Shown: one piece after another, positions 1-64,000 of the stretch
How the letters are laid out: each line of letters opens with the position of its first letter
Numbering within the stretch: position 1 is the stretch's first letter
NCBI RefSeq assembly: GCF_002973535.1
Contig: NZ_PVEP01000001.1
Coordinates: 1,109,011-1,173,010, forward strand
Direction: 5' to 3'
DNA from: Albidovulum denitrificans
Lineage (GTDB): Bacteria > Pseudomonadota > Alphaproteobacteria > Rhodobacterales > Rhodobacteraceae
DNA length: 64,000 bases
Notes under the pieces: model-generated
The model's input: only the letters and a program-made list of their open reading frames with translations
Told to the model about the DNA's origin: nothing
Database searches by the model: none
Program-made: the position numbers and the translations under genes

Positions 1-1
1 C

Positions 2-931
2 CTTGGCGCGGACCTCTTCCTTGTCGATCCGAACGTGATGGACCTGAAGATCTGGCAGGCGATTGCGATCTCTGTCGGCTCGCTGGCGCTTGGCTGGGGG
101 CTTTACGACACGCTTTGCAAGTCGAAGCTGGGCGACAGCCCGACCACGCTGATGGTGGTCCTTTATGTCATCCTCGTCGTGATGGCCTGGGGCTATACCC
201 ACGTCTTTTCGGGCCGCGCGGCGCTTTTGCACCTTGGCGCCTTCACCGCGACGATCATGACGGCGAATGTGTTCCTGATCATCATCCCGAACCAGAAGAT
301 CGTCGTGGCCGACCTGATCGCGGGCCGCACGCCCGACCCGAAATACGGGAAAATCGCCAAGCTGCGGTCGACGCATAACAACTACCTGACGCTGCCGGTC
401 ATCTTCATGATGCTGTCGAACCATTACCCACTGGCCTTCGCGAGCGAATATAACTGGATCATCGCCAGCCTTGTATTCCTGATGGGCGTCACGATCCGGC
501 ACTGGTTCAACAGCGTCCATGCGCGCAAGGGCAAGCCGCTCTGGACCTGGCTGGTGACGGTGCTGATCTTCCTTCTTGTCGCCTGGCTGTCCACCGCGCC
601 GCTCTATCGCGCCGGGGGGGAGGCTGCCCTGCCCCTGACACCCGCGCAGCAGCGCTTTGCCGATGCGGGCGATTTCGCGGATGTGTCGGACATCGTGCTG
701 GGCCGCTGTTCCATGTGCCATTCGACCGAGCCGGGCTATGACGGCATCCACTATGCGCCAAAGGGCGTGATCCTTGACCGGCCCGAGGAGATCGCCCGCT
801 GGGCGCCCGAGATTTACCTTCAGGCGGGCCTCAGCCACGCCATGCCGCCCGCCAACGTGTCCTTCATCGAACCGGAAGAGCGGGCGAAGATCGTCGCCTG
901 GTATCGCGGCGTCACGCGCAACGACGGCTGA
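2..931 (+). CDS. puuD: Urate oxidase PuuD-type (membrane-bound, cytochrome c domain), 5' end cut off
   Basis: The reading frame is open to the left edge, so only the last 309 codons are present. The visible part has several hydrophobic segments (a membrane portion of about 190 residues), then a short periplasmic-type domain with one CxxCH heme site (CSMCH, nt 707-721) and a downstream HAMPP that could give the distal Met ligand. This order, integral membrane domain followed by a small cytochrome c domain, is that of PuuD, which oxidises urate to 5-hydroxyisourate and passes electrons to the respiratory chain. The C-terminal heme domain is complete. No other purine genes are visible because the window starts here; the rest of a urate/allantoin cluster would be expected to the left. 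A generic cytochrome c membrane protein is the main alternative. Confidence 0.85.
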   Translation, partial: LGADLFLVDPNVMDLKIWQAIAISVGSLALGWGLYDTLCKSKLGDSPTTLMVVLYVILVVMAWGYTHVFSGRAALLHLGAFTATIMTANVFLIIIPNQKIVVADLIAGRTPDPKYGKIAKLRSTHNNYLTLPVIFMMLSNHYPLAFASEYNWIIASLVFLMGVTIRHWFNSVHARKGKPLWTWLVTVLIFLLVAWLSTAPLYRAGGEAALPLTPAQQRFADAGDFADVSDIVLGRCSMCHSTEPGYDGIHYAPKGVILDRPEEIARWAPEIYLQAGLSHAMPPANVSFIEPEERAKIVAWYRGVTRNDG

Positions 932-1912
932 TCAGGGGGCGACGAAACGCCATTCGGTGATCTGGCGATAGGTCTCACCGGGGCGGAGCAGGATCGACGG
1001 GAAACACCGATGGTTCGGCGCATCGGGCCAGCCCTGCGCCTCGATCGCCACGCCCTCGCCCGCCTGCCGCCCCGGCCGGGCGGCGCCGGACCCGTCATAG
1101 ACCTGCACGCCCGGTTCCGTGGTGGACAGCGTCATGGCGACGCCCGTCGCTCCGGTCAAGGTAAGGACAGGGCGAAGCGCCACGCGCCCGTCCGACAGGC
1201 AGAAGCAATGATCGAGCGGCGGCTGCCCCGGCCCGGCCGGTTTGCCCGCGAGAAAGTCGAACACCGTCCCCGCGACCGGGGCGATCTCCCCCGTCGGCAG
1301 CACGTCGTCGGTCGCGGGCAGGTAGTGATCGGCCGCAATTTCAAGGCGATGGCCCTGCCAGCTTTCGCTGCCGTCGAGGTTCCAGTAGCTGTGGTTCGCA
1401 GCGTTGAAGAGCGTGGGGCGGTCGGTTTCCGCCACCACCTCAAGCCGCAGGCAGTCCGGTTCCGGCAGGGAGTAGGTCGCGCGGATCGTTCGATTGCCGG
1501 GAAAGCTGCCCGCGCCATGGGGCAAATCCAGCGCCAACGTCACGGCATCCGGGCCGCTTTCCTCCATCGACCACAGTTTCAGATGCGTCCCCGCCGCGCC
1601 GGAATGCAGGATGTTCGGCTGCTCCGGCCCCGGATCGAAGCGCAACACCTGCCCGCAGACCTCGGCCCGGTTGCCGCCGATCCGGTTCGCCACCGGCGCG
1701 ATCAGCGAACCGTGAAAGCGCATCGCGCCTTCGTAATCCGCCACGCTGTCCGAGCCGAGCGTCAGGCTGCGCCCCACCCCGGCAAGGCGCAGGTCCTGAA
1801 GGATCGCGCCCAGCGTCAGCACCCGGACCGTCAGCGCGGCGGACCGCAACGTGGCCACCCGGACCGCTTCCGCCGCCCGCGTCCGGCCGAATTCCGCGAT
1901 CTCCACCGCCAT
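932..1912 (-). CDS. galM: Aldose 1-epimerase (mutarotase)
   Basis: A 326-residue protein, close to the usual family length. It interconverts the alpha and beta anomers of aldoses such as galactose or glucose in the cytosol. Family landmarks are present in order: an NILHSG segment, NHSYWNL with the general-acid histidine, and near the C terminus the catalytic glutamate in AIEAQGWPDAPNH. The stop codon lies directly against the stop of the convergent urate oxidase gene. It is followed upstream by a PHP-domain gene only 7 nt away on the same strand, so the two are probably co-transcribed. Its true sugar is not shown by the sequence. Confidence 0.9.
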   Translation of the reverse strand: MAVEIAEFGRTRAAEAVRVATLRSAALTVRVLTLGAILQDLRLAGVGRSLTLGSDSVADYEGAMRFHGSLIAPVANRIGGNRAEVCGQVLRFDPGPEQPNILHSGAAGTHLKLWSMEESGPDAVTLALDLPHGAGSFPGNRTIRATYSLPEPDCLRLEVVAETDRPTLFNAANHSYWNLDGSESWQGHRLEIAADHYLPATDDVLPTGEIAPVAGTVFDFLAGKPAGPGQPPLDHCFCLSDGRVALRPVLTLTGATGVAMTLSTTEPGVQVYDGSGAARPGRQAGEGVAIEAQGWPDAPNHRCFPSILLRPGETYRQITEWRFVAP

Positions 1913-1919
1913 GCCGCCC

Positions 1920-2837
1920 TCAGCGCCAGATCGGGTTCGACCAGGCCCGGCGGCCCGCGCGGTCGACGACCGTCACACGCAGCCAGTCCGACCTGCCGAA
2001 CCGGTCCAGCGGCACCGAGGCGCGGGTCATCGACAGCCCGTGAACCCCTTTCGCGGCCTGGCCATAGCCCTGCACGATCACCGAGGCGGCGGCCGAGCAT
2101 TCCACCTCAACCGTCTTCTCCGTCACCTCGATCCGCCTGATTTCAGGGCCTTGCGTGGAATAGTTGAGACCGGACCTGAGCGCGGCGACCAGCGCCTCGG
2201 GGTCGTTCTCCTCGGCCTTGACCATGACCCAGCCACCGAAGTGGTCGGGTTCGGAGAAATGCGCGTCGTCGGTGGCGACAAGGTTGATCCGCCGCCCCTC
2301 CGACAAAAGCAGATCGTTGATCGCAAAGCCATCCGGCCTGTCGCAACCGGCCCAGCAGCCGTGATTATAGGTTTCGACCGCATGGGCGGCCTGGACGGTG
2401 CGGGCATCGGCCAGCGTCAGGCCCGACCATTGCGGATGGGCAATGGCGACGAACGCGCCCGCGTCCCGCGCCCGCCGCGCAAGGTCGGCAGCACTTTCGG
2501 ACCCTTCGACCGCCTTGAAATGCGGCGCCTCGGGCGGTGCGAAATCCTCGGGCAGACCCACGGCAAGGATGTGCCACAGCTCGCCATTCTCCTGACTGCC
2601 GGTGTGAAGTTCCGCACCAGCTATGGTCGTGAACCCCTTGGCGCGAAAGGATTTCGTGTCGGTAAGGGGATAGCCGTAAAGACCGATGAAATGGTCGGTC
2701 AGCGCCATGAAGTCATAGCCTTCGTCCCGATAGCGGCGACAGACCTCGGCAGGGTCCAACACCCCGTCGGAGCGGGTCGAATGAGTGTGCAGGTTGCCCC
2801 GATAGAACCGTCCGGGCGCGGTGAAAGCGTCGGTCAT
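1920..2837 (-). CDS. PHP-domain metal-dependent phosphoesterase
   Basis: A 305-residue protein with the PHP (polymerase and histidinol phosphatase) fold. Metal-ligand motifs appear in the expected order: NLHTHSTRSDG near the N terminus, a TDHF segment, ELHTG, IAHPQW and TDDAHF. PHP proteins of this type hydrolyse phosphoesters using bound divalent metal; the substrate is not evident. I start it at the ATG at 2837, which has a strong GGAGGGG ribosome site 8 nt upstream, rather than at a further upstream codon that would add 17 residues with no resemblance to the family. It is transcribed ahead of the aldose epimerase gene with a 7-nt gap, suggesting carbohydrate-related metabolism. Confidence 0.85.
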   Translation of the reverse strand: MTDAFTAPGRFYRGNLHTHSTRSDGVLDPAEVCRRYRDEGYDFMALTDHFIGLYGYPLTDTKSFRAKGFTTIAGAELHTGSQENGELWHILAVGLPEDFAPPEAPHFKAVEGSESAADLARRARDAGAFVAIAHPQWSGLTLADARTVQAAHAVETYNHGCWAGCDRPDGFAINDLLLSEGRRINLVATDDAHFSEPDHFGGWVMVKAEENDPEALVAALRSGLNYSTQGPEIRRIEVTEKTVEVECSAAASVIVQGYGQAAKGVHGLSMTRASVPLDRFGRSDWLRVTVVDRAGRRAWSNPIWR

Positions 2838-3039
2838 GCGAATCCCCTCCCACGCGCAACAGACTGCCCGAACCCGCGCCCGGCGCAATCGCCTTGACGT
2901 ATCCGGCCCCGCCCGAACGGGCCGTCTTTGCCCCGCAGACTTGGCATCCCGGCCGAATACATGCTATTTTGCCACATTCCTGCATCAGAACAGGCGGGCG
3001 GGCGCCTTGGCACCCGACACCCGATACGGGCGGTTTGAC

Positions 3040-3486
3040 ATGAAGAAAGTGGAATTGGGCGCCGGGGCGCCACAGGAAACGCAATCGCAATTCGCCGCGC
3101 TTTGCTATCGCAGCGCGGGCAAGGACGGTGTGGAAATCCTGCTGATCACCAGCCGGGACACCGGGCGCTGGATCATCCCGAAGGGCTGGCCGATGAAAGG
3201 CCGGAACGGGTCGGAAACCGCGCTGCGCGAGGCCTTCGAAGAGGCCGGCGTCGAGGGCAAGCCCGCCGCGACGCCGATCGGCGTTTACAGCTATGACAAG
3301 GTGCTGGACAACGGCGCGCTTCAGCCCTGCATCGTCTCGGTCTTTCCGGTCAAGGTAAGCAAGCTGCGCAAGAAATACCCCGAGGTCGGCCAACGCACCC
3401 GGCGCTGGTTCAAGCCGAAGAAGGCCGCCGAGAAGGTCAATGAAGAGGAATTGCGCGCCCTTCTGGCCAATTTCGCCCCCGCATAG
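3040..3486 (+). CDS. NUDIX hydrolase
   Basis: A 148-residue protein carrying a NUDIX box at about residues 47-69, with the REAFEEAGVEG core that binds the catalytic metals. The C-terminal region (RRWFKPKKAAEKV) is that of the small diadenosine- or diphosphoinositol-polyphosphate type NUDIX enzymes common in alphaproteobacteria, so hydrolysis of a nucleoside diphosphate derivative is likely; the precise substrate is unknown. The start is taken at ATG 3040, where similarity to the family begins; the frame is open further upstream but that part overlaps the divergent PHP gene and reads as noise. The next gene (DUF1178) follows after 61 nt. Confidence 0.88.
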   Translation: MKKVELGAGAPQETQSQFAALCYRSAGKDGVEILLITSRDTGRWIIPKGWPMKGRNGSETALREAFEEAGVEGKPAATPIGVYSYDKVLDNGALQPCIVSVFPVKVSKLRKKYPEVGQRTRRWFKPKKAAEKVNEEELRALLANFAPA

Positions 3487-3547
3487 CCCGGCTTGATTTC
3501 CCGCGCGATCTGGCCACATAGAAGGAAAGGCAACCCTTTCGACGGCC

Positions 3548-3967
3548 ATGATCCGCTACACGCTGAAATGCTCCGACGACCATGAATTCGACAGCTGGTT
3601 CCAGTCTGCCGATGCCTTCGACCGCCTGCTGGGCGCGGGCCATGTCAGCTGCGCCCTCTGCGGGTCGTCTGAGGTCGAAAAGGTCCTGATGGCCCCGGCC
3701 GTCCGCCCGGCGCGCAAGGCTGCCGCGCCGCTGACCGCGCCTGCGAACCCCGCCGAAGAGGCGCTGGCGAAGATGCGCCGCGCGGTCGAGGAAAACTCCG
3801 ACTATGTCGGCATGAACTTCGCCGCCGAGGCCCGCGCGATCCATGAGGGCGAGGCCCCCGAACGGTCGATCTATGGCGAGGCCCGCGCGGATGAGGCGAA
3901 GAAGCTGATCGAGGACGGCGTGCCGGTCGCGCCCCTGCCCTTCCTGCCGCGCACCAAGGCGAACTGA
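3548..3967 (+). CDS. DUF1178 family protein
   Basis: A 139-residue protein of the DUF1178 family, conserved in alphaproteobacteria and of unknown function. The N-terminal third holds a putative metal knuckle: C8 and H12 followed by a CxxC pair (C35, C38) within VSCALCGS. The rest is charged and alanine-rich without membrane segments. It lies between the NUDIX gene and aspartate kinase on the same strand, with short gaps, so it may be carried in one transcript. No function is assigned. Confidence 0.85.
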   Translation: MIRYTLKCSDDHEFDSWFQSADAFDRLLGAGHVSCALCGSSEVEKVLMAPAVRPARKAAAPLTAPANPAEEALAKMRRAVEENSDYVGMNFAAEARAIHEGEAPERSIYGEARADEAKKLIEDGVPVAPLPFLPRTKAN

Positions 3968-4060
3968 CGCAGCCACCCTTCGCAGACCGCCCCTTGCCCT
4001 TGCCCGCGCGCGCGCATAAGAAGCGCGCGATTTGACCATGCGGACGCAAGGGGGGCCGGA

Positions 4061-5323
4061 ATGCCGCTTCTCGTGATGAAATTCGGCGGCACCTCGGTGG
4101 CCGATCTCGACCGCATCCGCAATGCCGCCGAGAAGGTCAAGCGCGAGGTCGAGCGCGGCTATGACGTCATCGTCATCGTCAGCGCCATGTCGGGCAAGAC
4201 CAACGAACTGGTGGGCTGGGTCGAACAGACCTCGCCGCTCTACGACGCGCGCGAATATGACGCGGTCGTGGCCAGCGGCGAAAACGTGACGGCCGGGCTG
4301 ATGGCGCTGACGCTTCAGGAAATGGACGTGCCGGCCCGGTCCTGGCAGGGCTGGCAGGTGCCGATCAATACCACCTCGGCCCATGCCGCCGCGCGCTTCG
4401 TGTCGATCCCGCGCGAAAACCTCGACGCGAAATTCGCCGAAGGGTTCAAGGTCGCCGTGGTCGCGGGGTTCCAGGGCCTGAGCCATGAGGGCCGCGTCAC
4501 CACGCTGGGCCGGGGCGGGTCGGATACTACGGCCGTCGCCTTCGCCGCCGCCTTCGCGGCCGAACGCTGCGACATCTACACCGATGTGGACGGCATCTAC
4601 ACCACCGATCCGCGCATCACCTCGAAGGCCCGCAAGCTTGACAGGATCGCCTTCGAGGAGATGCTGGAACTGGCCTCCCTTGGCGCGAAGGTGCTGCAAA
4701 CGCGGTCGGTGGAACTTGCCATGCGCTACAAGGTGCGGCTGCGCGTATTGTCCTCATTCGAGGATACCGACGAAAACTCCGGGACCCTGGTCTGCGACGA
4801 GGATGAAATCATGGAATCGAAAGTCGTCTCTGGCGTCGCCTATTCGCGCGACGAGGCAAAGATCACGCTGTTTACCATCGAGGACCGGCCCGGCGTCGCC
4901 AGCGCCATCTTCGGGCCGCTGTCGGACGCGGGCGTGAACGTCGACATGATCGTTCAGAACATCTCGGAAAAGGACTATGACGAGGCCCATTCCGGCGCCG
5001 TCACCGACATGACCTTTTCCTGCCCCGTCAATCAGGTCGCCCGCGCCAAGAAGGCGATGGAAGACGCGATGGCCGCCGGTGAGATCAAGTATGACGACCT
5101 TATCATCGACACCGACGTCGCCAAGATCTCGGTCGTCGGCATCGGGATGCGGTCCCATGCCGGTGTCGCCGCCCGGATGTTCGAGGCGCTTTCCGCCGAA
5201 AACATCAACATCAAGGTCATCTCGACCTCAGAGATCAAGATTTCGGTGCTGATCGACCGGAAATATATGGAACTCGCCGTGCAGGCACTCCATGATGCTT
5301 TCGAACTGGAGAAAGCGGCCTGA
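4061..5323 (+). CDS. lysC: Aspartate kinase
   Basis: A 420-residue aspartokinase that phosphorylates aspartate, the first step to lysine, threonine, methionine and diaminopimelate. The KFGGTS nucleotide-binding motif is at residues 7-12, the kinase domain runs to about residue 250, and the C-terminal part holds two ACT domains (for example the segments starting ITLFTIEDRPG and ISVVGIGMRSH) that normally bind lysine or threonine for feedback inhibition. It has the length of the monofunctional class. The gene is followed after 33 nt by ptsP, an arrangement common in alphaproteobacteria, so the two are likely one operon. Confidence 0.97.
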   Translation: MPLLVMKFGGTSVADLDRIRNAAEKVKREVERGYDVIVIVSAMSGKTNELVGWVEQTSPLYDAREYDAVVASGENVTAGLMALTLQEMDVPARSWQGWQVPINTTSAHAAARFVSIPRENLDAKFAEGFKVAVVAGFQGLSHEGRVTTLGRGGSDTTAVAFAAAFAAERCDIYTDVDGIYTTDPRITSKARKLDRIAFEEMLELASLGAKVLQTRSVELAMRYKVRLRVLSSFEDTDENSGTLVCDEDEIMESKVVSGVAYSRDEAKITLFTIEDRPGVASAIFGPLSDAGVNVDMIVQNISEKDYDEAHSGAVTDMTFSCPVNQVARAKKAMEDAMAAGEIKYDDLIIDTDVAKISVVGIGMRSHAGVAARMFEALSAENINIKVISTSEIKISVLIDRKYMELAVQALHDAFELEKAA

Positions 5324-5356
5324 CGGCGGGGGCCGTACAGGCAGTCACGGGGGGTC

Positions 5357-7603
5357 ATGCCCGAACGGACGGAAAGCGAAAGTCGCAAGCTCCTCAGGCG
5401 CTTGCGCGACTCTCTTGCGGAGCAGGGAGAGGGGCAGGAGCGGCTGGACCGTATCACCCATCTGATCGCGGATTCGATGGAGACGCAGGTCTGTTCCATC
5501 TATCTCTTCCGCGATGACGAGACGCTTGAGCTGTGCGCGACCGAGGGCCTGAAAAAGGAATCGGTCCACCAGACACGGATGCGGCTGGGCGAAGGTCTGG
5601 TCGGCCGCGTCGCCAAATCCTCGACCGCGATCAACACCGGGAACGCCCCCGCCGAACGCGGCTTCCGCTACATGCCGGAGACCGGGGAAGAGATCTATTC
5701 CTCCTTCCTTGGCGTGCCGATCCAGCGGCTGGGCGAAAAGCTGGGCGTTCTGGTCGTCCAGTCCAAGGAAGCCCGGCAGTATTCCGACGATGAGGTCTAT
5801 GCGCTGGAAGTCGTCGCCATGGTGCTGGCCGAGATGACCGAGCTTGGTGCCTTCATCGGCGAGGGCGAGGCGTTAAGCGCGCTGCACACCCATCCGGTGA
5901 TGTTCCGCGGCGCGACCGGGCAGGAAGGCACGGCCGAGGGCCATGTCTGGCTGCACGAACCCCGCGTCGTCGTCACCAACATGGTCGGCGACGACCCCGA
6001 GGCAGAGCGTGAAAGGCTGCGCGCGGCGGTCGAGAAGCTGCGGATGTCGGTCGACGATATGATCTCTCTCACCGATGCGCAGGGGACCGAACAGCGCGAG
6101 GTGCTGGAAGCTTACCGCATGTTCGCCCATTCGCGCGGCTGGATCCGGCGGATGGAAGAGGATATCGGCCGCGGCCTGTCGGCCGAGGCGGCGGTGGAAA
6201 AGGAACAATCCGCCGCCCGCGCCCGGCTGGAAACCGTCCCCGACCCCTATCTGCGCGACCGCCTGCACGACCTTGACGACCTGTCGAACCGTCTCTTGCG
6301 GCTTCTGACCGGACAGGGGCGCGATACCGGCGCCGACATGCCCGCCGACCCGATCCTTGTCGCGCGCAATATCGGCCCGGCCGAACTGCTGGACTATGGC
6401 CGCAAGCTGAAAGGGATCGTGCTTGAGGAAGGCTCTGTCGGGTCCCACGCCGCCGTGGTGGCGCGCGCGCTGGTCATTCCGCTGGTGATCCATGCCGAAC
6501 GTATCACCACCGAGGCGCTGAACGGCGACGCGATCCTGGTCGACGGCGATCAGGGCCTCGCCCATCTGCGCCCCGAAGACAGCGTCGCCGCCGCCTTCCG
6601 CGACAAGATCGCCATGCAGACCGAGGCGCAAAGCCGCTATGCCTCGCTCCGCGAACTGCCCGCTACGGCGCTTTGCGGCACCACGATCGGGCTGCACATG
6701 AATGCGGGCCTGATGGCCGATCTGCCCTCGCTGGCCGGGTCGGGGGCCGAAGGTGTGGGCCTGTTCCGTACCGAGCTGCAATTCCTGATCCGCAACCATG
6801 TCCCGAAACGCTCGGAACTGGCGGCGATCTATTCCAACGTCCTGGACGCCGCCAAGGGCAAGCGCGTGGCCTTCCGCACGCTCGACATCGGGTCGGACAA
6901 GGTGCTGCCCTACATGAAGCGGGTGGAGGAGCCGAACCCCGCGATGGGCTGGCGCGCGATCCGCGTCGGGCTGGAAAAGCCCGGCGTCCTCAGGATGCAG
7001 TTGCAGGCGCTGTTGCGCGCGGCGAACGGGCGGCCGCTGACCGTGATGTTCCCCTTCATTGCCGAATATGACGAATTCCGCGTCGCGCGGCAGATGGCCC
7101 TGGACGAGATGGAGCGCGAGCGGCGGCTGGGCCACATCCTGCCCGCGTCGCTGGAAATCGGCGCGATGATGGAGACGCCCTCACTCGCCTTCGCGCCCGA
7201 CACCTTCTTCCGCGAGACCGATTTCATCTCCATCGGCGGCAATGACCTCAAGCAGTTCTTCTTCGCCGCCGACCGCGAGAATGAGCAGGTCCGGCGCCGC
7301 TATGACATGCTGAACACCAGTTTCCTGCGCTTCATTTCGCAGGTCGTTGCGCGCGTGGGGGAATTCGGCACGCCGCTTTCGTTCTGCGGCGAGGATGCGG
7401 GCCGCCCGGTCGAGGCGCTGTGCCTTGCGGCGTTGGGCGTTCGGACCCTGTCGATGCGGCCCGCCTCCATCGGCCCGGTAAAGCACCTGATCCGCAAGGT
7501 GCGCCTCAGCGAGCTGCGCGATCTGCTGACGGCCGAGATGGCGAAGGACAGCGTCAATGTCCGCCCCGCCGTCATGGACTGGCTCGCCCGGCAGGAGATT
7601 TGA
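5357..7603 (+). CDS. ptsP: Phosphoenolpyruvate-protein phosphotransferase PtsP (enzyme I Ntr)
   Basis: A 748-residue enzyme I of the nitrogen-related phosphotransferase system, which takes phosphate from PEP and hands it to NPr. An N-terminal GAF domain (about residues 25-165) precedes the enzyme I body. The phosphorylated histidine is H364 in GSVGSHAAVVAR, and the C-terminal PEP-binding barrel includes GLFRTE and ISIGGNDL segments. The GAF domain separates PtsP from sugar-PTS enzyme I and is thought to sense nitrogen status (glutamine in enterobacteria). It lies 33 nt behind lysC and ends 6 nt from the convergent EcsC gene. Confidence 0.95.
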   Translation: MPERTESESRKLLRRLRDSLAEQGEGQERLDRITHLIADSMETQVCSIYLFRDDETLELCATEGLKKESVHQTRMRLGEGLVGRVAKSSTAINTGNAPAERGFRYMPETGEEIYSSFLGVPIQRLGEKLGVLVVQSKEARQYSDDEVYALEVVAMVLAEMTELGAFIGEGEALSALHTHPVMFRGATGQEGTAEGHVWLHEPRVVVTNMVGDDPEAERERLRAAVEKLRMSVDDMISLTDAQGTEQREVLEAYRMFAHSRGWIRRMEEDIGRGLSAEAAVEKEQSAARARLETVPDPYLRDRLHDLDDLSNRLLRLLTGQGRDTGADMPADPILVARNIGPAELLDYGRKLKGIVLEEGSVGSHAAVVARALVIPLVIHAERITTEALNGDAILVDGDQGLAHLRPEDSVAAAFRDKIAMQTEAQSRYASLRELPATALCGTTIGLHMNAGLMADLPSLAGSGAEGVGLFRTELQFLIRNHVPKRSELAAIYSNVLDAAKGKRVAFRTLDIGSDKVLPYMKRVEEPNPAMGWRAIRVGLEKPGVLRMQLQALLRAANGRPLTVMFPFIAEYDEFRVARQMALDEMERERRLGHILPASLEIGAMMETPSLAFAPDTFFRETDFISIGGNDLKQFFFAADRENEQVRRRYDMLNTSFLRFISQVVARVGEFGTPLSFCGEDAGRPVEALCLAALGVRTLSMRPASIGPVKHLIRKVRLSELRDLLTAEMAKDSVNVRPAVMDWLARQEI

Positions 7604-7609
7604 TCCGGG

Positions 7610-8398
7610 TCAGCGGCTTTTCAGACGCTTGCGTTCCGCCATTGCAGAGTTGAACGAAAGCCGCACCACTTCTTCGCCATGCTCATGCGCCAGCCTGCGA
7701 AGTGCGAACCGGATTTCGGCTAGTTCCTGGTAATAGTCAGTGAATGCATAATTTACTCCTGCGCCGGTAACACTACCGAGGACTGGAATGGTCTGGGCGG
7801 CAAGCTTCTGCGTCAGGACTGCTGCCAGACGCGGCGCAACGCTTGCGATCAGTCCATGAACAGTCACACCGTTAATGAGAACGCGTGATGCGAGAAAGCT
7901 GGTGTTGATGCCGTCATCTTGGGTGGTTGCGGGATTGCCGCTACCGAACACCAGAAGACACTCTCGGCGCACTTCTTCGTCCTTTGGGTCGAAGCCTTCT
8001 GCGCGAGCGGCTTTCTGGATCGCCGCGAACATGATCGATACTGTTACCGGCAATTCAACGATCGCCGACGATACTCCCGCAAATCCCCCCACCGCCCCGG
8101 TGAAGACCGAAGCCAACTTGTGCCCATGCTTGCCCACATCTGGCGCCATTCGGCTTTCCGACGTCATGGAGGCACCCCGATACGCCAAATCGAGCGCCCA
8201 TACAGTTGCGTCCTCGAGACTGTCCTTCGCAACGTCCGGCAGGCTCTCAAGAATATTCTCTGCGTTGCTTCCGACGAATGCCACGAGTTTCATCAGCATA
8301 CCGCTGGCAGAGTCCGCACGCTTCGCCAGAACTGCTATCTCTTCCTCATGACTCGCAGAAAGCGAAGAGATCACGTTAGTTTTTGAGGTGCCCGGCAT
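7610..8398 (-). CDS. EcsC family protein
   Basis: A 262-residue protein recognisable as EcsC family (named from a Bacillus ABC-transporter accessory protein; biochemical role unknown). It has a helical N-terminal region, a glycine-rich hydrophobic stretch around GAVGGFAGVSSAIVELPVTVSIMF split by small residues, and a second one near TIPVLGSVTGAGVNYAFTDYY, which suggests membrane association. I choose ATG 8398 because a GGAG site sits about 8 nt upstream. Its base composition is visibly lower in GC than all neighbours and its codon choice is less biased to G/C at third positions, suggesting acquisition by transfer. It sits alone between ptsP (convergent) and an acetyltransferase on the same strand. 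Confidence 0.8.
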   Translation of the reverse strand: MPGTSKTNVISSLSASHEEEIAVLAKRADSASGMLMKLVAFVGSNAENILESLPDVAKDSLEDATVWALDLAYRGASMTSESRMAPDVGKHGHKLASVFTGAVGGFAGVSSAIVELPVTVSIMFAAIQKAARAEGFDPKDEEVRRECLLVFGSGNPATTQDDGINTSFLASRVLINGVTVHGLIASVAPRLAAVLTQKLAAQTIPVLGSVTGAGVNYAFTDYYQELAEIRFALRRLAHEHGEEVVRLSFNSAMAERKRLKSR

Positions 8399-8433
8399 CA
8401 AAGTTCTCCACTGCGTAGGTAGAATTGAGAACT

Positions 8434-8946
8434 TCACCCACTTCCGTCAACTGCCAAATAGCCGCCGTCTTTCTCGACCGGCCCCCTGACCCCTTCCCAG
8501 GCGCCGGAGCGCAGCGATAGCGCCAGAACCCGGTCCGGGTTGGTGGGGGGCGGCATGATCACGCCCTCGATCTTGCGAAAGCCGAAGCGGCGGTAATAGG
8601 GCGCGTCGCCAACCAGCAGCACCCTTTCCCAGCCCAGCCGGGCCGCCTCGGCCAGGCTTTCGCGCATCAGCAGGCCGCCAAGCCCCTCGCCCTGCCGGGT
8701 CGGGTGGACCGCGACGGGACCAAGAAGCAGCACCCGCCTGCCGCCGACCCGCACCGGCCAATAGCGGATCACGGCGGCAAGGATGCCGTCGGCGTCGCGA
8801 AGCGTCAGGCAAAGCTCTGCCACCTTGGCCACCCCGTCGCGCAGCCGGTACGAGGACAGCGCCGTGCGCCCCGGCGCGAAGCAGAGGTCGTAAAGCGCCT
8901 CCACCTCCCACCAGTCGGCCTCGGTTTCCTCCTCAAGCCGGTACAC
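8434..8946 (-). CDS. GNAT family N-acetyltransferase
   Basis: A 170-residue single-domain GNAT protein of the YhbS-like group. The acetyl-CoA binding region is seen as LLGPVAVHPTRQGEGLGGLLM (the central R/Q-x-x-G-x-G/A pattern), followed by the VLLVGDAPYYRRFGF segment that is typical of the YhbS subgroup. The acceptor molecule cannot be told from sequence. The gene is on the minus strand ahead of the EcsC gene with a 35-nt gap and diverges from the flavin reductase gene, the two sharing a 67-nt promoter interval. Confidence 0.88.
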   Translation of the reverse strand: MYRLEEETEADWWEVEALYDLCFAPGRTALSSYRLRDGVAKVAELCLTLRDADGILAAVIRYWPVRVGGRRVLLLGPVAVHPTRQGEGLGGLLMRESLAEAARLGWERVLLVGDAPYYRRFGFRKIEGVIMPPPTNPDRVLALSLRSGAWEGVRGPVEKDGGYLAVDGSG

Positions 8947-9013
8947 TGGGCCTTCTCCCCCCGAATCCGCTGGAAATCGGCCCTAACATGCGGGCAGGAT
9001 TGGAGCAAACCGA

Positions 9014-9610
9014 ATGAGGCGCACGATGTTCTACCGACCCGAGGATGGCCACGGCCTGCCGCACAATCCCTTCAACGCGATCGTCACGCCGCGCCCCATC
9101 GGCTGGATTTCGACGCGAGGGGCCGCGGGCGACAACCTCGCCCCCTATTCCTTCTTCAACGCCATCGCCTATGTGCCGCCACAGGTGATGTTTTCCTCCA
9201 CCGGCGCGAAGGATTCGCTGCGAAACATCCGCAAGACGGGCGTTTTCGCGGTCAATATCGTGGAATACGCGATGCGCGAGAAGATGAACCTGACCTCGGG
9301 CAGCTATCCGCCCGGCACGGATGAATTCGACCTGGCCGGGATCGCCAAGGCCGCGTCCCGGACCATCGACTGCCCGCATGTCGCGGGCGCGCCCGCCGTG
9401 CTGGAATGCAGGATGACCGAAATCGTGACCCTGAAGGGCGAGGCGAACTTCCTGACGCTGGGCGAGGTCACGGGCGTGCATCTGCGCGATGACTGCCTTG
9501 TCGAGGGGCAATTCGACGTGACGCGCTTCAACCCCGTGGCGCGGATGGGCTACCGCGACTATTCCGTCGTGCGGGAGGTGTTTTCCATGACCCGCCCGGA
9601 TGAGCGGTAA
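9014..9610 (+). CDS. Flavin reductase family protein (FMN-binding split barrel)
   Basis: A 198-residue flavoprotein of the flavin reductase-like family. The typical start TPRPIGWISTRG, the FMN-contact segment APYSFFNAIAYVPP and the later NFLTLGEVTGVH are all present. Such proteins reduce FMN or act as flavin-dependent oxidoreductases; the partner is unknown. ATG 9014 has GGAG 8 nt upstream; an alternative ATG at 9026 begins exactly at the conserved MFYRPEDG and would also have a purine-rich site, so the N terminus is uncertain by four residues. tRNA-Gly follows on the opposite strand 25 nt downstream. Confidence 0.87.
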   Translation: MRRTMFYRPEDGHGLPHNPFNAIVTPRPIGWISTRGAAGDNLAPYSFFNAIAYVPPQVMFSSTGAKDSLRNIRKTGVFAVNIVEYAMREKMNLTSGSYPPGTDEFDLAGIAKAASRTIDCPHVAGAPAVLECRMTEIVTLKGEANFLTLGEVTGVHLRDDCLVEGQFDVTRFNPVARMGYRDYSVVREVFSMTRPDER

Positions 9611-9635
9611 CCGGCTGTTCCTGAACGGGATTTCC

Positions 9636-9709
9636 TGGAGCGGGTAGCGGGAATCGAACCCGCACCTGGAGCTTGGAAGGCTCTCATGATACCATTTCAC
9701 CATACCCGC
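9636..9709 (-). tRNA. tRNA-Gly (anticodon UCC)
   Basis: A 74-nt cloverleaf on the minus strand. The acceptor stem pairs GCGGGTA with TACCCGC, the T arm contains GGTTCGATTCC, the anticodon loop reads CTTCCAA giving anticodon UCC, and a CCA end is encoded (nt 9636-9638). It decodes GGA/GGG glycine codons. Confidence 0.97.
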
Positions 9710-9746
9710 CCGGCTGCGCTGTAGGTAGTTGAGGGCGCGTGCAAGG

Positions 9747-10772
9747 TCAAGCCGTTCGCCGCTGCCCCGCCCCTTCCAGCCTGACGATGACCGACCGCCC
9801 CCGCCCGGCATGCTTGGCCGCGTAAAGCGCCCCGTCGGCCGCGCGCATCAGGTCGTCCGGCCCCGCAACCGGCCCCGGCCCCGCAAGGACCGCACCGATG
9901 CTGGCCGAAACCCGCGCCGCCTCTCCGGGGACCGGGACCAGCGCCTCAAGCCCCGCGATGATGCGGGCGGCGATGGCGGCGATCTTGCGTTCGTCGCCGA
10001 TCCCTTCGGCCAGCGCCACGAATTCATCGCCCCCGACACGCGCGATCACGTCCTGGCCCCGCAGCTCCCGCCGCAGGATCGCGGCGACGCCGGTCAGGAC
10101 CGCGTCGCCCGCCGCGTGGCCATGGGTGTCGTTGACAGCCTTGAAATGGTCGAGGTCGAGATGCAGCAGAGCGAAGCAGCCGCCACGCTCGGCCCGCAGC
10201 CGGGTCTGGGCCAGCGCCGCCTCGAACGCGCGGCGATTGGCAAGGCCGGTCAGCGGATCGGTCATCGCCTGCGCCTCGGCCGCCAGATGGGCGTCGCGCA
10301 GCCGCGCGTTCAGGGCGGCCAGTTCGCCCATCACCACGCCCTTGACCTCCGTCAGGTAAAGCAGTTCGACGGTCAGGTCGGTGGGGGCGAAATCGGCATG
10401 GGTCAGGCGATGGTCGCGCACCGCCTCCGCCACCGACAGCCCGAAGGAGAGGTTGAAGAACAGCCCCTGCCCGTCGGCGCTGCGCACAGCGACGCCGCGC
10501 AGCGTCGTGGCGGGCGCGGCGCGCAGCGACAGAAGGATGCGCTGATTGGCAAGCGCTGCCAGCGCCTGCGGCCCGCCGACGCCCCTTGGCTTGCGCAGTT
10601 CGAAACAGTCGAAGAAATTCGCCCCCGCCAGCGGCGACGGTGACAGCTTTGCCAGCGTCGGCCCGGCGGCGCGGATCATGCCCGCGCGGTCGATCCACAG
10701 ATGCATCGGCATCAGCCCGGCCAGTTCCGCCGGGCCAAGGCAGAGAAGGCCCGCTTGCCGCCCGCCGTCCAT
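9747..10772 (-). CDS. HNOBA-GGDEF diguanylate cyclase, partner of the H-NOX protein
   Basis: A 341-residue soluble protein. The N-terminal half (about residues 15-140, with LPMHLWIDRAGMIRAAG and later FNLSFGLSVAEAV) matches the HNOB-associated domain, the region that contacts H-NOX sensors. A short coiled stretch (ELAALNARLRDAHLAAEAQ) links it to a full GGDEF domain with MTDPLTGLANRR, DLDHFKAVNDTHGH and the GGDEF signature near residue 246. An RGQD motif five residues ahead of GGDEF is the product-inhibition I-site. It should make cyclic di-GMP. Translation starts at the ATG that overlaps the stop of the H-NOX gene (TGATG), so the two proteins are made together in fixed ratio. Confidence 0.9.
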   Translation of the reverse strand: MDGGRQAGLLCLGPAELAGLMPMHLWIDRAGMIRAAGPTLAKLSPSPLAGANFFDCFELRKPRGVGGPQALAALANQRILLSLRAAPATTLRGVAVRSADGQGLFFNLSFGLSVAEAVRDHRLTHADFAPTDLTVELLYLTEVKGVVMGELAALNARLRDAHLAAEAQAMTDPLTGLANRRAFEAALAQTRLRAERGGCFALLHLDLDHFKAVNDTHGHAAGDAVLTGVAAILRRELRGQDVIARVGGDEFVALAEGIGDERKIAAIAARIIAGLEALVPVPGEAARVSASIGAVLAGPGPVAGPDDLMRAADGALYAAKHAGRGRSVIVRLEGAGQRRTA

Positions 10773-11350
10773 CACACACCGTCCGGCAGGGTCAGAAGGA
10801 AATCGCGGCCCGAGGCATAGGCGGTTTCGAACAGATCGACCTGCACCGCCTGCCCGTCTTCATGCAGCGCGATCACGGCCAGCGCGCCGTAATCGTCGGC
10901 CATCGCCTGAAGCACTCCGCACATGACCTTGGCAAAGCAGGGATGGCTGTCGCGAAAGCCGACATGAAAGCTGCCGGGGGCGAAATGGGTCAGCGTGATC
11001 TCCGGCAGGATCAGGTCCGGCACGGCAAGGCGGACGCGGCCCGGAAGCTCTTCCAGCGAATAGAGGAAATCGACGAAATCCGCGCCGCCGAAGCGCAGAA
11101 GGCGGCGCAGCCCCTCACGCCCGGCAAGGTAGATCCCGAAATCCTCAAGCAGCGCGGAGCGGGGTTTGTCCAGCCGTTCCGCCGCCAGCACCATCATGCG
11201 TTCGGTGGCCGCGTCGTCATAGCTCAAGAGCGCCTCGAAGCCCTGAAGCGGCAGGTCGCCCGCCAGCGCAACCTCTTCCCACAGCGACGCCCCGTAGGTG
11301 TCGCACAGGAATCCCTGAAACGCTCTGTTGACTAGCCCGTGCATCCGCAT
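10772..11350 (-). CDS. H-NOX (heme NO-binding) domain protein with degenerate heme site
   Basis: A 192-residue single-domain protein starting MHGLVNRAFQ at residue 3, the standard H-NOX opening, and matching the fold to its end. Known H-NOX proteins bind heme through a histidine near residue 102 and hold its propionates with a YxSxR motif, sensing NO or O2 and controlling the gene next door. Here the position expected for the histidine is P103 (SLEELPGRV), and the region expected to carry YxSxR reads FRDSH. The conserved proline (P111) and flanks are kept. It may therefore not bind heme in the usual way. The start could be 11350 or the ATG six bases downstream. Its stop overlaps the cyclase start. 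Confidence 0.85.
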   Translation of the reverse strand: MRMHGLVNRAFQGFLCDTYGASLWEEVALAGDLPLQGFEALLSYDDAATERMMVLAAERLDKPRSALLEDFGIYLAGREGLRRLLRFGGADFVDFLYSLEELPGRVRLAVPDLILPEITLTHFAPGSFHVGFRDSHPCFAKVMCGVLQAMADDYGALAVIALHEDGQAVQVDLFETAYASGRDFLLTLPDGV

Positions 11351-11408
11351 CGCCCTTCTTCACCCCCCGGACGCTAGCGCGCGGAGGGTTAAGAAAGGGC
11401 AAAGGCGG

Positions 11409-12962
11409 TCAGAAATCGGTGGGCGCGCCGCCCTCTTCCTTGCGCCGCGCGACGAAGGCCTGAAGCTCTTCCCGGATGGCGTCTTCCATCGGCGGGGCCT
11501 GGAAATCCGCAAGGATCGCCTTGGCGATCCGGTGGGCACGCTCCGCCGTCCAGACCGCGCCGTCCAGCTTCCACGCCTCGAAGTTGCGCCAGTCCGAGGC
11601 TATGGGCGCGTAGAAGGCCGAGGTATAGCGTTCCTGCGTGTGCTGGCAGCCGAAATAATGCCCCTCGGCCCCGACCTCCTGCACGGCGTCAAAGGCGATG
11701 TCCTCAGGCGTGGTGGCCCAGACCTGCGGCTCCATATAGCGCTGGAGCATCTGGAGAACCTCGCAATCCATGACGAACTTCTCGGGGCTGGCGATCAGCC
11801 CGCCCTCAAGCCAGCCCGCCGCGTGATAGACGAGGTTGGTGCCAGAGGTCATGGCGGCCCAGAGGGAATTCGACGTCTCCCACATCGCCTGCCCGTCCGG
11901 CACGTTGGCCGCGCAAACGCCGGAAGAGCGCAGCGGCAGGCCGTAGAAGCGTGCCAGTTGCCCGGTCATCTGCGTGGCGCGCATATATTCGGGCGTTCCA
12001 AAGGCGGGCGCGCCGGATTTCATGTCGACGTTTGAGGTGAAGGTCCCGATCATCGAGGGCGATCCCGGCACGACATATTGTTGCAGCGCGATGGCCGACA
12101 GCGCCTCGGCAATCGACAGCGACACGGCACCCGCCATCGTCACCGGCGCCATCGCGCCCGCCAGCGTGAAGGGCGTGACAACCACCGCCTGCCCGGCCCG
12201 CGCCATGCGCAGCAACCCGTCGATCATCGGAAAGTCGTGCTTCAGCGGCGAGACGGAGTTGATGTTGGTGAACATCCGCGGCGTGGCGCGGAACGCCTCA
12301 TCGCTCAGCCCGCCCGCGATGCGCACCATCTCCATCGCGTCCTCGATCCGCTCTTTCCCCAGCGCATAGGCATGGGTGACCTTGTCGGTCAGGGTGAGCT
12401 TTTCATAAAGACAGTCCAGATGGCGGACCGAGGGGTGAATGTCGATCGGCTCGACCGGATAGCCCCCGGCGAAATGGATGCAGTTGAAATACTGCGTCAG
12501 CTTGATGAAGTCGCGAAAGCCATCCATGAAGCCCGAGACCTTGCCACGTTCAAGATCCCAGTAGTTCGGCGGCGAAGAGACATTGCCAAAGACGATATGC
12601 TTGCCGCCCATCGGCAGGGCGCGGTCGGGGTTGCGCGGGGTGATGGTGAATTCCGGCGGCGCGCGGCGCACCATCTCCATCACGAAATCCTCGTCCATGC
12701 GGACGGTTTCGCCATCGACGATGCACCCCGCCTCTTTGAAGATCGCCACCGCCTCGGGGTTCAGAAAGCGGATGCCGATCTCCGACAGGACCCGCATCGC
12801 ACCCTTGTGGATGGCGTTCACACCGTCCTGGTCCAGCGGCTCGATCGGCCGGTCGGGGTTCAGGGGGATGCGCCAGGGCATCTGGTCGATGGCCCGCACC
12901 CCGGCCCGTTCGGCATGGCCCGCCCGGCCGCCCGACCGTCTGCGTCGCTGTTCGTCCGACAT
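11409..12962 (-). CDS. MttB-family corrinoid methyltransferase (non-pyrrolysine)
   Basis: A 517-residue member of the trimethylamine methyltransferase superfamily. Segments such as AMRVLSEIGIRFLNPEAV, PSMIGTFTSNVDMKSG and AEGHYFGCQHTQERY are characteristic. No in-frame amber codon occurs, so unlike archaeal MttB it carries no pyrrolysine; the pyrrolysine-free branch includes glycine betaine methyltransferases. The likely substrate is a quaternary amine such as glycine betaine, which would give dimethylglycine and then sarcosine. No corrinoid protein gene is adjacent in the window. I start at ATG 12962, which has a GGAG site upstream; the longer frame adds 23 residues overlapping a terminator. 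It is separated from soxBDAG by about 3 kb. Confidence 0.82.
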   Translation of the reverse strand: MSDEQRRRRSGGRAGHAERAGVRAIDQMPWRIPLNPDRPIEPLDQDGVNAIHKGAMRVLSEIGIRFLNPEAVAIFKEAGCIVDGETVRMDEDFVMEMVRRAPPEFTITPRNPDRALPMGGKHIVFGNVSSPPNYWDLERGKVSGFMDGFRDFIKLTQYFNCIHFAGGYPVEPIDIHPSVRHLDCLYEKLTLTDKVTHAYALGKERIEDAMEMVRIAGGLSDEAFRATPRMFTNINSVSPLKHDFPMIDGLLRMARAGQAVVVTPFTLAGAMAPVTMAGAVSLSIAEALSAIALQQYVVPGSPSMIGTFTSNVDMKSGAPAFGTPEYMRATQMTGQLARFYGLPLRSSGVCAANVPDGQAMWETSNSLWAAMTSGTNLVYHAAGWLEGGLIASPEKFVMDCEVLQMLQRYMEPQVWATTPEDIAFDAVQEVGAEGHYFGCQHTQERYTSAFYAPIASDWRNFEAWKLDGAVWTAERAHRIAKAILADFQAPPMEDAIREELQAFVARRKEEGGAPTDF

Positions 12963-13021
12963 CCTGTTCTCCGCTGTTGCTGCGGCCAGCATTCCGCCAG
13001 CGCGGAGCAACTGCGCAGCAT

Positions 13022-13048
13022 AAAACGACACGAACAGGTCGTTTTTTT
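13022..13048 (-). terminator. Intrinsic terminator behind the HAD phosphatase gene
   Basis: The 8-base arms AAAACGAC and GTCGTTTT enclose an 8-base loop and lie immediately after the stop codon of the minus-strand HAD gene. T runs follow on both strands (seven Ts on the plus strand, four within the arm on the minus strand), so it may work in both directions and it insulates the MttB-like gene from read-through. Confidence 0.75.
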
Positions 13049-13771
13049 CTAGGAGGCCGGGTGAAGCGCGCCCGGAACACGGTCAAGCCAGCCCGGCAGG
13101 TGGCCGATATCGGGCAGGACGACGTCGGCATGGGGGGCCAGTTCCTCGGCGCCCGCGATGCCGGTCAGGACCGCGACCGTCGCCATGCCCGCCGCGCGGC
13201 CGGATATCAGGTCATGGCGGCTGTCGCCGACCATCGCCACGCGGGCGGGGTTCAACCCCTCGGCCGCGCAGAAGGCCAGCAGCGGGCCGGGTTCGGGCTT
13301 TGCCCCATGGCCGCTGTCGAAGCCCGCGACAAAGTCGAAATAGCCCAGCACCCCGGCATGGGACAGGTGGCTGCGGGCGGCTTCCTCGGCGTCGTTCGTC
13401 ACCAGCCCGACCTTCATCCCCCGCGCGCGAAAGCCGGTGAACAGCGGGATGAGATCGGCGGCAGGGACCGGCTCTGCCTCGGCCGCCAGCCGGTTCATCC
13501 GCGCGACAAGGGCCGCGTGATCGGTGCCTTGCGGCAGGTGCGGCATCAGGTCCGCCGCGATCTCGGGCGCGGTATGGGCGATGACCGGGCTGTCGGGGGC
13601 GAAGGCGTGGGTGGTCACGTCGAACCCCACGGCGCGGCCAAGGCGATGGAACAGGCCCGTGTCGCCGCCCGCAAGCTCACCAAGAAGTGAAGCCGACCAG
13701 GCGCCCCAGGTCGCCTTGAAATCGAAAAGCGTGCCGTCCTTGTCGAAAAGGATGCCGTCAAACGCGCGCAT
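13049..13771 (-). CDS. HAD-family hydrolase, phosphoglycolate phosphatase-like
   Basis: A 240-residue haloacid dehalogenase phosphatase. Motif I is FDKDGTLFDF with the nucleophilic aspartate, motif II is VGLVTND, motif III includes the lysine of GAKPEPGP, and motif IV is MVGDSRHD. An alpha-helical cap lies between motif I and II, as in Gph-type phosphatases that remove phosphate from 2-phosphoglycolate; another small phosphoester is equally possible. Note KDG replaces the more common DxDGT spelling as DKDGT, which keeps both aspartates. The chosen ATG (13771) is preceded by AGGGGGC; the upstream frame of 11 residues is not family-like. A strong terminator follows directly. Confidence 0.87.
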   Translation of the reverse strand: MRAFDGILFDKDGTLFDFKATWGAWSASLLGELAGGDTGLFHRLGRAVGFDVTTHAFAPDSPVIAHTAPEIAADLMPHLPQGTDHAALVARMNRLAAEAEPVPAADLIPLFTGFRARGMKVGLVTNDAEEAARSHLSHAGVLGYFDFVAGFDSGHGAKPEPGPLLAFCAAEGLNPARVAMVGDSRHDLISGRAAGMATVAVLTGIAGAEELAPHADVVLPDIGHLPGWLDRVPGALHPAS

Positions 13772-13837
13772 GATGCCCCCTGCCCTGTCCCGCGCGCGCC
13801 ACACTGGCCGAGGCGTGGGGCGAAGGCAAGGCGGCTC

Positions 13838-14116
13838 TCAGGTCCAGTGGTGATCGTCGCCGCCGGGCAGCGCCGCGCGCACGGCAGCAAGGCTGTCATA
13901 GGCCAGCCCCGCGCTGTCGCAAAAGCCGATCACGCGGCGGTCTTCGGCCAGGATGAAGTCGATCACCGCCAGCAGGACCTCTGCCTCACCGGCGCGTTGC
14001 ATCAGGTCGGCGGGGGCAAAGCCGCTGGCGGCAAGAAAGGCGTCCCGCTCTGCCTCCGCCCCGATCACCCAGCCCAGCGCCTTCAGCGCCACGGTCTCTG
14101 CATTGTCCCTGTTCAT
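13838..14116 (-). CDS. DUF3572 family protein
   Basis: A 92-residue protein matching DUF3572, a small alphaproteobacterial family of unknown function. Recognisable segments are ETVALKALGWVIGAE, RFLAASGF-like AFLAASGFAPADL and VLLAVIDFILAEDRRVI. It is mostly helical with no transmembrane segment. It diverges from pleD; a 102-nt interval separates the two and would hold both promoters. In related genomes genes of this family often lie next to response regulators, which is the case here, but no function follows from that. Confidence 0.85.
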   Translation of the reverse strand: MNRDNAETVALKALGWVIGAEAERDAFLAASGFAPADLMQRAGEAEVLLAVIDFILAEDRRVIGFCDSAGLAYDSLAAVRAALPGGDDHHWT

Positions 14117-14218
14117 GCCCTGCCCGTCCCCCTCCCCCGTCGCCGGAAAGCTTTTCTTAACCTTTGCAAACGAAAGATGAGCGACAGGTACGAGTTAGTA
14201 AAGTGAATGGAGGATTCC

Positions 14219-15604
14219 GTGGGCGGGAAAATCCTTATTGCCGATGATGTTGCGACGAACCGGATCGTGTTGAAGGTCAAGCTCGCATCGGCTTTCTACG
14301 AAACGATTCAGGCGTCCAGCGGGCGCGAGACGCTGGCACTGGCGCGCTCGACCCGGCCGAACCTGATTCTGCTGGATGTGGAGATGCCGGACATCAGCGG
14401 CATCGACGTCTGCCGTCGGTTGAAGGCCGATCCGGCAACCTGCGACATCCCCGTGGTGATGGTCACCGCCTTTCGCGACATGGATCGCAAGATGGCAGCG
14501 CTTGAGGCCGGGGCGGACGAAGTGTTCTGGAAACCGCTGGATGAGGTGGTGCTGCTGGCGCGGCTGCGCAGTATCCTCAGGGCGCGCGAAACGGCCGAGG
14601 AGCTGTGGCTGCGGCAGGGAACCGCGCGGGAGCTTGGCCTCGCCGAACCCGCCGCGGCCTTCACCCGGCAATCGAAGGTGGCGCTGGTGTCGAACGACCG
14701 CGCCCGGCGCACGTCCTGCCTGGCAGAGCTTGGCGCCTATCTCTCCGATAACCTCGTCGCGATTGAGCCGGAAGGCGCGCTGTCCGACGCCGCGCCCGAG
14801 GGCGCACCCGATGTCTTCCTGATCGGCTCCGATCTGGCGGCCTCTGGCGCCGGGCTGCGGCTGATCTCCGAACTCCGCTCCCGCGCCGCGACACGGCATT
14901 CGGCAATCTGCGTGATGCTGCCTGCGGGCGCGCGCGACCTTGCCGCGATGGCCCTCGACCTTGGCGCCAGCGACCTGATCGAGGCCGGCGCCGACGCGTC
15001 CGAAGTCGCGCTGCGCCTGCGCATCCAGTGCAGCCGCAAATATCAGGCCGACCGGCTGCGCGACAGCCTGGAAAGCCGCCTGCGCCTTGCGATGGTCGAT
15101 CCCCTGACCGGACTGCACAACCGCCGCTATGCAATGGCGCATCTGGGCCGCATCGCCGAACGCGCGACGCTATCGGGGCAAAGCTTCGCGGTGATGATCC
15201 TCGACCTTGACCGGTTCAAGTCGATCAACGACACCCACGGCCACGCGGCGGGCGACGCGGTGCTGATCGAGGTCGCCGCGCGTCTGGGGGAGGTTCTGCG
15301 CCCCTCTGACCTTCTGGCCCGGATCGGGGGGGAGGAATTCCTTGTCGTCCTGCCCGAAGCCGACCTTGCCCGCGCCAGCACCGTGGCCGAACGGCTGCGC
15401 CGCATCATCGGCGAAACCCCGGTTCCGCTGCCCCATGACGGTCAGGCGATCCCCGTCACCTCCTCCATCGGGCTGGCCATCGGCAATGCGCCCACAACCG
15501 CGGGCCTTGGCGTCGATGAACTTATGCACAGCGCCGACATGGCGTTGCTTTACGCCAAGCAGGACGGGCGCAATCAGGTGATCGTCGGTCAGCACGCGGC
15601 CTGA
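14219..15604 (+). CDS. pleD: PleD-type response regulator diguanylate cyclase
   Basis: A 461-residue protein with the PleD layout: a receiver domain with phospho-acceptor D53 in LILLDVEMP and the acidic pair at residues 9-10, a second receiver-like adaptor (about 155-280) whose acidic pocket is degenerate (VALVSND and VFLIGSD), and a GGDEF domain. The cyclase signature is GGEEF near residue 370 with an RPSD inhibition site five residues before it. It should make cyclic di-GMP when phosphorylated and dimerised. I place the start at GTG 14219 because GGAGG precedes it by 5 nt and the protein then opens GGKILIADD like other PleD proteins; the in-frame ATG at 14207 has no ribosome site. Confidence 0.92.
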   Translation: MGGKILIADDVATNRIVLKVKLASAFYETIQASSGRETLALARSTRPNLILLDVEMPDISGIDVCRRLKADPATCDIPVVMVTAFRDMDRKMAALEAGADEVFWKPLDEVVLLARLRSILRARETAEELWLRQGTARELGLAEPAAAFTRQSKVALVSNDRARRTSCLAELGAYLSDNLVAIEPEGALSDAAPEGAPDVFLIGSDLAASGAGLRLISELRSRAATRHSAICVMLPAGARDLAAMALDLGASDLIEAGADASEVALRLRIQCSRKYQADRLRDSLESRLRLAMVDPLTGLHNRRYAMAHLGRIAERATLSGQSFAVMILDLDRFKSINDTHGHAAGDAVLIEVAARLGEVLRPSDLLARIGGEEFLVVLPEADLARASTVAERLRRIIGETPVPLPHDGQAIPVTSSIGLAIGNAPTTAGLGVDELMHSADMALLYAKQDGRNQVIVGQHAA

Positions 15605-15632
15605 GGGATTGGCGCGCCGGCAAAACTCGCTT

Positions 15633-15725
15633 AAAGCGTTTCGGGTTTGCGTTGAGAAAGCAAGTATCAGAATTTGAACGAAATAAGATCGAATTCTGAT
15701 TCAGTGTAAGCCCGAAATGCTATAG
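15633..15725. repeat. Dispersed intergenic palindromic element, copy 1
   Basis: About 93 bp between pleD and a small lipoprotein gene. The outer ends are inverted repeats (GCGTTTCGGGTTTGC on the left, complementary to GCTTACACTGA...-type sequence ending CCCGAAATGC on the right) and the middle carries a second inverted repeat around AGAATTTGAAC / GATCGAATTCT. Read on the minus strand it matches copy 2 (50181-50274) with about seven mismatches, and most of copy 3 (63451-63514). Confidence 0.9.
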
Positions 15726-15758
15726 CCTGAGGATGTAACGAGAAAAGGGAGCGTCCCG

Positions 15759-15896
15759 ATGCGCCTCATCATCATCCTCATGGGCCTTGCCGCCGCCACG
15801 CTTTCCGGCTGCGGGCCGCTTCTGGTCGGCGCAGGCGGCGCGGTGATCGCCGACAAGGCGGTCGAGGACCAGCAGGGCGGCGACGGCCTGTTCTAG
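15759..15896 (+). CDS. Small lipoprotein, 45 residues
   Basis: A short open frame with a clean lipoprotein signal: positively charged start MRLIII, hydrophobic core, and a lipobox LSGC with the modifiable cysteine at residue 18, leaving a mature peptide of only 28 residues (CGPLLVGAGGAVIADK and a short acidic tail). GGGAG lies about 8 nt ahead of the ATG. Tiny lipoproteins of this shape are frequent in Rhodobacterales but have no assigned role. It begins 33 nt after the end of the palindromic repeat, so its promoter may lie in or next to that repeat. Confidence 0.7.
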   Translation: MRLIIILMGLAAATLSGCGPLLVGAGGAVIADKAVEDQQGGDGLF

Positions 15897-15916
15897 GCGC
15901 CCCGCCGGACGCCCGT

Positions 15917-16468
15917 TCAGGAGGTCAGCCGCCCCCGCGCGGCAACGGCATCCAGTGCCGTCCCGATTTCATGCACCGCACTCGCGGCCATGGAGCGGAA
16001 GACCATGATGTCGAACCCCGTCTCCGATGTCCGCGCGATCAGCATCATCATGTGGTTCAACCCGCTGCGCGCCACCTGACCGATACCGAATTCCGACAGC
16101 CTGAGGTCCAGCGGCACCAGACGCGCCAGCGCGGCCTCCGCCTCCGGCCCCTTCAACTGCATCCGCGCCCAGCCGTCGCCCTGATCGCTCAGCGCCGCCA
16201 GACCGGAAAGCGGCGCGGGATCGGCGCCGATCAGAAAGGCCTGATCCCGGCCCGACCAGAGGATCGAGGCCCCCTCCGTCCCCACCGCTTCCCCCGGTTT
16301 CGGCCAGCCCAGCCCCATTTCCTTCAGCGCCGCCCCCAAGGCGCGGGTCTTCCCGGCAAAGGGCGCGACCGAGGTCACGCGCGCGGCGGGCAATTCGGAC
16401 AGCACCGTGCCGCCCGCCACCCTGGGCAAGAGGCCGTCGCAGGCGGATTTCTCGATCAGGCTAGCCAC
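15917..16468 (-). CDS. soxG: Sarcosine oxidase gamma subunit
   Basis: A 183-residue protein, the smallest folded subunit of heterotetrameric sarcosine oxidase, related to the aminomethyltransferase fold. Segments RTRALGAALKEMGLGWP-like KTRALGAALKEMGLGWP and LSDQGDGWARMQLKGPEAEAALARL are typical. It is the last gene of the operon and overlaps soxA by 8 nt, which implies translational coupling. It packs against the alpha subunit and has no catalytic residues of its own. Confidence 0.92.
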   Translation of the reverse strand: MASLIEKSACDGLLPRVAGGTVLSELPAARVTSVAPFAGKTRALGAALKEMGLGWPKPGEAVGTEGASILWSGRDQAFLIGADPAPLSGLAALSDQGDGWARMQLKGPEAEAALARLVPLDLRLSEFGIGQVARSGLNHMMMLIARTSETGFDIMVFRSMAASAVHEIGTALDAVAARGRLTS

Positions 16469-19400
16469 GGGCGCGTCCCCCCTCGGGATCGAAGAAGACG
16501 GGATGGACGACCTCGCAGATCACATCCGTCTTCCGCAGGTGATCGACAAGCCGGACGCGGGTCCCGATCCGCGCGCGGCCGTTTATCAGGAAACCAAGCC
16601 CCAGATGGCTGTTCAGCGTCGGCGACCAGCAGACAGAGGTCACATAGCCCTGATCGTTGACGCGCACCGGCTCGGCCCCCTCGTCGAAAAGATGCGCCCC
16701 GGCGCCGATGGATTTCGACCCCGGCACCGGCTTCAACCCGACCATCTGCTCGCGCTCAGGCCCGCTCAGCCCCGGACGGGTCGAGGCGCCCTTGCCGATG
16801 CAATCCTTCTTGGCGCTCACCATGCCTTGCAACCCGATGTCGAAAGCGGTCACGCGGCCATGAATCTCGGCATGGGTGATAAAGCCCTTCTCGATCCTCA
16901 GGACGTTCAGCGCCTCCATCCCGTAGGCGCCGCCGCCAAGGTTTTCCGCCCGCGCCACCAGATCGCGGTAAAGCGCCGCGCCATAGCGGGCAGGCACGGC
17001 AATCTCATAGCCCAGTTCCCCGGAGAAGGAGATGCGGAACAGCCGCCCCGCCACCCCCATGACACGCACCGGCGCCACGCCGAGGAAGGGAACCGTGTCG
17101 CCATCGACCGGCTCCTCCAGCAGCGTGTTCAAAAGCTCCCGCGCCAGCGGGCCGGCGACCGCGAACTGCGCCCATTGCTCGGTGGCAGAGATCATGTGGA
17201 CGTCCCAGGCCGGGCAATGCGCCTGCGCCACGAAATCGAGATGCCGCATGACCTGCCCTGCCGCCGCCGTGGTGGTGGTCATCAGGTAATGCCCCTCCGC
17301 CAGACAGGCGGTGGTGCCGTCATCCATCACCATCCCGTCCTCGCGCAGCATCAGCCCATAGCGCACCCGCCCCGGCTTCAGGGTCGAAAACGTGTTGGTA
17401 TAGACGAGGTCAAGGAAGCGGCCCGCATCGGCGCCCTGAATGTCGATCTTGCCAAGCGTGGAGACATCGCAGACGCCAACCCGGTCGCGGACAAAGCCCA
17501 CCTCGCGGTTGCAGGCGTCAAGCCAGCTTTGGTCGCCGGGGCGCGGGAAATAGGACGGGCGGTACCACAGCCCCGCCTCCACCATCGGCGCGCCGCGTTC
17601 GACGCTGGCCTGATGCGAGGTGGTAAACCGCTGCGGCGCGAACCCCGCGCCCTGCCCGCCCGCGCCAAGCGCCGCGACGGAGATCGGAACATAGGGCGGG
17701 CGAAATGTGGTGATCCCGGTTTCGGGGATGCCACGCCCGGTGGCATCGGCCAGCACCGCCAGCGCCGCGACGTTGGAGTTCTTGCCCTGATCGGGCGCCA
17801 TCCCTTGCGTCGTGTAGCGCTTCATATGCTCGACCGAGCGGTAATTCTCCTGCGCCGCCAGGCGCACATCCTTGGTCGTCACGTCATTGGAGAAATCGAG
17901 CCAGGCCCGGTGCTTGCCGCCACGCACCTCCCAGAAGGCACGCAGGCGATAGGCGCCATCCTCGGCCTGCGGCAGATCGACCGCCTTGGCCTTGCGCCCA
18001 AGTTCGGAAAGTGCAGCTTTCGCGGCCTCCAGCCCCTCGGCAAGACATGCTTGGGTAGAAAATGTGCCATTCGCCGCCCCGGCCACCGCCAGCCCCGGCA
18101 CCATGCCGGGCTGCGGAACGAATGCCGCGATCTCCTCGCGCCAGACCGGGCGGCCGTTCATGTGGCAGGCAAGGTGCAGCGCCGGGTTCCAGCCGCCCGA
18201 GATGGCAAGGCAATCGCAGGGAATGCGGGTGATCTGGCCCGAACGGTCGGCGATCACCACCTCACGCAGGCCCTTGCGGCCGACGGTATCGACCACCTGC
18301 GCCCCGGCATGAAGCGTCGCGCCGTCCGGGGCGGTCGCCTCCTCTCGCACGTCGATCAGGGCCGAAACCTTGACACCCGCCGCTTTCAGGTCACGCACCG
18401 TGCGATGGGCGTCGTCATTGTTGCCGAAGACCGCGACGGTCTGGCCCGGCGCCACGCCGAAACGGTTCAGATAGGCCCGCACCGCGCCCGCCATCATCAC
18501 CCCCGGCCGGTCGTTGTTGGGGAAGGCGATGGGCCGTTCATGCGCGCCGGTCGCCAGGATCGCGCGCTTGGCGACGATCCGCCAGAAGCATTCCTGCGGC
18601 AGGTCCATCGGCGGCCGCGCCAGATGCAGGCCTACCCGCTCCAGCGCGCCGAAGGTGCCGCCGTCATAGGCGCCGGTGATCGAGGTCCGGGTCATCAGGC
18701 GGACATTGGGCATCGTGGCCAGTTCCGCCAGCACCCCCGCCGCCCAGTCCGCGCCGGGCTGCCCCGCCACCTCCTGCATCTCGGCCAGAAGGCGGCCACC
18801 CATGACGTGATCCTCTTCCGCAAGGATCACATCCGCCCCCGCGCGCCCCGCCGCCAGCGCCGCCATCAGGCCCGCGGGGCCAGAGCCGACCACCAGGAGG
18901 TCGCAAAAGGCATAAGCCTTTTCGTAGTGGTCTTCGTTATGCTTCCGCGACAGCGCGCCAAGCCCCGCCGCCCTGCGGATCGCGGGTTCATAGAGCGATT
19001 CCCAGAACTTACGCGGCCACATGAAGGTCTTGTAGTAAAAGCCCGCGCTAAAGAACGGAGAGAAAAGATCATTCATCGCCATCAGGTCGACATTGACCGA
19101 AGGCCAGGCGTTCTGGCCCCGCGCATCGAGGGCCGCGTGGATTTCCTGCACCGTGGCGCGGACGTTCGGCACCTGCGCCGCGCCGCGCCCGATGGTGACA
19201 AGCGCGCATGGCTCCTCCGACCCCGCCGTCATCACGCCTCTCGGGCGGTGATACTTGAAGGACCGGCCAAAGACCCGGACGCCCGAGGCAAGCAGCGCCG
19301 AGGCCAGCGTATCGCCCTGAAAGCCGGTATAGTCCTTGCCGTCAAAGCGGAAGCCCACCGGCGTGTTGCGGTCCACAAGGCCCTTGCCCGCGATCCTCAT
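16461..19400 (-). CDS. soxA: Sarcosine oxidase alpha subunit
   Basis: A 979-residue subunit of heterotetrameric sarcosine oxidase, which oxidises sarcosine to glycine with transfer of the methyl carbon to tetrahydrofolate. The N terminus has a ferredoxin-like fold region (GFQGDTLASALLASG, residues 27-40), then an NAD-binding Rossmann domain (GSGPAGLMAA from residue 172), and the C-terminal 400 residues are a GCV-T-type folate domain. Length and domain order match the family. The start at 19400 overlaps the soxD stop by 4 nt (ATGA) and follows a purine-rich site; the longer frame upstream is only the soxD gene in another frame. Confidence 0.95.
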   Translation of the reverse strand: MRIAGKGLVDRNTPVGFRFDGKDYTGFQGDTLASALLASGVRVFGRSFKYHRPRGVMTAGSEEPCALVTIGRGAAQVPNVRATVQEIHAALDARGQNAWPSVNVDLMAMNDLFSPFFSAGFYYKTFMWPRKFWESLYEPAIRRAAGLGALSRKHNEDHYEKAYAFCDLLVVGSGPAGLMAALAAGRAGADVILAEEDHVMGGRLLAEMQEVAGQPGADWAAGVLAELATMPNVRLMTRTSITGAYDGGTFGALERVGLHLARPPMDLPQECFWRIVAKRAILATGAHERPIAFPNNDRPGVMMAGAVRAYLNRFGVAPGQTVAVFGNNDDAHRTVRDLKAAGVKVSALIDVREEATAPDGATLHAGAQVVDTVGRKGLREVVIADRSGQITRIPCDCLAISGGWNPALHLACHMNGRPVWREEIAAFVPQPGMVPGLAVAGAANGTFSTQACLAEGLEAAKAALSELGRKAKAVDLPQAEDGAYRLRAFWEVRGGKHRAWLDFSNDVTTKDVRLAAQENYRSVEHMKRYTTQGMAPDQGKNSNVAALAVLADATGRGIPETGITTFRPPYVPISVAALGAGGQGAGFAPQRFTTSHQASVERGAPMVEAGLWYRPSYFPRPGDQSWLDACNREVGFVRDRVGVCDVSTLGKIDIQGADAGRFLDLVYTNTFSTLKPGRVRYGLMLREDGMVMDDGTTACLAEGHYLMTTTTAAAGQVMRHLDFVAQAHCPAWDVHMISATEQWAQFAVAGPLARELLNTLLEEPVDGDTVPFLGVAPVRVMGVAGRLFRISFSGELGYEIAVPARYGAALYRDLVARAENLGGGAYGMEALNVLRIEKGFITHAEIHGRVTAFDIGLQGMVSAKKDCIGKGASTRPGLSGPEREQMVGLKPVPGSKSIGAGAHLFDEGAEPVRVNDQGYVTSVCWSPTLNSHLGLGFLINGRARIGTRVRLVDHLRKTDVICEVVHPVFFDPEGGRARG

Positions 19401-19684
19401 GACCTTGCCCCCTTCTTCGTGGGCGTCGCCCGGTCCGCCAAAAGCCGCGTCGCGCTGATCGCATGCGTCACGGTGTTGCGCGTCACCTCGATCCAGGCGG
19501 AACAGCCAAGCTCGTGATACCAGAGGTCCGTGATCTCCCCCGCCGGGTTGTCGCGCAGGTGCAGGTAGTCGTCCCACACCTCGGGCGCGGCGCCTTCGGC
19601 CGGGCGGTCGGCATAGACCGAGGCGCCGTAATAGGTGAACTCACGCCGGTCACGCGCGCCACAAAGGGGGCAGGTTATGCGCAT
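19397..19684 (-). CDS. soxD: Sarcosine oxidase delta subunit
   Basis: A 95-residue zinc-binding subunit. The metal ligands are visible as C5 and C8 (CPLC) and the later pair H57 and C61 (YHELGC). It holds the heterotetramer together and has no catalytic role. The reading frame ends in the 4-nt overlap with soxA. Upstream lies an unusually long gap (191 nt) to soxB containing a strong inverted repeat, so soxDAG may be produced at a different level from soxB. Confidence 0.95.
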   Translation of the reverse strand: MRITCPLCGARDRREFTYYGASVYADRPAEGAAPEVWDDYLHLRDNPAGEITDLWYHELGCSAWIEVTRNTVTHAISATRLLADRATPTKKGARS

Positions 19685-19715
19685 TGTCTGGCTTTCCCTT
19701 CATCTGTCGCAAGAA

Positions 19716-19805
19716 GGGGCGCCGCCCCTCGGCCTTCGGCCTCACCCCGAGGTATTTCTGGCAAGATGAAGCGGGTACAGCATTTCATCTTGCCAACAAT
19801 ACCTC
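19716..19805. repeat. Inverted-repeat element between soxB and soxD
   Basis: Two arms reading AGGTATTTCTGGCAAGATGA (19750-19769) and its near-complement (19785-19804) are separated by about 15 nt and form a long hairpin. Just upstream is a GC hairpin (AGGGGC GCC GCCCCT) and a second small one (GGCCTTCGGCC). The arm belongs to a family of GGTATTT...GAAG sequences seen elsewhere in the window (40733, 40900, 45743). Confidence 0.8.
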
Positions 19806-19875
19806 CGCCGTAGGCATCCAACGGCGGGGTCCGGCGCAAGGGCTTTATGGTCATGAACGGCATCACCCCGCCCCC

Positions 19876-21126
19876 TCAGTGCAAGTTATGCTGCGAGCCG
19901 GTGCCTTCTTCGTCCAGAAGATGCCCGGTCAGGAAGCGGTCGAGGCGGAAACGGCGGGCGACCTCGTGCGGTTCTCCGGTCGCCATCAGATGCGCCATGC
20001 ACCAGCCCGAGGCAGGCGTGGCCTTGAAGCCGCCGTAGTTCCAGCCGCAATCGACGAACAACCCGCCCACGTCGGTCCTGTCGATGATGGGGGAGCCGTC
20101 GGGCGTCATGTCCACGATACCACCCCAGGAGCGCAGGATCTTCGCCTTGCCGATCATCGGCATCAGCGTCATCCCCGCCTCCATCACATGTTCCAGCATC
20201 GGCAGGTTCCCCCGCGCGGCGTAGGAGGCGTAGAAATCGAGGTCGCCGCCAAAGACCAGTCCGCCCTTGTCGGATTGCGAGATGTAGAAATGCCCCATGC
20301 CATAGGTCACGACATGGTCGATGACGGGTTTCAGCCCCTCGGTCACGAAGGCTTGCAGGACGTGGCTTTCGATCGGCAGGCGCATCCCGGCCATCGCCGC
20401 CACCTGCCCCGACCGGCCCGCCGCGACGATGCCGACCTTCTTCGCCCGGATCGGGCCGCGTGTGGTCTGGACGCCACGCACGCGGCCGTCCTGAATGTCG
20501 ATACCCGTCACCTCGCAATTCTGGATCAGATCAACGCCGCGCATGTCGGCGCCACGCGCGAAGCCCCAGGCGACCGCATCATGCCGCGCCGTGCCGCCAC
20601 GCCGGTGCAGAAGGCCGCCATAGATCGGAAAGCGCGTCTGCTCAAAATCCAGGTAAGGCACCATGCGCCGCACGGCCTCGCGGTCCAGCAACTCCGCATC
20701 GTCGCCCTGATTGACCATGGCATTTCCGCGCCGGGCGGCGGCGTCGCGCTGGCCGTCGGAATGGAAGAGGTTGAGGATGCCGCGCTGCGAGTGCATCACG
20801 TTGTAGTTCAGGTCAAGCTCCAGCCCCTCCCACAGCTTCAGGGAGTGGGAGTAGAATTCGGAGTTGCCCGACAGGAAGTAGTTGGCGCGCACGATGGTGG
20901 TGTTGCGCCCCACATTGCCCGACCCGAGATAGCCCTTTTCCAGCACCGCGACATTGGTGATGCCGTGGTTCTTCGCCAGGTAATAGGCGGTCGCAAGGCC
21001 ATGTCCGCCGCCACCGATGATAATGACGTCGTATTCCGCCTTCGGCTCAGGCTCCCGCCAGGCCGGTTTCCAGCCCTTGTTGCCGAACAGGCCCTCCTTG
21101 AGGACGCTCAGGCCCGAATACCGCAT
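19876..21126 (-). CDS. soxB: Sarcosine oxidase beta subunit
   Basis: A 416-residue flavoprotein, the catalytic subunit that binds FAD and covalent FMN. The N-terminal dinucleotide fold reads VIIIGGGGHGLATAYYLA, followed by LGSGNVGRNTTIVRANY near the flavin, and the C-terminal GGWCDGGFKATP-like end (DCGWNYGGFKATPASG). Start 21126 gives the usual length and is preceded by GGAGG; the frame continues 36 residues further upstream without similarity. It is the first gene of the operon soxB-D-A-G. No serine hydroxymethyltransferase or purU gene is attached in this window, though they often accompany sox genes elsewhere. Confidence 0.95.
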   Translation of the reverse strand: MRYSGLSVLKEGLFGNKGWKPAWREPEPKAEYDVIIIGGGGHGLATAYYLAKNHGITNVAVLEKGYLGSGNVGRNTTIVRANYFLSGNSEFYSHSLKLWEGLELDLNYNVMHSQRGILNLFHSDGQRDAAARRGNAMVNQGDDAELLDREAVRRMVPYLDFEQTRFPIYGGLLHRRGGTARHDAVAWGFARGADMRGVDLIQNCEVTGIDIQDGRVRGVQTTRGPIRAKKVGIVAAGRSGQVAAMAGMRLPIESHVLQAFVTEGLKPVIDHVVTYGMGHFYISQSDKGGLVFGGDLDFYASYAARGNLPMLEHVMEAGMTLMPMIGKAKILRSWGGIVDMTPDGSPIIDRTDVGGLFVDCGWNYGGFKATPASGWCMAHLMATGEPHEVARRFRLDRFLTGHLLDEEGTGSQHNLH

Positions 21127-21261
21127 CGGCCACCTCCGTTTCCGGTCTGGATTGAACCGGCTTGCGGCGGAGATTTCAACGTCTGACGTGACTTGCCCCG
21201 CCTCTTCGCGACATTTGGCGTCGCTAGAGGGCAAGCGGCGCGAATTTTCTGCGCCCTTGCG

Positions 21262-23148
21262 TCAGGCCCAGTCCCACGGGCGGGTGAATTCGCCAAGCTT
21301 CTGGGCCACCGCCGCCTCATCCACCGCGCCTGTCTTTTCCAGCCGCGCGACAAGGCCGCGTTTCTTGTCCTCGACCACCTCCTTGACGCGGACGTTCAGA
21401 TCCGCGTCGGCCAGCGCCGCGTCATAGACCCGCGTGATCGCCAGCCGCCTGAGATCGGGCTTGAAGATCTTGCCGACCGCTGTCTTGGGCAGTTCTTCCA
21501 TGATCTCGATATGTTTCGGCACCGCGGCGCGTTCGTGGATGCGGCCGCGCACATGGTCGAGCAGTTCCTCTACCGTCACGGTCTTGCCCGCGACCAGCTC
21601 GACATAGGCGCAGGGCAGTTCGCCCGCGAAGCTGTCGGGCTGACCGATGGCGCCCGCGAAGGCGACGGCGGGATGGCTTAGCAGCGCTTCCTCGATCTCG
21701 GCCGGGTCGATGTTGTGGCCACCCCGGATGATAAGATCCTTGGCCCGCCCGGTGATCCAGAGATAGCCGTCCGCGTCCATCCGCCCCAGATCGCCGGTGC
21801 GCAGAAAGCGTTCGGCGGCGAAAAGGTCGTGGTTCTTGTCCGCCTCGGTATAGGTGGAGCCTTCGAAGACGCCGGGATTGGCGACGCAGATTTCGCCGAC
21901 CTCATCGGTGCCGCATTGGTGGAACCCCTCGGGCGTGGCCCGCAGGATGCGGATCTCGGTATAGGGCAAGGGGATACCGACCGATCCCACCTTCTTTTCC
22001 CCGTCCACCGGGTTGCAGGAGACAAGGCAGGTCGCCTCGGTCAGCCCGTAGCCCTCGGCGATCTCGACGCCGGTCGCGGCCTTGAAGCGGTTGTAAAGCT
22101 CAAGCGGCAGCGGCGCAGAACCGGAAATCGCGGTTTTCAGCGAGGAGACATCGGCATTCACCGGCCGCTGCATCAGGGCCGAAATGGCGGTCGGCACGGT
22201 GATGACGAAGGACACCTTCCAACGCTCGATCAGCTTCCAGAAATTGTCAAAGACGCCGTCGCCCCGATACCCGGCAGGCGTGGGAAAGACGACATGCGCG
22301 CCCGAGCCGAGGCAGGACATCAGGATCGGATAGGCGGCGAAGACGTGGAACAGAGGCAAGGGGCAGATCAGCACATCGGTTTCGTCAAAGAGAAGCGTCG
22401 CGCCAAGCCAGCCGTTATAGACCATGCCGGAATATTTGTGCTGCGCGACCTTGGGCATGCCGGTCGTGCCGCCGGTGTGGAAATAGGCCGCGACCCGGTC
22501 GCCGGTGCTGTCGGCGAAGGTCAGCCGGTCGGCGGGCATCTTGCGCGTCTCCTGCCCGTAGGAGAGGACGCGTGCCTTGTGATGGGCCTGCACCTTGGGC
22601 CGGATGAAGGGGACGATCCACTTTTTCGGCGGCGTCAGGTAGCGGTTCAGATCGACCTCAAGCACCGCCTTCACGCCGGGGGCATTGGCGACAGCCTTGG
22701 CGGCCTTCTGGGCGATGTCGGTCTTGGGAAACGGCTTCAGCGTGACAAGGACCTTGGCCTTCGTCTCACGCAGGATACCCGCGATCTGCTCGGCCTCAAG
22801 CAGCGGGTTGATCGGGTTGACGATGCCCGCCACCGCGCCGCCCAGAAGCGTGGTCACGGTTTCCAGCGCGTTCGGCAGCAGATAGGCGACAACATCGCCC
22901 TCGCCCACGCCAAGGCTGCGGAAAAGGTTCGCGGCGCGGGTGACCTCTTGCCGCAACTCAGCCCAGCTGAGCGTAACGGCGGGGTCATCAGGGCCGGAGA
23001 GAAGCTGAAAGCTGACCGCGGGGCGGCTGGGGAACTTTGTCGAGACGGCATCGAGAAAGCCGTAAAGCGTGACCGGCAGGTCGCGCTTGGCGTAATCCAT
23101 TTCCCGTTCGACGGCATTGCGGTCATAGACCGTTGCGAAACGCGCCAT
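21262..23148 (-). CDS. Acyl-CoA synthetase (AMP-forming)
   Basis: A 628-residue adenylate-forming ligase. It activates a carboxylic acid with ATP and CoA. The ATP-binding motif is HTGGTTGMPKVAQHK, the adenylation core continues in GYGLTEATCLVSCNP and GDLGRMDADGYLWITGRAKD, and the catalytic lysine near the C terminus is in LPKTAVGKIFKP. Length and the RxKxxIRGGHNIDP segment fit acyl-CoA synthetases of medium or long-chain type in Rhodobacterales; substrate not determined. The ATG at 23148 has a GGAGG site 4 nt away, while a longer frame has none. It stands between soxB and a BON-LysM gene on the same strand. Confidence 0.9.
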   Translation of the reverse strand: MARFATVYDRNAVEREMDYAKRDLPVTLYGFLDAVSTKFPSRPAVSFQLLSGPDDPAVTLSWAELRQEVTRAANLFRSLGVGEGDVVAYLLPNALETVTTLLGGAVAGIVNPINPLLEAEQIAGILRETKAKVLVTLKPFPKTDIAQKAAKAVANAPGVKAVLEVDLNRYLTPPKKWIVPFIRPKVQAHHKARVLSYGQETRKMPADRLTFADSTGDRVAAYFHTGGTTGMPKVAQHKYSGMVYNGWLGATLLFDETDVLICPLPLFHVFAAYPILMSCLGSGAHVVFPTPAGYRGDGVFDNFWKLIERWKVSFVITVPTAISALMQRPVNADVSSLKTAISGSAPLPLELYNRFKAATGVEIAEGYGLTEATCLVSCNPVDGEKKVGSVGIPLPYTEIRILRATPEGFHQCGTDEVGEICVANPGVFEGSTYTEADKNHDLFAAERFLRTGDLGRMDADGYLWITGRAKDLIIRGGHNIDPAEIEEALLSHPAVAFAGAIGQPDSFAGELPCAYVELVAGKTVTVEELLDHVRGRIHERAAVPKHIEIMEELPKTAVGKIFKPDLRRLAITRVYDAALADADLNVRVKEVVEDKKRGLVARLEKTGAVDEAAVAQKLGEFTRPWDWA

Positions 23149-23275
23149 GCTTCCTCCCCCTGTGCGCCCCTCGCGGCGCATCTCCCCCGTGACAAAGGAT
23201 GGGGACAAAGGCGCCGCGAGGCAAGTGTGACGCGCCGTCCCGGTCCTGCCGCGACGCCGCGTCAGAGGCGAAGGA

Positions 23276-23293
23276 CCGGCGCCGGGGCGCCGG
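23276..23293 (-). terminator. GC-rich palindrome behind the BON-LysM gene, possible terminator
   Basis: The perfect palindrome CCGGCGCC GG GGCGCCGG starts about 10 nt after the stop of the minus-strand BON-LysM gene. There is no T run, so it may be a Rho-type end or only an RNA-stability structure. Confidence 0.35.
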
Positions 23294-23303
23294 CCTGAAG
23301 GCC

Positions 23304-23741
23304 TTATTTCGCCGGGATGCGCAGCACCTGGCCCGGATAGATCTTGTCCGGGTGGGTCAGCATCGGCTTGTTGGCCTCGAAAATCTCCGGGTAGCGGTTG
23401 GCATTGCCAAGCGTCTTCTTGGCGATGGCCGACAGCGTGTCGCCCTTCACGACCGTGTGGAAGACGGCATCCGCCGTGTCGCCGTCATCGCTGGTTTCCA
23501 CCTCGGCGACGCCATCCACGTTGCCGACGGCGAGGATGACCTTTTCCTTCATCTCCGGGCTGATGGCCTTGCCGCCGACCTTGACCTTGTCACCCTCGAC
23601 CTTGATGTCGAGGCCGGATGCGTCAAGACCGAGGTCCTTGATCTCTTTCTGCAACGCGTCCTGCTGCACCTCGGCCGCCTCGGCGGCGCCGCCGCCGAAC
23701 AGCTTCTTGCCCGCGCCTTTCACAAAGCTCCAAACACCCAT
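23304..23741 (-). CDS. BON-LysM protein, Kbp/YgaU-like
   Basis: A 145-residue protein resembling E. coli Kbp (YgaU): an N-terminal BON domain (about residues 25-85, ending in VDGVAEVETSDDG) followed by one LysM domain (FHTVVKGDTLSAIAKKTLG through IYPGQVLRIP). Kbp is a cytoplasmic potassium-binding protein; the absence of a signal peptide here (it starts GVWSFVKGAGKKLFGG) agrees with a cytoplasmic location. I start at 23741, where family similarity begins; the additional 11 residues upstream are not supported. It diverges from nothing: the ABC transporter gene upstream is on the same strand 118 nt away. Confidence 0.85.
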   Translation of the reverse strand: MGVWSFVKGAGKKLFGGGAAEAAEVQQDALQKEIKDLGLDASGLDIKVEGDKVKVGGKAISPEMKEKVILAVGNVDGVAEVETSDDGDTADAVFHTVVKGDTLSAIAKKTLGNANRYPEIFEANKPMLTHPDKIYPGQVLRIPAK

Positions 23742-23859
23742 GTCGATCTCCACTTGGTTGCGTTCACGCGGCAAGCCGCGCCTGTGACCTCACTATCGGC
23801 ACTAAGCCTTCCGGTCGCAACCGCCGACATAGGGGGAAAGTTCCGCGATCAGCCGCAAA

Positions 23860-25650
23860 TCAGTCGGCGATGGCGCCTTCGGTGAACTGAAGCCGGGCAA
23901 GGCGCGCGTAAAGCCCGCCCTCGGCCACCAGCGCGTCATGGCTGCCGGTCGCGACGATACGGCCCTGATCGAAGACGACGATGCGGTCGGCCTTCTTCAC
24001 GGTCGCCAGACGGTGGGCGACGATGATCGTGGTCCGGCCCCTGGCGAGTTCATCCACAGCCGCCTGCACCAGCCGTTCGCTTTCGGCATCCAGCGCCGAT
24101 GTCGCCTCATCCAGCAGCAGGACCGGGGCGTCGCGCAGGATCGCGCGGGCGATGGCGATGCGCTGTTTCTGCCCGCCCGACAGCATCACCCCGCGTTCGC
24201 CAAGATAGCTGTCATAGCCATCGGGCAGCGCCACGATGAAGTCATGCGCGGCGGCAGCGCGGGCGGCGGCCTCCACCTCGGCATCGCCCGCATCGGGGCG
24301 TCCGTAGCGGATATTCTCCCGCGCCGAGGCGGCGAAGATCGCCGGGTCCTGCGGCACCAGCGCGATGGAGCGGCGGAAATCGGACCGCGCGAGGTCGGTC
24401 AGCGGCAGCCCGTCCAGCAGGATGCGCCCCTCTTGCGGGTCGTAAAAGCGCAGCAGAAGCTGGATCACCGTGGTCTTGCCCGCGCCCGAGGGGCCGACAA
24501 GGGCCACCGTCTCACCGGGTTTGACATGCAGGCTGATGTCGCTCAGCGCCGATTGATCGGGGCGCGAGGGGTAGCGGAAGGACACGTCTTCAAACCGGAT
24601 GTCGCCCTTGGCAGGCGCGGGCAGCGCCCTGGGGCCGACCGGGTCGTTCACGGTGTCCGTCGCGCCCAGAAGCTCCACCAGCCGTTCGGTCGCCCCCGCG
24701 GCGCGCTGCAACTCCCCCCAGATTTCCGAAAGTGCGGCGACCGACCCGGCCGCCATGACGGCATAGATGACGAATTGCACCAGCTCGCCCGCGCTCATCG
24801 TGCCGCCGCGCACGTCGCGCGCGCCGATCCAGAGAACGCCAACGACCCCGCCGAAGACAAGGAAGATGACGATGATCGTCATCACCGCCCGCGTGCGGAT
24901 GCGACGCTTGGCCGAGAGGTAGGACTGCTCCGTCACCTTGGCGAAATCGCCCCTCGCCTCGCCCTCATGGGTGAAGGCCTGCACGGTCTGGACCGCTCCC
25001 AGCGCCTCGGCCGCGGCGCCCGAGGACTGCGCGATCCAGTCCTGATTCTCGCGGCTCAGCACCCGCAAGCGGCGGCCCTGGGTGACGATCGGCACGATCA
25101 CCGCCGGGACGATCAGGAAGACCAGAAGGGTCAGCTTCGGTGCGGTGACAAACAGCATCACCAGCCCGCCCAGCAGGATCAGCACATTGCGCAGCGCGAC
25201 CGAGACGGAAGAGCCGATGACCGACAGGATCAGCGTCGTGTCGGTGGTGATGCGGCTGACAACCTCGCCGGTCAGGATCTTTTCGTAGAAGGCCGGGCTC
25301 ATCCCGATGACACGGTCGAAGACGGCCTTGCGGATGTCGGCCACGACCCGCTCGCCCAGCCGGGTGACGAGGTAGTAGCGCGCGCCCGTCCCCAGCGCGA
25401 GCAGCGCCGCGATCACCAGCGCCCCGGCGAAATAACTGTCCAAAAGCGCCGCGCCCTGGCTGAACCCGTCGATCACACGGCGCACCGCCAGCGGCAGGAG
25501 GAGAGAGACCGAGGCGGTCAGCACCAGCGCGAGGCCCGCCATCACGATCATCCCGCGATAGGGCGCGAGAAACGGCCAGAGGCCGCTAAGCGCGCCGACC
25601 CTGCGCGACCTTGCGCGGTCTTCGATAACGGTAACGGGTGATCTGGCCAT
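23860..25650 (-). CDS. ABC transporter, fused permease and ATPase (MsbA/ABCB type exporter)
   Basis: A 596-residue half-transporter. The N-terminal part holds about six membrane helices (residues 25-310) and the C-terminal part a complete nucleotide-binding domain with Walker A GPSGAGKTT, signature LSGGQKQRIAIARA, Walker B VLLLDEATSALD and switch histidine VAHRL. It should work as a homodimer moving a lipid or drug-like molecule across the inner membrane; the cargo is not evident. Start 25650 is preceded by GGAAGGA. The gene diverges from the stress-protein gene, sharing a 290-nt AT-rich interval. Confidence 0.9.
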   Translation of the reverse strand: MARSPVTVIEDRARSRRVGALSGLWPFLAPYRGMIVMAGLALVLTASVSLLLPLAVRRVIDGFSQGAALLDSYFAGALVIAALLALGTGARYYLVTRLGERVVADIRKAVFDRVIGMSPAFYEKILTGEVVSRITTDTTLILSVIGSSVSVALRNVLILLGGLVMLFVTAPKLTLLVFLIVPAVIVPIVTQGRRLRVLSRENQDWIAQSSGAAAEALGAVQTVQAFTHEGEARGDFAKVTEQSYLSAKRRIRTRAVMTIIVIFLVFGGVVGVLWIGARDVRGGTMSAGELVQFVIYAVMAAGSVAALSEIWGELQRAAGATERLVELLGATDTVNDPVGPRALPAPAKGDIRFEDVSFRYPSRPDQSALSDISLHVKPGETVALVGPSGAGKTTVIQLLLRFYDPQEGRILLDGLPLTDLARSDFRRSIALVPQDPAIFAASARENIRYGRPDAGDAEVEAAARAAAAHDFIVALPDGYDSYLGERGVMLSGGQKQRIAIARAILRDAPVLLLDEATSALDAESERLVQAAVDELARGRTTIIVAHRLATVKKADRIVVFDQGRIVATGSHDALVAEGGLYARLARLQFTEGAIAD

Positions 25651-25766
25651 GGCGCGTCCTTCCGGTGCGGGCGGTTTAGGGCGCGCGGGAGGCAGGGGCA
25701 AGGGCAAGCGCGCAGGCGGTTTGTCGCGGAACAGGATGGCCAGGCGGAATCGCCTTAAACGCGATT

Positions 25767-25853
25767 CGAAGGATCGTCGCGGTATTCGAATAGAATTCGA
25801 AGATTATTGCATATATCGCCACTTCATCGCAGGTCATTTCGAATATTATTGCC
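25767..25853. promoter_or_regulatory. AT-rich region with repeated TTCGAA sites upstream of usp
   Basis: Four TTCGAA or near-TTCGAA sites occur within 90 nt in an otherwise GC-rich chromosome. Two of them head a direct repeat of about 16 nt, TTCGAAGATTATTGC (from about 25796) and TTCGAATATTATTGCC (25838-25853). The position, between divergent ABC exporter and usp genes, suits operator sites for one or both. The binding protein is unknown. Confidence 0.55.
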
Positions 25854-25940
25854 GATCCAGACAACAAAGGGACATGCTCCCATCCGTTTCGCGCAACACT
25901 GAACCACCCCAGGACAATGGGGGTTCAAAGGGAGTGAAAC

Positions 25941-26375
25941 ATGGTAGATACCTTCATCGCCGCCTATGACGGGAGTGAGGCCGCCGGGCGCGCCGTCGAC
26001 TTCGCCGTCAAAAGGGCCAAGGCCGGCAAGGCCCGGCTTCTGGTCGTCCACGTTCTGGAATGGTCGCCCTATTCTTTCCTCACGCAGGAGGAACTGGCCG
26101 AACGCCACAAGCGCCGCAACCAGGAGCTTGACCGCGCCGCCAAGGCGGTTCTCGACCCCCTGAAGGCGAAGCTGAAAGACAGCGGTATCGAGATCGAGAC
26201 CGCCATCAAATACGGCCATGTCGCCGAAACGCTCTGTGACATGGCAAAGGCCGAAGGCGCGGCGCAGATCTTCATCGGGCGCACCGGCTCCTCATCCCTG
26301 ATGGACCGGATTTTCGGCTCCGTCGCCGGATCGCTGGCCCAGATCGCGCCGGTGCCTTGCACCATCGTGCCATAA
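25941..26375 (+). CDS. Universal stress protein (UspA family)
   Basis: A 144-residue single Usp domain. The start VDTFIAAYDGSEAAGRAVDFA carries the conserved aspartate, and the ATP-binding signature is near the C terminus, GRTGSSSLMDRIFGSVAGSLAQ, so it is probably of the ATP-binding subgroup. GGGAG lies ahead of the ATG. It is followed after 17 nt by a sodium:alanine symporter gene and the two are likely co-expressed; a Usp ahead of a transporter suggests it acts as a regulatory subunit, as seen with other Usp-transporter pairs, but this is inference. Confidence 0.92.
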   Translation: MVDTFIAAYDGSEAAGRAVDFAVKRAKAGKARLLVVHVLEWSPYSFLTQEELAERHKRRNQELDRAAKAVLDPLKAKLKDSGIEIETAIKYGHVAETLCDMAKAEGAAQIFIGRTGSSSLMDRIFGSVAGSLAQIAPVPCTIVP

Positions 26376-26392
26376 CCAACGGGGACAGACAC

Positions 26393-27937
26393 ATGACAGC
26401 AGCATTTATCAAGCGCGCCGCAGTCGGCGCGGCCGGGGCCGTGTCCTTCGCGGGCGCCGCGGCGGCACAAACGCTCGACGAACAGATCAACGCAGGCTTT
26501 GCCAGCGCGACGGGATGGTTCGTCAACCTCATCTTCGCGCCGTTTCCCGGCACGTCCTTTCCCTGGATCGTCGCCTGGCTGGTGACTGCCGCAACGATCT
26601 TCACCATCTATTTCGGCTTTATCCAGTTCCGGGTCATCAAGCATTCGATCCAGCTGGTGAAGGGCGACTATTCGGACCCGAACGACGCGGGTGAGGTCAG
26701 CCATTTCCAGGCGCTGGCGACCGCCCTCTCTGGCACGGTCGGCCTTGGCAATATCGCCGGTGTCGCCGTGGCGGTCGGGATCGGCGGACCGGGGGCGACG
26801 TTCTGGATGATCCTTGCCGGTCTTCTCGGCATGGCGTCGAAGTTCACCGAATGCACGCTCGGCGTGAAATACCGCAACGAATATCCCGACGGCACCGTGT
26901 CCGGCGGGCCGATGTATTACATGACCAAGGGCTTTGCCGAACGCGGCATGCCGGGCGGCAAGGTGCTGGCCGTGCTGTTCGCGATCTTTTGCATCCTCGG
27001 CTCCTTCGGCGGCGGCAACATGTTCCAGGCCAACCAGGCGCATCAGCAGCTTGCGGGTATCCTTGGCGATTATCCGGGCTGGATCACCGGCGTGATCTTC
27101 GCCGCCATCGTCTTCGCGGTGATCGTCGGCGGCATCAAGTCCATCGCGCAGGTGACGGAGAAAATCGTCCCCTTCATGGGCATCCTCTATGTCGGGTCCG
27201 CGCTGCTGATCATCCTGATGAACATCGGCAATATCGGCTGGGCCTTCGGCCAGATCTTCGCGGGCGCCTTCACCAGTTCGGGGATCGCGGGTGGCGCGGT
27301 CGGGGCGCTGATCCAGGGCTTCAAGCGGGCGGCCTTCTCCAACGAGGCGGGCGTCGGTTCCGCCGCCATTGCCCATTCGGCCGTGCGCACGAAAGAGCCG
27401 ATCACCGAGGGCTTCGTTTCGCTGCTTGAGCCGTTCATCGACACCGTCGTGATCTGCACGATGACGGCTCTGGTCATCATCTTCACCCAGCAGCTTGTGG
27501 TGGACGCGGAAACGGGGATGTACCTGCTGAACGACAACGGCACGATCCAGACCGTGACCGGCGCGTCAGGGGTCGGCCTGACCTCGGCCGCCTTCGCCTC
27601 GGCCTTCTCGTGGTTTCCCTATGTGTTGGGGCTGGCGGTGATCCTCTTCGCCTTCTCGACGATGATCTCCTGGTCCTATTACGGGCTGAAAGCCTGGACC
27701 TATCTCTTCGGCGAGGGGAAGGGGAAGGAACTGACCTTCAAGCTGATCTTCTGCCTCTTCGTCATCATCGGCGCAGCAGCGAGCCTTGGGCCGGTCATCG
27801 ACTTCTCGGACGCCGCGATCTTCGCGATGGCGGTGGTCAACATCATCGGGCTTTACGTCCTGATGCCGATCGTGAAGCAGGAGGTGAACAGCTATCTCGC
27901 GCGGCTGAAGTCGGGTGAGATCAGGAAGTTCAAGTAG
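26393..27937 (+). CDS. Sodium:alanine/glycine symporter (AGCS family)
   Basis: A 514-residue integral membrane protein of the AGCS family that imports alanine or glycine with sodium. Signature regions include ALSGTVGLGNIAGVAVAVGIGGPGATFWM and FKRAAFSNEAGVGSAAIAHSA. The first 25 residues after the chosen ATG look like a signal or an additional hydrophobic segment (AGAVSFAGAAAAQ), which is common in this family in Rhodobacterales. The ATG at 26393 follows GGGGACAGACAC; a longer frame starting at 26357 overlaps the Usp stop. No riboswitch fits in the 17-nt gap to usp. Confidence 0.92.
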   Translation: MTAAFIKRAAVGAAGAVSFAGAAAAQTLDEQINAGFASATGWFVNLIFAPFPGTSFPWIVAWLVTAATIFTIYFGFIQFRVIKHSIQLVKGDYSDPNDAGEVSHFQALATALSGTVGLGNIAGVAVAVGIGGPGATFWMILAGLLGMASKFTECTLGVKYRNEYPDGTVSGGPMYYMTKGFAERGMPGGKVLAVLFAIFCILGSFGGGNMFQANQAHQQLAGILGDYPGWITGVIFAAIVFAVIVGGIKSIAQVTEKIVPFMGILYVGSALLIILMNIGNIGWAFGQIFAGAFTSSGIAGGAVGALIQGFKRAAFSNEAGVGSAAIAHSAVRTKEPITEGFVSLLEPFIDTVVICTMTALVIIFTQQLVVDAETGMYLLNDNGTIQTVTGASGVGLTSAAFASAFSWFPYVLGLAVILFAFSTMISWSYYGLKAWTYLFGEGKGKELTFKLIFCLFVIIGAAASLGPVIDFSDAAIFAMAVVNIIGLYVLMPIVKQEVNSYLARLKSGEIRKFK

Positions 27938-27970
27938 GTGAAACGGGCCGGGCGGGACACCGCCCGGTCC

Positions 27971-28447
27971 TTACTCCGGGTGTTTCGGCATATGCCGTGA
28001 CGGCGCCGCATAGGGCCGGGTCACATCCTTCAGCGTCACGTCAAGGCATTCGACATCGGCCCGGATCGCGCCGTCGCCCGCCAGGACAAGCGTCACGGCC
28101 CCCGCGCCATCCTCGCCCGGCGTCCAGTCGACCGAGAGAAGCGACAGCACCTCATCCCCGTCGCCCCGGTCCACGCCCTGCGAGGCGACGCGCATCACCC
28201 CGTCGATCACCAGAAGCGACCGCACCCGTTCATAAGGCCGCCCGCGCGCCTCGGCGCGCGGCGCGTCCTCCCAGCGGAAACGGTTGATAAGGAAGGCCAG
28301 CCGCCGCTCCTTCGGGCGCCAGGTCATGTCCGCCGCCGTCAGGACCGCGTCCTGCGAAAGCGTGGCGATGACCTGAAGGTCCTCCCCCTCATAGGCCTTG
28401 AGGTTCAGCCCACCCTCGGCGCCGTCCTCGAATGTCGCATCCGCCAT
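27971..28447 (-). CDS. DUF2948 family protein
   Basis: A 158-residue protein of DUF2948, an alphaproteobacterial family without known function. Recognisable parts are LKAYEGEDLQVIATLSQDAVL, RRLAFLINRFRWED and ECLDVTLKDVTRPYAAPS. It lies directly behind murA with a 7-nt gap, the same order as in many Rhodobacteraceae, so it belongs to the murA transcript. No membrane segment or signal is visible. Confidence 0.88.
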   Translation of the reverse strand: MADATFEDGAEGGLNLKAYEGEDLQVIATLSQDAVLTAADMTWRPKERRLAFLINRFRWEDAPRAEARGRPYERVRSLLVIDGVMRVASQGVDRGDGDEVLSLLSVDWTPGEDGAGAVTLVLAGDGAIRADVECLDVTLKDVTRPYAAPSRHMPKHPE

Positions 28448-28454
28448 GCTGCCC

Positions 28455-29723
28455 TCACTCGGCCTTCACACGTTCGATCTTCGCGCCACAGGCGCCCAGC
28501 TTCTCCTCCACCCGCTCATAGCCGCGGTCGAGGTGATAGACCCGGTTCACGACCGTCTCCCCCTCGGCCGCAAGCCCCGCGAGGATCAGCGAGACCGAGG
28601 CGCGCAGGTCGGTCGCCATGACCGGCGCGCCCTTCAGACGCTCCACCCCGGTCACGGTCGCATGACCGCCATGAACCTCGATCTCCGCCCCCATGCGCAT
28701 CAGTTCGGGCGCATGCATGAAGCGGTTTTCAAAGATCGTCTCTTCCAGCACGCTGGTGCCGTCGGCGGTACACATCAGGGCCATCATCTGCGCCTGAAGG
28801 TCGGTCGGGAAGCCGGGGAAGACCTCGGTCTTCACATCGACCGCATGGATGCGGCCATTGGCGCGGGCGACCTTCACCCCTTCATTGGTCTGGGTGATGC
28901 TGATGCCACCCTCCTGCAACTTCTCGCAAAAGGCCGGCAGCAGGTCCATGCTGCCGCCGATCAGCTCCACCTCGCCGCCCGCGATGGCCGGGGCGATCAT
29001 GTAGGTGCCAAGCTCGATCCGGTCGGCGACGACGCGGTGCGTGGCCCCGCCCAGCCGGTCGACGCCCTGGATCTCGATCGTCGCCGTCCCCTCGCCCGCG
29101 ATCTCGGCGCCCATGGCGCGCAGGCAGCGGACCAGATCGACGATTTCAGGTTCCCGCGCCGCGTTCTTCAGGACCGTGGTTCCCTTGGCGAGCGTGGCGG
29201 CCATGACGATGTTTTCCGTAGCGCCGACCGAGGCGAAGCGCTGTTCGATCACCGCGCCTTTCAGGCCGCCCTTCGCCTCGGCATGGAGATAGCCGTCCTT
29301 CAACTCGATCGCCGCGCCCATCGCCTCAAGCCCCGAGATATGCAGGTCCATCGGCCGCGCCCCGATGGCACAGCCGCCGGGCAGCGACACCACCGCCCGC
29401 CCCGCCCGCGCCAGAAGCGGCCCAAGGACGAGGTTCGAGGCGCGCATCTTGCGCACGATGTCATAATCGGCGGTCAGATTGGTCAGGTCATGGCTGGACA
29501 GCGCCAGCACCCGCCCGCCCTGCATCGACGTGACCTCGGCCCCCAGCGATTGCAAAAGCGTCGTCATCGTCTTGATGTCCGACAGCCGCGGCGCGTTGGT
29601 CAGCGTCAGCGGTTCATCCGACAGCAGCGTCGCCGGCATCAGCGCCAGACAGGCGTTTTTCGCGCCTGCAATGGGGATCTGCCCCGACAGCGGCGTCCCG
29701 CCCTTCACGATGATCGAATCCAT
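28455..29723 (-). CDS. murA: UDP-N-acetylglucosamine 1-carboxyvinyltransferase
   Basis: A 422-residue MurA, which adds enolpyruvate from PEP to UDP-GlcNAc as the first committed step of peptidoglycan synthesis. The lysine-asparagine pair of the active site is in AGAKNACL near residue 22, and the fosfomycin-reactive cysteine is in [14 protein letters not shown]. Both halves of the inverted beta-alpha barrel are present and the length is standard. The start at 29723 is 7 nt after the stop of a 50-codon gene whose end provides a GAGG site. DUF2948 follows in the same operon. Confidence 0.97.
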
Positions 29724-29730
29724 GCCCGCC

Positions 29731-29883
29731 TCAGCTTTCCTCTTCGTCCACTTTCCCCGCCGCACCGCGCGCCTTGGCCTGCGCCTTGCGCCGTTGAAGG
29801 TTCGCCTTGAGCGCCGCCTTCAACCGCACCTCACGCGGGTCTTCGGCCTTTTTCGGCCGGGGATCGGACCGTTTTTCATTCAT
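29731..29883 (-). CDS. Small basic protein upstream of murA, 50 residues
   Basis: A short frame, [20 protein letters not shown] and onward, rich in lysine, arginine and alanine with an acidic tail (VDEEES). It starts at ATG 29883 behind GAGAGGG and ends 7 nt before the murA start, so its translation likely feeds into murA. The charged helical composition, clean ribosome site and tight spacing argue that it is real. I do not recognise a named family; comparable small frames precede murA in related genomes as far as I recall. Function unknown. Confidence 0.65.
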
Positions 29884-29971
29884 GCCGCCCTCTCTATAGC
29901 GGATGGTCGAAAGGGTCCAGATTGCGCTTGCGCGGACGCGGATTTGCGTCTAACACGCGCCCCGAACCGGC

Positions 29972-30046
<75 letters not shown>

Positions 30047-30151
30047 TCAAACCCTCGAAAACTTGTCTATCCGCGCGAAACCGCCCAGCGGCGGCCTGCG
30101 TCGAATTGCTTTGGCGCGAAGACTTTCGCCCGCGACGCCCCCCCAAACGAA

Positions 30152-30177
30152 AAGGGCGAGGCAACAGCCCCGCCCTT
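30152..30177 (-). terminator. Terminator behind cspA
   Basis: Arms AAGGGCG and CGCCCTT enclose GAGGCAACAGCCC-type loop sequence that itself pairs partly. On the minus strand the stem is followed by TTTT, 25 nt after the cspA stop. Confidence 0.65.
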
Positions 30178-30201
30178 CCCTCTAATTCCGATGCGACGCG
30201 A

Positions 30202-30408
30202 TCAGGCGAGCGCGAGGTTCGTCGCCGATTCACGGCCGTCGCGGCCGGCTTCGATGTCGAAGGTCACGGCCTGGCCGTCCTTCAGGCTGCGCAGGCCCGC
30301 ACGCTCGACCGCAGAGATGTGGACGAAGACGTCCTTGCTGCTGCCTTCCGGCGCGATGAAGCCGTAGCCCTTCGTTTCGTTGAACCATTTCACGGTGCCG
30401 TTGGCCAT
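30202..30408 (-). CDS. cspA: Cold-shock protein (CspA family)
   Basis: A 68-residue single cold-shock domain with both RNA-binding motifs, NGTVKWFNETKGYGFI and DVFVHISAVE. It binds single-stranded nucleic acid and acts as an RNA chaperone. The start at 30408 is preceded by AAGGAGA; the open frame continues upstream for 52 codons but that part is the leader. A leader of up to about 150 nt between a distal promoter and the ATG is possible, as in many cold-shock genes. A terminator lies downstream. Confidence 0.95.
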   Translation of the reverse strand: MANGTVKWFNETKGYGFIAPEGSSKDVFVHISAVERAGLRSLKDGQAVTFDIEAGRDGRESATNLALA

Positions 30409-30564
30409 CCGTAGTCTCCTTGTCTTGCCGCCCGCGGAAGTGCGGCGGCCCGGCGCAGTCAGTCGCAATCGAAGAACTGGGCCGAAGACGGAGACAGCAG
30501 TCGATAGAGGTAACGTCGCGTCCCCGATAATGCCCGAATCAAGGCGAAAACACAATGGTGACAA

Positions 30565-30592
30565 AAAAGGGCGGGAAAAATCCCGCCCTTTT
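30565..30592 (-). terminator. Strong bidirectional terminator behind the 5'-nucleotidase-like gene
   Basis: A 12-bp stem (AAAAGGGCGGGA with TCCCGCCCTTTT) and 4-nt loop, flanked by A and T runs. On the minus strand six Ts follow the GC stem, 22 nt after the stop codon of the nucleotidase gene. Confidence 0.85.
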
Positions 30593-30614
30593 GGCGCTCA
30601 ACCCTGGCGACAGA

Positions 30615-32135
30615 TCAGTTGCCGCCAAGCCGCCGGATGCGGCCCTCGACCCCGGTCGTGACCTTGCCGGTCGCAGAGACATAAGCGATCACGTCATTCG
30701 CCATCAGGTTCCCGTTCCCGGCGTTGATCAAGACCTTGCCACCACCCAAAGCGGTATAGCCGTCCCCACCCGACAGCATGTAGTCGTTGGTCGCCACCGT
30801 ATAGACCTTGTTCAGGTCAAGCGGCGCACCGCCCACCATCACCTCGGACACCCGCGATCCGGCGGGGGCGGAGGGGTCGAAGGCGAAGGTAATGCCGGAG
30901 ACTTGCGGGAATCGCCCGGCGCCTTTTTCCACCTGGCTGACCCCGTTTTCCAGCGCGGCGAGGATCTGGCTGCCGGGCAGCTCGGTCTCCACCGTCACGT
31001 TGCCGAAAGGCAGTTCGGTCAGGATGTCGCGCCGGGTCAGCGTGGTCCCCGCATCATAGGTCCGGTCGCCACGGATGCCGCCGCCATTGGCAAGCGCGAT
31101 ATCCGCCCCGGTCGCGGCACGCTGCGCATCCGCGATCAGGTTGCCCACCGCCGACTCCTCGGCCCGCACCACATTGCGGCGACTGTCGAGCGGCACCTCG
31201 GTCACGCCGATCTCAACATTCAGGCTTTCATCCAGCTTGGTCTTGAGCTGATCGACAAGCGCCTGCGTCTCGGCGTCGGGCGTGACCGTCGCGGTGTCGA
31301 TGAAGCGGAACTCCGGCGTCCAGTCGATCGTCCGCTTGCCATCCTTGTCCTGCCCGATCTCCACATTCAGGTCGAGCGGCGACAGATACTGCCCGTCGAT
31401 GGAGGTTTCGACATAGGCCGTCACCCCGTCATAGGCGGTGGCATAGGAATGGTCGTCGCCCGACAGGATAACGTCGAAGGCATGGCTCGCGATCAATTGG
31501 CGGTCGTTGCTCATGTCGGTCTGGACCACGCCGACAACCAGATCGGCCCCGTCCTCGCGCGCCTGTTTCGCCGCCGCGATGCCGGTTTCGACCGTCGGCA
31601 GGAACACCAGATCCCCGGTCGAAGCGACCTGGGGCGAGGTATCCTGCGCCACCGGGATCAGCGCGACCTTCACGCCGCCCACCTCTTTCATCATCACGCC
31701 GCCCAGCCCGTCGATGGCGGACCCGTCGGCATTGGTGATGTTGATCGCAGCCCAGGGGTATTTCGACGCCTTCATCTTTTCATAGAAATTCTCCGGCCCG
31801 AAGTCGAATTCGTGGTTGCCCGGCACGGCAAGGTCGAAAGGCACGATATTGGTCAGGTCGATGGTGTTCTGGCCCTTGTCGAAGCCCGACAGAAGCGAGG
31901 GCGACAGCATGTCGCCATCGAAGACATAAAGCGTGTTCGGATTGGCCGCCCGCTCGGCGCGCGCCACCGCGTTCAGCCGGGCAAAGCCGCCGCGGCCATC
32001 CTCTTCCTCGAAGTTATAGGCGTCGCCGACCCCAAAGATCGTGATCTTGACGGAGTCGGCGGCGGCGGCATCGGCGAAGGCAAGGGCGCTGGCGCCCAGA
32101 AGCAGGGCCGCGCTGTGGCGGGCGGTGATCTTCAT
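30615..32135 (-). CDS. Secreted 5'-nucleotidase/metallophosphatase family protein
   Basis: A 506-residue protein with an N-terminal signal peptide ([25 protein letters not shown]) and the two-domain 5'-nucleotidase layout: a calcineurin-like metallophosphatase domain ([22 protein letters not shown]) and a C-terminal nucleotide-recognition domain ([31 protein letters not shown]). It should act in the periplasm on nucleotides or related phosphoesters. Two metal-ligand sites differ from the common enzymes: the first NDxH motif reads GDAY and the GHxH motif reads GDDH. Its ATG has GGGAG upstream; the longer frame is noise. It diverges from the DUF952 gene. Confidence 0.85.
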
Positions 32136-32294
32136 CGGAGAACTCCCTTCGGGGTTGGACAAGGTCAGACTGCGGCCAAGCGGGGCCGGAGTCAAAGCCT
32201 GATACCCGCCCCCGGCCCCGTCCGCTCCCCCGTGCCGGCCAGAAAGCCGTTCGTCGGCCATTGACCGCATCCCGGTCAGGGGGCATGAGAAGCC

Positions 32295-32633
32295 ATGCTC
32301 ATCTTCAAGATCTTCCGCCGCGCCGAATGGGACGCGCTTCGCACCGCCGGTCAGACGCTCGGCGCGCCCGTCGATCTGGCGGACGGTTTCATCCATTTCT
32401 CGACCGCCGAGCAGGTGGCAGAGACGGCCGCGCGGCATTTCGCGACCGAAAGCGATCTGGTGCTGGTCGCGGTCGATGCGGGCAAACTCGGCGCCGACCT
32501 GAAATGGGAACCCTCGCGCGGCGGCGCGCTGTTCCCGCATCTCTACCGCGCGCTGACGCTGGGCGATGTCGTCTGGGACAAGTCGCTGCCCCTTGGCGCC
32601 ACCGGCCATATCTTCCCCGAGGGCATGTTGTGA
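32295..32633 (+). CDS. DUF952 family protein
   Basis: A 112-residue protein of DUF952 with the typical opening [13 protein letters not shown], the central [20 protein letters not shown] and [19 protein letters not shown] [19 protein letters not shown]. The fold resembles small ADP-ribosyl-binding proteins but no activity is known. Its stop overlaps the GTG start of pyrD by 4 nt, so the two are translationally coupled, an arrangement frequently seen in alphaproteobacteria. Confidence 0.88.
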
Positions 32634-33688
32634 CCCCCATCGAACGGCTCGGTCTTTTCGCGCTGCACCGGCTTGACCCGGAAAAGGCCCATGGCTGGTC
32701 GATCCGCGCGCTCAGGGCCGGTCTCGTCCCCCTGCCCGGCCCCGTCACCTCGCCCCGGTTGCGGACCCGGCTTGCGGGGCTGGACCTGCCCAACCCGGTC
32801 GGCCTTGCCGCCGGGTTCGACAAGAACGCCGAGGCGGTCACGCCGCTGTCCCGCGCGGGTTTCGGCTTTGTCGAGGTCGGCGCCGCCACCCCGCGCCCGC
32901 AGCCCGGCAACCCCGCGCCGCGCCTTTTCCGTCTGACCGAGGATCGCGGCGTCATCAACCGCTTCGGCTTCAACAACGAGGGCGCGGAGGTCATCGCCGC
33001 CCGGCTGTCGCAGGCCCGCCATGACGTGCCGGTGGGGCTGAACCTTGGCGCCAACAAGGACGCCGCCGACCGCGCCGCCGATTTCGCCCGCGTGCTGGCC
33101 ACCGCCGGGCCGCATGTCGATTTCGCAACCGTCAACGTCTCCTCCCCCAATACCGAAAAGCTGCGCGACCTTCAGGGCAAGGCGGCGCTTTCGGCGCTGC
33201 TCGCCGGCGTGATCGCGACCCGTGACGGGCTGGCGCGCCGGGTCCCCGTCTTCCTCAAGATCGCGCCCGATCTGGCTGACGCCGAACTGGCCGACGTGGC
33301 CGAGGTCGCGCTGTCCTCCGGCATCGACGCGGTGATCGCGACCAACACGACGCTCTCGCGCGACGGCCTGAAAAGCGCCCATCGGGGCGAGGCGGGCGGC
33401 CTGTCCGGCGCGCCCCTGTTCGAGAAATCCACCCGCACCCTCGCGCGGCTGTCGGACCTCACGGGCGGCGCACTGCCGCTGATCGGGGTTGGCGGCATCG
33501 CCTCGGCCGAGGATGCCTATGCCAAGATCCGCGCCGGTGCCTCGGCGGTGCAGCTTTATTCGGCGCTGGTCTATGGCGGGCTGTCACTGGCCGCCGATAT
33601 TGCGCGGGGCCTCGACGGGCTTTTGCAACGCGACGGCTTCGCCACCGTGGCCGAGGCGGTCGGGACGGGACGAAAGGACTGGCTGTGA
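32630..33688 (+). CDS. pyrD: Dihydroorotate dehydrogenase (quinone), class 2
   Basis: A 352-residue membrane-associated flavoprotein that oxidises dihydroorotate to orotate in pyrimidine synthesis, passing electrons to quinone. The N-terminal helical extension ([19 protein letters not shown]) is the class 2 membrane-anchoring part. The FMN barrel carries [44 protein letters not shown] with the catalytic serine, and [16 protein letters not shown]. The start is GTG 32630, overlapping the DUF952 stop; no ATG fits. Its own stop overlaps the next gene's GTG. Confidence 0.96.
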
Positions 33689-34026
33689 CGACGATCTGGC
33701 ACAATCCACGCTGCTCCAAATCGCGCGAGACGCTGGCGCTTCTCGAAGCGCAGGGCATCGCCCCCACGATCCGTCTCTATCTCCAGGACCCGCCATCCGA
33801 GGCGGAACTCCGCGACGCCCTCGCGCGCCTCGCCCTGCCCGCCCGCGACCTCATCCGCCGCAAGGAAGCCGCCTTTCGCGACGCGGGCCTCTCCGCCGAC
33901 AGTGACGGCGCCACGCTGATCGCCGCGATGGCCGCCAACCCGGTGCTGATCGAACGGCCCCTTGTCCTTCATGGCGACCGCGCGGCGCTCGGCCGCCCGC
34001 CCGAGGCGGTGCTGGCGCTCTTCTGA
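33685..34026 (+). CDS. ArsC/YfgD-family glutaredoxin-like protein
   Basis: A 113-residue thioredoxin-fold protein of the ArsC family. The active-site segment [14 protein letters not shown] matches the YfgD branch, with C10 as redox cysteine, and [16 protein letters not shown] is the family's C-terminal signature. Although automatically named arsenate reductases, such proteins outside arsenic operons have no proven arsenate role and none of the ars genes are here. It starts at GTG 33685, overlapping the pyrD stop by 4 nt. Confidence 0.85.
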
Positions 34027-34059
34027 GCTTCTCCGTTGTCCCAATACTCCGGGGGTGAG

Positions 34060-34098
34060 CCCCGGACCTGGGTCCGGGGTGAGGGGGCCGCGCCCCCT
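34060..34098. terminator. Two hairpins between convergent genes
   Basis: CCCCGGACC-TG-GGTCCGGGG (34060-34079) and AGGGGGC-CGC-GCCCCCT (34082-34098) lie back to back between the ArsC-like gene and the MATE gene, the second overlapping the MATE stop codon. Neither has a long T run. A short ATACTCCGG relative of the GGAGTATT repeat lies just to the left. Confidence 0.5.
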
Positions 34099-35407
34099 AT
34101 ACCGCGCCCGCCGCCCGCTCCGCGCGCGGATAAAGCGCCGCCATCGTCACCCCCCGCATCGCGTTCAAGACCATCAGCGACAGCCAAAGCCCGTGATTGC
34201 CCAAAGCGCCGGGCAGCGTCAGCAGCGCCACAAGATAGACCGCGCCGGAAATCAGCATCGCATTGCGCATCTCGCGCGACAGTGTCGCACCGATGAAGAT
34301 ACCGTCGAACATCCAGCTTGCGATGCCGACGACCGGCGCCAGCGCCACCCAGGGCAGGTAGTCCCGCGCCGCCTCCCGCACCGCGGGATCGGTCGCCATC
34401 ATGTCGATGATCCCCGGCCCGCCAAGCCAGAAGGCAAGGCCAAGAACAACCGATCCCCCGACGCCCCACTGGCTTGCCACGACCGAGGACCGCCGCACCG
34501 CGATGACCGACCGCGCCCCCACCGCCTGCCCGACCAGCGACTCGGCGGCGAAGGCGAACCCGTCCAGCGCAAAGGCGGTGATTTCAAGGAATTGCAGCAA
34601 GACCTGGTTCGCCGCCAGCGTCACGTCGCCGAACCCGGCGGCGAGGAAGACGAAGGTGGTGAAGGAAAGTTGCAGCACGATCGAGCGCAGCATGATGTCG
34701 GAATTGACCTTCATCATCCGCACGATCCGCGCCCGGTCGAAGACCCGCGCCCAGTCGTGCCACTGCCCGCCCGAAAACGCCGCCCGGCAAAGCCAGAGGC
34801 CAAGGACCAGCCCAGACCATTCCGCAATCAGCGAGGCGGTGGCGACGCCCCCGACCCCCCAGCCCAGACCCAGCACGAACCACAGGTCAAGCGCCACGTT
34901 CAGGCCGTTCATCCACAGCTGCAGGACCAGCACCCCGCGCGTCCGCTCCACCGCGATCAGCCAGCCGGTGACGGCGTATAGCGAGATCGTCGCAGGCGCG
35001 CCCCAGATGCGGATCGACAGATAGTCCCGCGTCAGCGCCTCTACCTCGGCCGAGGCCGGGGCAAGGTGGAAGGCGAGCCAGAAGATCGGCAGTTGCAGCA
35101 CGATCGCCGCCAGCCCCGCCGCCGCCCCGATCATCAGCGCGCGGGTCAGAAGCGCGCCGGTTTCGGCCACGTCGCGCGCGCCATGCGCCTGCGCGACCAT
35201 GCCCGATGTCCCCATACGCAGAAAGCCGAAGATCCAGTAGAACGAAGCAAGGATCACCGCCCCCACCCCCACCGCGCCAATGGGGGCGGCCAGCCCCATC
35301 TGCCCCACGACGCCGGTATCGACCGCGCCCAGAAGCGGCACGGTCGCGTTCGACAGGACAATGGGCAGCGCGATCTTCAACACGCGCCGGTGCGTGATCT
35401 CATTCAT
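34097..35407 (-). CDS. MATE family efflux transporter (DinF-like)
   Basis: A 436-residue membrane protein with about twelve transmembrane helices in two similar bundles. The opening VLKIALPIVLSNATVPLLGAVDTGVVG and the internal GYAFAAESLVGQAVGAR-like FAFAAESLVGQAVGARS are characteristic of the DinF branch of MATE exporters, which move organic cations out in exchange for sodium or protons. Substrate unknown. Its start overlaps the end of a thioesterase gene by 8 nt, so it is the third gene of a coupled operon with two PaaI-type thioesterases. Confidence 0.9.
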   Translation of the reverse strand: MNEITHRRVLKIALPIVLSNATVPLLGAVDTGVVGQMGLAAPIGAVGVGAVILASFYWIFGFLRMGTSGMVAQAHGARDVAETGALLTRALMIGAAAGLAAIVLQLPIFWLAFHLAPASAEVEALTRDYLSIRIWGAPATISLYAVTGWLIAVERTRGVLVLQLWMNGLNVALDLWFVLGLGWGVGGVATASLIAEWSGLVLGLWLCRAAFSGGQWHDWARVFDRARIVRMMKVNSDIMLRSIVLQLSFTTFVFLAAGFGDVTLAANQVLLQFLEITAFALDGFAFAAESLVGQAVGARSVIAVRRSSVVASQWGVGGSVVLGLAFWLGGPGIIDMMATDPAVREAARDYLPWVALAPVVGIASWMFDGIFIGATLSREMRNAMLISGAVYLVALLTLPGALGNHGLWLSLMVLNAMRGVTMAALYPRAERAAGAV

Positions 35408-35927
35408 CGGCAGGGGGCGCCGTTCTGTCGGGCATCAGGAAATGCCCGGTCGCCTGCGCGAAAAGCCGGGCGCGATTGTCCTGCCAGGCCTCGACATGAA
35501 TGCTCGCATAGCGCCGGCCGGAACGGTTTACCCGCGCCCGCGCATAGGCGTCGCGCGGCAGGCCGGTGCGCAGGTAGTCGACGGTAAAGTCGATGGTCTT
35601 CGGCAGGCGCGGCAGATGCGTCGCGTCCAGCGCGCGCGGATCGACGCGGCCCGCCTCCATATCCTCCCACACCAGCGACCAGCTCAGCCCGATGATCGCC
35701 GTCACCTCAAGGAAGGCCGCCGTCACTCCGCCATGCAGCGCGGGCAGGTAGGGGTTGCCGATCAGCTTGTCGTCATAGGGCAGCACCGCCGTCAGCTCAT
35801 CGCCGCGGCGGTCGAAGCGGATGCCCAGAAAGCCGATGAACGGCACCCCGCCGATCAGCGATTGCAGCGCGGCGTCGCGGCGTTCCTTGACGATCTGGAC
35901 CGGCTCGGGGCGCAGGCGCGGGCTCAT
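35400..35927 (-). CDS. PaaI family thioesterase, longer paralogue
   Basis: A 175-residue hotdog-fold thioesterase. The catalytic region is seen as NPYLPALHGGVTAAFLEVTAII (HGG motif with the following helix) and the second strand pair as TIDFTVDYLRTGLPRD. It hydrolyses an acyl-CoA, probably aryl or short to medium-chain; substrate unknown. The first 25 residues form an extra helix absent in the neighbour. It overlaps the upstream thioesterase by 4 nt and the downstream MATE gene by 8 nt. Confidence 0.87.
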   Translation of the reverse strand: MSPRLRPEPVQIVKERRDAALQSLIGGVPFIGFLGIRFDRRGDELTAVLPYDDKLIGNPYLPALHGGVTAAFLEVTAIIGLSWSLVWEDMEAGRVDPRALDATHLPRLPKTIDFTVDYLRTGLPRDAYARARVNRSGRRYASIHVEAWQDNRARLFAQATGHFLMPDRTAPPADE

Positions 35928-36361
35928 CCCCTGTCTCCTTTCGCGGCGTCGAAGGTGAAGGTGCCGGTGGCCGTGGCGACGGGCCGGTCCTGATCGGCGT
36001 CATGCGCGGTGGCACGCACGAAGGCGACCGATCGCGTGACATGGTAGCATTCTGCCCGCGCGGTGATCCGGTCGCCCGGACGCGCCGGGCGCATGTAGTC
36101 GATGCGAAGGTCGATGGTCGCGGTGGCCGAGGGCGCGCGCGGATGGCTCATCACCGCCGCGCCGCCGCAGGTGTCCATCAGGGCCGACACCGCGCCACCA
36201 TGGATCACCCCCGATTTCGGATCTCCCACCAGCCGGGCGTCATAGGGCATGGAGATCGCGGCAACCCCGTCCCCAAGCTGCTCAAGCACCATGCCCAGCG
36301 CCCGCGAATAGGGAATCGCCTCGATGAACTGCTGCGCCGCTGTCCGCTTCTTGTCATTCAT
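35924..36361 (-). CDS. PaaI family thioesterase
   Basis: A 145-residue hotdog-fold thioesterase with GVIHGGAVSALMDTCGGAAV (the HGG active-site segment with the downstream acidic residue D) and IDLRIDYMRPARPGDRITA. It is the leading gene of a three-gene minus-strand operon with a second thioesterase and a MATE exporter. The two thioesterases share the same motif spacing and probably arose by duplication and form a complex or act on related acyl-CoA esters. It diverges from a metal-exporter gene 118 nt away. Confidence 0.88.
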   Translation of the reverse strand: MNDKKRTAAQQFIEAIPYSRALGMVLEQLGDGVAAISMPYDARLVGDPKSGVIHGGAVSALMDTCGGAAVMSHPRAPSATATIDLRIDYMRPARPGDRITARAECYHVTRSVAFVRATAHDADQDRPVATATGTFTFDAAKGDRG

Positions 36362-36400
36362 GCATCAGGCTCCGGGATCACACCCCCGCCAATTTGCCGG

Positions 36401-36438
36401 TTGACGGAGGCACCGCAAGACCTATATCCAAAATATAG
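36401..36438 (+). promoter_or_regulatory. Promoter with palindromic operator ahead of the metal exporter
   Basis: TTGACG at 36401 and TATATC at 36423 are spaced 16 nt and fit a housekeeping promoter. The -10 lies inside a perfect inverted repeat CTATAT-CCAAA-ATATAG (36422-36438), a good position for a repressor. A metal-sensing regulator such as Mur, MntR or a Fur relative would make sense given the gene, but this is inference. Confidence 0.5.
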
Positions 36439-36479
36439 CCTAGGGTTCAAATTATATACGAATGAAAGAAAGCTAGACC

Positions 36480-37610
36480 ATGGCATTGACCGCCCTCGCC
36501 CCCAACGCCGTCCGACGGCCTGGCCGGATGGACCCGCGACGGCTGGCGCTCGTCGGTCTTATCGTCGCGCTGGCGCTGGCGCCGGGCGATCTGGGTGCGC
36601 TGACGCGCGGGCTGATGCAGGACGCTTTCGTGCAGGTCTCGGCCTTCGTCGCGGCGACGCTCCTGCTCTTTTACGGGTTGGAGCGGCTGTTCCGCTTCGA
36701 CCTTGGCCAGGCGATGGGTCAGTCGCGCATGTTGCAGGTGCCGTTCGCCGCGCTTCTTGGCGCGACGCCCGGCTGCGGCGGCGCGGTTGTCGTCGTGGCG
36801 GCCTATGCCTCGGGCAAGGTCAGCTTTGGCGCGGTCGTGGCCACGCTGACCGCAACGATGGGGGACGCGGCCTTTCTGCTGATCGCGACACGGCCGGATG
36901 TCGCGCTGGTTCTGCTGCCGATGCAATTCGCGACCGGCATCCTGACCGGCTGGCTCGTCGATCGCTTCCTGACCGTCGACTACCGCCCCGCGCAGGGCGG
37001 TTGCGAGGTCGCGCCGCTGATCGGCGCCACCCGCCCGCGCCATTACCTCTATCTGGCCGCGCTTATCCCCGGCCTGATCGTTGGCGCCGCGCAGATCGGC
37101 GGCATCGAGGTGACGCAGGTTCTTGGCATTCCCGTCGCCGCCTTCGCGCTGACCGGCATCTTCACCGGCCTTGCCATCTGGACCGTTTCGCCGGTCAAGG
37201 CGATGACCAACCCGGCCGACGCGCCGGTGACGCGCATGGCCGAGGAAACCGCCTTCATCTCGATCTGGGTGGTGATCGCCTACCTGGCCTATGACTATGC
37301 CGCGGCCTATGGCGGGTTCGACCTCAAGGCGATGTTCCAGACCATCGCCCCGGCTCTGCCGCTGATCGCCGCCGCCATCGGGTTCATTCCCGGCTGTGGC
37401 CCGCAGGTCCTTGTCGCCACGCTTTTCGTGAACGGGGCGATTCCCTTCTCGGCGCTCGCGGCGAATGCCATCTCGAACGACGGCGACGCCCTCTTTCCCG
37501 CCATCGCCCTTGCCCCGCGCGCGGCGATCATGGCCACCGTCTTTTCGACCGTTCCCGCCCTGACCGTCGCCTATGCGCTTTACCTCTTCGCGCCCGGTTT
37601 CCTGAACTGA
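36480..37610 (+). CDS. Putative heavy-metal/manganese exporter, 10-TM family
   Basis: A 376-residue integral membrane protein of the family described as putative 10-TM metal exporters (often called putative manganese transporter). It has two related halves, each with a conserved PGCG turn in a membrane helix: ATPGCGGAVVVVAAYASGK in the first and FIPGCGPQVLVATLFVNG in the second, followed by AANAISNDGDALFP. The internal repeat and glycine-cysteine pairs suggest a pore with two inverted repeats. Substrate is not proven. The ATG lacks a strong ribosome site (GAAAG is the best upstream). A palindromic promoter precedes it. Confidence 0.8.
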   Translation: MALTALAPNAVRRPGRMDPRRLALVGLIVALALAPGDLGALTRGLMQDAFVQVSAFVAATLLLFYGLERLFRFDLGQAMGQSRMLQVPFAALLGATPGCGGAVVVVAAYASGKVSFGAVVATLTATMGDAAFLLIATRPDVALVLLPMQFATGILTGWLVDRFLTVDYRPAQGGCEVAPLIGATRPRHYLYLAALIPGLIVGAAQIGGIEVTQVLGIPVAAFALTGIFTGLAIWTVSPVKAMTNPADAPVTRMAEETAFISIWVVIAYLAYDYAAAYGGFDLKAMFQTIAPALPLIAAAIGFIPGCGPQVLVATLFVNGAIPFSALAANAISNDGDALFPAIALAPRAAIMATVFSTVPALTVAYALYLFAPGFLN

Positions 37611-37676
37611 CCCCCGCGCAAGCGAGTTGTGCGGCCCCCCGCCTGCCGCTAGGCTCTGCGCCAGGAGGACCCCCGG

Positions 37677-38048
37677 ATGGCCGAAGAGCGCATCAGTTTC
37701 AAGGATATGTGTACCCGCTTCGACGTGACCCCGCGGACGCTGCGCTATTACGAGTATATTGAGCTTCTGTCCCCCGAAAAGGACGGCCGCGCGCGCTTTT
37801 ACGGCCCGCGCGAGGTGGCCCGCATGACCCTGATCCTGCGCGGCCGCCGCTTTGGCTTCAGCCTTGAGGAAATCCGCCAGTGGCTGCTTCTCTACAATGA
37901 GAGGGGAACCAAGGAACAATACTCGGTCTGGATCTCCATGGCCGACCGGCAACTGGCCGAGCTTGGCAAGCAGCGCGAGGAGCTTGACGCCACGATCGCC
38001 GACCTGAAGGACCTGCGCGACCGCACCCAGGCGCTTCTGGACGACTGA
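37677..38048 (+). CDS. MerR-family transcriptional regulator
   Basis: A 123-residue regulator. The winged HTH begins RISFKDMCTRFDVTPRTLRYYEYIELL, followed by a hinge and a C-terminal coiled coil (ADRQLAELGKQREELDATIADLKDL) for dimerisation. It has no cysteine-rich metal-binding tail, so it is not a metal-sensing MerR. An AGGAGG site is 8 nt from the ATG. It resembles the neighbouring MerR gene at 38231 in layout; both precede an acyl-CoA dehydrogenase gene and so may govern acyl-CoA degradation. Confidence 0.9.
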   Translation: MAEERISFKDMCTRFDVTPRTLRYYEYIELLSPEKDGRARFYGPREVARMTLILRGRRFGFSLEEIRQWLLLYNERGTKEQYSVWISMADRQLAELGKQREELDATIADLKDLRDRTQALLDD

Positions 38049-38109
38049 TTTGGGCGCCCCGGACGCGACAGAAAAATAGCCCTCCGCACGCTTTTCCGAA
38101 AGGACATTA

Positions 38110-38153
38110 CGTCACCGATTTCGTGACGCGACGTCACGGTGACGTTAACGTCA
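38110..38153. promoter_or_regulatory. Overlapping palindromes, likely MerR operator array
   Basis: Three perfect palindromes are packed into 44 nt: CGTCAC-N7-GTGACG (38110-38128), ACGTCACGGTGACGT (38131-38145) and TGACGTTAACGTCA (38140-38153), the last two sharing bases. The half-site ACGTCA recurs throughout. The array is 77 nt upstream of the second MerR gene. MerR dimers bind such dyads between promoter elements, so autoregulation and control of the acyl-CoA dehydrogenase gene is plausible. Confidence 0.7.
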
Positions 38154-38230
38154 ACTTCGCTTGTATGGTCGGATCACTCTTCCGATCTGGGGGCCACGAA
38201 ACCCTCAGACACGGATGAAAGGATATGTGT

Positions 38231-38623
38231 ATGAGTGACGATGTTCTGACCATTCGCGAAATGTGCGACGGCTTCGACGTGACCGCCCGCGCGCTTCGCT
38301 TCTACGAAGCCAAGGAACTGCTTTTCCCGATGCGCCAGGGCCAGAAACGCCTGTATTCCCGCCGCGACCGCGCCCGGTTGAAACTGATCCTGCGCGGCAA
38401 GCGGTTCGGCTTCAGCCTGGAAGACATCCGCCAGTTGCTCGATCTCTACGATGTCGATGACACGCATGAGACGCAGCTGGCCGAGACGCTCGACGCAGCG
38501 CGCAAGCGGCTGGCCGACATGGAACAGCAACGCGATGAGCTTGACCAGGCGATCGCCGAACTGGACGAGATGATCGCGCAGAACGCCGAGACTCTGACGA
38601 AACTCAGGCTGACCGCCGCCTGA
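38231..38623 (+). CDS. MerR-family transcriptional regulator
   Basis: A 130-residue regulator with HTH segment LTIREMCDGFDVTARALRFYEAKELL, a linker RGKRFGFSLEDIRQLLDLYDV, and a C-terminal coiled coil with repeated heptads (RLADMEQQRDELDQAIAELDEM). No metal ligands are seen. I start at ATG 38231, 7 nt behind AAAGGA; an ATG at 38225 would be only 1 nt from it. The acyl-CoA dehydrogenase gene follows after 33 nt, so this regulator probably controls that gene and the associated thiolase operon, perhaps like the LiuR type of MerR regulators. Confidence 0.9.
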   Translation: MSDDVLTIREMCDGFDVTARALRFYEAKELLFPMRQGQKRLYSRRDRARLKLILRGKRFGFSLEDIRQLLDLYDVDDTHETQLAETLDAARKRLADMEQQRDELDQAIAELDEMIAQNAETLTKLRLTAA

Positions 38624-38656
38624 AACACGACCGACGACCTTTAGGGAGAGAGACGC

Positions 38657-40435
38657 ATGCCGACCTACACCGCCCCGATCCGCGACATGGAATTTGTCCT
38701 GAATGAGGTTCTGGGCGTCGCCGCCAGCGACGTGCCAGGCTATGGCGAGCTTGAGCCCGGCTTCACCTCTGCGATCCTCGAAGAGGCGGGCAAGATCGCC
38801 AGCGACGTGCTGACGCCCCTGAACGCCAGCGGCGACCGCGAAGGCTGTCGGCTGGAAAACGGCGTCGTCTACACGCCGAAGGGCTTCAAGGAAGCCTTCG
38901 CGGCGATGAAGGAAGGCGGCTGGAACGGTCTTGATCTGCCCGAGGACTATGGCGGGCAGAACCTGCCCTACATCATGGGGACTGCCGTGGGCGAAATCTT
39001 CGTCTCCGCCAACATGGCCTTCAACATGTATCAGGGCCTGACCCATGGCGCGATCTCGGCCATCCTCGCCCACGGGACGGACGACCAGAAACAGACCTTC
39101 CTGCCGAAGATGGTCAGCCTCGACTGGACCGGCACGATGAACCTGACCGAACCCCATGCCGGGACCGACCTTGGCATGATCCGCACCAAGGCCGAACCGC
39201 AGAAGGACGGCAGCTACAGGATCACCGGGCAGAAGATCTTCATCTCGGCGGGCGATCACGACCTTGCGGACAACGTCATCCACCTGGTGCTGGCCAAGGC
39301 GCCCGGCGGTGGCGAGGGGACCAGGGGCATCTCGCTTTTCATCGTGCCGAAGTTCCTGGTGAAAGAGGATGGCACCCTGGGCGAACGCAACGGCGTTTCG
39401 GTCGGCAATATCGAAGAGAAGATGGGCATCCACGGCAATGCCACCTGCGTGATGAACTATGACGGCGCGACCGGCTACCTGCTGGGAGAGCTGCACAAGG
39501 GCATGCGCAACATGTTCACGATGATGAACGAGGCGCGGCTGGGCGTCGGCCTTCAGGGCTACGCGGTCGCCGAACCGGCCTACCAGAACGCCGTCACCTA
39601 TGCCCGCGACCGCCTTCAGGGCCGCGCGGTGACGGGGACCGAAAACCCCTCCGGCCCCGCCGACCCGCTGATCGTGCATCCCGACATCCGCCGCAACCTG
39701 ATGGACCAGAAAAGCTTCCTTGAAGGCGCGCGCGCCTTCACGCTCTGGGGGGCCTCGCTGATCGACCGCGCGCATCGCTCGGACGACAAGGACGCCGAGG
39801 GGATGATCTCGCTCCTCACCCCGGTCATCAAGGGCTTCCTCACCGACAAGGGGTTCGAGACCGCCGTCGCCGCGCAGCAGGTCTATGGCGGGCATGGCTA
39901 TATCGAGGAACAGGGCATGTCCCAGTTCACCCGCGACGCCAGGATCACCATGATCTATGAGGGCGCCAACGGGGTGCAGGCGCTTGACCTCGTCGGCCGC
40001 AAGCTGGCGGCGGATGGCGGCAAGCATGTCATGGCGTTTTTCGAGATGGTGAAGGGCTTCATCAAGGAAAACGACGGCGACGACGCGCTGAAGAAAGACT
40101 TCCTCGACCCGCTCAAGGCCGCGTCGAAGGATCTTCAGGCAGCGGGCATGTTCTTCATGCAGAACGGCATGAAGAACCCCAACGCGGCGCTGGCGGGGTC
40201 CTACGACTTCATGCACCTCTTCGGTCATGTCTGCCTTGGCCTCATGTGGGCGCGCTCGGCCAAGGCCGCGCTGGCAGCGCTGGCGGGCGGAACCGGCGAC
40301 AAGGCTTTCTATGAGACCAAGCTTGCCACCGGACGCTACTACATGGCCCGGCAACTGCCGATGACCACGACCCACCTCGCCCGCATCCAGTCCGGTGCCG
40401 AACCCGTGATGGCGCTTGCCGCAGAGGCGTTCTAG
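38657..40435 (+). CDS. Acyl-CoA dehydrogenase with C-terminal extension
   Basis: A 592-residue flavoenzyme, longer than classic 380-residue acyl-CoA dehydrogenases because of the C-terminal extra domain found in the FadE/DmdC group. The FAD and substrate segments [35 protein letters not shown] and [23 protein letters not shown] are present, and the likely catalytic base is the glutamate of [10 protein letters not shown] (residue about 434). It introduces a double bond into acyl-CoA and passes electrons to ETF. It could serve fatty acids or methylthiopropionyl-CoA (DmdC in roseobacters); the sequence alone does not decide. It follows a MerR regulator. Confidence 0.9.
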
Positions 40436-40500
40436 GCTTCCCCGACACGAACGGGTCCGCGCCCCCTTCGGCGCGGCCCCCAGAACCCGATGAGGACCGG

Positions 40501-40713
40501 ATGCCCAAACGCCTGCGCCTGACCCGCCGCTTCCCCGCCGCGATGACCAACGACGCCTACCGCGCGTTGCAGACCCTCGCGGCCCAGGCCGGGATCACGC
40601 AGGATGAGGCGCTGACCTTCGTCTTCGAACATTTCAACAGCGTCATCGACGCCGAGACGTTCAACCACCGCCTCAGGCTTTTCAAGGCGGAGCTTGAGGA
40701 CCGAAAGGCATGA
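40501..40713 (+). CDS. Small helical protein, 70 residues
   Basis: A 70-residue frame, MPKRLRLTRRFPAAMTND..., with a basic start and a helical body (FVFEHFNSVIDAETFNHRLRLF). GAGGA lies 9 nt upstream and codon use is like its neighbours. I do not recognise a domain. It lies 65 nt behind the acyl-CoA dehydrogenase gene on the same strand and may be part of that transcript. Its length and composition suggest a small cytoplasmic protein; no function can be proposed. Confidence 0.6.
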   Translation: MPKRLRLTRRFPAAMTNDAYRALQTLAAQAGITQDEALTFVFEHFNSVIDAETFNHRLRLFKAELEDRKA

Positions 40714-40732
40714 CGGGCGGAGAGGGCGGAAT

Positions 40733-40951
40733 GAGTATTTGTGCAACGAAGAAGCGCAAAGTGCGCCCCGGAACCGGCGCCGGCCCTCAAACCTGGGGTG
40801 CTTCTCGCCGGAACCAGGGCGACTTCTCCGTTGGCGGTCATCGGCTCTCCAGCCTGTACCGCGCGCCGAGCCTCGCCCGATTCTGGTTAACAAATCCTTC
40901 TTCTTCGTTGCGGAAATACTCCGCAGGGGTGTGGGGGCGCGAAGCCCCCAC
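40733..40951. repeat. Inverted copies of the GAGTATTT...GAAGAAG repeat around a non-coding interval
   Basis: GAGTATTTGTGCAACGAAGA (from 40733) faces its complement CTTCTTCGTTGCGGAAATAC (from 40900) across about 145 nt without a credible gene. A GTGGGGGC-GCGAA-GCCCCCAC hairpin (40931-40951) follows the right copy. A third copy of the repeat lies at 45743. The interval separates the 70-codon gene from the glutathione transferase gene. Confidence 0.75.
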
Positions 40952-40978
40952 TTCGACGGTCAGACAAGAGGCGACGAC

Positions 40979-41605
40979 ATGACGGCGAAACTCTACTGCT
41001 TCGGCGAAAGCGGCAATGCCTACAAGGCGGCGCTGACGATGGCACTTGCGGGCTATGACTGGGCGCCGCTCTGGGTCGATTTCTTCCACGGCGCCTCGCG
41101 CAGCGCCGACTTCCTCGCCATCAATGAAATGGGTGAGGCGCCGGTCTTCGTTGAGGGCGATCTGACGCTGACGCAAAGCTGCGTGATTCAGCTTCATGTC
41201 GCCGAGAAGACCGGGAAATTCCTCGACGGCGACCGGAACGAGATCCTGCGCTGGCTGTTCTGGGACGGTCAGAAGGGATCGGGCCAGCAGGGCGCGCTGC
41301 GCTTCCTGATGAACTTCGTCCCCGAGGAGAAGCGCCCGGCCGAGGCGATCAAATGGCTTTCGGGCCGGGTCATGACGGCGCTTGGCGTTCTCGACCGCCA
41401 TCTTGAGGGCCGCAACTGGGTGACGGGCGACGCCCCGACGCTGGCCGACCTCGCCTGCTGCGGCTATCTCTACTACCCCGAACCCTGGGGCTTCGACCGC
41501 AAGGCCCTGCCCCATATCGACCGCTGGCTTGACCGCATCGCGGCCCTGCCGGGCTGGAAACACCCCTATGACCTGATGCCCGGCAATCCGTCCGACCGGG
41601 CCTGA
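40979..41605 (+). CDS. Glutathione S-transferase family protein
   Basis: A 208-residue cytosolic GST. An N-terminal thioredoxin fold (KLYCFGESGNAYKAALTMALAGYDW) holds the likely catalytic serine or cysteine, the EAPVFVEGDLTLTQSCVI segment binds the glutathione, and the helical C-terminal domain ends LADLACCGYLYYPEPWGFDRK. It could conjugate glutathione to an electrophile or isomerise a thioester. Start 40979 has AGAGG upstream; longer frames run through the repeat region. It is followed by a small gene and fadA in an apparent operon. Confidence 0.88.
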   Translation: MTAKLYCFGESGNAYKAALTMALAGYDWAPLWVDFFHGASRSADFLAINEMGEAPVFVEGDLTLTQSCVIQLHVAEKTGKFLDGDRNEILRWLFWDGQKGSGQQGALRFLMNFVPEEKRPAEAIKWLSGRVMTALGVLDRHLEGRNWVTGDAPTLADLACCGYLYYPEPWGFDRKALPHIDRWLDRIAALPGWKHPYDLMPGNPSDRA

Positions 41606-41619
41606 GCGGAGGAACCGAC

Positions 41620-41805
41620 ATGAACTGGCTGCTGATCGCGGTCGTCTACACCGTCACCGGCGAAAACGTCCCCCATGAGGTGCGCGTGAACGAGACGCCC
41701 TTTGCCACCGAGGCGCTCTGCGAGGCGGCGCGCACGAAGATGGAAGACCAGCTCAGGACGCGGGCGATCACCGTCAAGGCGACCTGCGTGCAAGTGAGCG
41801 AATAA
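41620..41805 (+). CDS. Small conserved-type protein, 61 residues
   Basis: A 61-residue frame, MNWLLIAVVYTVTGENVPHEV..., with a short hydrophobic start that could be a signal or membrane anchor, then a charged region with two cysteines (EALCEAARTKMEDQL and VKATCVQVSE). GGAGG precedes the ATG by about 7 nt. It is 14 nt behind the glutathione transferase and 12 nt ahead of fadA, so it is in the same transcript. I cannot assign a function; the pair of cysteines hints at a disulfide in the periplasm. Confidence 0.6.
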   Translation: MNWLLIAVVYTVTGENVPHEVRVNETPFATEALCEAARTKMEDQLRTRAITVKATCVQVSE

Positions 41806-41817
41806 CGGGAGAAGACC

Positions 41818-43028
<1,211 letters not shown>

Positions 43029-43029
<1 letters not shown>

Positions 43030-43502
43030 TGGGCATCATCGACAAGGCCAGCGTACCGGTCAAGACCGGCTCCATCTACCCCGAACCCTATGCCAGCCAG
43101 ATGGCCGGGCGATCCTCGCTGCGCCTCGGCGATGCGGGCGGGCTGACGCAGTTCGGCGCGAATGAGGTGATCCTGCAACCCGGCGCACGGTCGTCGCTCC
43201 GCCACTGGCACCACCGTGAGGATGAATTCGTCATGATCATGCAGGGCGAATGCGTGTTGGTGCAGGACGGCGGCGAAACCGTCATGCGCCCCGGCGATTG
43301 CGCGGCCTTTCCGGCGGGCGATCCGAACGGGCATTGCTTCGTCAACAGATCGGGGGCGGAGGCGCGTTTCCTCGTCGTCGGTTCCCGGATGAACCCCGAA
43401 AAGGCCACCTATTCCGATGTCGATCTGGAGATCGCGATCCAGGACGGCAAGGCCAGCTTCACCTACAAGGACGGCACCCCTTACACGGGAGAGAGAACAT
43501 GA
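43029..43502 (+). CDS. Cupin-domain protein between fadA and fadB
   Basis: A 157-residue single-cupin protein with RHWHHREDEFVMIMQGECVLVQDG and RPGDCAAFPAGDPNGHCFVN, which give the two cupin metal-binding motifs (His, His, Glu and a later His). It has no attached DNA-binding domain, so it is not a regulator of the cupin-HTH type. Its start overlaps the fadA stop and its stop overlaps the fadB start (ATGA), so the three are translated as one unit. What it does for beta-oxidation is unknown; a small-molecule isomerase or dioxygenase is possible. Confidence 0.85.
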
Positions 43503-45700
43503 CCGATTTCACCTATTCCGTGGACGCCGACGGCGTTGCGACGCTGACCTGGGACGTGCCGGGCAAGTCGATGAACGTGATGAGCCGCGAGGGCTTCGCC
43601 CAAGTGAGCGAGATGGTCGATACCGCGCTGGCCGACGACGCCGTCAAGGGCATCGTCATCACCTCGGGCAAGGAAACATTCGCGGGCGGGATGGACCTGA
43701 ACGTGCTGGCGAAAATCCGCGAGGAGGCGGGGGAAAACCCGGCCCAGGCCCTGTTCGATTTCACCATGTCCGGCCACCATATCCTGCGCAAGCTGGAACG
43801 CGCCGGGATGGACCCGAAGACCCTGAAGGGCGGCAAGCCTGTGGCCTGCGCCCTGCCCGGCACCTCGGCCGGCATCGGGACGGAAATCGCGCTGGCCTGT
43901 CATCGCCGCTTCATGGCCGACAGCCCGAAGGCGAAGATCGGCCTGCCGGAAATCCTGGTCGGCCTCTTCCCCGGCGGCGGAGGCACCACGCGCTATTCCC
44001 GCATGGTGGGCGCGATGGCGGCGGCGCCGGTGCTGCTGGAAGGCAAGATGCTGGACCCGAAAAAGGCCAAGGGCGCGGGGCTGATTGATGAGGTTGTGGC
44101 GCCCGGTGAGTTGCTCGCTAAGGCGAAGGAATGGGTTCTGTCGGCCGCTGACGCCGATATCGTCAAGCCCTGGGACCAGAAGGGCTTCAAGATGCCCGGC
44201 GGCGCGCCCTATCACCCGGCCGGCTTCATGACCTTCGTTGGAGCCAATGCGATGGTGCATGGCAAGACGCAAGGCGTCTACCCGGCCGCCAAGGCGCTAC
44301 TGGCGGCGGTCTATGAAGGCGCGATGGTCGATTTCGACACCGCGCTGCGGATCGAGGCGCGCTGGTTCACCAAGGTGCTGATGAACCCGTCCTCTTCCGC
44401 CATGATCCGGTCGCTGTTCCTGAACAAGGAGGCGCTGGAGAAGGGCGCGAACCGCCCTGACGTGCCGGACCAGCGGGTGAAAAAGGTTGGCGTTCTGGGT
44501 GCCGGCATGATGGGCGCGGGCATCGCCTATGTCAGCGCGAATGCCGGGATCGAGGTCGTGCTGATCGACGCCGCGCAAGAGGCCGCGGAGCGCGGCAAGG
44601 CGCATTCCGCCGACCTGCTCGACAAGGGCATGAAGCGCGGCAAGGTGACGGCCGAGAAGAAGGAAGAGGTGCTGGCCCGGATCACCGCGACGACGGATTA
44701 CGCCGCGCTGACGGGCTGTGACCTGATCGTCGAGGCGGTGTTCGAGGATATGAAGGTCAAGGCCGGGGTGACCGCGAAGGCCGAGGCGGTGATCCCCGAA
44801 GGCGCGATCTTTGCCACCAACACCTCCACCCTGCCGATCAGCGATCTGGCGAAGGCCTCGAAACGGCCGGAGCAGTTCATCGGCATCCACTTCTTTTCCC
44901 CCGTCGACAAGATGATGCTGGTCGAGATCATCAAGGGGAAGGAAACAGGCCCGGTCGCGGTCGCCAAGGCGCTGGATTTCGTCCGCCAGATCAGGAAGAC
45001 GCCGATCGTCGTCAACGATGCCCGCTTCTTCTACGCCAACCGCTGCATCATCCCCTATATCAACGAAGGCATCCGCATGGTGGCCGAAGGGGTGGAACCG
45101 GCGCTGATCGAACATGCGGCGACGCTTCTGGGCTTCCCGCTTGGCCCGTTGCAACTGGTCGATGAGACCTCGATCGACCTTGGCGTGAAGATCGCCAAGG
45201 CCACCAAGGCCGCGATGGGCGACGCCTATCCCGACGGCGCGGTGGACAAGATCCTGTTCGCGATGGCCGATCAGGGGCGGCTGGGCCGCAAGGCCAAGGC
45301 GGGGTTCTACGCCTATGACGAGAAAGGCGGGCGGCTGGGCCTTTGGGACGGGCTGGGGGCGGCCTGGCCCGTGGCGGCGGATCAGCCGGAGCTGACCGGG
45401 GTGCAGCACCGGCTGATGATGGCGCAGGTGCTGGAGGCCGTGCGGGCGCTTGAGGACGGCGTGCTGGAGGACATCCGCGAGGGCGATGTCGGCGCGATCC
45501 TCGGCTGGGGCTTTGCGCCCTGGTCGGGGGGTCCGTTCTCCTGGCTCGATATCATCGGGGCGGAACGGGCCGTGGCGATCTGCGACGGGCTGGAAGAGGC
45601 CCATGGCGCGCGGTTCGCGGCACCCAAACTGCTGCGTAACATGGCGAAGGCGGGCGAGACGTTCTACGGACGCTTCGGAAGCGGCGCCAGGGCCGCCTGA
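43499..45700 (+). CDS. fadB: Fatty acid oxidation complex, FadB/FadJ type
   Basis: A 733-residue fusion. An N-terminal crotonase domain (TSGKETFAGGMDLNVL, GTSAGIGTEIALACHRR, KIGLPEILVGLFPGGGGT) gives enoyl-CoA hydratase and isomerase activity, and a C-terminal 3-hydroxyacyl-CoA dehydrogenase part begins near residue 330 with VGVLGAGMMGAGIAY and VLIDAAQE, continuing with IGIHFFSPVDKMMLVEII and the conserved RFFYANRCIIPYINEG. It carries out the two middle steps of beta-oxidation. The start overlaps the cupin stop. It forms a complex with the thiolase FadA. A GC hairpin follows the gene. Confidence 0.95.
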   Translation: MTDFTYSVDADGVATLTWDVPGKSMNVMSREGFAQVSEMVDTALADDAVKGIVITSGKETFAGGMDLNVLAKIREEAGENPAQALFDFTMSGHHILRKLERAGMDPKTLKGGKPVACALPGTSAGIGTEIALACHRRFMADSPKAKIGLPEILVGLFPGGGGTTRYSRMVGAMAAAPVLLEGKMLDPKKAKGAGLIDEVVAPGELLAKAKEWVLSAADADIVKPWDQKGFKMPGGAPYHPAGFMTFVGANAMVHGKTQGVYPAAKALLAAVYEGAMVDFDTALRIEARWFTKVLMNPSSSAMIRSLFLNKEALEKGANRPDVPDQRVKKVGVLGAGMMGAGIAYVSANAGIEVVLIDAAQEAAERGKAHSADLLDKGMKRGKVTAEKKEEVLARITATTDYAALTGCDLIVEAVFEDMKVKAGVTAKAEAVIPEGAIFATNTSTLPISDLAKASKRPEQFIGIHFFSPVDKMMLVEIIKGKETGPVAVAKALDFVRQIRKTPIVVNDARFFYANRCIIPYINEGIRMVAEGVEPALIEHAATLLGFPLGPLQLVDETSIDLGVKIAKATKAAMGDAYPDGAVDKILFAMADQGRLGRKAKAGFYAYDEKGGRLGLWDGLGAAWPVAADQPELTGVQHRLMMAQVLEAVRALEDGVLEDIREGDVGAILGWGFAPWSGGPFSWLDIIGAERAVAICDGLEEAHGARFAAPKLLRNMAKAGETFYGRFGSGARAA

Positions 45701-45710
45701 GGGCGAGGCA

Positions 45711-45733
45711 GCGGGGGGTTTCACACCCCCCGC
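45711..45733 (+). terminator. GC hairpin behind fadB
   Basis: GCGGGGGGT-TTCAC-ACCCCCCGC, 9-bp stem, 10 nt after the fadB stop and between convergent genes. A TATTTT follows about 15 nt later, so termination is likely but the T run is weak. Confidence 0.55.
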
Positions 45734-45742
45734 ACCCCCCGT

Positions 45743-45765
45743 GGAGTATTTTCACAACGAAGAAG
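45743..45765. repeat. GGAGTATTT...GAAGAAG repeat copy
   Basis: GGAGTATTTTCACAACGAAG, the same sequence class as at 40733 and 40900 and related to the soxB-soxD hairpin arms. It overlaps the last codons of the minus-strand sulfotransferase gene (ends 45752). Confidence 0.7.
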
Positions 45766-46420
45766 CCGCAGGATCGAAGCTGTAGCCAAAGCGGGCGATA
45801 TCCTCGGCGCAGAGGGTGGCGAGAAGCGCGGCATCGGCATCGCTGTAATAGCCCCGCCAGTCGCGGGCGCGCTCGGAACTGTTGGCGCGTGGCAGGGGAC
45901 CGAGGCGGAAGCCCAGATGCGCCTCAAGGCGGGGCGCGTCGGCTGCGAAGTGTTCGAGACGCAGGAAGAGATCGCAACACTCCTTGCCCGTCCTGTCGCG
46001 CATATAGCTGCCATAGGGGGTGGCGGCAAAGCTGGCGCAGGTATCGGGCGCGTTCAGGAAGGCGCTGAAATCGAGGCGTTTGGCCAGCGCGACCGCCGGG
46101 TGGGCGAAGTCCTGTACCCTGAGCCAGTGGTAGTAGCTGACCATCCGGTCCCAGGGGTTGCGAACCAGCGTGAAGGTGAAGAACTCGGCGATCTCCGCAT
46201 CGCGCGCCAGCCCGCCGATGTCGGCAAGCGTCGAGTGTTTCCAGAGCCGCCCTGCCGTCTCCACCCCCTGCACCCGCCTGCGGCGCGCGCGGCCCTTGGG
46301 CGTGTCGGCGACGATCACGTCATCCTTCATCGCGCGCCCCTCAAGCGCCAGCGTCAGCGCCGTGCCGCCGGTCTTGGGGATATGGATGAAGATATAGCGG
46401 CGGCCGCGTGAGAGGATCAT
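45752..46420 (-). CDS. Sulfotransferase family protein
   Basis: A 222-residue protein with sulfotransferase fold. The 5'-phosphosulfate loop that binds PAPS is HIPKTGGT (residues 13-20) and the 3'-phosphate segment is TLVRNPWDRMVSYYHW. This is the family-2 or heparan-type class often found among surface-polysaccharide genes, but no polysaccharide gene is nearby. The acceptor is unknown. Its gene is 9 nt downstream of an EamA-type permease on the minus strand, so both are probably co-transcribed. Confidence 0.85.
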   Translation of the reverse strand: MILSRGRRYIFIHIPKTGGTALTLALEGRAMKDDVIVADTPKGRARRRRVQGVETAGRLWKHSTLADIGGLARDAEIAEFFTFTLVRNPWDRMVSYYHWLRVQDFAHPAVALAKRLDFSAFLNAPDTCASFAATPYGSYMRDRTGKECCDLFLRLEHFAADAPRLEAHLGFRLGPLPRANSSERARDWRGYYSDADAALLATLCAEDIARFGYSFDPAASSL

Positions 46421-46429
46421 GGGCCGAAC

Positions 46430-47353
46430 TTAGCGTCGGCGGAGCACGATGATAAGCCCGGCGAGGAAGATCAGCCCCATGCCAAGTGCCGCGCGCGGGG
46501 AAACGACCTCTGCCCAGAGCAGGTAGGACCAGAGCGCGCTGGCGGGCAGGATGACATATTCGAAGATCGCGACCCGGCTCGCCGCCGCGATCTGGTAGGC
46601 GCGGATCATCAGGCCGACGCCGATCAGCGATCCTCCGGCCTGCACGAAGGTCCAGAAAAGGAAAGGTCCGGTCGGCACCGTCGCGCCACGCAGGACGAAG
46701 CCTGCCGCGCCCTCCGGCACAGGGACCGGCCAGAGCGCGAGGGCGATCATCCCGATCACGCCGAAAAGGCCGAGCGTCACGAAGAACCCCGCCAGCAGGG
46801 TTTCGGCCGTCTCGCCCGCGCACCATTCGCGGGTGGCGAGGTTGCCCAGCGCATAAAGCGCCCCCGCCGCGACCGGCAGGACCGTGGCCGCACCGATCCG
46901 TTCGCCCGAGGCGGGGCCGAGGACGAGGATCACACCCAGAAACCCGATCAGCACCGCCGCGATCCGGTAGGGGCCGACCGCGTGGCCGAAGGCGAAGCGG
47001 GAGATCAGGAGGACGAAGATCGGCGCGGTGAAAAGCCCCGCCGCCACCGTCGCCACCGGCAGGAAGGCGAGGCAGCCGAAATAGATCAGCATCGCGCAGC
47101 CATGGATCAGGCTTCGCCCCGCCACGGCGCGCAGGTTTCGCGGCGCAAGGCGCAGGCCAAGCGGCCGGGCCGCGACGCCGAGGATCGCCATCGCCATCAC
47201 GCCGCGCAGCGCGTGAAACTGCCAAAGCCCCGCATCCGCCGCGATCACGCGGACGAAATTGTCGGTAAACCCGATGATGATCGCATAGCCGAGGATCGCC
47301 GCCGCGGCGGCAAGGGTGCGGTCCGCCGCCGCTGTCATCGGAATAGTCGCCAT
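46430..47353 (-). CDS. DMT-superfamily permease (EamA)
   Basis: A 307-residue membrane protein with ten helices in two EamA repeats (first with GVMAMAILGVAARPLG, second with VQAGGSLIGVGLMIRAYQIA). Such permeases export amino acids or small metabolites. The chosen ATG (47353) follows GGAG at about 10 nt; another ATG 15 nt inside is possible. It is the leading gene of the pair with the sulfotransferase and diverges from an AMP ligase gene 96 nt away. Confidence 0.88.
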   Translation of the reverse strand: MATIPMTAAADRTLAAAAAILGYAIIIGFTDNFVRVIAADAGLWQFHALRGVMAMAILGVAARPLGLRLAPRNLRAVAGRSLIHGCAMLIYFGCLAFLPVATVAAGLFTAPIFVLLISRFAFGHAVGPYRIAAVLIGFLGVILVLGPASGERIGAATVLPVAAGALYALGNLATREWCAGETAETLLAGFFVTLGLFGVIGMIALALWPVPVPEGAAGFVLRGATVPTGPFLFWTFVQAGGSLIGVGLMIRAYQIAAASRVAIFEYVILPASALWSYLLWAEVVSPRAALGMGLIFLAGLIIVLRRR

Positions 47354-47449
47354 GCTACCCACGCTCCGTCTCTTGGTCCTTTCCAAGAGCCTGACAAGCC
47401 GCAATAATCGCGCCTGTTCGCGACACGTTTGCGCCGGAGGGAGGGCAGA

Positions 47450-49075
47450 ATGGGCTGGATGAGGGACGAAACCGGACTTGAACGCAACGCGGCCAATTTC
47501 GTGCCGCTGACCCCGCTCTCCTTCCTTGCGCGCGCGGCGGCGATCTTTCCCGGCCACACGGCGATGATCTACGGCAAGACCCGGCGCAGCTACCGCGACT
47601 ATCACGCGCGGGTCAGCCGCCTTGCCTCGGCTCTGGCGCGGCGCGGGGTGAAGCCGGGCGATGTGGTGGCGACCCTTCTGCCGAACATCCCGGCCCAGGC
47701 CGAGGCGAGTTTCGGCATCCCGGCGGCAGGGGCGGTGCTGAACACGATCAACACGCGGCTCGACGTCGATACGGTGGGCTATATCTTCGGCCATGGCGAG
47801 GCGAAGATCGCGCTGGTCGATACCGCGCTTCTGGGCCTCGCCGAGACCGCCATCGCGATGATGGAAGGCGATGGGCCGACCATCATCGAGGTCGTGGACG
47901 AAGAGGCGGGGTTCGAACCGTCGGGCCGGTATGTCACCTATGAGGATCTTCTGGCCGAGGGCGATCCCGATGCGCCCTGGATCCTGCCCGAGGATGAATG
48001 GGAGAGCCTCGCGCTCAACTACACCTCCGGCACGACGGGGCGGCCGAAAGGCGTGGTCTACCACCATCGCGGCGCCTATCTGCTGGCGATGGGAACGGCG
48101 GTGGCGTGGAAGCTGGGCATCCACCCGGTCTACCTGACCATCGTGCCGCTTTTCCATTGCAACGGCTGGTGCCACACCTGGGGCATGCCTGCGGTCGGTG
48201 GCACCGTCGTCTGCTGCCGCGACGTGACGGCGAAGAACATCTATGACGCCATCGCCGATCACGGCGTCACCCATTTCGGCGGCGCGCCCATCGTGCTGAA
48301 CATGCTGATCCAGGCGAAGGAGGGTGATCGCCGCGCCTTCGATCATGTGGTGGAGGTCTTTACCGCCGGCGCCCCGCCCGCCGCCGCCACGCTGGCCGCG
48401 ATCGAACCGCTGGGCTTCAACGTGACGCAGGTCTACGGGCTGACAGAGACCTATGGCCATGTGACCGAATGCATCTGGAACGCGGAATGGGACACGCTCC
48501 CGCAGGAAGACCGCGCGGTCATCAAGGCGCGAACCGGCGTGCTGATGCCCTTCATGGAGGACATCGCCGTCCATGACGATCACGGCCATCCGGTGCCGTG
48601 GGACGGCCACTCGACGGGGGAGATCGCGATTCGCGGCAATGCGGTGATGAAGGGCTACCTCAAGAACCCCGAGGCGACGGCAGAGGCGTTCCGGGGCGGC
48701 TATTTCCGGTCGGGCGACGTCGCCTTCCAGCATGCCGACGGCTACATCAAGATCACCGACCGGGCGAAGGACATCATCATCTCGGGCGGCGAGAATATCT
48801 CTTCCGTCGAGGTGGAGGGCGCGCTGATGCACCATCCGGCGGTGTCGCTTTGCGCCGTGGTCGCCCGGCCCGACGACAAATGGGGCGAGGTGCCTTGCGC
48901 CTTCGTGGAATTGAAAGAAGGCCAGATGGCGACGGAAGAGGAACTTATCGCCTTCACCCGGACCCGGCTGGCCGGGTTCAAGACGCCGAAGAAGATCGTC
49001 TTTCGCGACCTGCCCAAGACCTCGACCGGGAAAAGCCAGAAATTCGAACTGCGTCTGATCGCGAAGGACGTGTGA
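47450..49075 (+). CDS. AMP-dependent acyl-CoA ligase, DmdB-like
   Basis: A 541-residue adenylate-forming enzyme. The ATP motif is NYTSGTTGRPKGVVYHH, followed by VPLFHCNGWCHTWGM, QVYGLTETYGH, RSGDVAFQHADGYIKITDRAKD and the catalytic lysine in KTSTGKSQKFELR. Length and FHCNGWC segment agree with the ligases for medium or aromatic acids and with the roseobacter 3-methylmercaptopropionate ligase DmdB; substrate not determined. Start 47450 has GGAGGG upstream. An acyl-CoA dehydrogenase and beta-oxidation genes 4-8 kb to the left would complete a related route. Confidence 0.88.
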   Translation: MGWMRDETGLERNAANFVPLTPLSFLARAAAIFPGHTAMIYGKTRRSYRDYHARVSRLASALARRGVKPGDVVATLLPNIPAQAEASFGIPAAGAVLNTINTRLDVDTVGYIFGHGEAKIALVDTALLGLAETAIAMMEGDGPTIIEVVDEEAGFEPSGRYVTYEDLLAEGDPDAPWILPEDEWESLALNYTSGTTGRPKGVVYHHRGAYLLAMGTAVAWKLGIHPVYLTIVPLFHCNGWCHTWGMPAVGGTVVCCRDVTAKNIYDAIADHGVTHFGGAPIVLNMLIQAKEGDRRAFDHVVEVFTAGAPPAAATLAAIEPLGFNVTQVYGLTETYGHVTECIWNAEWDTLPQEDRAVIKARTGVLMPFMEDIAVHDDHGHPVPWDGHSTGEIAIRGNAVMKGYLKNPEATAEAFRGGYFRSGDVAFQHADGYIKITDRAKDIIISGGENISSVEVEGALMHHPAVSLCAVVARPDDKWGEVPCAFVELKEGQMATEEELIAFTRTRLAGFKTPKKIVFRDLPKTSTGKSQKFELRLIAKDV

Positions 49076-49163
49076 CGCTGTGCGCGCCCCGGCGGGAATT
49101 GTCCTGCCCCGCCGCTTCGGCTAGGGTCGGGCCAAGTGGGGAACAGGGCAGTCGCGGCCGAAG

Positions 49164-50177
49164 ATGACGGCACTTACCGAATTCCAGAGACTGGAATGTA
49201 CCGGCCTCTGGCGCGAGGCGCCCGAGGCGCAGAAGCGCGAGGTCATCGTGTCCTTCGGGGATGCGACCCTTGTGCTGTCCGAGGCGCGCAGCCAACGCGC
49301 GCTGACCCATTGGTCGCTGCCCGCGATCCTTCGCCTGAACCCCGGCGAGGTGCCTGCGCGCTATGCCCCCGCCGCCGATGCCGACGAAGAGTTGGAGATC
49401 GAGGACGCGACGATGGTCGCGGCCATCGACAAGGTCCACACCCTCATTTCCGCCCGCAAGCCGCATCCGGGTCGGTTGCGCGGCTGGCTGATGTGGTCGG
49501 CTCTGGCGGCGGTTCTGGCGGTCGGGGTCCTCTGGCTGCCACGCGCCATCATCGACCACACGGCCGAGGCCCTGCCCTTCGCGACGCGGCAAGCCCTCGG
49601 CCGCCTCGCGCTTGAGGATCTGGAGCGGCTGACCGGCGCGCCCTGCGGCAATGTCGAAGGCACCGCCGCGCTGACGCGCCTGCGCGACCGGATGACTGGC
49701 ACCGGGGGCGAAACCTATGTCCTGCCCGCGCCGCTGAAACGGCCCCGGATGCTGCCGGGCGGGGTCCTTGTCCTGCCGAATGCGCTGATCGACGGGCAGG
49801 ACCGGCCCGAGGTGGCGGCGGCCGCGATCCTCGCCGCGCAACTGGCGGCAGAGGACACAGGCCCCACCCGCGCCGTTCTGCGCCATGCGGGGTTGCGCGC
49901 GACGATCGGCCTTATCACCACCGGGTCGCTGTCGGCGGACGCGGTGAAGGGCTATGGCGATGTGATCCTTGCAGGCAGTGACTGGCTTCCCCGGCCCGAG
50001 AGGTTGCTTCAGCGTTTCGCCGAGGCCGGGATTTCCAGCACCCCCTTCGCCTATGCCATCGACCCGACGGGGGAAACGACGCTGCCCCTGATCGAGGCCG
50101 ATCCCCATGCGAAAGACGCAAGGCCGGTCATGACCGACACCGACTGGGTCGCGCTTCAGGGGATCTGCGACGGGTAA
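49164..50177 (+). CDS. Membrane-anchored protein with degenerate M48-like C-terminal domain
   Basis: A 337-residue protein with one transmembrane helix (about residues 107-126, GWLMWSALAAVLAVGVLWLP), a small N-terminal cytoplasmic part and a C-terminal periplasmic-type domain. That domain (GGVLVLPNALIDGQDRPEVAAAAILAAQLA) recalls the M48 peptidase core, yet the HExxH zinc motif expected after PEVAAAIL is replaced by AAQLA. It may be a non-catalytic homologue or the resemblance may be superficial. It is preceded by a purine-rich site and followed by a copy of the palindromic repeat. Confidence 0.65.
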   Translation: MTALTEFQRLECTGLWREAPEAQKREVIVSFGDATLVLSEARSQRALTHWSLPAILRLNPGEVPARYAPAADADEELEIEDATMVAAIDKVHTLISARKPHPGRLRGWLMWSALAAVLAVGVLWLPRAIIDHTAEALPFATRQALGRLALEDLERLTGAPCGNVEGTAALTRLRDRMTGTGGETYVLPAPLKRPRMLPGGVLVLPNALIDGQDRPEVAAAAILAAQLAAEDTGPTRAVLRHAGLRATIGLITTGSLSADAVKGYGDVILAGSDWLPRPERLLQRFAEAGISSTPFAYAIDPTGETTLPLIEADPHAKDARPVMTDTDWVALQGICDG

Positions 50178-50180
50178 CGC

Positions 50181-50274
50181 CTATGGCATTTCGGGTTTAC
50201 ACTGACTCAGAATTCGAACTTATTTCGTTCGAATTCCGATACTTACTTTCTCAACGCAAACCCGAAACGCTTTA
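50181..50274. repeat. Dispersed intergenic palindromic element, copy 2
   Basis: Full-length copy of the element first seen at 15633, in the opposite orientation. It opens CTATGGCATTTCGGGTTTAC and closes AACCCGAAACGCTTTA, with the inner palindrome TCAGAATTCGAAC / GTTCGAATTC. It fills the interval between two convergent genes, and its final TTA is the stop codon of the minus-strand SPOR gene. Confidence 0.9.
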
Positions 50275-51213
50275 GCCGCGCGTCGGATAGGCGTCCGGGT
50301 AGCCGTTCCGCCGGAGCAGCGTCACGGCATCCCTCACCTCGGCCGCGCTGGCGAAGGGGCCTGCAAGGATGACCTTCAGCCGCCCGCCGACACCGACCGA
50401 AACCGGCAGCCCCAGCCCGTTCAACGTCGCGATGGCGCGTTCGGCATTGGCCGGATCGCCGAAGGCCCCGATCTGGACAAAGGCCCCGCCCGTGGCCCCG
50501 GCCGGTTCCGTCGCCATCGCGGCCCGGCCCGCCTCGGTCAGGTTACCCTTGGCATAGGTCACGCGGTAGCCGCCCTGATTGGCGGTCTCGGCGCGGCGGA
50601 TCTCGGCCGCCGTCGGGGCGCGGTCCGTCACCGTCAGGCCCGGCACGCCAAGGCCGTTGAGGTAAGGCACCGCCGCACCCGTCGCGCTGTCGTCACATTG
50701 CGTCACCCGGCGCCCGTCGCTGAGCAAGTAGCGCTGTGCCGTGTCGATCCGGTCGGCGCAGTAGGTGTTCGCCTTGGCGACGGTACTCTGCCGGACAAGG
50801 GCGGTGGTTGTGCTGTCGGGCGCGCGCTTGGCCTTGCGGGCGGTCTTGCGTACGGGCTTTGCCCGCGCGGGCTTCACCGTGGCAGGCGCGGCCGCAGGCG
50901 CCGGGGCGGCCTCGACCGGCGCGGCAACCGGGTCCGGCGCGGGGTCGGCGGCGACCGGCGCAGCGGCGGCTGCCGTCACGCTCGGCTCATAGCCACAGAC
51001 CGGGGTGCGGTCGCGCCCCAGACGCGGGACCCAGCTTGTCTGCCCGCCAAGACCCGCGCGCAGAAAGACGCACCCGGCGCTGTCGACATACTGGTTGCCA
51101 CCGAAATCTGCCGGGGGCAGTTCCCTTGGCCCCTGGTTCCCCTGCGCCACGACGACACCGCCGGCCAGAACCGCCATCACTGCCGCCACCGCGACCCCTG
51201 CAAATACACGCAT
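50272..51213 (-). CDS. Secreted SPOR-domain protein
   Basis: A 313-residue protein with an N-terminal signal peptide or anchor (RVFAGVAVAAVMAVLAGGVVVAQ), a cysteine-containing region (GCVFLRAGLGGQTSWVPRLGRDRTPVCGYEP), a long alanine-proline linker with a basic stretch, and a C-terminal SPOR domain (FVQIGAFGDPANAERAIATL to GPFASAAEVRDAVTLLRRNGY) that binds denuded peptidoglycan at the division site. I start at 51213 rather than the adjacent ATG at 51216 because of better spacing to AGGGG. The stop codon is contributed by the repeat copy 2. Confidence 0.85.
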   Translation of the reverse strand: MRVFAGVAVAAVMAVLAGGVVVAQGNQGPRELPPADFGGNQYVDSAGCVFLRAGLGGQTSWVPRLGRDRTPVCGYEPSVTAAAAAPVAADPAPDPVAAPVEAAPAPAAAPATVKPARAKPVRKTARKAKRAPDSTTTALVRQSTVAKANTYCADRIDTAQRYLLSDGRRVTQCDDSATGAAVPYLNGLGVPGLTVTDRAPTAAEIRRAETANQGGYRVTYAKGNLTEAGRAAMATEPAGATGGAFVQIGAFGDPANAERAIATLNGLGLPVSVGVGGRLKVILAGPFASAAEVRDAVTLLRRNGYPDAYPTRG

Positions 51214-51278
51214 CATCCGCCCCTGAATCTGTCGCGGAAGGATGCCAAACCGGGCGGCCCGCGTAAAGGGGATACGGC

Positions 51279-51911
51279 CTATTTTGTGCCAAACATGCGG
51301 TCGCCCGCATCCCCTAGCCCCGGCACAATATATCCATGTTCGTTCAGACGCTCATCCACAGCCGCTGTGACGATCGGCACGTCGGGATGGGCCTCTTTCA
51401 TCCGCGCCACCCCTTCCGGCGCGGCCAGAAGGCACATGAAGCGGATGTTCCGCGCGCCCGATTTCTTCAGCAGGTCCACCGCCGCGGCCGAGGAATTCCC
51501 GGTGGCCAGCATTGGATCGAGCGCGATCACCAGCCGGTCCTCAAGCCCCGCCGGAACCTTGTAGTAATACTGCACCGGCTGAAGCGTCGCCTCGTCGCGG
51601 TAAAGCCCCACGAACCCGACACGGGCGGCCGGGATCAGTTCCAGCACCCCGTCCAGAAGCCCATTCCCCGCCCGCAGGATCGAGATGAGCGCAAGCTTCT
51701 TGCCGTCGATCACCGGCGCGTCCATCTCGCAGAGCGGGGTCTGGATACGCCTGGTCGTCATCTCCATCTCGCGCGTGATTTCATAGGCGAGAAGCTGGCT
51801 GATTTCGCGCAGCAGGCGGCGGAAGGAATTGGTCGACGCGTCCTTGTCGCGCATCAGGGTCAGCTTGTGCTGCACCAGCGGGTGGGTGACGACGGTCAGG
51901 TGTTCAAGCAT
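51279..51911 (-). CDS. upp: Uracil phosphoribosyltransferase
   Basis: A 210-residue enzyme that converts uracil and PRPP to UMP. The opening [22 protein letters not shown], the [15 protein letters not shown] segment and the PRPP loop [19 protein letters not shown] are diagnostic. It is the last gene of the nucleoside-salvage operon and overlaps the add gene by 8 nt. It salvages uracil released from deoxyuridine and uridine by the upstream enzymes. Confidence 0.96.
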
Positions 51912-52887
51912 GCGCTTTCTCCAGTCTCTTCAGTATCTTGTCGCGCGTTTCTTCCATGCAGAATGCAGCGCGGATCGAGGTGTCGGCGATCTGGCGAAAG
52001 ACGCCGTCATCCCAGCCGAACGCCTCGGCCAGCGCATCGTATTCGCGCGCCATGGTCGTGTGGAAGAAGGGTGGATCGTCGGTGGAGACCGTCACCTTCA
52101 CGCCGCGTTCCATAAGCTTTTCAATTGGATGCGCACGAAAGTTCGGGTAAAGCTTCAAGGCAACATTGGACCCCGGACAGACCTCAAGCACGATACCCGC
52201 CTCGGCCAGTTCATCGACCAGTGCGGGGTCCTCGATGGCGCGGACGCCGTGGCCGATCCGCTCCACCCGCAGATCGCGGACGGCATCGCGCACACTGTCG
52301 GGGCCGCCCCATTCGCCCGCATGGCAGGTCAGCCGCAACCCGGCCTCACGCGCGCAATCGAAGGACCAGGCGAAATCCTTGGGCCGACCGACCTTCTCAT
52401 CCCCGGCAAGGCCGAAGCCGACCAGCCAGTCGCCCGCCGTCTCGGCGGCGCAGAGCGCAGTCTCACGCGCCTTCTCGGGTCCGAAATGGCGGATCGGCGT
52501 GACGATGCCACGCAGCGTGATACCGTCCTGCCGTTCTGCCTCCTCCGCCGCCTCGCGAATCGCATGGAGGTATTCGCGCCAGGCGCCCACGTCCCGCCCG
52601 CCGCAGAAATCGGGGCTGAGGAAGCATTCCGAATAGATCACCCCCGAAGCCGCGCTTTCGGCCAGAACCGCGCGGGTCAGGCGGGCGTAGTCGGCGGGCG
52701 TGGTAAGGACCGAGGTCGCGGCCTCATAGACCTTCAGGAAGTGCCAGAAGTCGGTATAGGCGTAGTTGCCCCGGTCGTCGAAGATGCCGGAAATGTCGAT
52801 CTTCTTCTCGGTCGCCAGACCGCGCACGAAGGCGGGCGGCGCCGCCCCTTCCAGATGCAGGTGCAGTTCGATCTTCGGCAGGGTCAC
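51904..52887 (-). CDS. add: Adenosine deaminase
   Basis: A 327-residue zinc enzyme that deaminates adenosine and deoxyadenosine to inosine forms. Zinc ligands and catalytic residues are visible in [33 protein letters not shown] and VSTDDPPFF. The start is a GTG at 52887 that overlaps the deoB stop by 4 nt and has GGAG upstream; the longer frame is only the deoB gene in another frame. It is coupled on both sides, to deoB before and upp after. Confidence 0.94.
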
Positions 52888-54092
52888 AGAACGCTCCTTC
52901 CCGGCCCTTGCGACGGAACGCCCAGATGCGCGGCAACCGTGGCCGCGACATCGGTGAAGGCGATCTGGCCAAGGCCGCCCGCCCCCGCGCCCGCCATTAC
53001 GACCGGGACGCGCTCGCGGGTGTGGTCGGTGCCAACCCATGTCGGATCGTTGCCGTGATCGGCGGTGAAGATCGCCAGATCGCCGGGCCGCAGCGCCGCA
53101 AGGAAGCCCGCCACCTGCCCGTCGAACCATTCCAGCGCACGGGCATAGCCCGAGACGTCGCGGCGGTGGCCGTAGAGCGTGTCGAATTCCACGAAGTTCG
53201 CAAAGGTCAAGGACCCACCCTCAGCCCCCTCAACCGCCGCCATCAGATGTTCGAAAAGGACAGAATCCGTCCCCTTCCTCACATCGTCTATCCCGCGCAT
53301 GGAGAAGATGTCGCCGATCTTGCCGATGGCATGGACCTTGCGCCCGGCGGCGTGGACCCAGTCGCAGAGCGTCGGCGACGGCGGCGCGATCGCGTAGTCA
53401 TGACGGTTGGCGGTGCGGCGGAAATTTCCCGGCCCGCCGGTGAAGGGCCGCGCAATCACGCGGCCGACCTTCATCGCATGCAGCCGGGGCGCGATGTCCT
53501 GGCAGAGCTGCAACAGCCGGTCGAGGCCAAAGCTTTCCTCATGGCAGGCGATCTGAAACACGCTGTCAGCCGAAGTGTAGCAGATCGGCCAGCCGGTGCG
53601 CATGTGTTCGGCGCAGTGTTCCTCGATGATCGGAACGCCTGAGGCATGGCAATTGCCCAGCGTGCCGCCCGCGCCGCAAAGCCGCGCCACCTCATCCATC
53701 AGGTCCTGCGGGAAGGCGGGGACGGTGTCGGGGAAATAGTGCCAGTCCCACGGCACCGGGACACCCGCCAGTTCCCAATGCCCGGACGGCGTGTCCTTGC
53801 CGCGCGACACCTCTGTCGCCGCGCCCCAGCGCCCGGCGGGGTCGGCGGTGAGCCCCGGCATATCGGCGCCCGAGGCCAGCCGCACCGCCGCGCCCAGCCC
53901 CAGCGCATCGAGGTTGGGCATCCTCAAGGGGCCGCTCCGCCCCTCCTCGGCCCGGCCCCCGGCGCAGGCGGCGGCAATATGGCCCAGCGTAGAGGCGCCG
54001 GTATCGGGTACATCGCCGTTGAAGAACGTATCGGCATCGGGCGCGCCGCCCGCGCCGACGCTGTCCATCACGATCAGGAAGGCGCGGGTCAT
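52884..54092 (-). CDS. deoB: Phosphopentomutase
   Basis: A 402-residue member of the alkaline phosphatase-like fold that interconverts (deoxy)ribose 1-phosphate and 5-phosphate. Metal ligands are in MDSVGAGGAPDADTF, the pair FVEFDTLYGHRRD and TADHGNDPTWVGTDHTRE. It handles pentose 1-phosphate from deoA. Overlaps by 4 nt with add (downstream) and deoA (upstream) support a single transcript with coupled translation. Confidence 0.96.
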   Translation of the reverse strand: MTRAFLIVMDSVGAGGAPDADTFFNGDVPDTGASTLGHIAAACAGGRAEEGRSGPLRMPNLDALGLGAAVRLASGADMPGLTADPAGRWGAATEVSRGKDTPSGHWELAGVPVPWDWHYFPDTVPAFPQDLMDEVARLCGAGGTLGNCHASGVPIIEEHCAEHMRTGWPICYTSADSVFQIACHEESFGLDRLLQLCQDIAPRLHAMKVGRVIARPFTGGPGNFRRTANRHDYAIAPPSPTLCDWVHAAGRKVHAIGKIGDIFSMRGIDDVRKGTDSVLFEHLMAAVEGAEGGSLTFANFVEFDTLYGHRRDVSGYARALEWFDGQVAGFLAALRPGDLAIFTADHGNDPTWVGTDHTRERVPVVMAGAGAGGLGQIAFTDVAATVAAHLGVPSQGPGRSVL

Positions 54093-55402
54093 GCGACGAT
54101 CCTGTCATGGATCAGGGGCGGTTCTTCGGGGTCGTCCTCACCGATCCGGTAGGCGGCGATCACGGCGGCCAGCGCCGCCTCGGCATCCCCGTCGCTGGCG
54201 GCGTGGATGCGGGCGATGGTTTCGCCTGCCGCCAGCGGCTCACCAATCGGCATCATGTCCGACAGGCCGACCGAGGGGTTGATCCTGTCGCCGCCCCGCA
54301 GCCGCCCGCCGCCCAGATGGACGACGGCATGGCCCAGCGCCTCGGCGTCGATTTCGGTCACGAACCCGGCGCGCGGCGCGGGAACGTCACGCACGACCCG
54401 CGCGGCGGGCAGCCGGTCGGGATAGCGGTCGACGAAATCGCCCGGTCCACCCAGCGCCGCGACCATGCGACCAAAGACCTCGGCCGCGCGGCCCGATGTC
54501 AGCGCCTCATCCACCTGATCGGCGCCGTCCTCTTCATCGCTCGCCAGCCCGCCCAGGACCAGCGCCTCGGCCCCCAACGCAACGGTCACGTCCCAAAGCG
54601 CCTGATTGACGGCGTTGCCGGTCATCGTCTCCATCGCCTCAAGCACCTCAAGCGCGTTCCCGGCAGAGGAGGCGAGCGGCTGGTTCATGTCGGTGATGAG
54701 CGCCGCCGCCCGGCACCCCGCCCCTTCCGCCGTCGCGACCAGCGATTTCGCCAGCGCCTCGGCCCGGTCCATTGTCTTCATGAAGGCGCCGGTGCCGACC
54801 TTGACGTCCAAGACAAGGCCCTGAAGCCCGGCGGCGAGTTTCTTCGACAGGATGGAGGCAGTGATAAGGTCAATGGATTCGACCGTCCCGGTGACGTCGC
54901 GGATCGCATAAAGGCGGCGGTCGGCGGGGGCGATGTCCCCGGTCGCGCCGATGATCGCACAGCCGGTATCGGCGACAAGGCGATGCAGGTCGTCGGTCGA
55001 AATATCGGTGCGATAGCCCGGTATCGCCTCAAGCTTGTCCAGCGTGCCGCCGGTATGGCCAAGCCCGCGGCCCGAGATCATCGGCACATAGGCCCCGCAA
55101 GCCGCCAGCGCCGGGGCGAGCAGGAGCGACGTGCAATCGCCGATCCCCCCGGTCGAATGCTTGTCGAGAACCGGCCCCGGCAAGGCCCAGTCCAGCACCT
55201 GCCCGCTATCGCGCATCGCCAGTGTCAGGCCCACCCTTTCGGCCTCGGACAGCCCGTTGAGGAAAACCGCCATCGCGAAAGCGCCCGCCTGCGCATCGGT
55301 CACCCCGTCCGAGGCAAGTCCATCGGCGAACCATTCCGCCGACGCCCCCGGCAGGCCCTTGCGGTCGCGCAGCGCGGCAATGATGGTCCGGGCGTCCGGC
55401 AT
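54089..55402 (-). CDS. deoA: Thymidine phosphorylase
   Basis: A 437-residue pyrimidine nucleoside phosphorylase. The phosphate and substrate motif VLDKHSTGGIGDCTSLLLAP is clear, along with SGRGLGHTGGTLDKLEAIPGY and VGTGAFMKT. It releases thymine or uracil and (deoxy)ribose 1-phosphate, which deoB then isomerises. The start at 55402 overlaps the stop of cdd as TGATG; the longer frame upstream runs through cdd. Confidence 0.95.
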   Translation of the reverse strand: MPDARTIIAALRDRKGLPGASAEWFADGLASDGVTDAQAGAFAMAVFLNGLSEAERVGLTLAMRDSGQVLDWALPGPVLDKHSTGGIGDCTSLLLAPALAACGAYVPMISGRGLGHTGGTLDKLEAIPGYRTDISTDDLHRLVADTGCAIIGATGDIAPADRRLYAIRDVTGTVESIDLITASILSKKLAAGLQGLVLDVKVGTGAFMKTMDRAEALAKSLVATAEGAGCRAAALITDMNQPLASSAGNALEVLEAMETMTGNAVNQALWDVTVALGAEALVLGGLASDEEDGADQVDEALTSGRAAEVFGRMVAALGGPGDFVDRYPDRLPAARVVRDVPAPRAGFVTEIDAEALGHAVVHLGGGRLRGGDRINPSVGLSDMMPIGEPLAAGETIARIHAASDGDAEAALAAVIAAYRIGEDDPEEPPLIHDRIVA

Positions 55403-55803
55403 CACGACCTGTCCATGTGGCCCGCGCCGAAACTGCCCGGAAGCAGATCGCCGATGGAGGTTTCCAGCGTCGCGCCCTCGACCGTGGCCAGCGTCACCTT
55501 GACGTCGTGGCGCCCGAACTCCGCCAGTTTCTGCCGACAGCCGCCGCAGGGCGGCACCGGGTGCGGGCAATCGGCGATGACGGCGACCTCACGCAACTCC
55601 GTCTCGCCCGCCGCGACCATGGCGGCGATGGCGCCCGCCTCGGCACAGGTGCCTTCGGGATAGGCGGCGTTTTCGACGTTGCAGCCCTGATAGATCCGCC
55701 CCGACGCCCCGCGTACCGCCGCGCCGACCTTGAAATGCGAATAGGGCGCATAGGCGTTGTCGCGCACCGCCGTGGCGGCCTTCAGCAATGTCTCATACCC
55801 CAT
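55402..55803 (-). CDS. cdd: Cytidine deaminase
   Basis: A 133-residue zinc deaminase, the homotetrameric short form. The zinc-binding signatures are GTCAEAGAI (C-A-E) and PPCGGCRQKLAEF. It converts cytidine and deoxycytidine to uridine forms that deoA then phosphorolyses. It is the first gene of the operon cdd-deoA-deoB-add-upp; every junction overlaps by 1 to 8 nt. The 182-nt interval to the divergent maeB gene must hold the operon promoter. Confidence 0.95.
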   Translation of the reverse strand: MGYETLLKAATAVRDNAYAPYSHFKVGAAVRGASGRIYQGCNVENAAYPEGTCAEAGAIAAMVAAGETELREVAVIADCPHPVPPCGGCRQKLAEFGRHDVKVTLATVEGATLETSIGDLLPGSFGAGHMDRS

Positions 55804-55985
55804 CTCGCCCTCTTTTCATTGCGGACCGGTCCCCTCGCCCGCGACTTTAGGTCCGCCCCGCGCGATTCAGAAGCGGAATCCAACCACGCGGCCCCTTGAC
55901 CCTGCGGCGAAGGCCCGTCGCGGAAGGTCCCTTCCGTGTCCCCGGAAGATAGTTTAGCGTTAAATGAAACAGCGGAGGACAGGAC

Positions 55986-58265
55986 GTGGACGAGACCAGA
56001 CAGGAAAACGCGCGTCAGGCCGCCCTTGACTATCACGAGCATCCCAAGCCCGGAAAGCTTGAGATCCGCGCCACCAAGCCGCTTGCCAACGGCCGCGACC
56101 TGGCCCGCGCCTATTCCCCCGGCGTGGCCGAGGCCTGTCTTGAGATCAAGGCCGATCCCGCCACCGTCAGCCGCTACACCGCGCGCGGCAATCTCGTCGC
56201 CGTCGTCACCAATGGCACCGCCGTGCTGGGCCTTGGCAATATCGGTGCGATGGCGTCAAAGCCGGTGATGGAGGGCAAGGCGGTCCTGTTCAAGAAATTC
56301 GCCAATATCGACTGCTTCGACATCGAGGTGAACGAACCCGACCCGGAAAAGCTGGCCGACATCGTCTGCGCGCTGGAACCGACCTTCGGCGCGATCAACC
56401 TTGAGGACATCAAGGCGCCCGACTGCTTCATCGTCGAACGGCTTTGCCGCGAGCGGATGAATATCCCGGTCTTTCACGACGACCAGCATGGCACCGCCAT
56501 CGTGGTCGGCGCGGCGGCGACCAATGCGCTGCACGTCGCGGGCAAGGATTTCGACAAGATCAAAGTCGTCTCTACCGGCGGCGGCGCGGCGGGGATCGCC
56601 TGCCTCGACATGTTGCTGAAGCTGGGCGTGCGGCGCGAGAATGTCTGGCTTTGCGACATTGAGGGCCTCGTCTACCACGGCCGCGAAAGCCAGATGACGC
56701 CGCAGAAGGCCGCCTATGCGCAAGGCACCGCCCCCGCGACGCTGGAGGAGGTGATCGAGGGCGCGGACATGTTCCTTGGCCTGTCCGGTCCCGGTGTCCT
56801 GACGCCCGCGATGGTCGCGAAGATGACCGCCCAGCCCATCGTCTTCGCGCTGGCCAACCCCACGCCCGAGATCCTGCCCGATGAGGTGCGTTCCGTCGCG
56901 CCCGATGCCATCATCGCCACGGGCCGCAGCGATTTCCCGAACCAGGTCAACAACGTCCTTTGCTTTCCCTTCATCTTCCGCGGCGCGCTGGATGTCGGCG
57001 CGACGACGATCAACGATGAGATGGAACTGGCCTGCATCGACGGCATCGCGGCCCTTGCCCGCGCCACCACGAGCGCCGAGGCGGCGGCGGCCTATCGCGG
57101 CGAAAAGCTGACCTTTGGCCCCGATTACCTGATCCCGAAGCCCTTCGATCCGCGCCTGATCGGCACCGTCGCCTCCTCGGTCGCGCGGGCGGCGATGGAA
57201 ACCGGCGTCGCGACGCGGCCGATCGAGGATCTGGACAGCTACCGGCGCAAGCTTGACGGCTCGGTCTTCAAATCCGCCCTTATCATGCGGCCGGTCTTCG
57301 AGGCCGCGCGCAGCGCCAACCGCCGCATCGTCTTTTCCGAAGGCGAGGATGAGCGGGTCCTGCGCGCCGCCAACGCGATGCTGGAGGAGATGACCGACAG
57401 CCCGATCCTGATCGGCCGCCCCGAGGTGATCGAGCGGCGCTGCGAACGCGCGGGCCTGCCGATCCGGCCCGGTCGGGATTTTGAGATCGTGAACCCCGAA
57501 AACGACCCGCGTTACCGCGACTACTGGGGCAGCTATCACGACCTGATGGCGCGCCGGGGCGTCACGCCCGACCTTGCCCGCGCGATCATGCGCACCAACA
57601 CCACCGCCATCGCCGCCATCGCCGTTCACCGGGGCGATGCCGACAGCATGATCTGCGGCACCTTCGGGCAGTTCGGCTGGCACCTGAACTATATCAGCCA
57701 GGTCCTGGCCCGCGACGGGCTGACGGCGCATGGCGCGCTGAGCCTGATGATCCAGGAAGACGGCCCGATCTTCATCGCCGACACCCATGTGAACGCCGTC
57801 CCCACGCCCGAACAGATCGCGACGACGATCATCGGCGCCGCCCGCCATGCCCGCCGTTTCGGGGTGACGCCGAAGGTGGCGCTGTGTTCGCATTCGAACT
57901 TCGGCAGCCTCCAGTCGGATTCGGGCGTGCGGATGCGCGCCGCGATCGCGCTTCTGGACCAGCGCGGAGTCGATTTCACCTATGAGGGCGAGATGTCGGC
58001 CGATGCCGCGCTGGACCCGGAACTGCGCGAACGCATCCTGCCCGGCAGCCGGATCGAGGGCGCGGCGAATATCCTCGTCTTCGCCTATACGGATGCCGCC
58101 AACACCGCGCGCAACATGCTCAAGCACAAGGCGGGCGGGCTTGAGGTCGGGCCGATCCTGATGGGGATGGGCAACAAGGCCCATATCGTGACCCCGTCGA
58201 TCACCGCGCGGGGGCTTTTGAACATGTCCGCCATCGCCGGGACGCCGGTCACGCATTACGGTTGA
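55986..58265 (+). CDS. maeB: NADP-dependent malic enzyme, MaeB type
   Basis: A 759-residue two-part protein. The first 430 residues are a malic enzyme ([48 protein letters not shown]) decarboxylating malate to pyruvate, and the C-terminal 320 residues resemble phosphotransacetylase ([16 protein letters not shown] to [13 protein letters not shown]), which regulates rather than catalyses in known MaeB proteins. The start is GTG 55986 with GGAGGACAGGAC upstream; no ATG fits the family N terminus. It diverges from the nucleoside operon. Confidence 0.95.
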
Positions 58266-58286
58266 GCAGGCGCCGGGCCGGGCCGG

Positions 58287-58377
58287 TTTGCAAACACGGC
58301 CCGGCATCGCCTGCGATTTTTACCCGAAAAACGACATTTGCAAATCATTGCGCCCCGCCGCCCCGCGGTTCTGCAAA
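58287..58377 (+). promoter_or_regulatory. Three TTTGCAAA-type sites ahead of propionyl-CoA synthetase
   Basis: TTTGCAAA occurs at 58287-58294 and 58337-58344, and a variant TCTGCAAA at 58370-58377, all in the gap before prpE. TTTGCAAA half-sites are, as I recall, the recognition element of ScfR/PccR short-chain acyl-CoA regulators in Rhodobacter. The first site lies inside a GC hairpin (CCGGGCC...GGCCCGG) just behind maeB. Confidence 0.6.
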
Positions 58378-58471
58378 TTCTTCCGCCCCCGCCCCGGATG
58401 TGAACGGTAACGCGCTTGCCCGGTGCGTTTTCGCTCCGTAACAGTTGCATAGCAGTTCGGAGGAGAATGCC

Positions 58472-60364
58472 ATGTCGTATGAGGATGTCTACAGTAGCTG
58501 GAAGACCCACCCGGATGCGTTCTGGATGAAGGCGGCCGAGGCCATCGACTGGGTCGAACCGCCGAGCAAGGCGCTCTTCTCCGAGAATGCACCGCTTTAC
58601 GAATGGTTCTCTGACGGCATGGTCAACACCTGCTGGAATGCCGTCGACCGCCATGTGGAGGCCGGACGCGGAGAGCAGCTGGCCATCATCCATGACAGCC
58701 CGATCACCCATTCCACCAAGGGCATCACCTATCGCGAGCTGCGCGACCGCGTGGCAAGCCTTGCCGGGGCGCTGAAGGCCAAGGGCGTCGGCAAGGGCGA
58801 CCGCGTCATCATCTACATGCCGATGGTGCCAGAAGCGCTTGAGGCGATGCTGGCCTGTTCCCGCCTCGGCGCGATCCATTCGGTCGTCTTCGGCGGCTTC
58901 GCGGCGCATGAGCTGGCCGTGCGGATCGACGACGCCACACCGAAGGCGATCATCGCGGCGTCCTGCGGGCTCGAACCCGGCCGGGTCGTGCATTACAAGC
59001 CGCTTCTCGATGCCGCCATCGACCAGGCGAAGCACAAACCCGATTTCTGCGTCATCCTGCAACGCGAGCAGGAGGTGGCGAAACTGGTCGAAGGGCGCGA
59101 CTTCGGCTGGCATGCGTTCCAGTATGGCGTTGAGCCTGCCGATTGCGTTCCGGTCGAGGGCAACCACCCGGTCTATATCCTCTATACCTCAGGCACGACC
59201 GGCGCGCCGAAAGGCGTGGTGCGACCGACCGCCGGCCACCTCGTCGCGCTGAACTGGACGATGAAGAACCTTTACAACGTCGGGGCGGGCGACGTGTTCT
59301 GGGCCGCCTCGGACGTGGGCTGGGTCGTCGGGCATTCCTATATCTGCTACGGGCCGCTGATCGCGGGCTGCACGACGATCGTGTTCGAGGGCAAGCCGGT
59401 CGGCACGCCCGACGCGGGCACCTTCTGGCGCGTGATCCAGAACCACAAGGTGAAGTCGTTCTTCACCGCGCCCACGGCGCTGCGCGCGATCAAGCGCGAG
59501 GACCCGAACGGGGAGCTGATCAAGGAATACAACCTGCGCCACCTTCAGGCCCTGTTCCTTGCGGGTGAGCGTGCGGACCCCGACACGATCAAATGGGCGC
59601 AGCGCCACCTGCGCGTGCCGGTGATCGACCACTGGTGGCAGACCGAAACCGGCTGGGCCATCGCCGGGAACCCGCTCGGGATCGAGGAACTGCCGGTCAA
59701 GATCGGCTCCCCCTCTGTCCCGATGCCGGGCTATGACGTGAAGGTGCTGGACGAAGGCGGCCATCCGGTGAAATCGGGCGATCTTGGCGCCATCGCGGTC
59801 AAGCTGCCGCTGCCGCCGGGAACGCTGCCGGGCCTGTGGAACGCGGAAGAGCGGTTTCGCAAAAGCTACCTCACCCAGTTCCCCGGCTATTACGAAACCG
59901 GCGACGCGGGCTATATCGACGAGGACGGCTATCTCTACATCATGGCGCGCACCGACGATGTCATCAACGTCGCGGGCCATCGCCTGTCCACAGGTGCTAT
60001 GGAAGAGGTTCTGGCGGGCCATGACGACGTCGCCGAATGCGCGGTCATCGGCGTGGCCGACCAGTTGAAGGGCCAGATGCCGCTGGGCTTTCTCTGCCTG
60101 AACAAGGGGACCAACCGTCCCTCGGAAGAGATCGTCAAGGAATGCGTCAAGCTGGTGCGCAACCAGATCGGCCCCGTCGCGGCCTTCAAGCTGGCCTGCG
60201 TCGTCGACCGGCTGCCCAAGACCCGGTCGGGCAAGATCCTGCGCGCGACCATGGTCAAGATCGCCGATGGCGAGACCTACAAGATGCCCGCAACCATCGA
60301 CGATCCGGCCATCCTGGATGAGATTGCAACAGCATTGAAGGGGCTGGGCTATCCGTCACAGTGA
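58472..60364 (+). CDS. prpE: Propionyl-CoA synthetase
   Basis: A 630-residue acyl-adenylate ligase of the acetyl/propionyl-CoA synthetase group. Landmarks are an N-terminal ACAS region (YEDVYSSWKTHPDAFWMKAAEAIDW), the ATP motif YILYTSGTTGAPKGVVR, the acetyl-CoA-synthetase-type segment VIDHWWQTETGWAIAGNP, and the acetylatable catalytic lysine in KTRSGKILRATM. Length and these segments are close to PrpE of Rhodobacterales. It makes propionyl-CoA from propionate and may also accept acrylate or acetate. ATG 58472 follows GGAGGAGAATGCC. Confidence 0.93.
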   Translation: MSYEDVYSSWKTHPDAFWMKAAEAIDWVEPPSKALFSENAPLYEWFSDGMVNTCWNAVDRHVEAGRGEQLAIIHDSPITHSTKGITYRELRDRVASLAGALKAKGVGKGDRVIIYMPMVPEALEAMLACSRLGAIHSVVFGGFAAHELAVRIDDATPKAIIAASCGLEPGRVVHYKPLLDAAIDQAKHKPDFCVILQREQEVAKLVEGRDFGWHAFQYGVEPADCVPVEGNHPVYILYTSGTTGAPKGVVRPTAGHLVALNWTMKNLYNVGAGDVFWAASDVGWVVGHSYICYGPLIAGCTTIVFEGKPVGTPDAGTFWRVIQNHKVKSFFTAPTALRAIKREDPNGELIKEYNLRHLQALFLAGERADPDTIKWAQRHLRVPVIDHWWQTETGWAIAGNPLGIEELPVKIGSPSVPMPGYDVKVLDEGGHPVKSGDLGAIAVKLPLPPGTLPGLWNAEERFRKSYLTQFPGYYETGDAGYIDEDGYLYIMARTDDVINVAGHRLSTGAMEEVLAGHDDVAECAVIGVADQLKGQMPLGFLCLNKGTNRPSEEIVKECVKLVRNQIGPVAAFKLACVVDRLPKTRSGKILRATMVKIADGETYKMPATIDDPAILDEIATALKGLGYPSQ

Positions 60365-60393
60365 CTTTGCGCCACAAATCGCGAAACAATCGG

Positions 60394-60426
60394 GTCCGGC
60401 CGCGTGATTTATCATGCGCGCCGGAC
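60394..60426 (+). terminator. Bulged hairpin behind prpE
   Basis: GTCCGGC (60394-60400) pairs with GCCGGAC (60420-60426), and the inside GCGTGAT / ATCATGCG pairs further with a bulge. No T run follows, so the role as terminator is uncertain. Confidence 0.35.
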
Positions 60427-60537
60427 CTGTCGTTTCAGACAAGTTGGAGGAATGCGTTTCGTCGCATAGAAAGCAAACATCATGCAACCTCCACTTGTGT
60501 TCAGATTTCGACCGAGGGCAGTTCCAGGTAAAGATTG

Positions 60538-62061
60538 ATGCAACTCGGCCGAACGCAGAATAACGGCGACGACGGATCGACCGACGCGGGGAACATGAAC
60601 CTTCTGGGTCATGACGTCCGCGCCGCCGTCTCCGACATCATCGGCGGGCTGCGCCTGATCGATCAGGCGGGGATGGACCCGGCCACGCGGCTGCAACTGG
60701 AACGGGTCCGCACGTCAAGCGAAACGCTCGCCCGCCTTCTGGAAGAGGCGATGATCATTCTCTTCGGGGAAGACGCGACCTTTCCAAGGACAACGTCGAA
60801 TGTCCAGCTTGACCGCTTCTTTTACGACATCGAGATGCGCTGGTCCGGGCGGGCCACGGCCAAGGGGCTGACGCTGGCCTGTCACCGGGACGCGAACCTG
60901 CCGCAGGTCCTGACTGTCGACCGGATATCGCTGGACCGGATCCTGTCGAACATCCTGTCGAACGCGATCAAGTATACCGATCAAGGTACGGTCCGCATGG
61001 AGGTGGGCCTTGGCGCGACCGGCGGCCTTCGCATCGACGTCACCGATCAGGGACCGGGCTTTTCCACCGGCGCGCTTGACCGGCTGTTTCAGTATCAGGG
61101 CCGCCCCGAAGGCACCGGCAAACCCGGCCAGGGCCTTGGCATGCATATCTCCAAATACCTCTCCGGCTCTCTCGGCGGCACCATCGGGGTGGAGAATCTT
61201 GACGGCGGCGGGGCGCGGGTGACGCTGGAACTGCCGCCCTCGGTCTTCTCAAGCGCGGCGCGCGACGACCATCCCGACCTGCCGGACCTGAGCCGGACCA
61301 AGGTCCTTCTGGCCGAGGATAGTGAGACCAACCAGCTTGTGCTGGGCCAGATGCTGCGCCAGCTTGGCGCCGAATTCGAAACCGCGTCGGACGGGGTGCA
61401 GGCGCTCAACTGGCTTGAGCGTGAGGAATTCGACCTGGCCCTGATCGACATCGAGATGCCGCGCCTTGGCGGCATCGACGTGATCCGCACCGTGCGCGCC
61501 GATAACCGCGTCTATTCCCGGATGCCCATCGTCGCCATCACCGCCTATGTCCTCAGGGCGAACCGCGACGCGATCTATGCCGCGGGCGCCGATGCGATCC
61601 TCGCCAAGCCCATCGTCAGCCTTGAAACCTTCGGCCAGGCGATCGCGAATGTCCTGCGCCGCAGCGCGCTGACCGACGCAGAGGCCGCCATTCAGGTCGA
61701 GGAAGGGCTGGCGGAGTTCAACCGCGACTGCTTCGACCGGCTGATCGAGGTGGCGGGACCGGACGCCTCGCGCGAGTTGCTGATCCGGCTTGCCGCCGAC
61801 CTGCGCAATTGCGAACGCAATCTGGTCGCGGGCCTTGCCGAACACGACATGACCAAGATCCGCGCCGAAACCCATGTCCTGATCGCGCTGGCGGGCGCCG
61901 TGGGGGCCGAAAGGCTGTCGGGTCTGGCGCAGAACCTGAACGCCATCGCGCATCGGCAAAGCGAGGGCGACATCGCCACGCTGGGCGACGAATGCCTGGG
62001 ACAACTTGACCGGCTGATCCACTTCATCACCAAGGAAAAAGCCAGCCGGGGGGAGGCCTGA
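60538..62061 (+). CDS. Soluble hybrid histidine kinase with receiver and HPt domains
   Basis: A 507-residue protein without membrane helix or input domain. The dimerisation helix carries H25 in LLGHDVRAAVSDI, the ATPase domain has an N box NILSNAIKYTD, DQGPGFS and GQGLGMHISKYL, a receiver domain follows with D304 in LIDIEMP, and the C terminus is an HPt domain with candidate H446 in AETHVLIALAGAVGAERL. It can support the full chain His to Asp to His. The start is the ATG at 60538, not the TTG before it. The last base of its stop is the first of the next gene's ATG, so the downstream sigma-54 activator is the probable target. Confidence 0.88.
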   Translation: MQLGRTQNNGDDGSTDAGNMNLLGHDVRAAVSDIIGGLRLIDQAGMDPATRLQLERVRTSSETLARLLEEAMIILFGEDATFPRTTSNVQLDRFFYDIEMRWSGRATAKGLTLACHRDANLPQVLTVDRISLDRILSNILSNAIKYTDQGTVRMEVGLGATGGLRIDVTDQGPGFSTGALDRLFQYQGRPEGTGKPGQGLGMHISKYLSGSLGGTIGVENLDGGGARVTLELPPSVFSSAARDDHPDLPDLSRTKVLLAEDSETNQLVLGQMLRQLGAEFETASDGVQALNWLEREEFDLALIDIEMPRLGGIDVIRTVRADNRVYSRMPIVAITAYVLRANRDAIYAAGADAILAKPIVSLETFGQAIANVLRRSALTDAEAAIQVEEGLAEFNRDCFDRLIEVAGPDASRELLIRLAADLRNCERNLVAGLAEHDMTKIRAETHVLIALAGAVGAERLSGLAQNLNAIAHRQSEGDIATLGDECLGQLDRLIHFITKEKASRGEA

Positions 62062-63449
62062 TGGCAAGCGCCCCGCTTCTTCTGGTGGAAGACACGCCCT
62101 CGCTTCAACTGGTCTATGAATCGGTCCTGAAGGCGGCGGGGTATGAGGTGACGACGGCCGGCACCGCCGCCGCAGGGCTGGCGATGTTTCGCACGCAAAA
62201 GCCCGCGGTCGTGCTTTTGGACCTGATGCTGCCGGATCGCGACGGGCTTGATCTGTTGCAGGACATGCTGGCGGTCAAGCCCGACGCGCATGTGATCGTC
62301 ATCACCGCCAATGGCTCGATCAACAAGGCGGTGGCGGCGATGCGGGCGGGGGCGCATGAATTCCTCGTCAAGCCCATCGACGAACAGCGTTTTCTGAACG
62401 CGGTCCAGAACGCGGTCACCGACGCGCATACCGATACCGCCGACACGCCGGAGACGCGGCCGGAAACCCCTCCGCCGGGGGAGTTCATCGGCGCCTCGGT
62501 CGTGATGGGGCAGGTCTATGACAAGATCCGTTCGGTCGCGCGGTCGATGGCGACGGTCTTCATCACCGGTGAAAGCGGCACCGGGAAAGAGCTTTGCGCG
62601 CAGGCGGTCCATGATCTGTCAAACCGCCGCAACGGCCCCTTCGTGCCGCTGAACTGCGGCGCGATCCCGTCCGAGCTTCTGGAATCCGAGGTCTTCGGCC
62701 ATGTGAAAGGCTCCTTCACCGGCGCGATTTCGGACAAGCCGGGCGCCGCCGCCTCGGCCGATGGCGGAACGCTGTTTCTGGATGAGATTTGTGAGCTTGA
62801 CCTGAACCTTCAGACCAAGCTTTTGCGCTTCCTTCAGACCTCCACCATCCAGCCCGTCGGCGCGACGCGGCCCCGCAAGGTCAATGTGCGCATCGTCTGC
62901 GCCACCAACCGCGATCCGCTTCAGGCGGTCCGGCGCGGCCAGTTCCGCGAGGACCTTTATTATCGCCTTCACGTCGTCCCGATCCACATGCCGCCGCTGC
63001 GCGAACGGGGCGAGGATGTGAACGTCATCGCGACCGAGGCGCTGCTGCGCTTCGCCCGCGAAGAGGGCCGCGCCTTCACCACGCTGGGTGAGGATGTGCG
63101 GGCGCTGTTTCGCGACCTCGACTGGCCCGGCAACGTGCGCCAGCTTCTCAACGCGATCCGCCATGTGGTCGTGCTGAACGACGGGACCACGGTGACGCGC
63201 GCCATGCTGCCCGCCGAACTGCTTGAAACCCAGACTGCCGAAGCGGTGGCCCCCGCGCCCGGCAGCCCCGAACCGATGACGCTTGACGGCCTTGTCGGCC
63301 GCCCGCTGGCAGAGGTCGAACGGATGCTGATCGAGGCGACGATCGCGCTGCATGGCGGGTCGATCCCCAAGGCAGCGCGGGTTCTCGACGTCTCCCCCTC
63401 GACCCTGTACCGCAAGATCGAAAGCTGGCGCGGGGCAGGGAAGGCCTGA
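62061..63449 (+). CDS. Sigma-54-dependent response regulator (LuxO/NtrC type)
   Basis: A 462-residue activator. Receiver domain with D54 in VVLLDLMLPD, then an AAA+ domain with Walker A GESGTGKE near residue 170, the sigma-54 loop spelled GSFTGA instead of GAFTGA, Walker B TLFLDEICELD, and arginine fingers in RQGQFREDLYYRL-like RRGQFREDLYYRL, and a C-terminal Fis-type helix-turn-helix (GSIPKAARVLDVSPSTLYRKIESW). It is translationally coupled to the hybrid kinase gene (TGATG) and is its likely output. Targets are unknown. Confidence 0.92.
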   Translation: MASAPLLLVEDTPSLQLVYESVLKAAGYEVTTAGTAAAGLAMFRTQKPAVVLLDLMLPDRDGLDLLQDMLAVKPDAHVIVITANGSINKAVAAMRAGAHEFLVKPIDEQRFLNAVQNAVTDAHTDTADTPETRPETPPPGEFIGASVVMGQVYDKIRSVARSMATVFITGESGTGKELCAQAVHDLSNRRNGPFVPLNCGAIPSELLESEVFGHVKGSFTGAISDKPGAAASADGGTLFLDEICELDLNLQTKLLRFLQTSTIQPVGATRPRKVNVRIVCATNRDPLQAVRRGQFREDLYYRLHVVPIHMPPLRERGEDVNVIATEALLRFAREEGRAFTTLGEDVRALFRDLDWPGNVRQLLNAIRHVVVLNDGTTVTRAMLPAELLETQTAEAVAPAPGSPEPMTLDGLVGRPLAEVERMLIEATIALHGGSIPKAARVLDVSPSTLYRKIESWRGAGKA

Positions 63450-63450
63450 T

Positions 63451-63514
63451 CTATAGCATTTCGGGTTGACGCTGAATCAGAATTTGAACTTATTTCGTTC
63501 GAATTCTGATACTT
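63451..63514. repeat. Dispersed intergenic palindromic element, copy 3 (partial)
   Basis: CTATAGCATTTCGGGTTGAC through AATTCTGATACTT matches the left and central parts of copies 1 and 2, including the inner palindrome, but the right end is replaced by unrelated AT-rich sequence. It begins 2 nt after the stop codon of the sigma-54 regulator gene. Confidence 0.85.
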
Positions 63515-63681
63515 CGTTCACCCTGAAAAAAGTAAGCCCATCATGACCTGCAATAAGATCATTCTGGTAGCTGAAAGCACGTGCGGTAAGCATTTATCCA
63601 TCCGCAACAATGATGAATTTCATGTCATCGGAAAATGATATAAGAAATACGGACTTGTTCCGTTCTTTTAAATATATCTCT
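63515..63681. other. AT-rich intergenic interval next to an IS element
   Basis: About 165 nt of sequence much richer in A and T than the rest of the window. One 31-codon frame (63543-63638, MTCNKIILVAES...) has no clear ribosome site and I do not call it a gene. Nothing else recognisable is seen. It looks like sequence brought in or left behind at an insertion site. Confidence 0.5.
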
Positions 63682-64000
63682 TGACCTGCTCCCCTTAGAG
63701 TCCGCGTTTATAAGTTAGCTCTGTTCAGGGTTTGGTCCTCTTCTGACCGTTTGTGATACTCCCGCGGGGTGAGCCCGTCGAGACTCGAGTGCGGGCGGTG
63801 ATGGTTGTAGTCGTCGCGCCATGCCGCAATCAAATGGCGGGCATGGCGCAGGTTGGGGAACAGGTGCTCGTTTAGGCACTCGTCCCGCAGGCGGCCGTTG
63901 AAGCTTTCCACGAAGCCGTTCTGCATGGGCTTACCCGGTGCGATGTAATGCCATTCCACTTGGCGATCCTCCTGCCATTTCAGCATCGCGTTCGAGGTCA
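63682..64000 (-). mobile_element. IS3-family insertion sequence, end portion
   Basis: TGACCTGCTCCCCTTAGAGT at 63682 begins with the TG dinucleotide and matches the terminal-repeat style of IS3-family elements; the OrfB coding region begins 26 nt inside and runs off the right edge. The other end and any target duplication lie outside the window. Confidence 0.7.
63708..63998 (-). CDS. IS3-family transposase OrfB, C-terminal part
   Basis: The last 96 residues or so of an IS3-type integrase-like transposase, open to the right edge. The final catalytic glutamate is in [17 protein letters not shown], followed by the standard tail [22 protein letters not shown]. The upstream residues (TSNAMLKWQ) confirm that the protein continues beyond the window, so the aspartates of the DDE triad are not visible. 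Nothing in the visible part is broken. The family joins with OrfA by frameshift to make the active transposase. Confidence 0.92.

What the first reader, a model, noticed from the sequence alone, without database searches (positions are those of the whole stretch)
15633..15725. A 93-bp nested palindromic element dispersed in intergenic gaps (three copies in this window)
Copies at 15633-15725, 50181-50274 and 63451-63514 share outer inverted ends (CATTTCGGGTTT / AAACCCGAAACG) and an inner palindrome (TCAGAATTCGAAC / GTTCGAATTC). The first two differ at about seven positions over some 93 bp, in opposite orientation. All are intergenic and AT-richer than the chromosome. Such uniformity suggests recent spread by a transposase acting in trans, like REP or MITE elements, or a shared RNA role.
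Basis: seen in the sequence. Interest (0 to 1): 0.7.

Follow-up and report, generated by a model that had tools for sequence, protein, structure and literature searches.

The report
Hairpin element that docks in stop codons
A 93-base hairpin-forming DNA element is present in about 107 copies in this bacterial genome, mostly between genes that face each other and in two thirds of cases with its own end serving as a gene's stop codon; it was likely spread by a transposase made elsewhere, and it matters because it shows where a mobile element can land in a compact genome with little predicted damage.

Summary
The unit is 93 bp including a TA at each end (window 15632-15724 plus strand, 50182-50274 minus strand, a truncated copy at 63452-63527); the genome has at least 107 copies plus 3 partial ones. 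It is a MITE-type element, not REP/RAYT: one clean empty site shows a TA duplication, the target consensus is Y-TA-R, and no RAYT was found. Relatives with the same ends, mostly 103-106 bp, occur in 40 of 296 sampled family genomes (own included); one genome has four near-identical copies at unrelated YTAR sites.

The site is unusual. In 71 of 107 copies the element's left end is the neighbouring gene's stop codon, and joined flanks have TAA or TAG there in all 71. An estimated 37% of YTAR stop codons of convergent genes are occupied, against 0.4-6% of other site classes. At single-stop sites orientation is 55 to 4 for the end that restores a stop. Best explanation: a trans-mobilised MITE filtered by selection into stop codons between convergent genes. 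No transposase with matching ends was found, so the mobiliser (IS427/IS711-like by target) is inferred. The hairpin covaries across species; its function is untested.

The parts
15632..15724 (+). Copy 1 of the 93-bp element, left end TAAAGC, right end GCTATA
50182..50274 (-). Copy 2 of the 93-bp element; its left end lies at 50274
   Evidence: empty orthologous site in G014
63452..63527 (-). Copy 3, truncated: right end and inner hairpin kept, left end replaced
   Evidence: model positions 17-93
50272..50274 (-). Stop codon TAA of the minus-strand gene 50272-51216, formed by the element's left end (TA of the target copy, A of the element)
50272..51216 (-). Gene ending in copy 2 (C-terminus looks like a SPOR domain; label recalled from sequence, not searched)
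49164..50177 (+). Convergent partner gene of copy 2; its stop (50175-50177) lies 4 bp before the element
14207..15604 (+). Gene upstream of copy 1 (response regulator with GGDEF-type motif, by eye), stop 27 bp before the element
15759..15896 (+). Small lipoprotein-like ORF (45 aa, by eye) 34 bp after copy 1; missed by my gene caller, so copy 1 is probably in a tandem rather than a convergent gap
   Evidence: sequence
62061..63449 (+). Gene ending 2 bp before copy 3 (NtrC-type regulator, by eye)

Best explanation
The repeat is a 93-bp non-autonomous transposable element (MITE) that was likely copied around the genome by a DDE transposase acting in trans, inserts at Y-TA-R with duplication of the TA, and has accumulated at stop codons between convergent genes, likely because those insertions do the least harm. 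Shown: TA at the left end in 91 and at the right end in 89 of 107 copies; YTAR flanks; one clean empty orthologous site; a gene's stop codon formed by the element's left end in 71 of 107 copies; joined flanks that put an in-frame TAA or TAG at the junction in all 71; strong excess at convergent stop codons; orientation bias towards the end that restores a stop. Inferred: the transposase is of the IS427/IS711 (IS5-family) kind, because IS711 has the same target rule; the orientation bias is selection against C-terminal extension (the wrong end would add about seven residues such as YSISGLH). Untested: whether the hairpin terminates transcription, protects the 3' ends of mRNAs or stalls ribosomes.
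For: Copy number and uniform length (98 of 107 are exactly 93 bp). Target: base before the left TA is C or T in 97 of 107, after the right TA G or A in 105 of 107; both in 95 of 107. Empty site: G014 has TGATGCGTTA|GCC where the window has the element between two TAs; the minus-strand stop codon there is a TAA that uses exactly that TA. In G020 the same convergent gap holds a diverged element in the opposite orientation at the other gene's stop codon, an independent insertion. Four near-identical 115-bp relatives in G183 at four unrelated sites (200-bp flank identity 21-32%), all YTAR. Patchy presence: 10 of 22 congeneric genomes, 40 of 296 in the family, own included. Occupancy, YTAR copies only: convergent stops 54 occupied vs about 94 free (37%), tandem stops 12 vs 250, other convergent YTAR 8 vs 135, tandem intergenic 19 vs 842, divergent 2 vs 478; Fisher with the raw free counts p = 5.7e-5 (stop vs non-stop in convergent gaps) and 1.7e-7 (convergent vs tandem stops). 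Orientation 55 vs 4, binomial p = 1.7e-12. Where the opposite gene's stop falls on the right end, that end is stop-forming in 9 of 20, against 5 of 87 elsewhere, p = 5.5e-5. IS711 is reported to duplicate TA in YTAR (PMC2266754, passages).
Against: No transposase with matching ends was found: PF13358 is absent from 9 of 10 genomes with copies, this one included; the 30 PF01609 loci that one search returned (not all its matches; three of the four in this genome) and the one PF13358 locus show no exact end and no inverted pair with up to two mismatches, only isolated single matches at 7 loci; no longer element with its ends in G183. G020 has many copies but neither family. Only one clean empty site was examined. 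Free-site numbers rest on small raw counts (9 and 13) scaled 10.4-fold from stretches that I chose free of known copies, leave out 5 sites at stretch edges and 56 coding ones, and use a home-made gene caller that misses small genes (copy 1). In other element-free convergent gaps the stop/non-stop YTAR split was 8 to 4; pooling both samples (17 to 17) still gives an odds ratio of 6.8, p = 1.7e-4. 12 of 107 copies are not flanked by YTAR today. Selection alone does not obviously explain why non-stop YTAR sites in convergent gaps are less used. The inner hairpin covaries although it is not part of the inverted ends, which a pure parasite would not obviously need.
Confidence: 0.77

Rival explanations
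1. The element is a domesticated 3'-end module: it supplies a stop codon plus a two-way hairpin that insulates converging transcription, protects mRNA 3' ends, or (as reported for E. coli REPs within 15 nt of a stop codon) stalls ribosomes and tunes the upstream gene, and copies at convergent stops are kept because they are useful.
For: Excess at convergent stops; hairpin with strong folding; cross-species covariation, 11 pairs with two-sided changes against 4.2 in shuffles, 0 of 500 reaching it; orientation 16 to 5 towards the upstream gene in non-stop tandem gaps. The REP statement is from the introduction of PMC5082802 (passage).
Against: 12 of 22 congeneric genomes have no match at E 0.001, so it is dispensable; no intrinsic-terminator-like site around copies 1 and 2; in other genera the other end, not the same hairpin face, sits at the stop. 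How often copies are shared between species was not tested beyond one site and one shared pair.
Confidence: 0.17
2. REP/REPIN-type element moved by a RAYT (Y1) transposase.
For: Palindromic, intergenic, high copy.
Against: PF01797 finds nothing in this genome while ringing in 5 of 14 control genomes; 93 bp with TA duplication and a palindromic YTAR target do not fit.
Confidence: 0.02
3. A variant of the best explanation: the transposition machinery itself seeks stop codons or converging transcription (targeted insertion), and selection is secondary.
For: Stop YTAR sites in convergent gaps are used with odds 7-10 times those of non-stop YTAR sites; recurrent independent insertion in one gap; IS711 used a single one of about fifteen YTAR sites in an assay gene, so YTAR is not the only determinant (PMC2266754, passage).
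Against: Small numbers of free sites; stop-forming right ends at opposite stops suggest that selection acts; IS711 inserts in both orientations and inside a gene when assayed (same passage).
Confidence: 0.15

Closest known systems
RUP of Streptococcus pneumoniae (with BOX and SPRITE)
   Same: 107 bp, 108 copies, TA termini, TA target, proposed trans-mobilisation by an IS; RUP, BOX and SPRITE are over-represented between convergent genes and BOX encodes the stop codon at the 3' end of 36 genes (PMC2229807 and PMC3049150, passages)
   Different: Unrelated host; RUP has a proposed partner IS630-Spn1 with similar ends, none was found here; exact regeneration of the stop codon by TA + A and the measured occupancy are not in the passages I read
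Bru-RS1/Bru-RS2 of Brucella
   Same: Palindromic, 103-105 bp, alphaproteobacterial, associated with IS711 whose target is YTAR with TA duplication (PMC2266754 and PMC2267715, passages); the relatives here are mostly 103-106 bp
CIR elements of Caulobacter and Brucella
   Same: About 110 bp, TA termini, conserved GANTC site (PMC2229807, passages); GANTC is kept here in 82 of 98 copies
   Different: CIRs are described as two arms with a linker; this is one long hairpin with a one-sided bulge; sequences not compared
ERIC and Correia/NEMIS
   Same: Small palindromic TA-ended MITEs whose transcripts can alter mRNA stability (PMC2229807, passages)
   Different: No sequence comparison made; hosts differ
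YPAL of Yersinia
   Same: Miniature insertions; that they lie just after stop codons is my recollection of the abstract of De Gregorio 2006, not seen here
   Different: 168 bp, no TA termini, variable duplications of 3-26 bp (PMC2229807, passage)
Br-REP1 of Bradyrhizobium
   Same: Alphaproteobacterial intergenic palindrome at about 200 sites, first found in overlapping 3'-UTRs of convergent genes (PMC5082802, passages)
   Different: 20-bp core palindrome, no TA ends or stop-codon link in the passages seen

Membership tests
MITE | Short, non-coding, multi-copy, with inverted ends | tested here: met
   93 bp, 107 copies, 13 paired positions at the ends
MITE | Target-site duplication with empty site | tested here: met
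   TA; one clean empty site, G014
MITE | Partner IS with matching ends | tested here: inconclusive
   None among 30 PF01609 loci, one PF13358 locus, nor in G183 by pattern; not an exhaustive search, and a partner is often unknown for repeats accepted as bacterial MITEs (PMC2229807, passage), so I keep the MITE reading
Element mobilised by an IS427/IS711-like (IS5 family) transposase | YTAR target, TA duplication | tested here: met
   Y before in 97/107, R after in 105/107, both in 95/107
Element mobilised by an IS427/IS711-like (IS5 family) transposase | Transposase gene of that kind with the same ends in the genome | tested here: not met
   G024 has an 851-bp IS with TA ends and YTAR flanks but other inverted repeats; none with the element's ends was found, so this is stated as inference only
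Element mobilised by IS630 (RUP-like) | IS630-type transposase present | tested here: not met
   PF13358: 0 hits in own genome, a hit in 1 of 10 genomes with copies; no pair of ends at that locus
REP/REPIN with RAYT | RAYT (Y1) transposase | tested here: not met
Described RNA family | Match to an Rfam model | tested here: not met
   No family at gathering score for the element; best sub-threshold match MIR810, E 0.074; only two tRNAs in 20 loci
Bru-RS / CIR | Sequence homology | not testable with these tools

The most novel reading that the evidence does not exclude
An alphaproteobacteria-wide family of palindromic elements that target and rebuild stop codons, and that in this lineage has been recruited as a portable gene-end module (stop codon plus two-way hairpin), now closing more than a third of the convergent genes whose stop codon offers a suitable site.
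Probability: 0.2. Interest if true: 0.72.

Novelty: new variant of a known kind. Interest (0 to 1): 0.52.

Why it matters
It gives a quantified case of a mobile element solving the 'where to land' problem in a gene-dense, GC-rich genome: YTAR is rare inside genes but built into many TAA/TAG stop codons, and the element's end rebuilds the stop. It may also link scattered alphaproteobacterial repeats (possibly Bru-RS and CIR) into one testable family, and it poses a clear open question: which transposase moves elements whose ends match no IS found here, and why the inner hairpin is kept by compensatory change.

Tried and rejected
Rejected: REP/RAYT, IS630 partner, IS5-family partner with the same ends, described RNA family, presence of the 93-bp form on plasmids at E 1e-5 (none), intrinsic terminator at copies 1 and 2 (none). 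A plasmid search with one 104-bp relative found mainly its inner part on 77 plasmid records, mostly roseobacters, with another a 45-bp piece on one plasmid. GANTC conservation at columns 67-71 is 84%, about the product of the single-column values, so it is no evidence of selection. Stop-codon preference was first thought to be explained by YTAR plus convergent gaps (8 to 4); the further sample argued against that. A first occupancy count (63 of about 157, 40%) mixed in 12 copies without YTAR flanks; the corrected one is 54 of about 148, 37%.

Papers: only passages or search listings were read; PMC10969869 has no passage on the six host and stop-codon terms asked. Searches in which a report of this element or of stop-codon docking could have shown; no listed title or abstract start described one for Rhodobacteraceae. 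That library lacks most subscription papers.

Full report
The observation. Aligning copies from the whole genome fixes the unit at 93 bp, TAAAGCGTTTCGGGTTT-...-AAACCCGAAATGCTATA, with a TA at each end. Copies 1 and 2 in the window are full length and in opposite orientation; copy 3 is truncated. A covariance model built from 35 copies (R1) found, in the window's own genome, 150 listed rows, which is the scoring cap and includes antisense rows; in the stretches fetched around them there are 107 full copies (98 of exactly 93 bp, 7 of 92, 1 of 94, one 76-bp deletion form) and 3 partial ones. Copies are 39.6% GC against 66.1% for the held stretches, with mean pairwise identity 88.7% among the 98.

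Anatomy. The strand folds as one long hairpin: an outer stem from both ends, a bulge of about 11 nt on the left arm only, and an inner stem with a 7-nt loop. Within this genome the copies are too alike to test pairing (0 two-sided changes). Across 25 copies from 10 genomes of the genus (20 of the 25 relatives' loci L061-L085, plus 5 own; L077, L078, L081, L084, L085 left out), 11 of 32 pairs show two-sided changes (shuffle mean 4.2, 0 of 500 reach it), and 92.3% of cells pair against at most 55.1% when the partner is slid. Shuffling does not remove relatedness, so this is support, not proof. No intrinsic-terminator-like site is found around copies 1 and 2.

Distribution. With R1, 10 of 22 genomes of the genus have matches; rows (antisense included) are 150 (capped) in the own genome, 109 in G013, 72 in G020, 25 in G019, then 13, 12, 9, 4, 3 and 3. 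With a cross-species model (R2), 40 of 296 genomes drawn from the family have matches (own included, stricter filters); outside the genus the listed ones are mostly about 104 bp, some 115-124 bp or about 50 bp, with similar ends but a different inner stem. A model of the 104-bp form (R3) matches 14 of 387 genomes drawn from the class, 8 of them outside the family; at least one of the weak ones (L324) does not show the ends and is probably chance.

It inserts at Y-TA-R. The base before the left TA is C 61, T 36, A 7, G 3; after the right TA G 80, A 25, T 1, C 1. Tetramers are CTAG 39, TTAG 31, CTAA 20, ATAG 7, TTAA 5, GTAG 3, CTAT 1, CTAC 1. At the orthologous place of copy 2, G014 has a short convergent gap with a single such TA, which belongs to the TAA stop codon of the minus-strand gene; in the window the element lies at that TA and its own end makes the TAA. 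Of the 22 loci compared, 16 give both genes (15 genomes, L088 and L108 being the same place). G014 and G010 show the empty junction (G010 next to a run of N); 12 genomes have gaps of at most 58 bp with no element seen; and G020 (L101) has a diverged element in the other orientation, starting in the stop codon of the other gene: a second, independent landing in the same gap. In G183 four 115-bp relatives, alike but for one base, sit at four unrelated YTAR sites, which shows recent movement.

Stop codons. With a home-made gene caller 71 of 107 copies lie between convergent genes, 34 in tandem gaps, 2 in divergent gaps, 0 inside genes; copy 1 shows that small genes can be missed. In 71 copies (not the same 71) the neighbouring gene's stop codon is the first three bases of the element (TAA 61, TGA 6, TAG 4). 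Joining the flanks at a single TA gives an in-frame TAG (52) or TAA (19) in all 71, so the stop was very likely there before insertion. At the right end, 20 copies coincide with the opposite gene's stop: in 9 the end now reads as a stop, in 11 the gene runs on to a tail such as YSISGLH. Sixteen copies have both. At sites with one stop the orientation is 55 to 4.

Denominators. In 395 kb of element-free stretches (chosen to avoid known copies) I counted free YTAR sites and scaled by 10.4. Counting only the 95 copies with YTAR flanks, occupied versus free: convergent stops 54 vs 94 (raw 9), tandem stops 12 vs 250 (24), other convergent 8 vs 135 (13), tandem intergenic 19 vs 842 (81), divergent 2 vs 478 (46). 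So about 37% of suitable convergent stops are taken. Both contrasts are significant with the raw free counts: p = 5.7e-5 for stop versus non-stop in convergent gaps, 1.7e-7 for convergent versus tandem stops. In the fetched loci, convergent gaps carry elements with odds ratio 16, p = 2e-27, though these loci were chosen for elements.

Other lineages. In G020, 12 of 31 distinct copies in the 30 loci examined have the stop codon at the left end (10 of them at that end only, against 2 at the right end only), and 15 of 29 with both neighbours called are convergent (two copies appear twice there and are counted once here). In other genera the ends differ: several subfamilies read TATAGC at the left and TAAAGC (reverse strand) at the right. 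There the gene stop lies at the right end (L173, L184, L277, L288, L290, L293, and L194 whose left end is CCG), while copies whose only stop-forming end is the left one have it there (L190, L191, L291); L181 and L190 have genes at both ends. Among 46 such loci I saw no single gene stop at a non-stop-forming end, but many have a neighbour not called and at L182, L279, L280 and L282 a gene call runs across the element. So what matters seems to be the end that rebuilds a stop, not the face of the hairpin, which argues for selection on the protein end.

Mechanism and its limits. TA duplication in YTAR is the rule reported for IS711 (PMC2266754, passages); that IS711 belongs to the IS427 group of the IS5 family is recalled. 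An IS of 851 bp with TA ends and YTAR flanks exists in G024 but with other inverted repeats. PF13358 is missing in 9 of 10 genomes with copies, PF01609 is absent from G020, the element's end occurs at none of 31 transposase loci examined (up to two mismatches, no inverted pair), and G183 has no longer element with its ends. The mobiliser is therefore inferred.

Known relatives. MITEs with TA termini, excess at convergent genes and even stop codons inside a repeat (BOX) are in print (PMC2229807, PMC3049150, passages). Rebuilding of the stop by the terminal TA + A, and occupancy of more than a third of suitable convergent stops, I did not find in the searches, which saw listings and some passages only. 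I therefore rate it a new variant of a known kind.

Noticed in passing
element columns 67-71, e.g. window 15698-15702: A GANTC (CcrM-type methylation) site is kept in 82 of 98 copies although its middle base varies T/G; not more than single-column conservation predicts.
   Followed up: partly
L329 1501-1565; L330; L331: The inner hairpin of one 104-bp relative (TGTCCCGAGAGCG...GGCAGGGTA) occurs on plasmids; of three records looked at, one has it exactly between two type IV secretion genes.
   Followed up: partly
L197 1501-1551, L294 1501-1551, own genome C1:250384-250432: Very short (about 50-bp) forms with only the outer stem occur in several genomes.
   Followed up: no
G183: 49 PF01609 matches in one genome, mostly two groups with the same score: a likely recent IS expansion.
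   Followed up: no
L252, L260, L265, L274 (G024): An 851-bp two-frame IS with TA ends and YTAR flanks, possibly IS427-like, copies 99.9-100% identical.
   Followed up: partly
own genome, 11 right-end copies: Eleven genes appear to end in an element-coded tail like YSISGLH.
   Followed up: partly
L285 1501-1624: One 104-bp relative has an internal tandem expansion around GAGACAGC.
   Followed up: no
L073 (G001) and L081 (G019): Two species share a copy with the same flanks, an inherited rather than new insertion.
   Followed up: no
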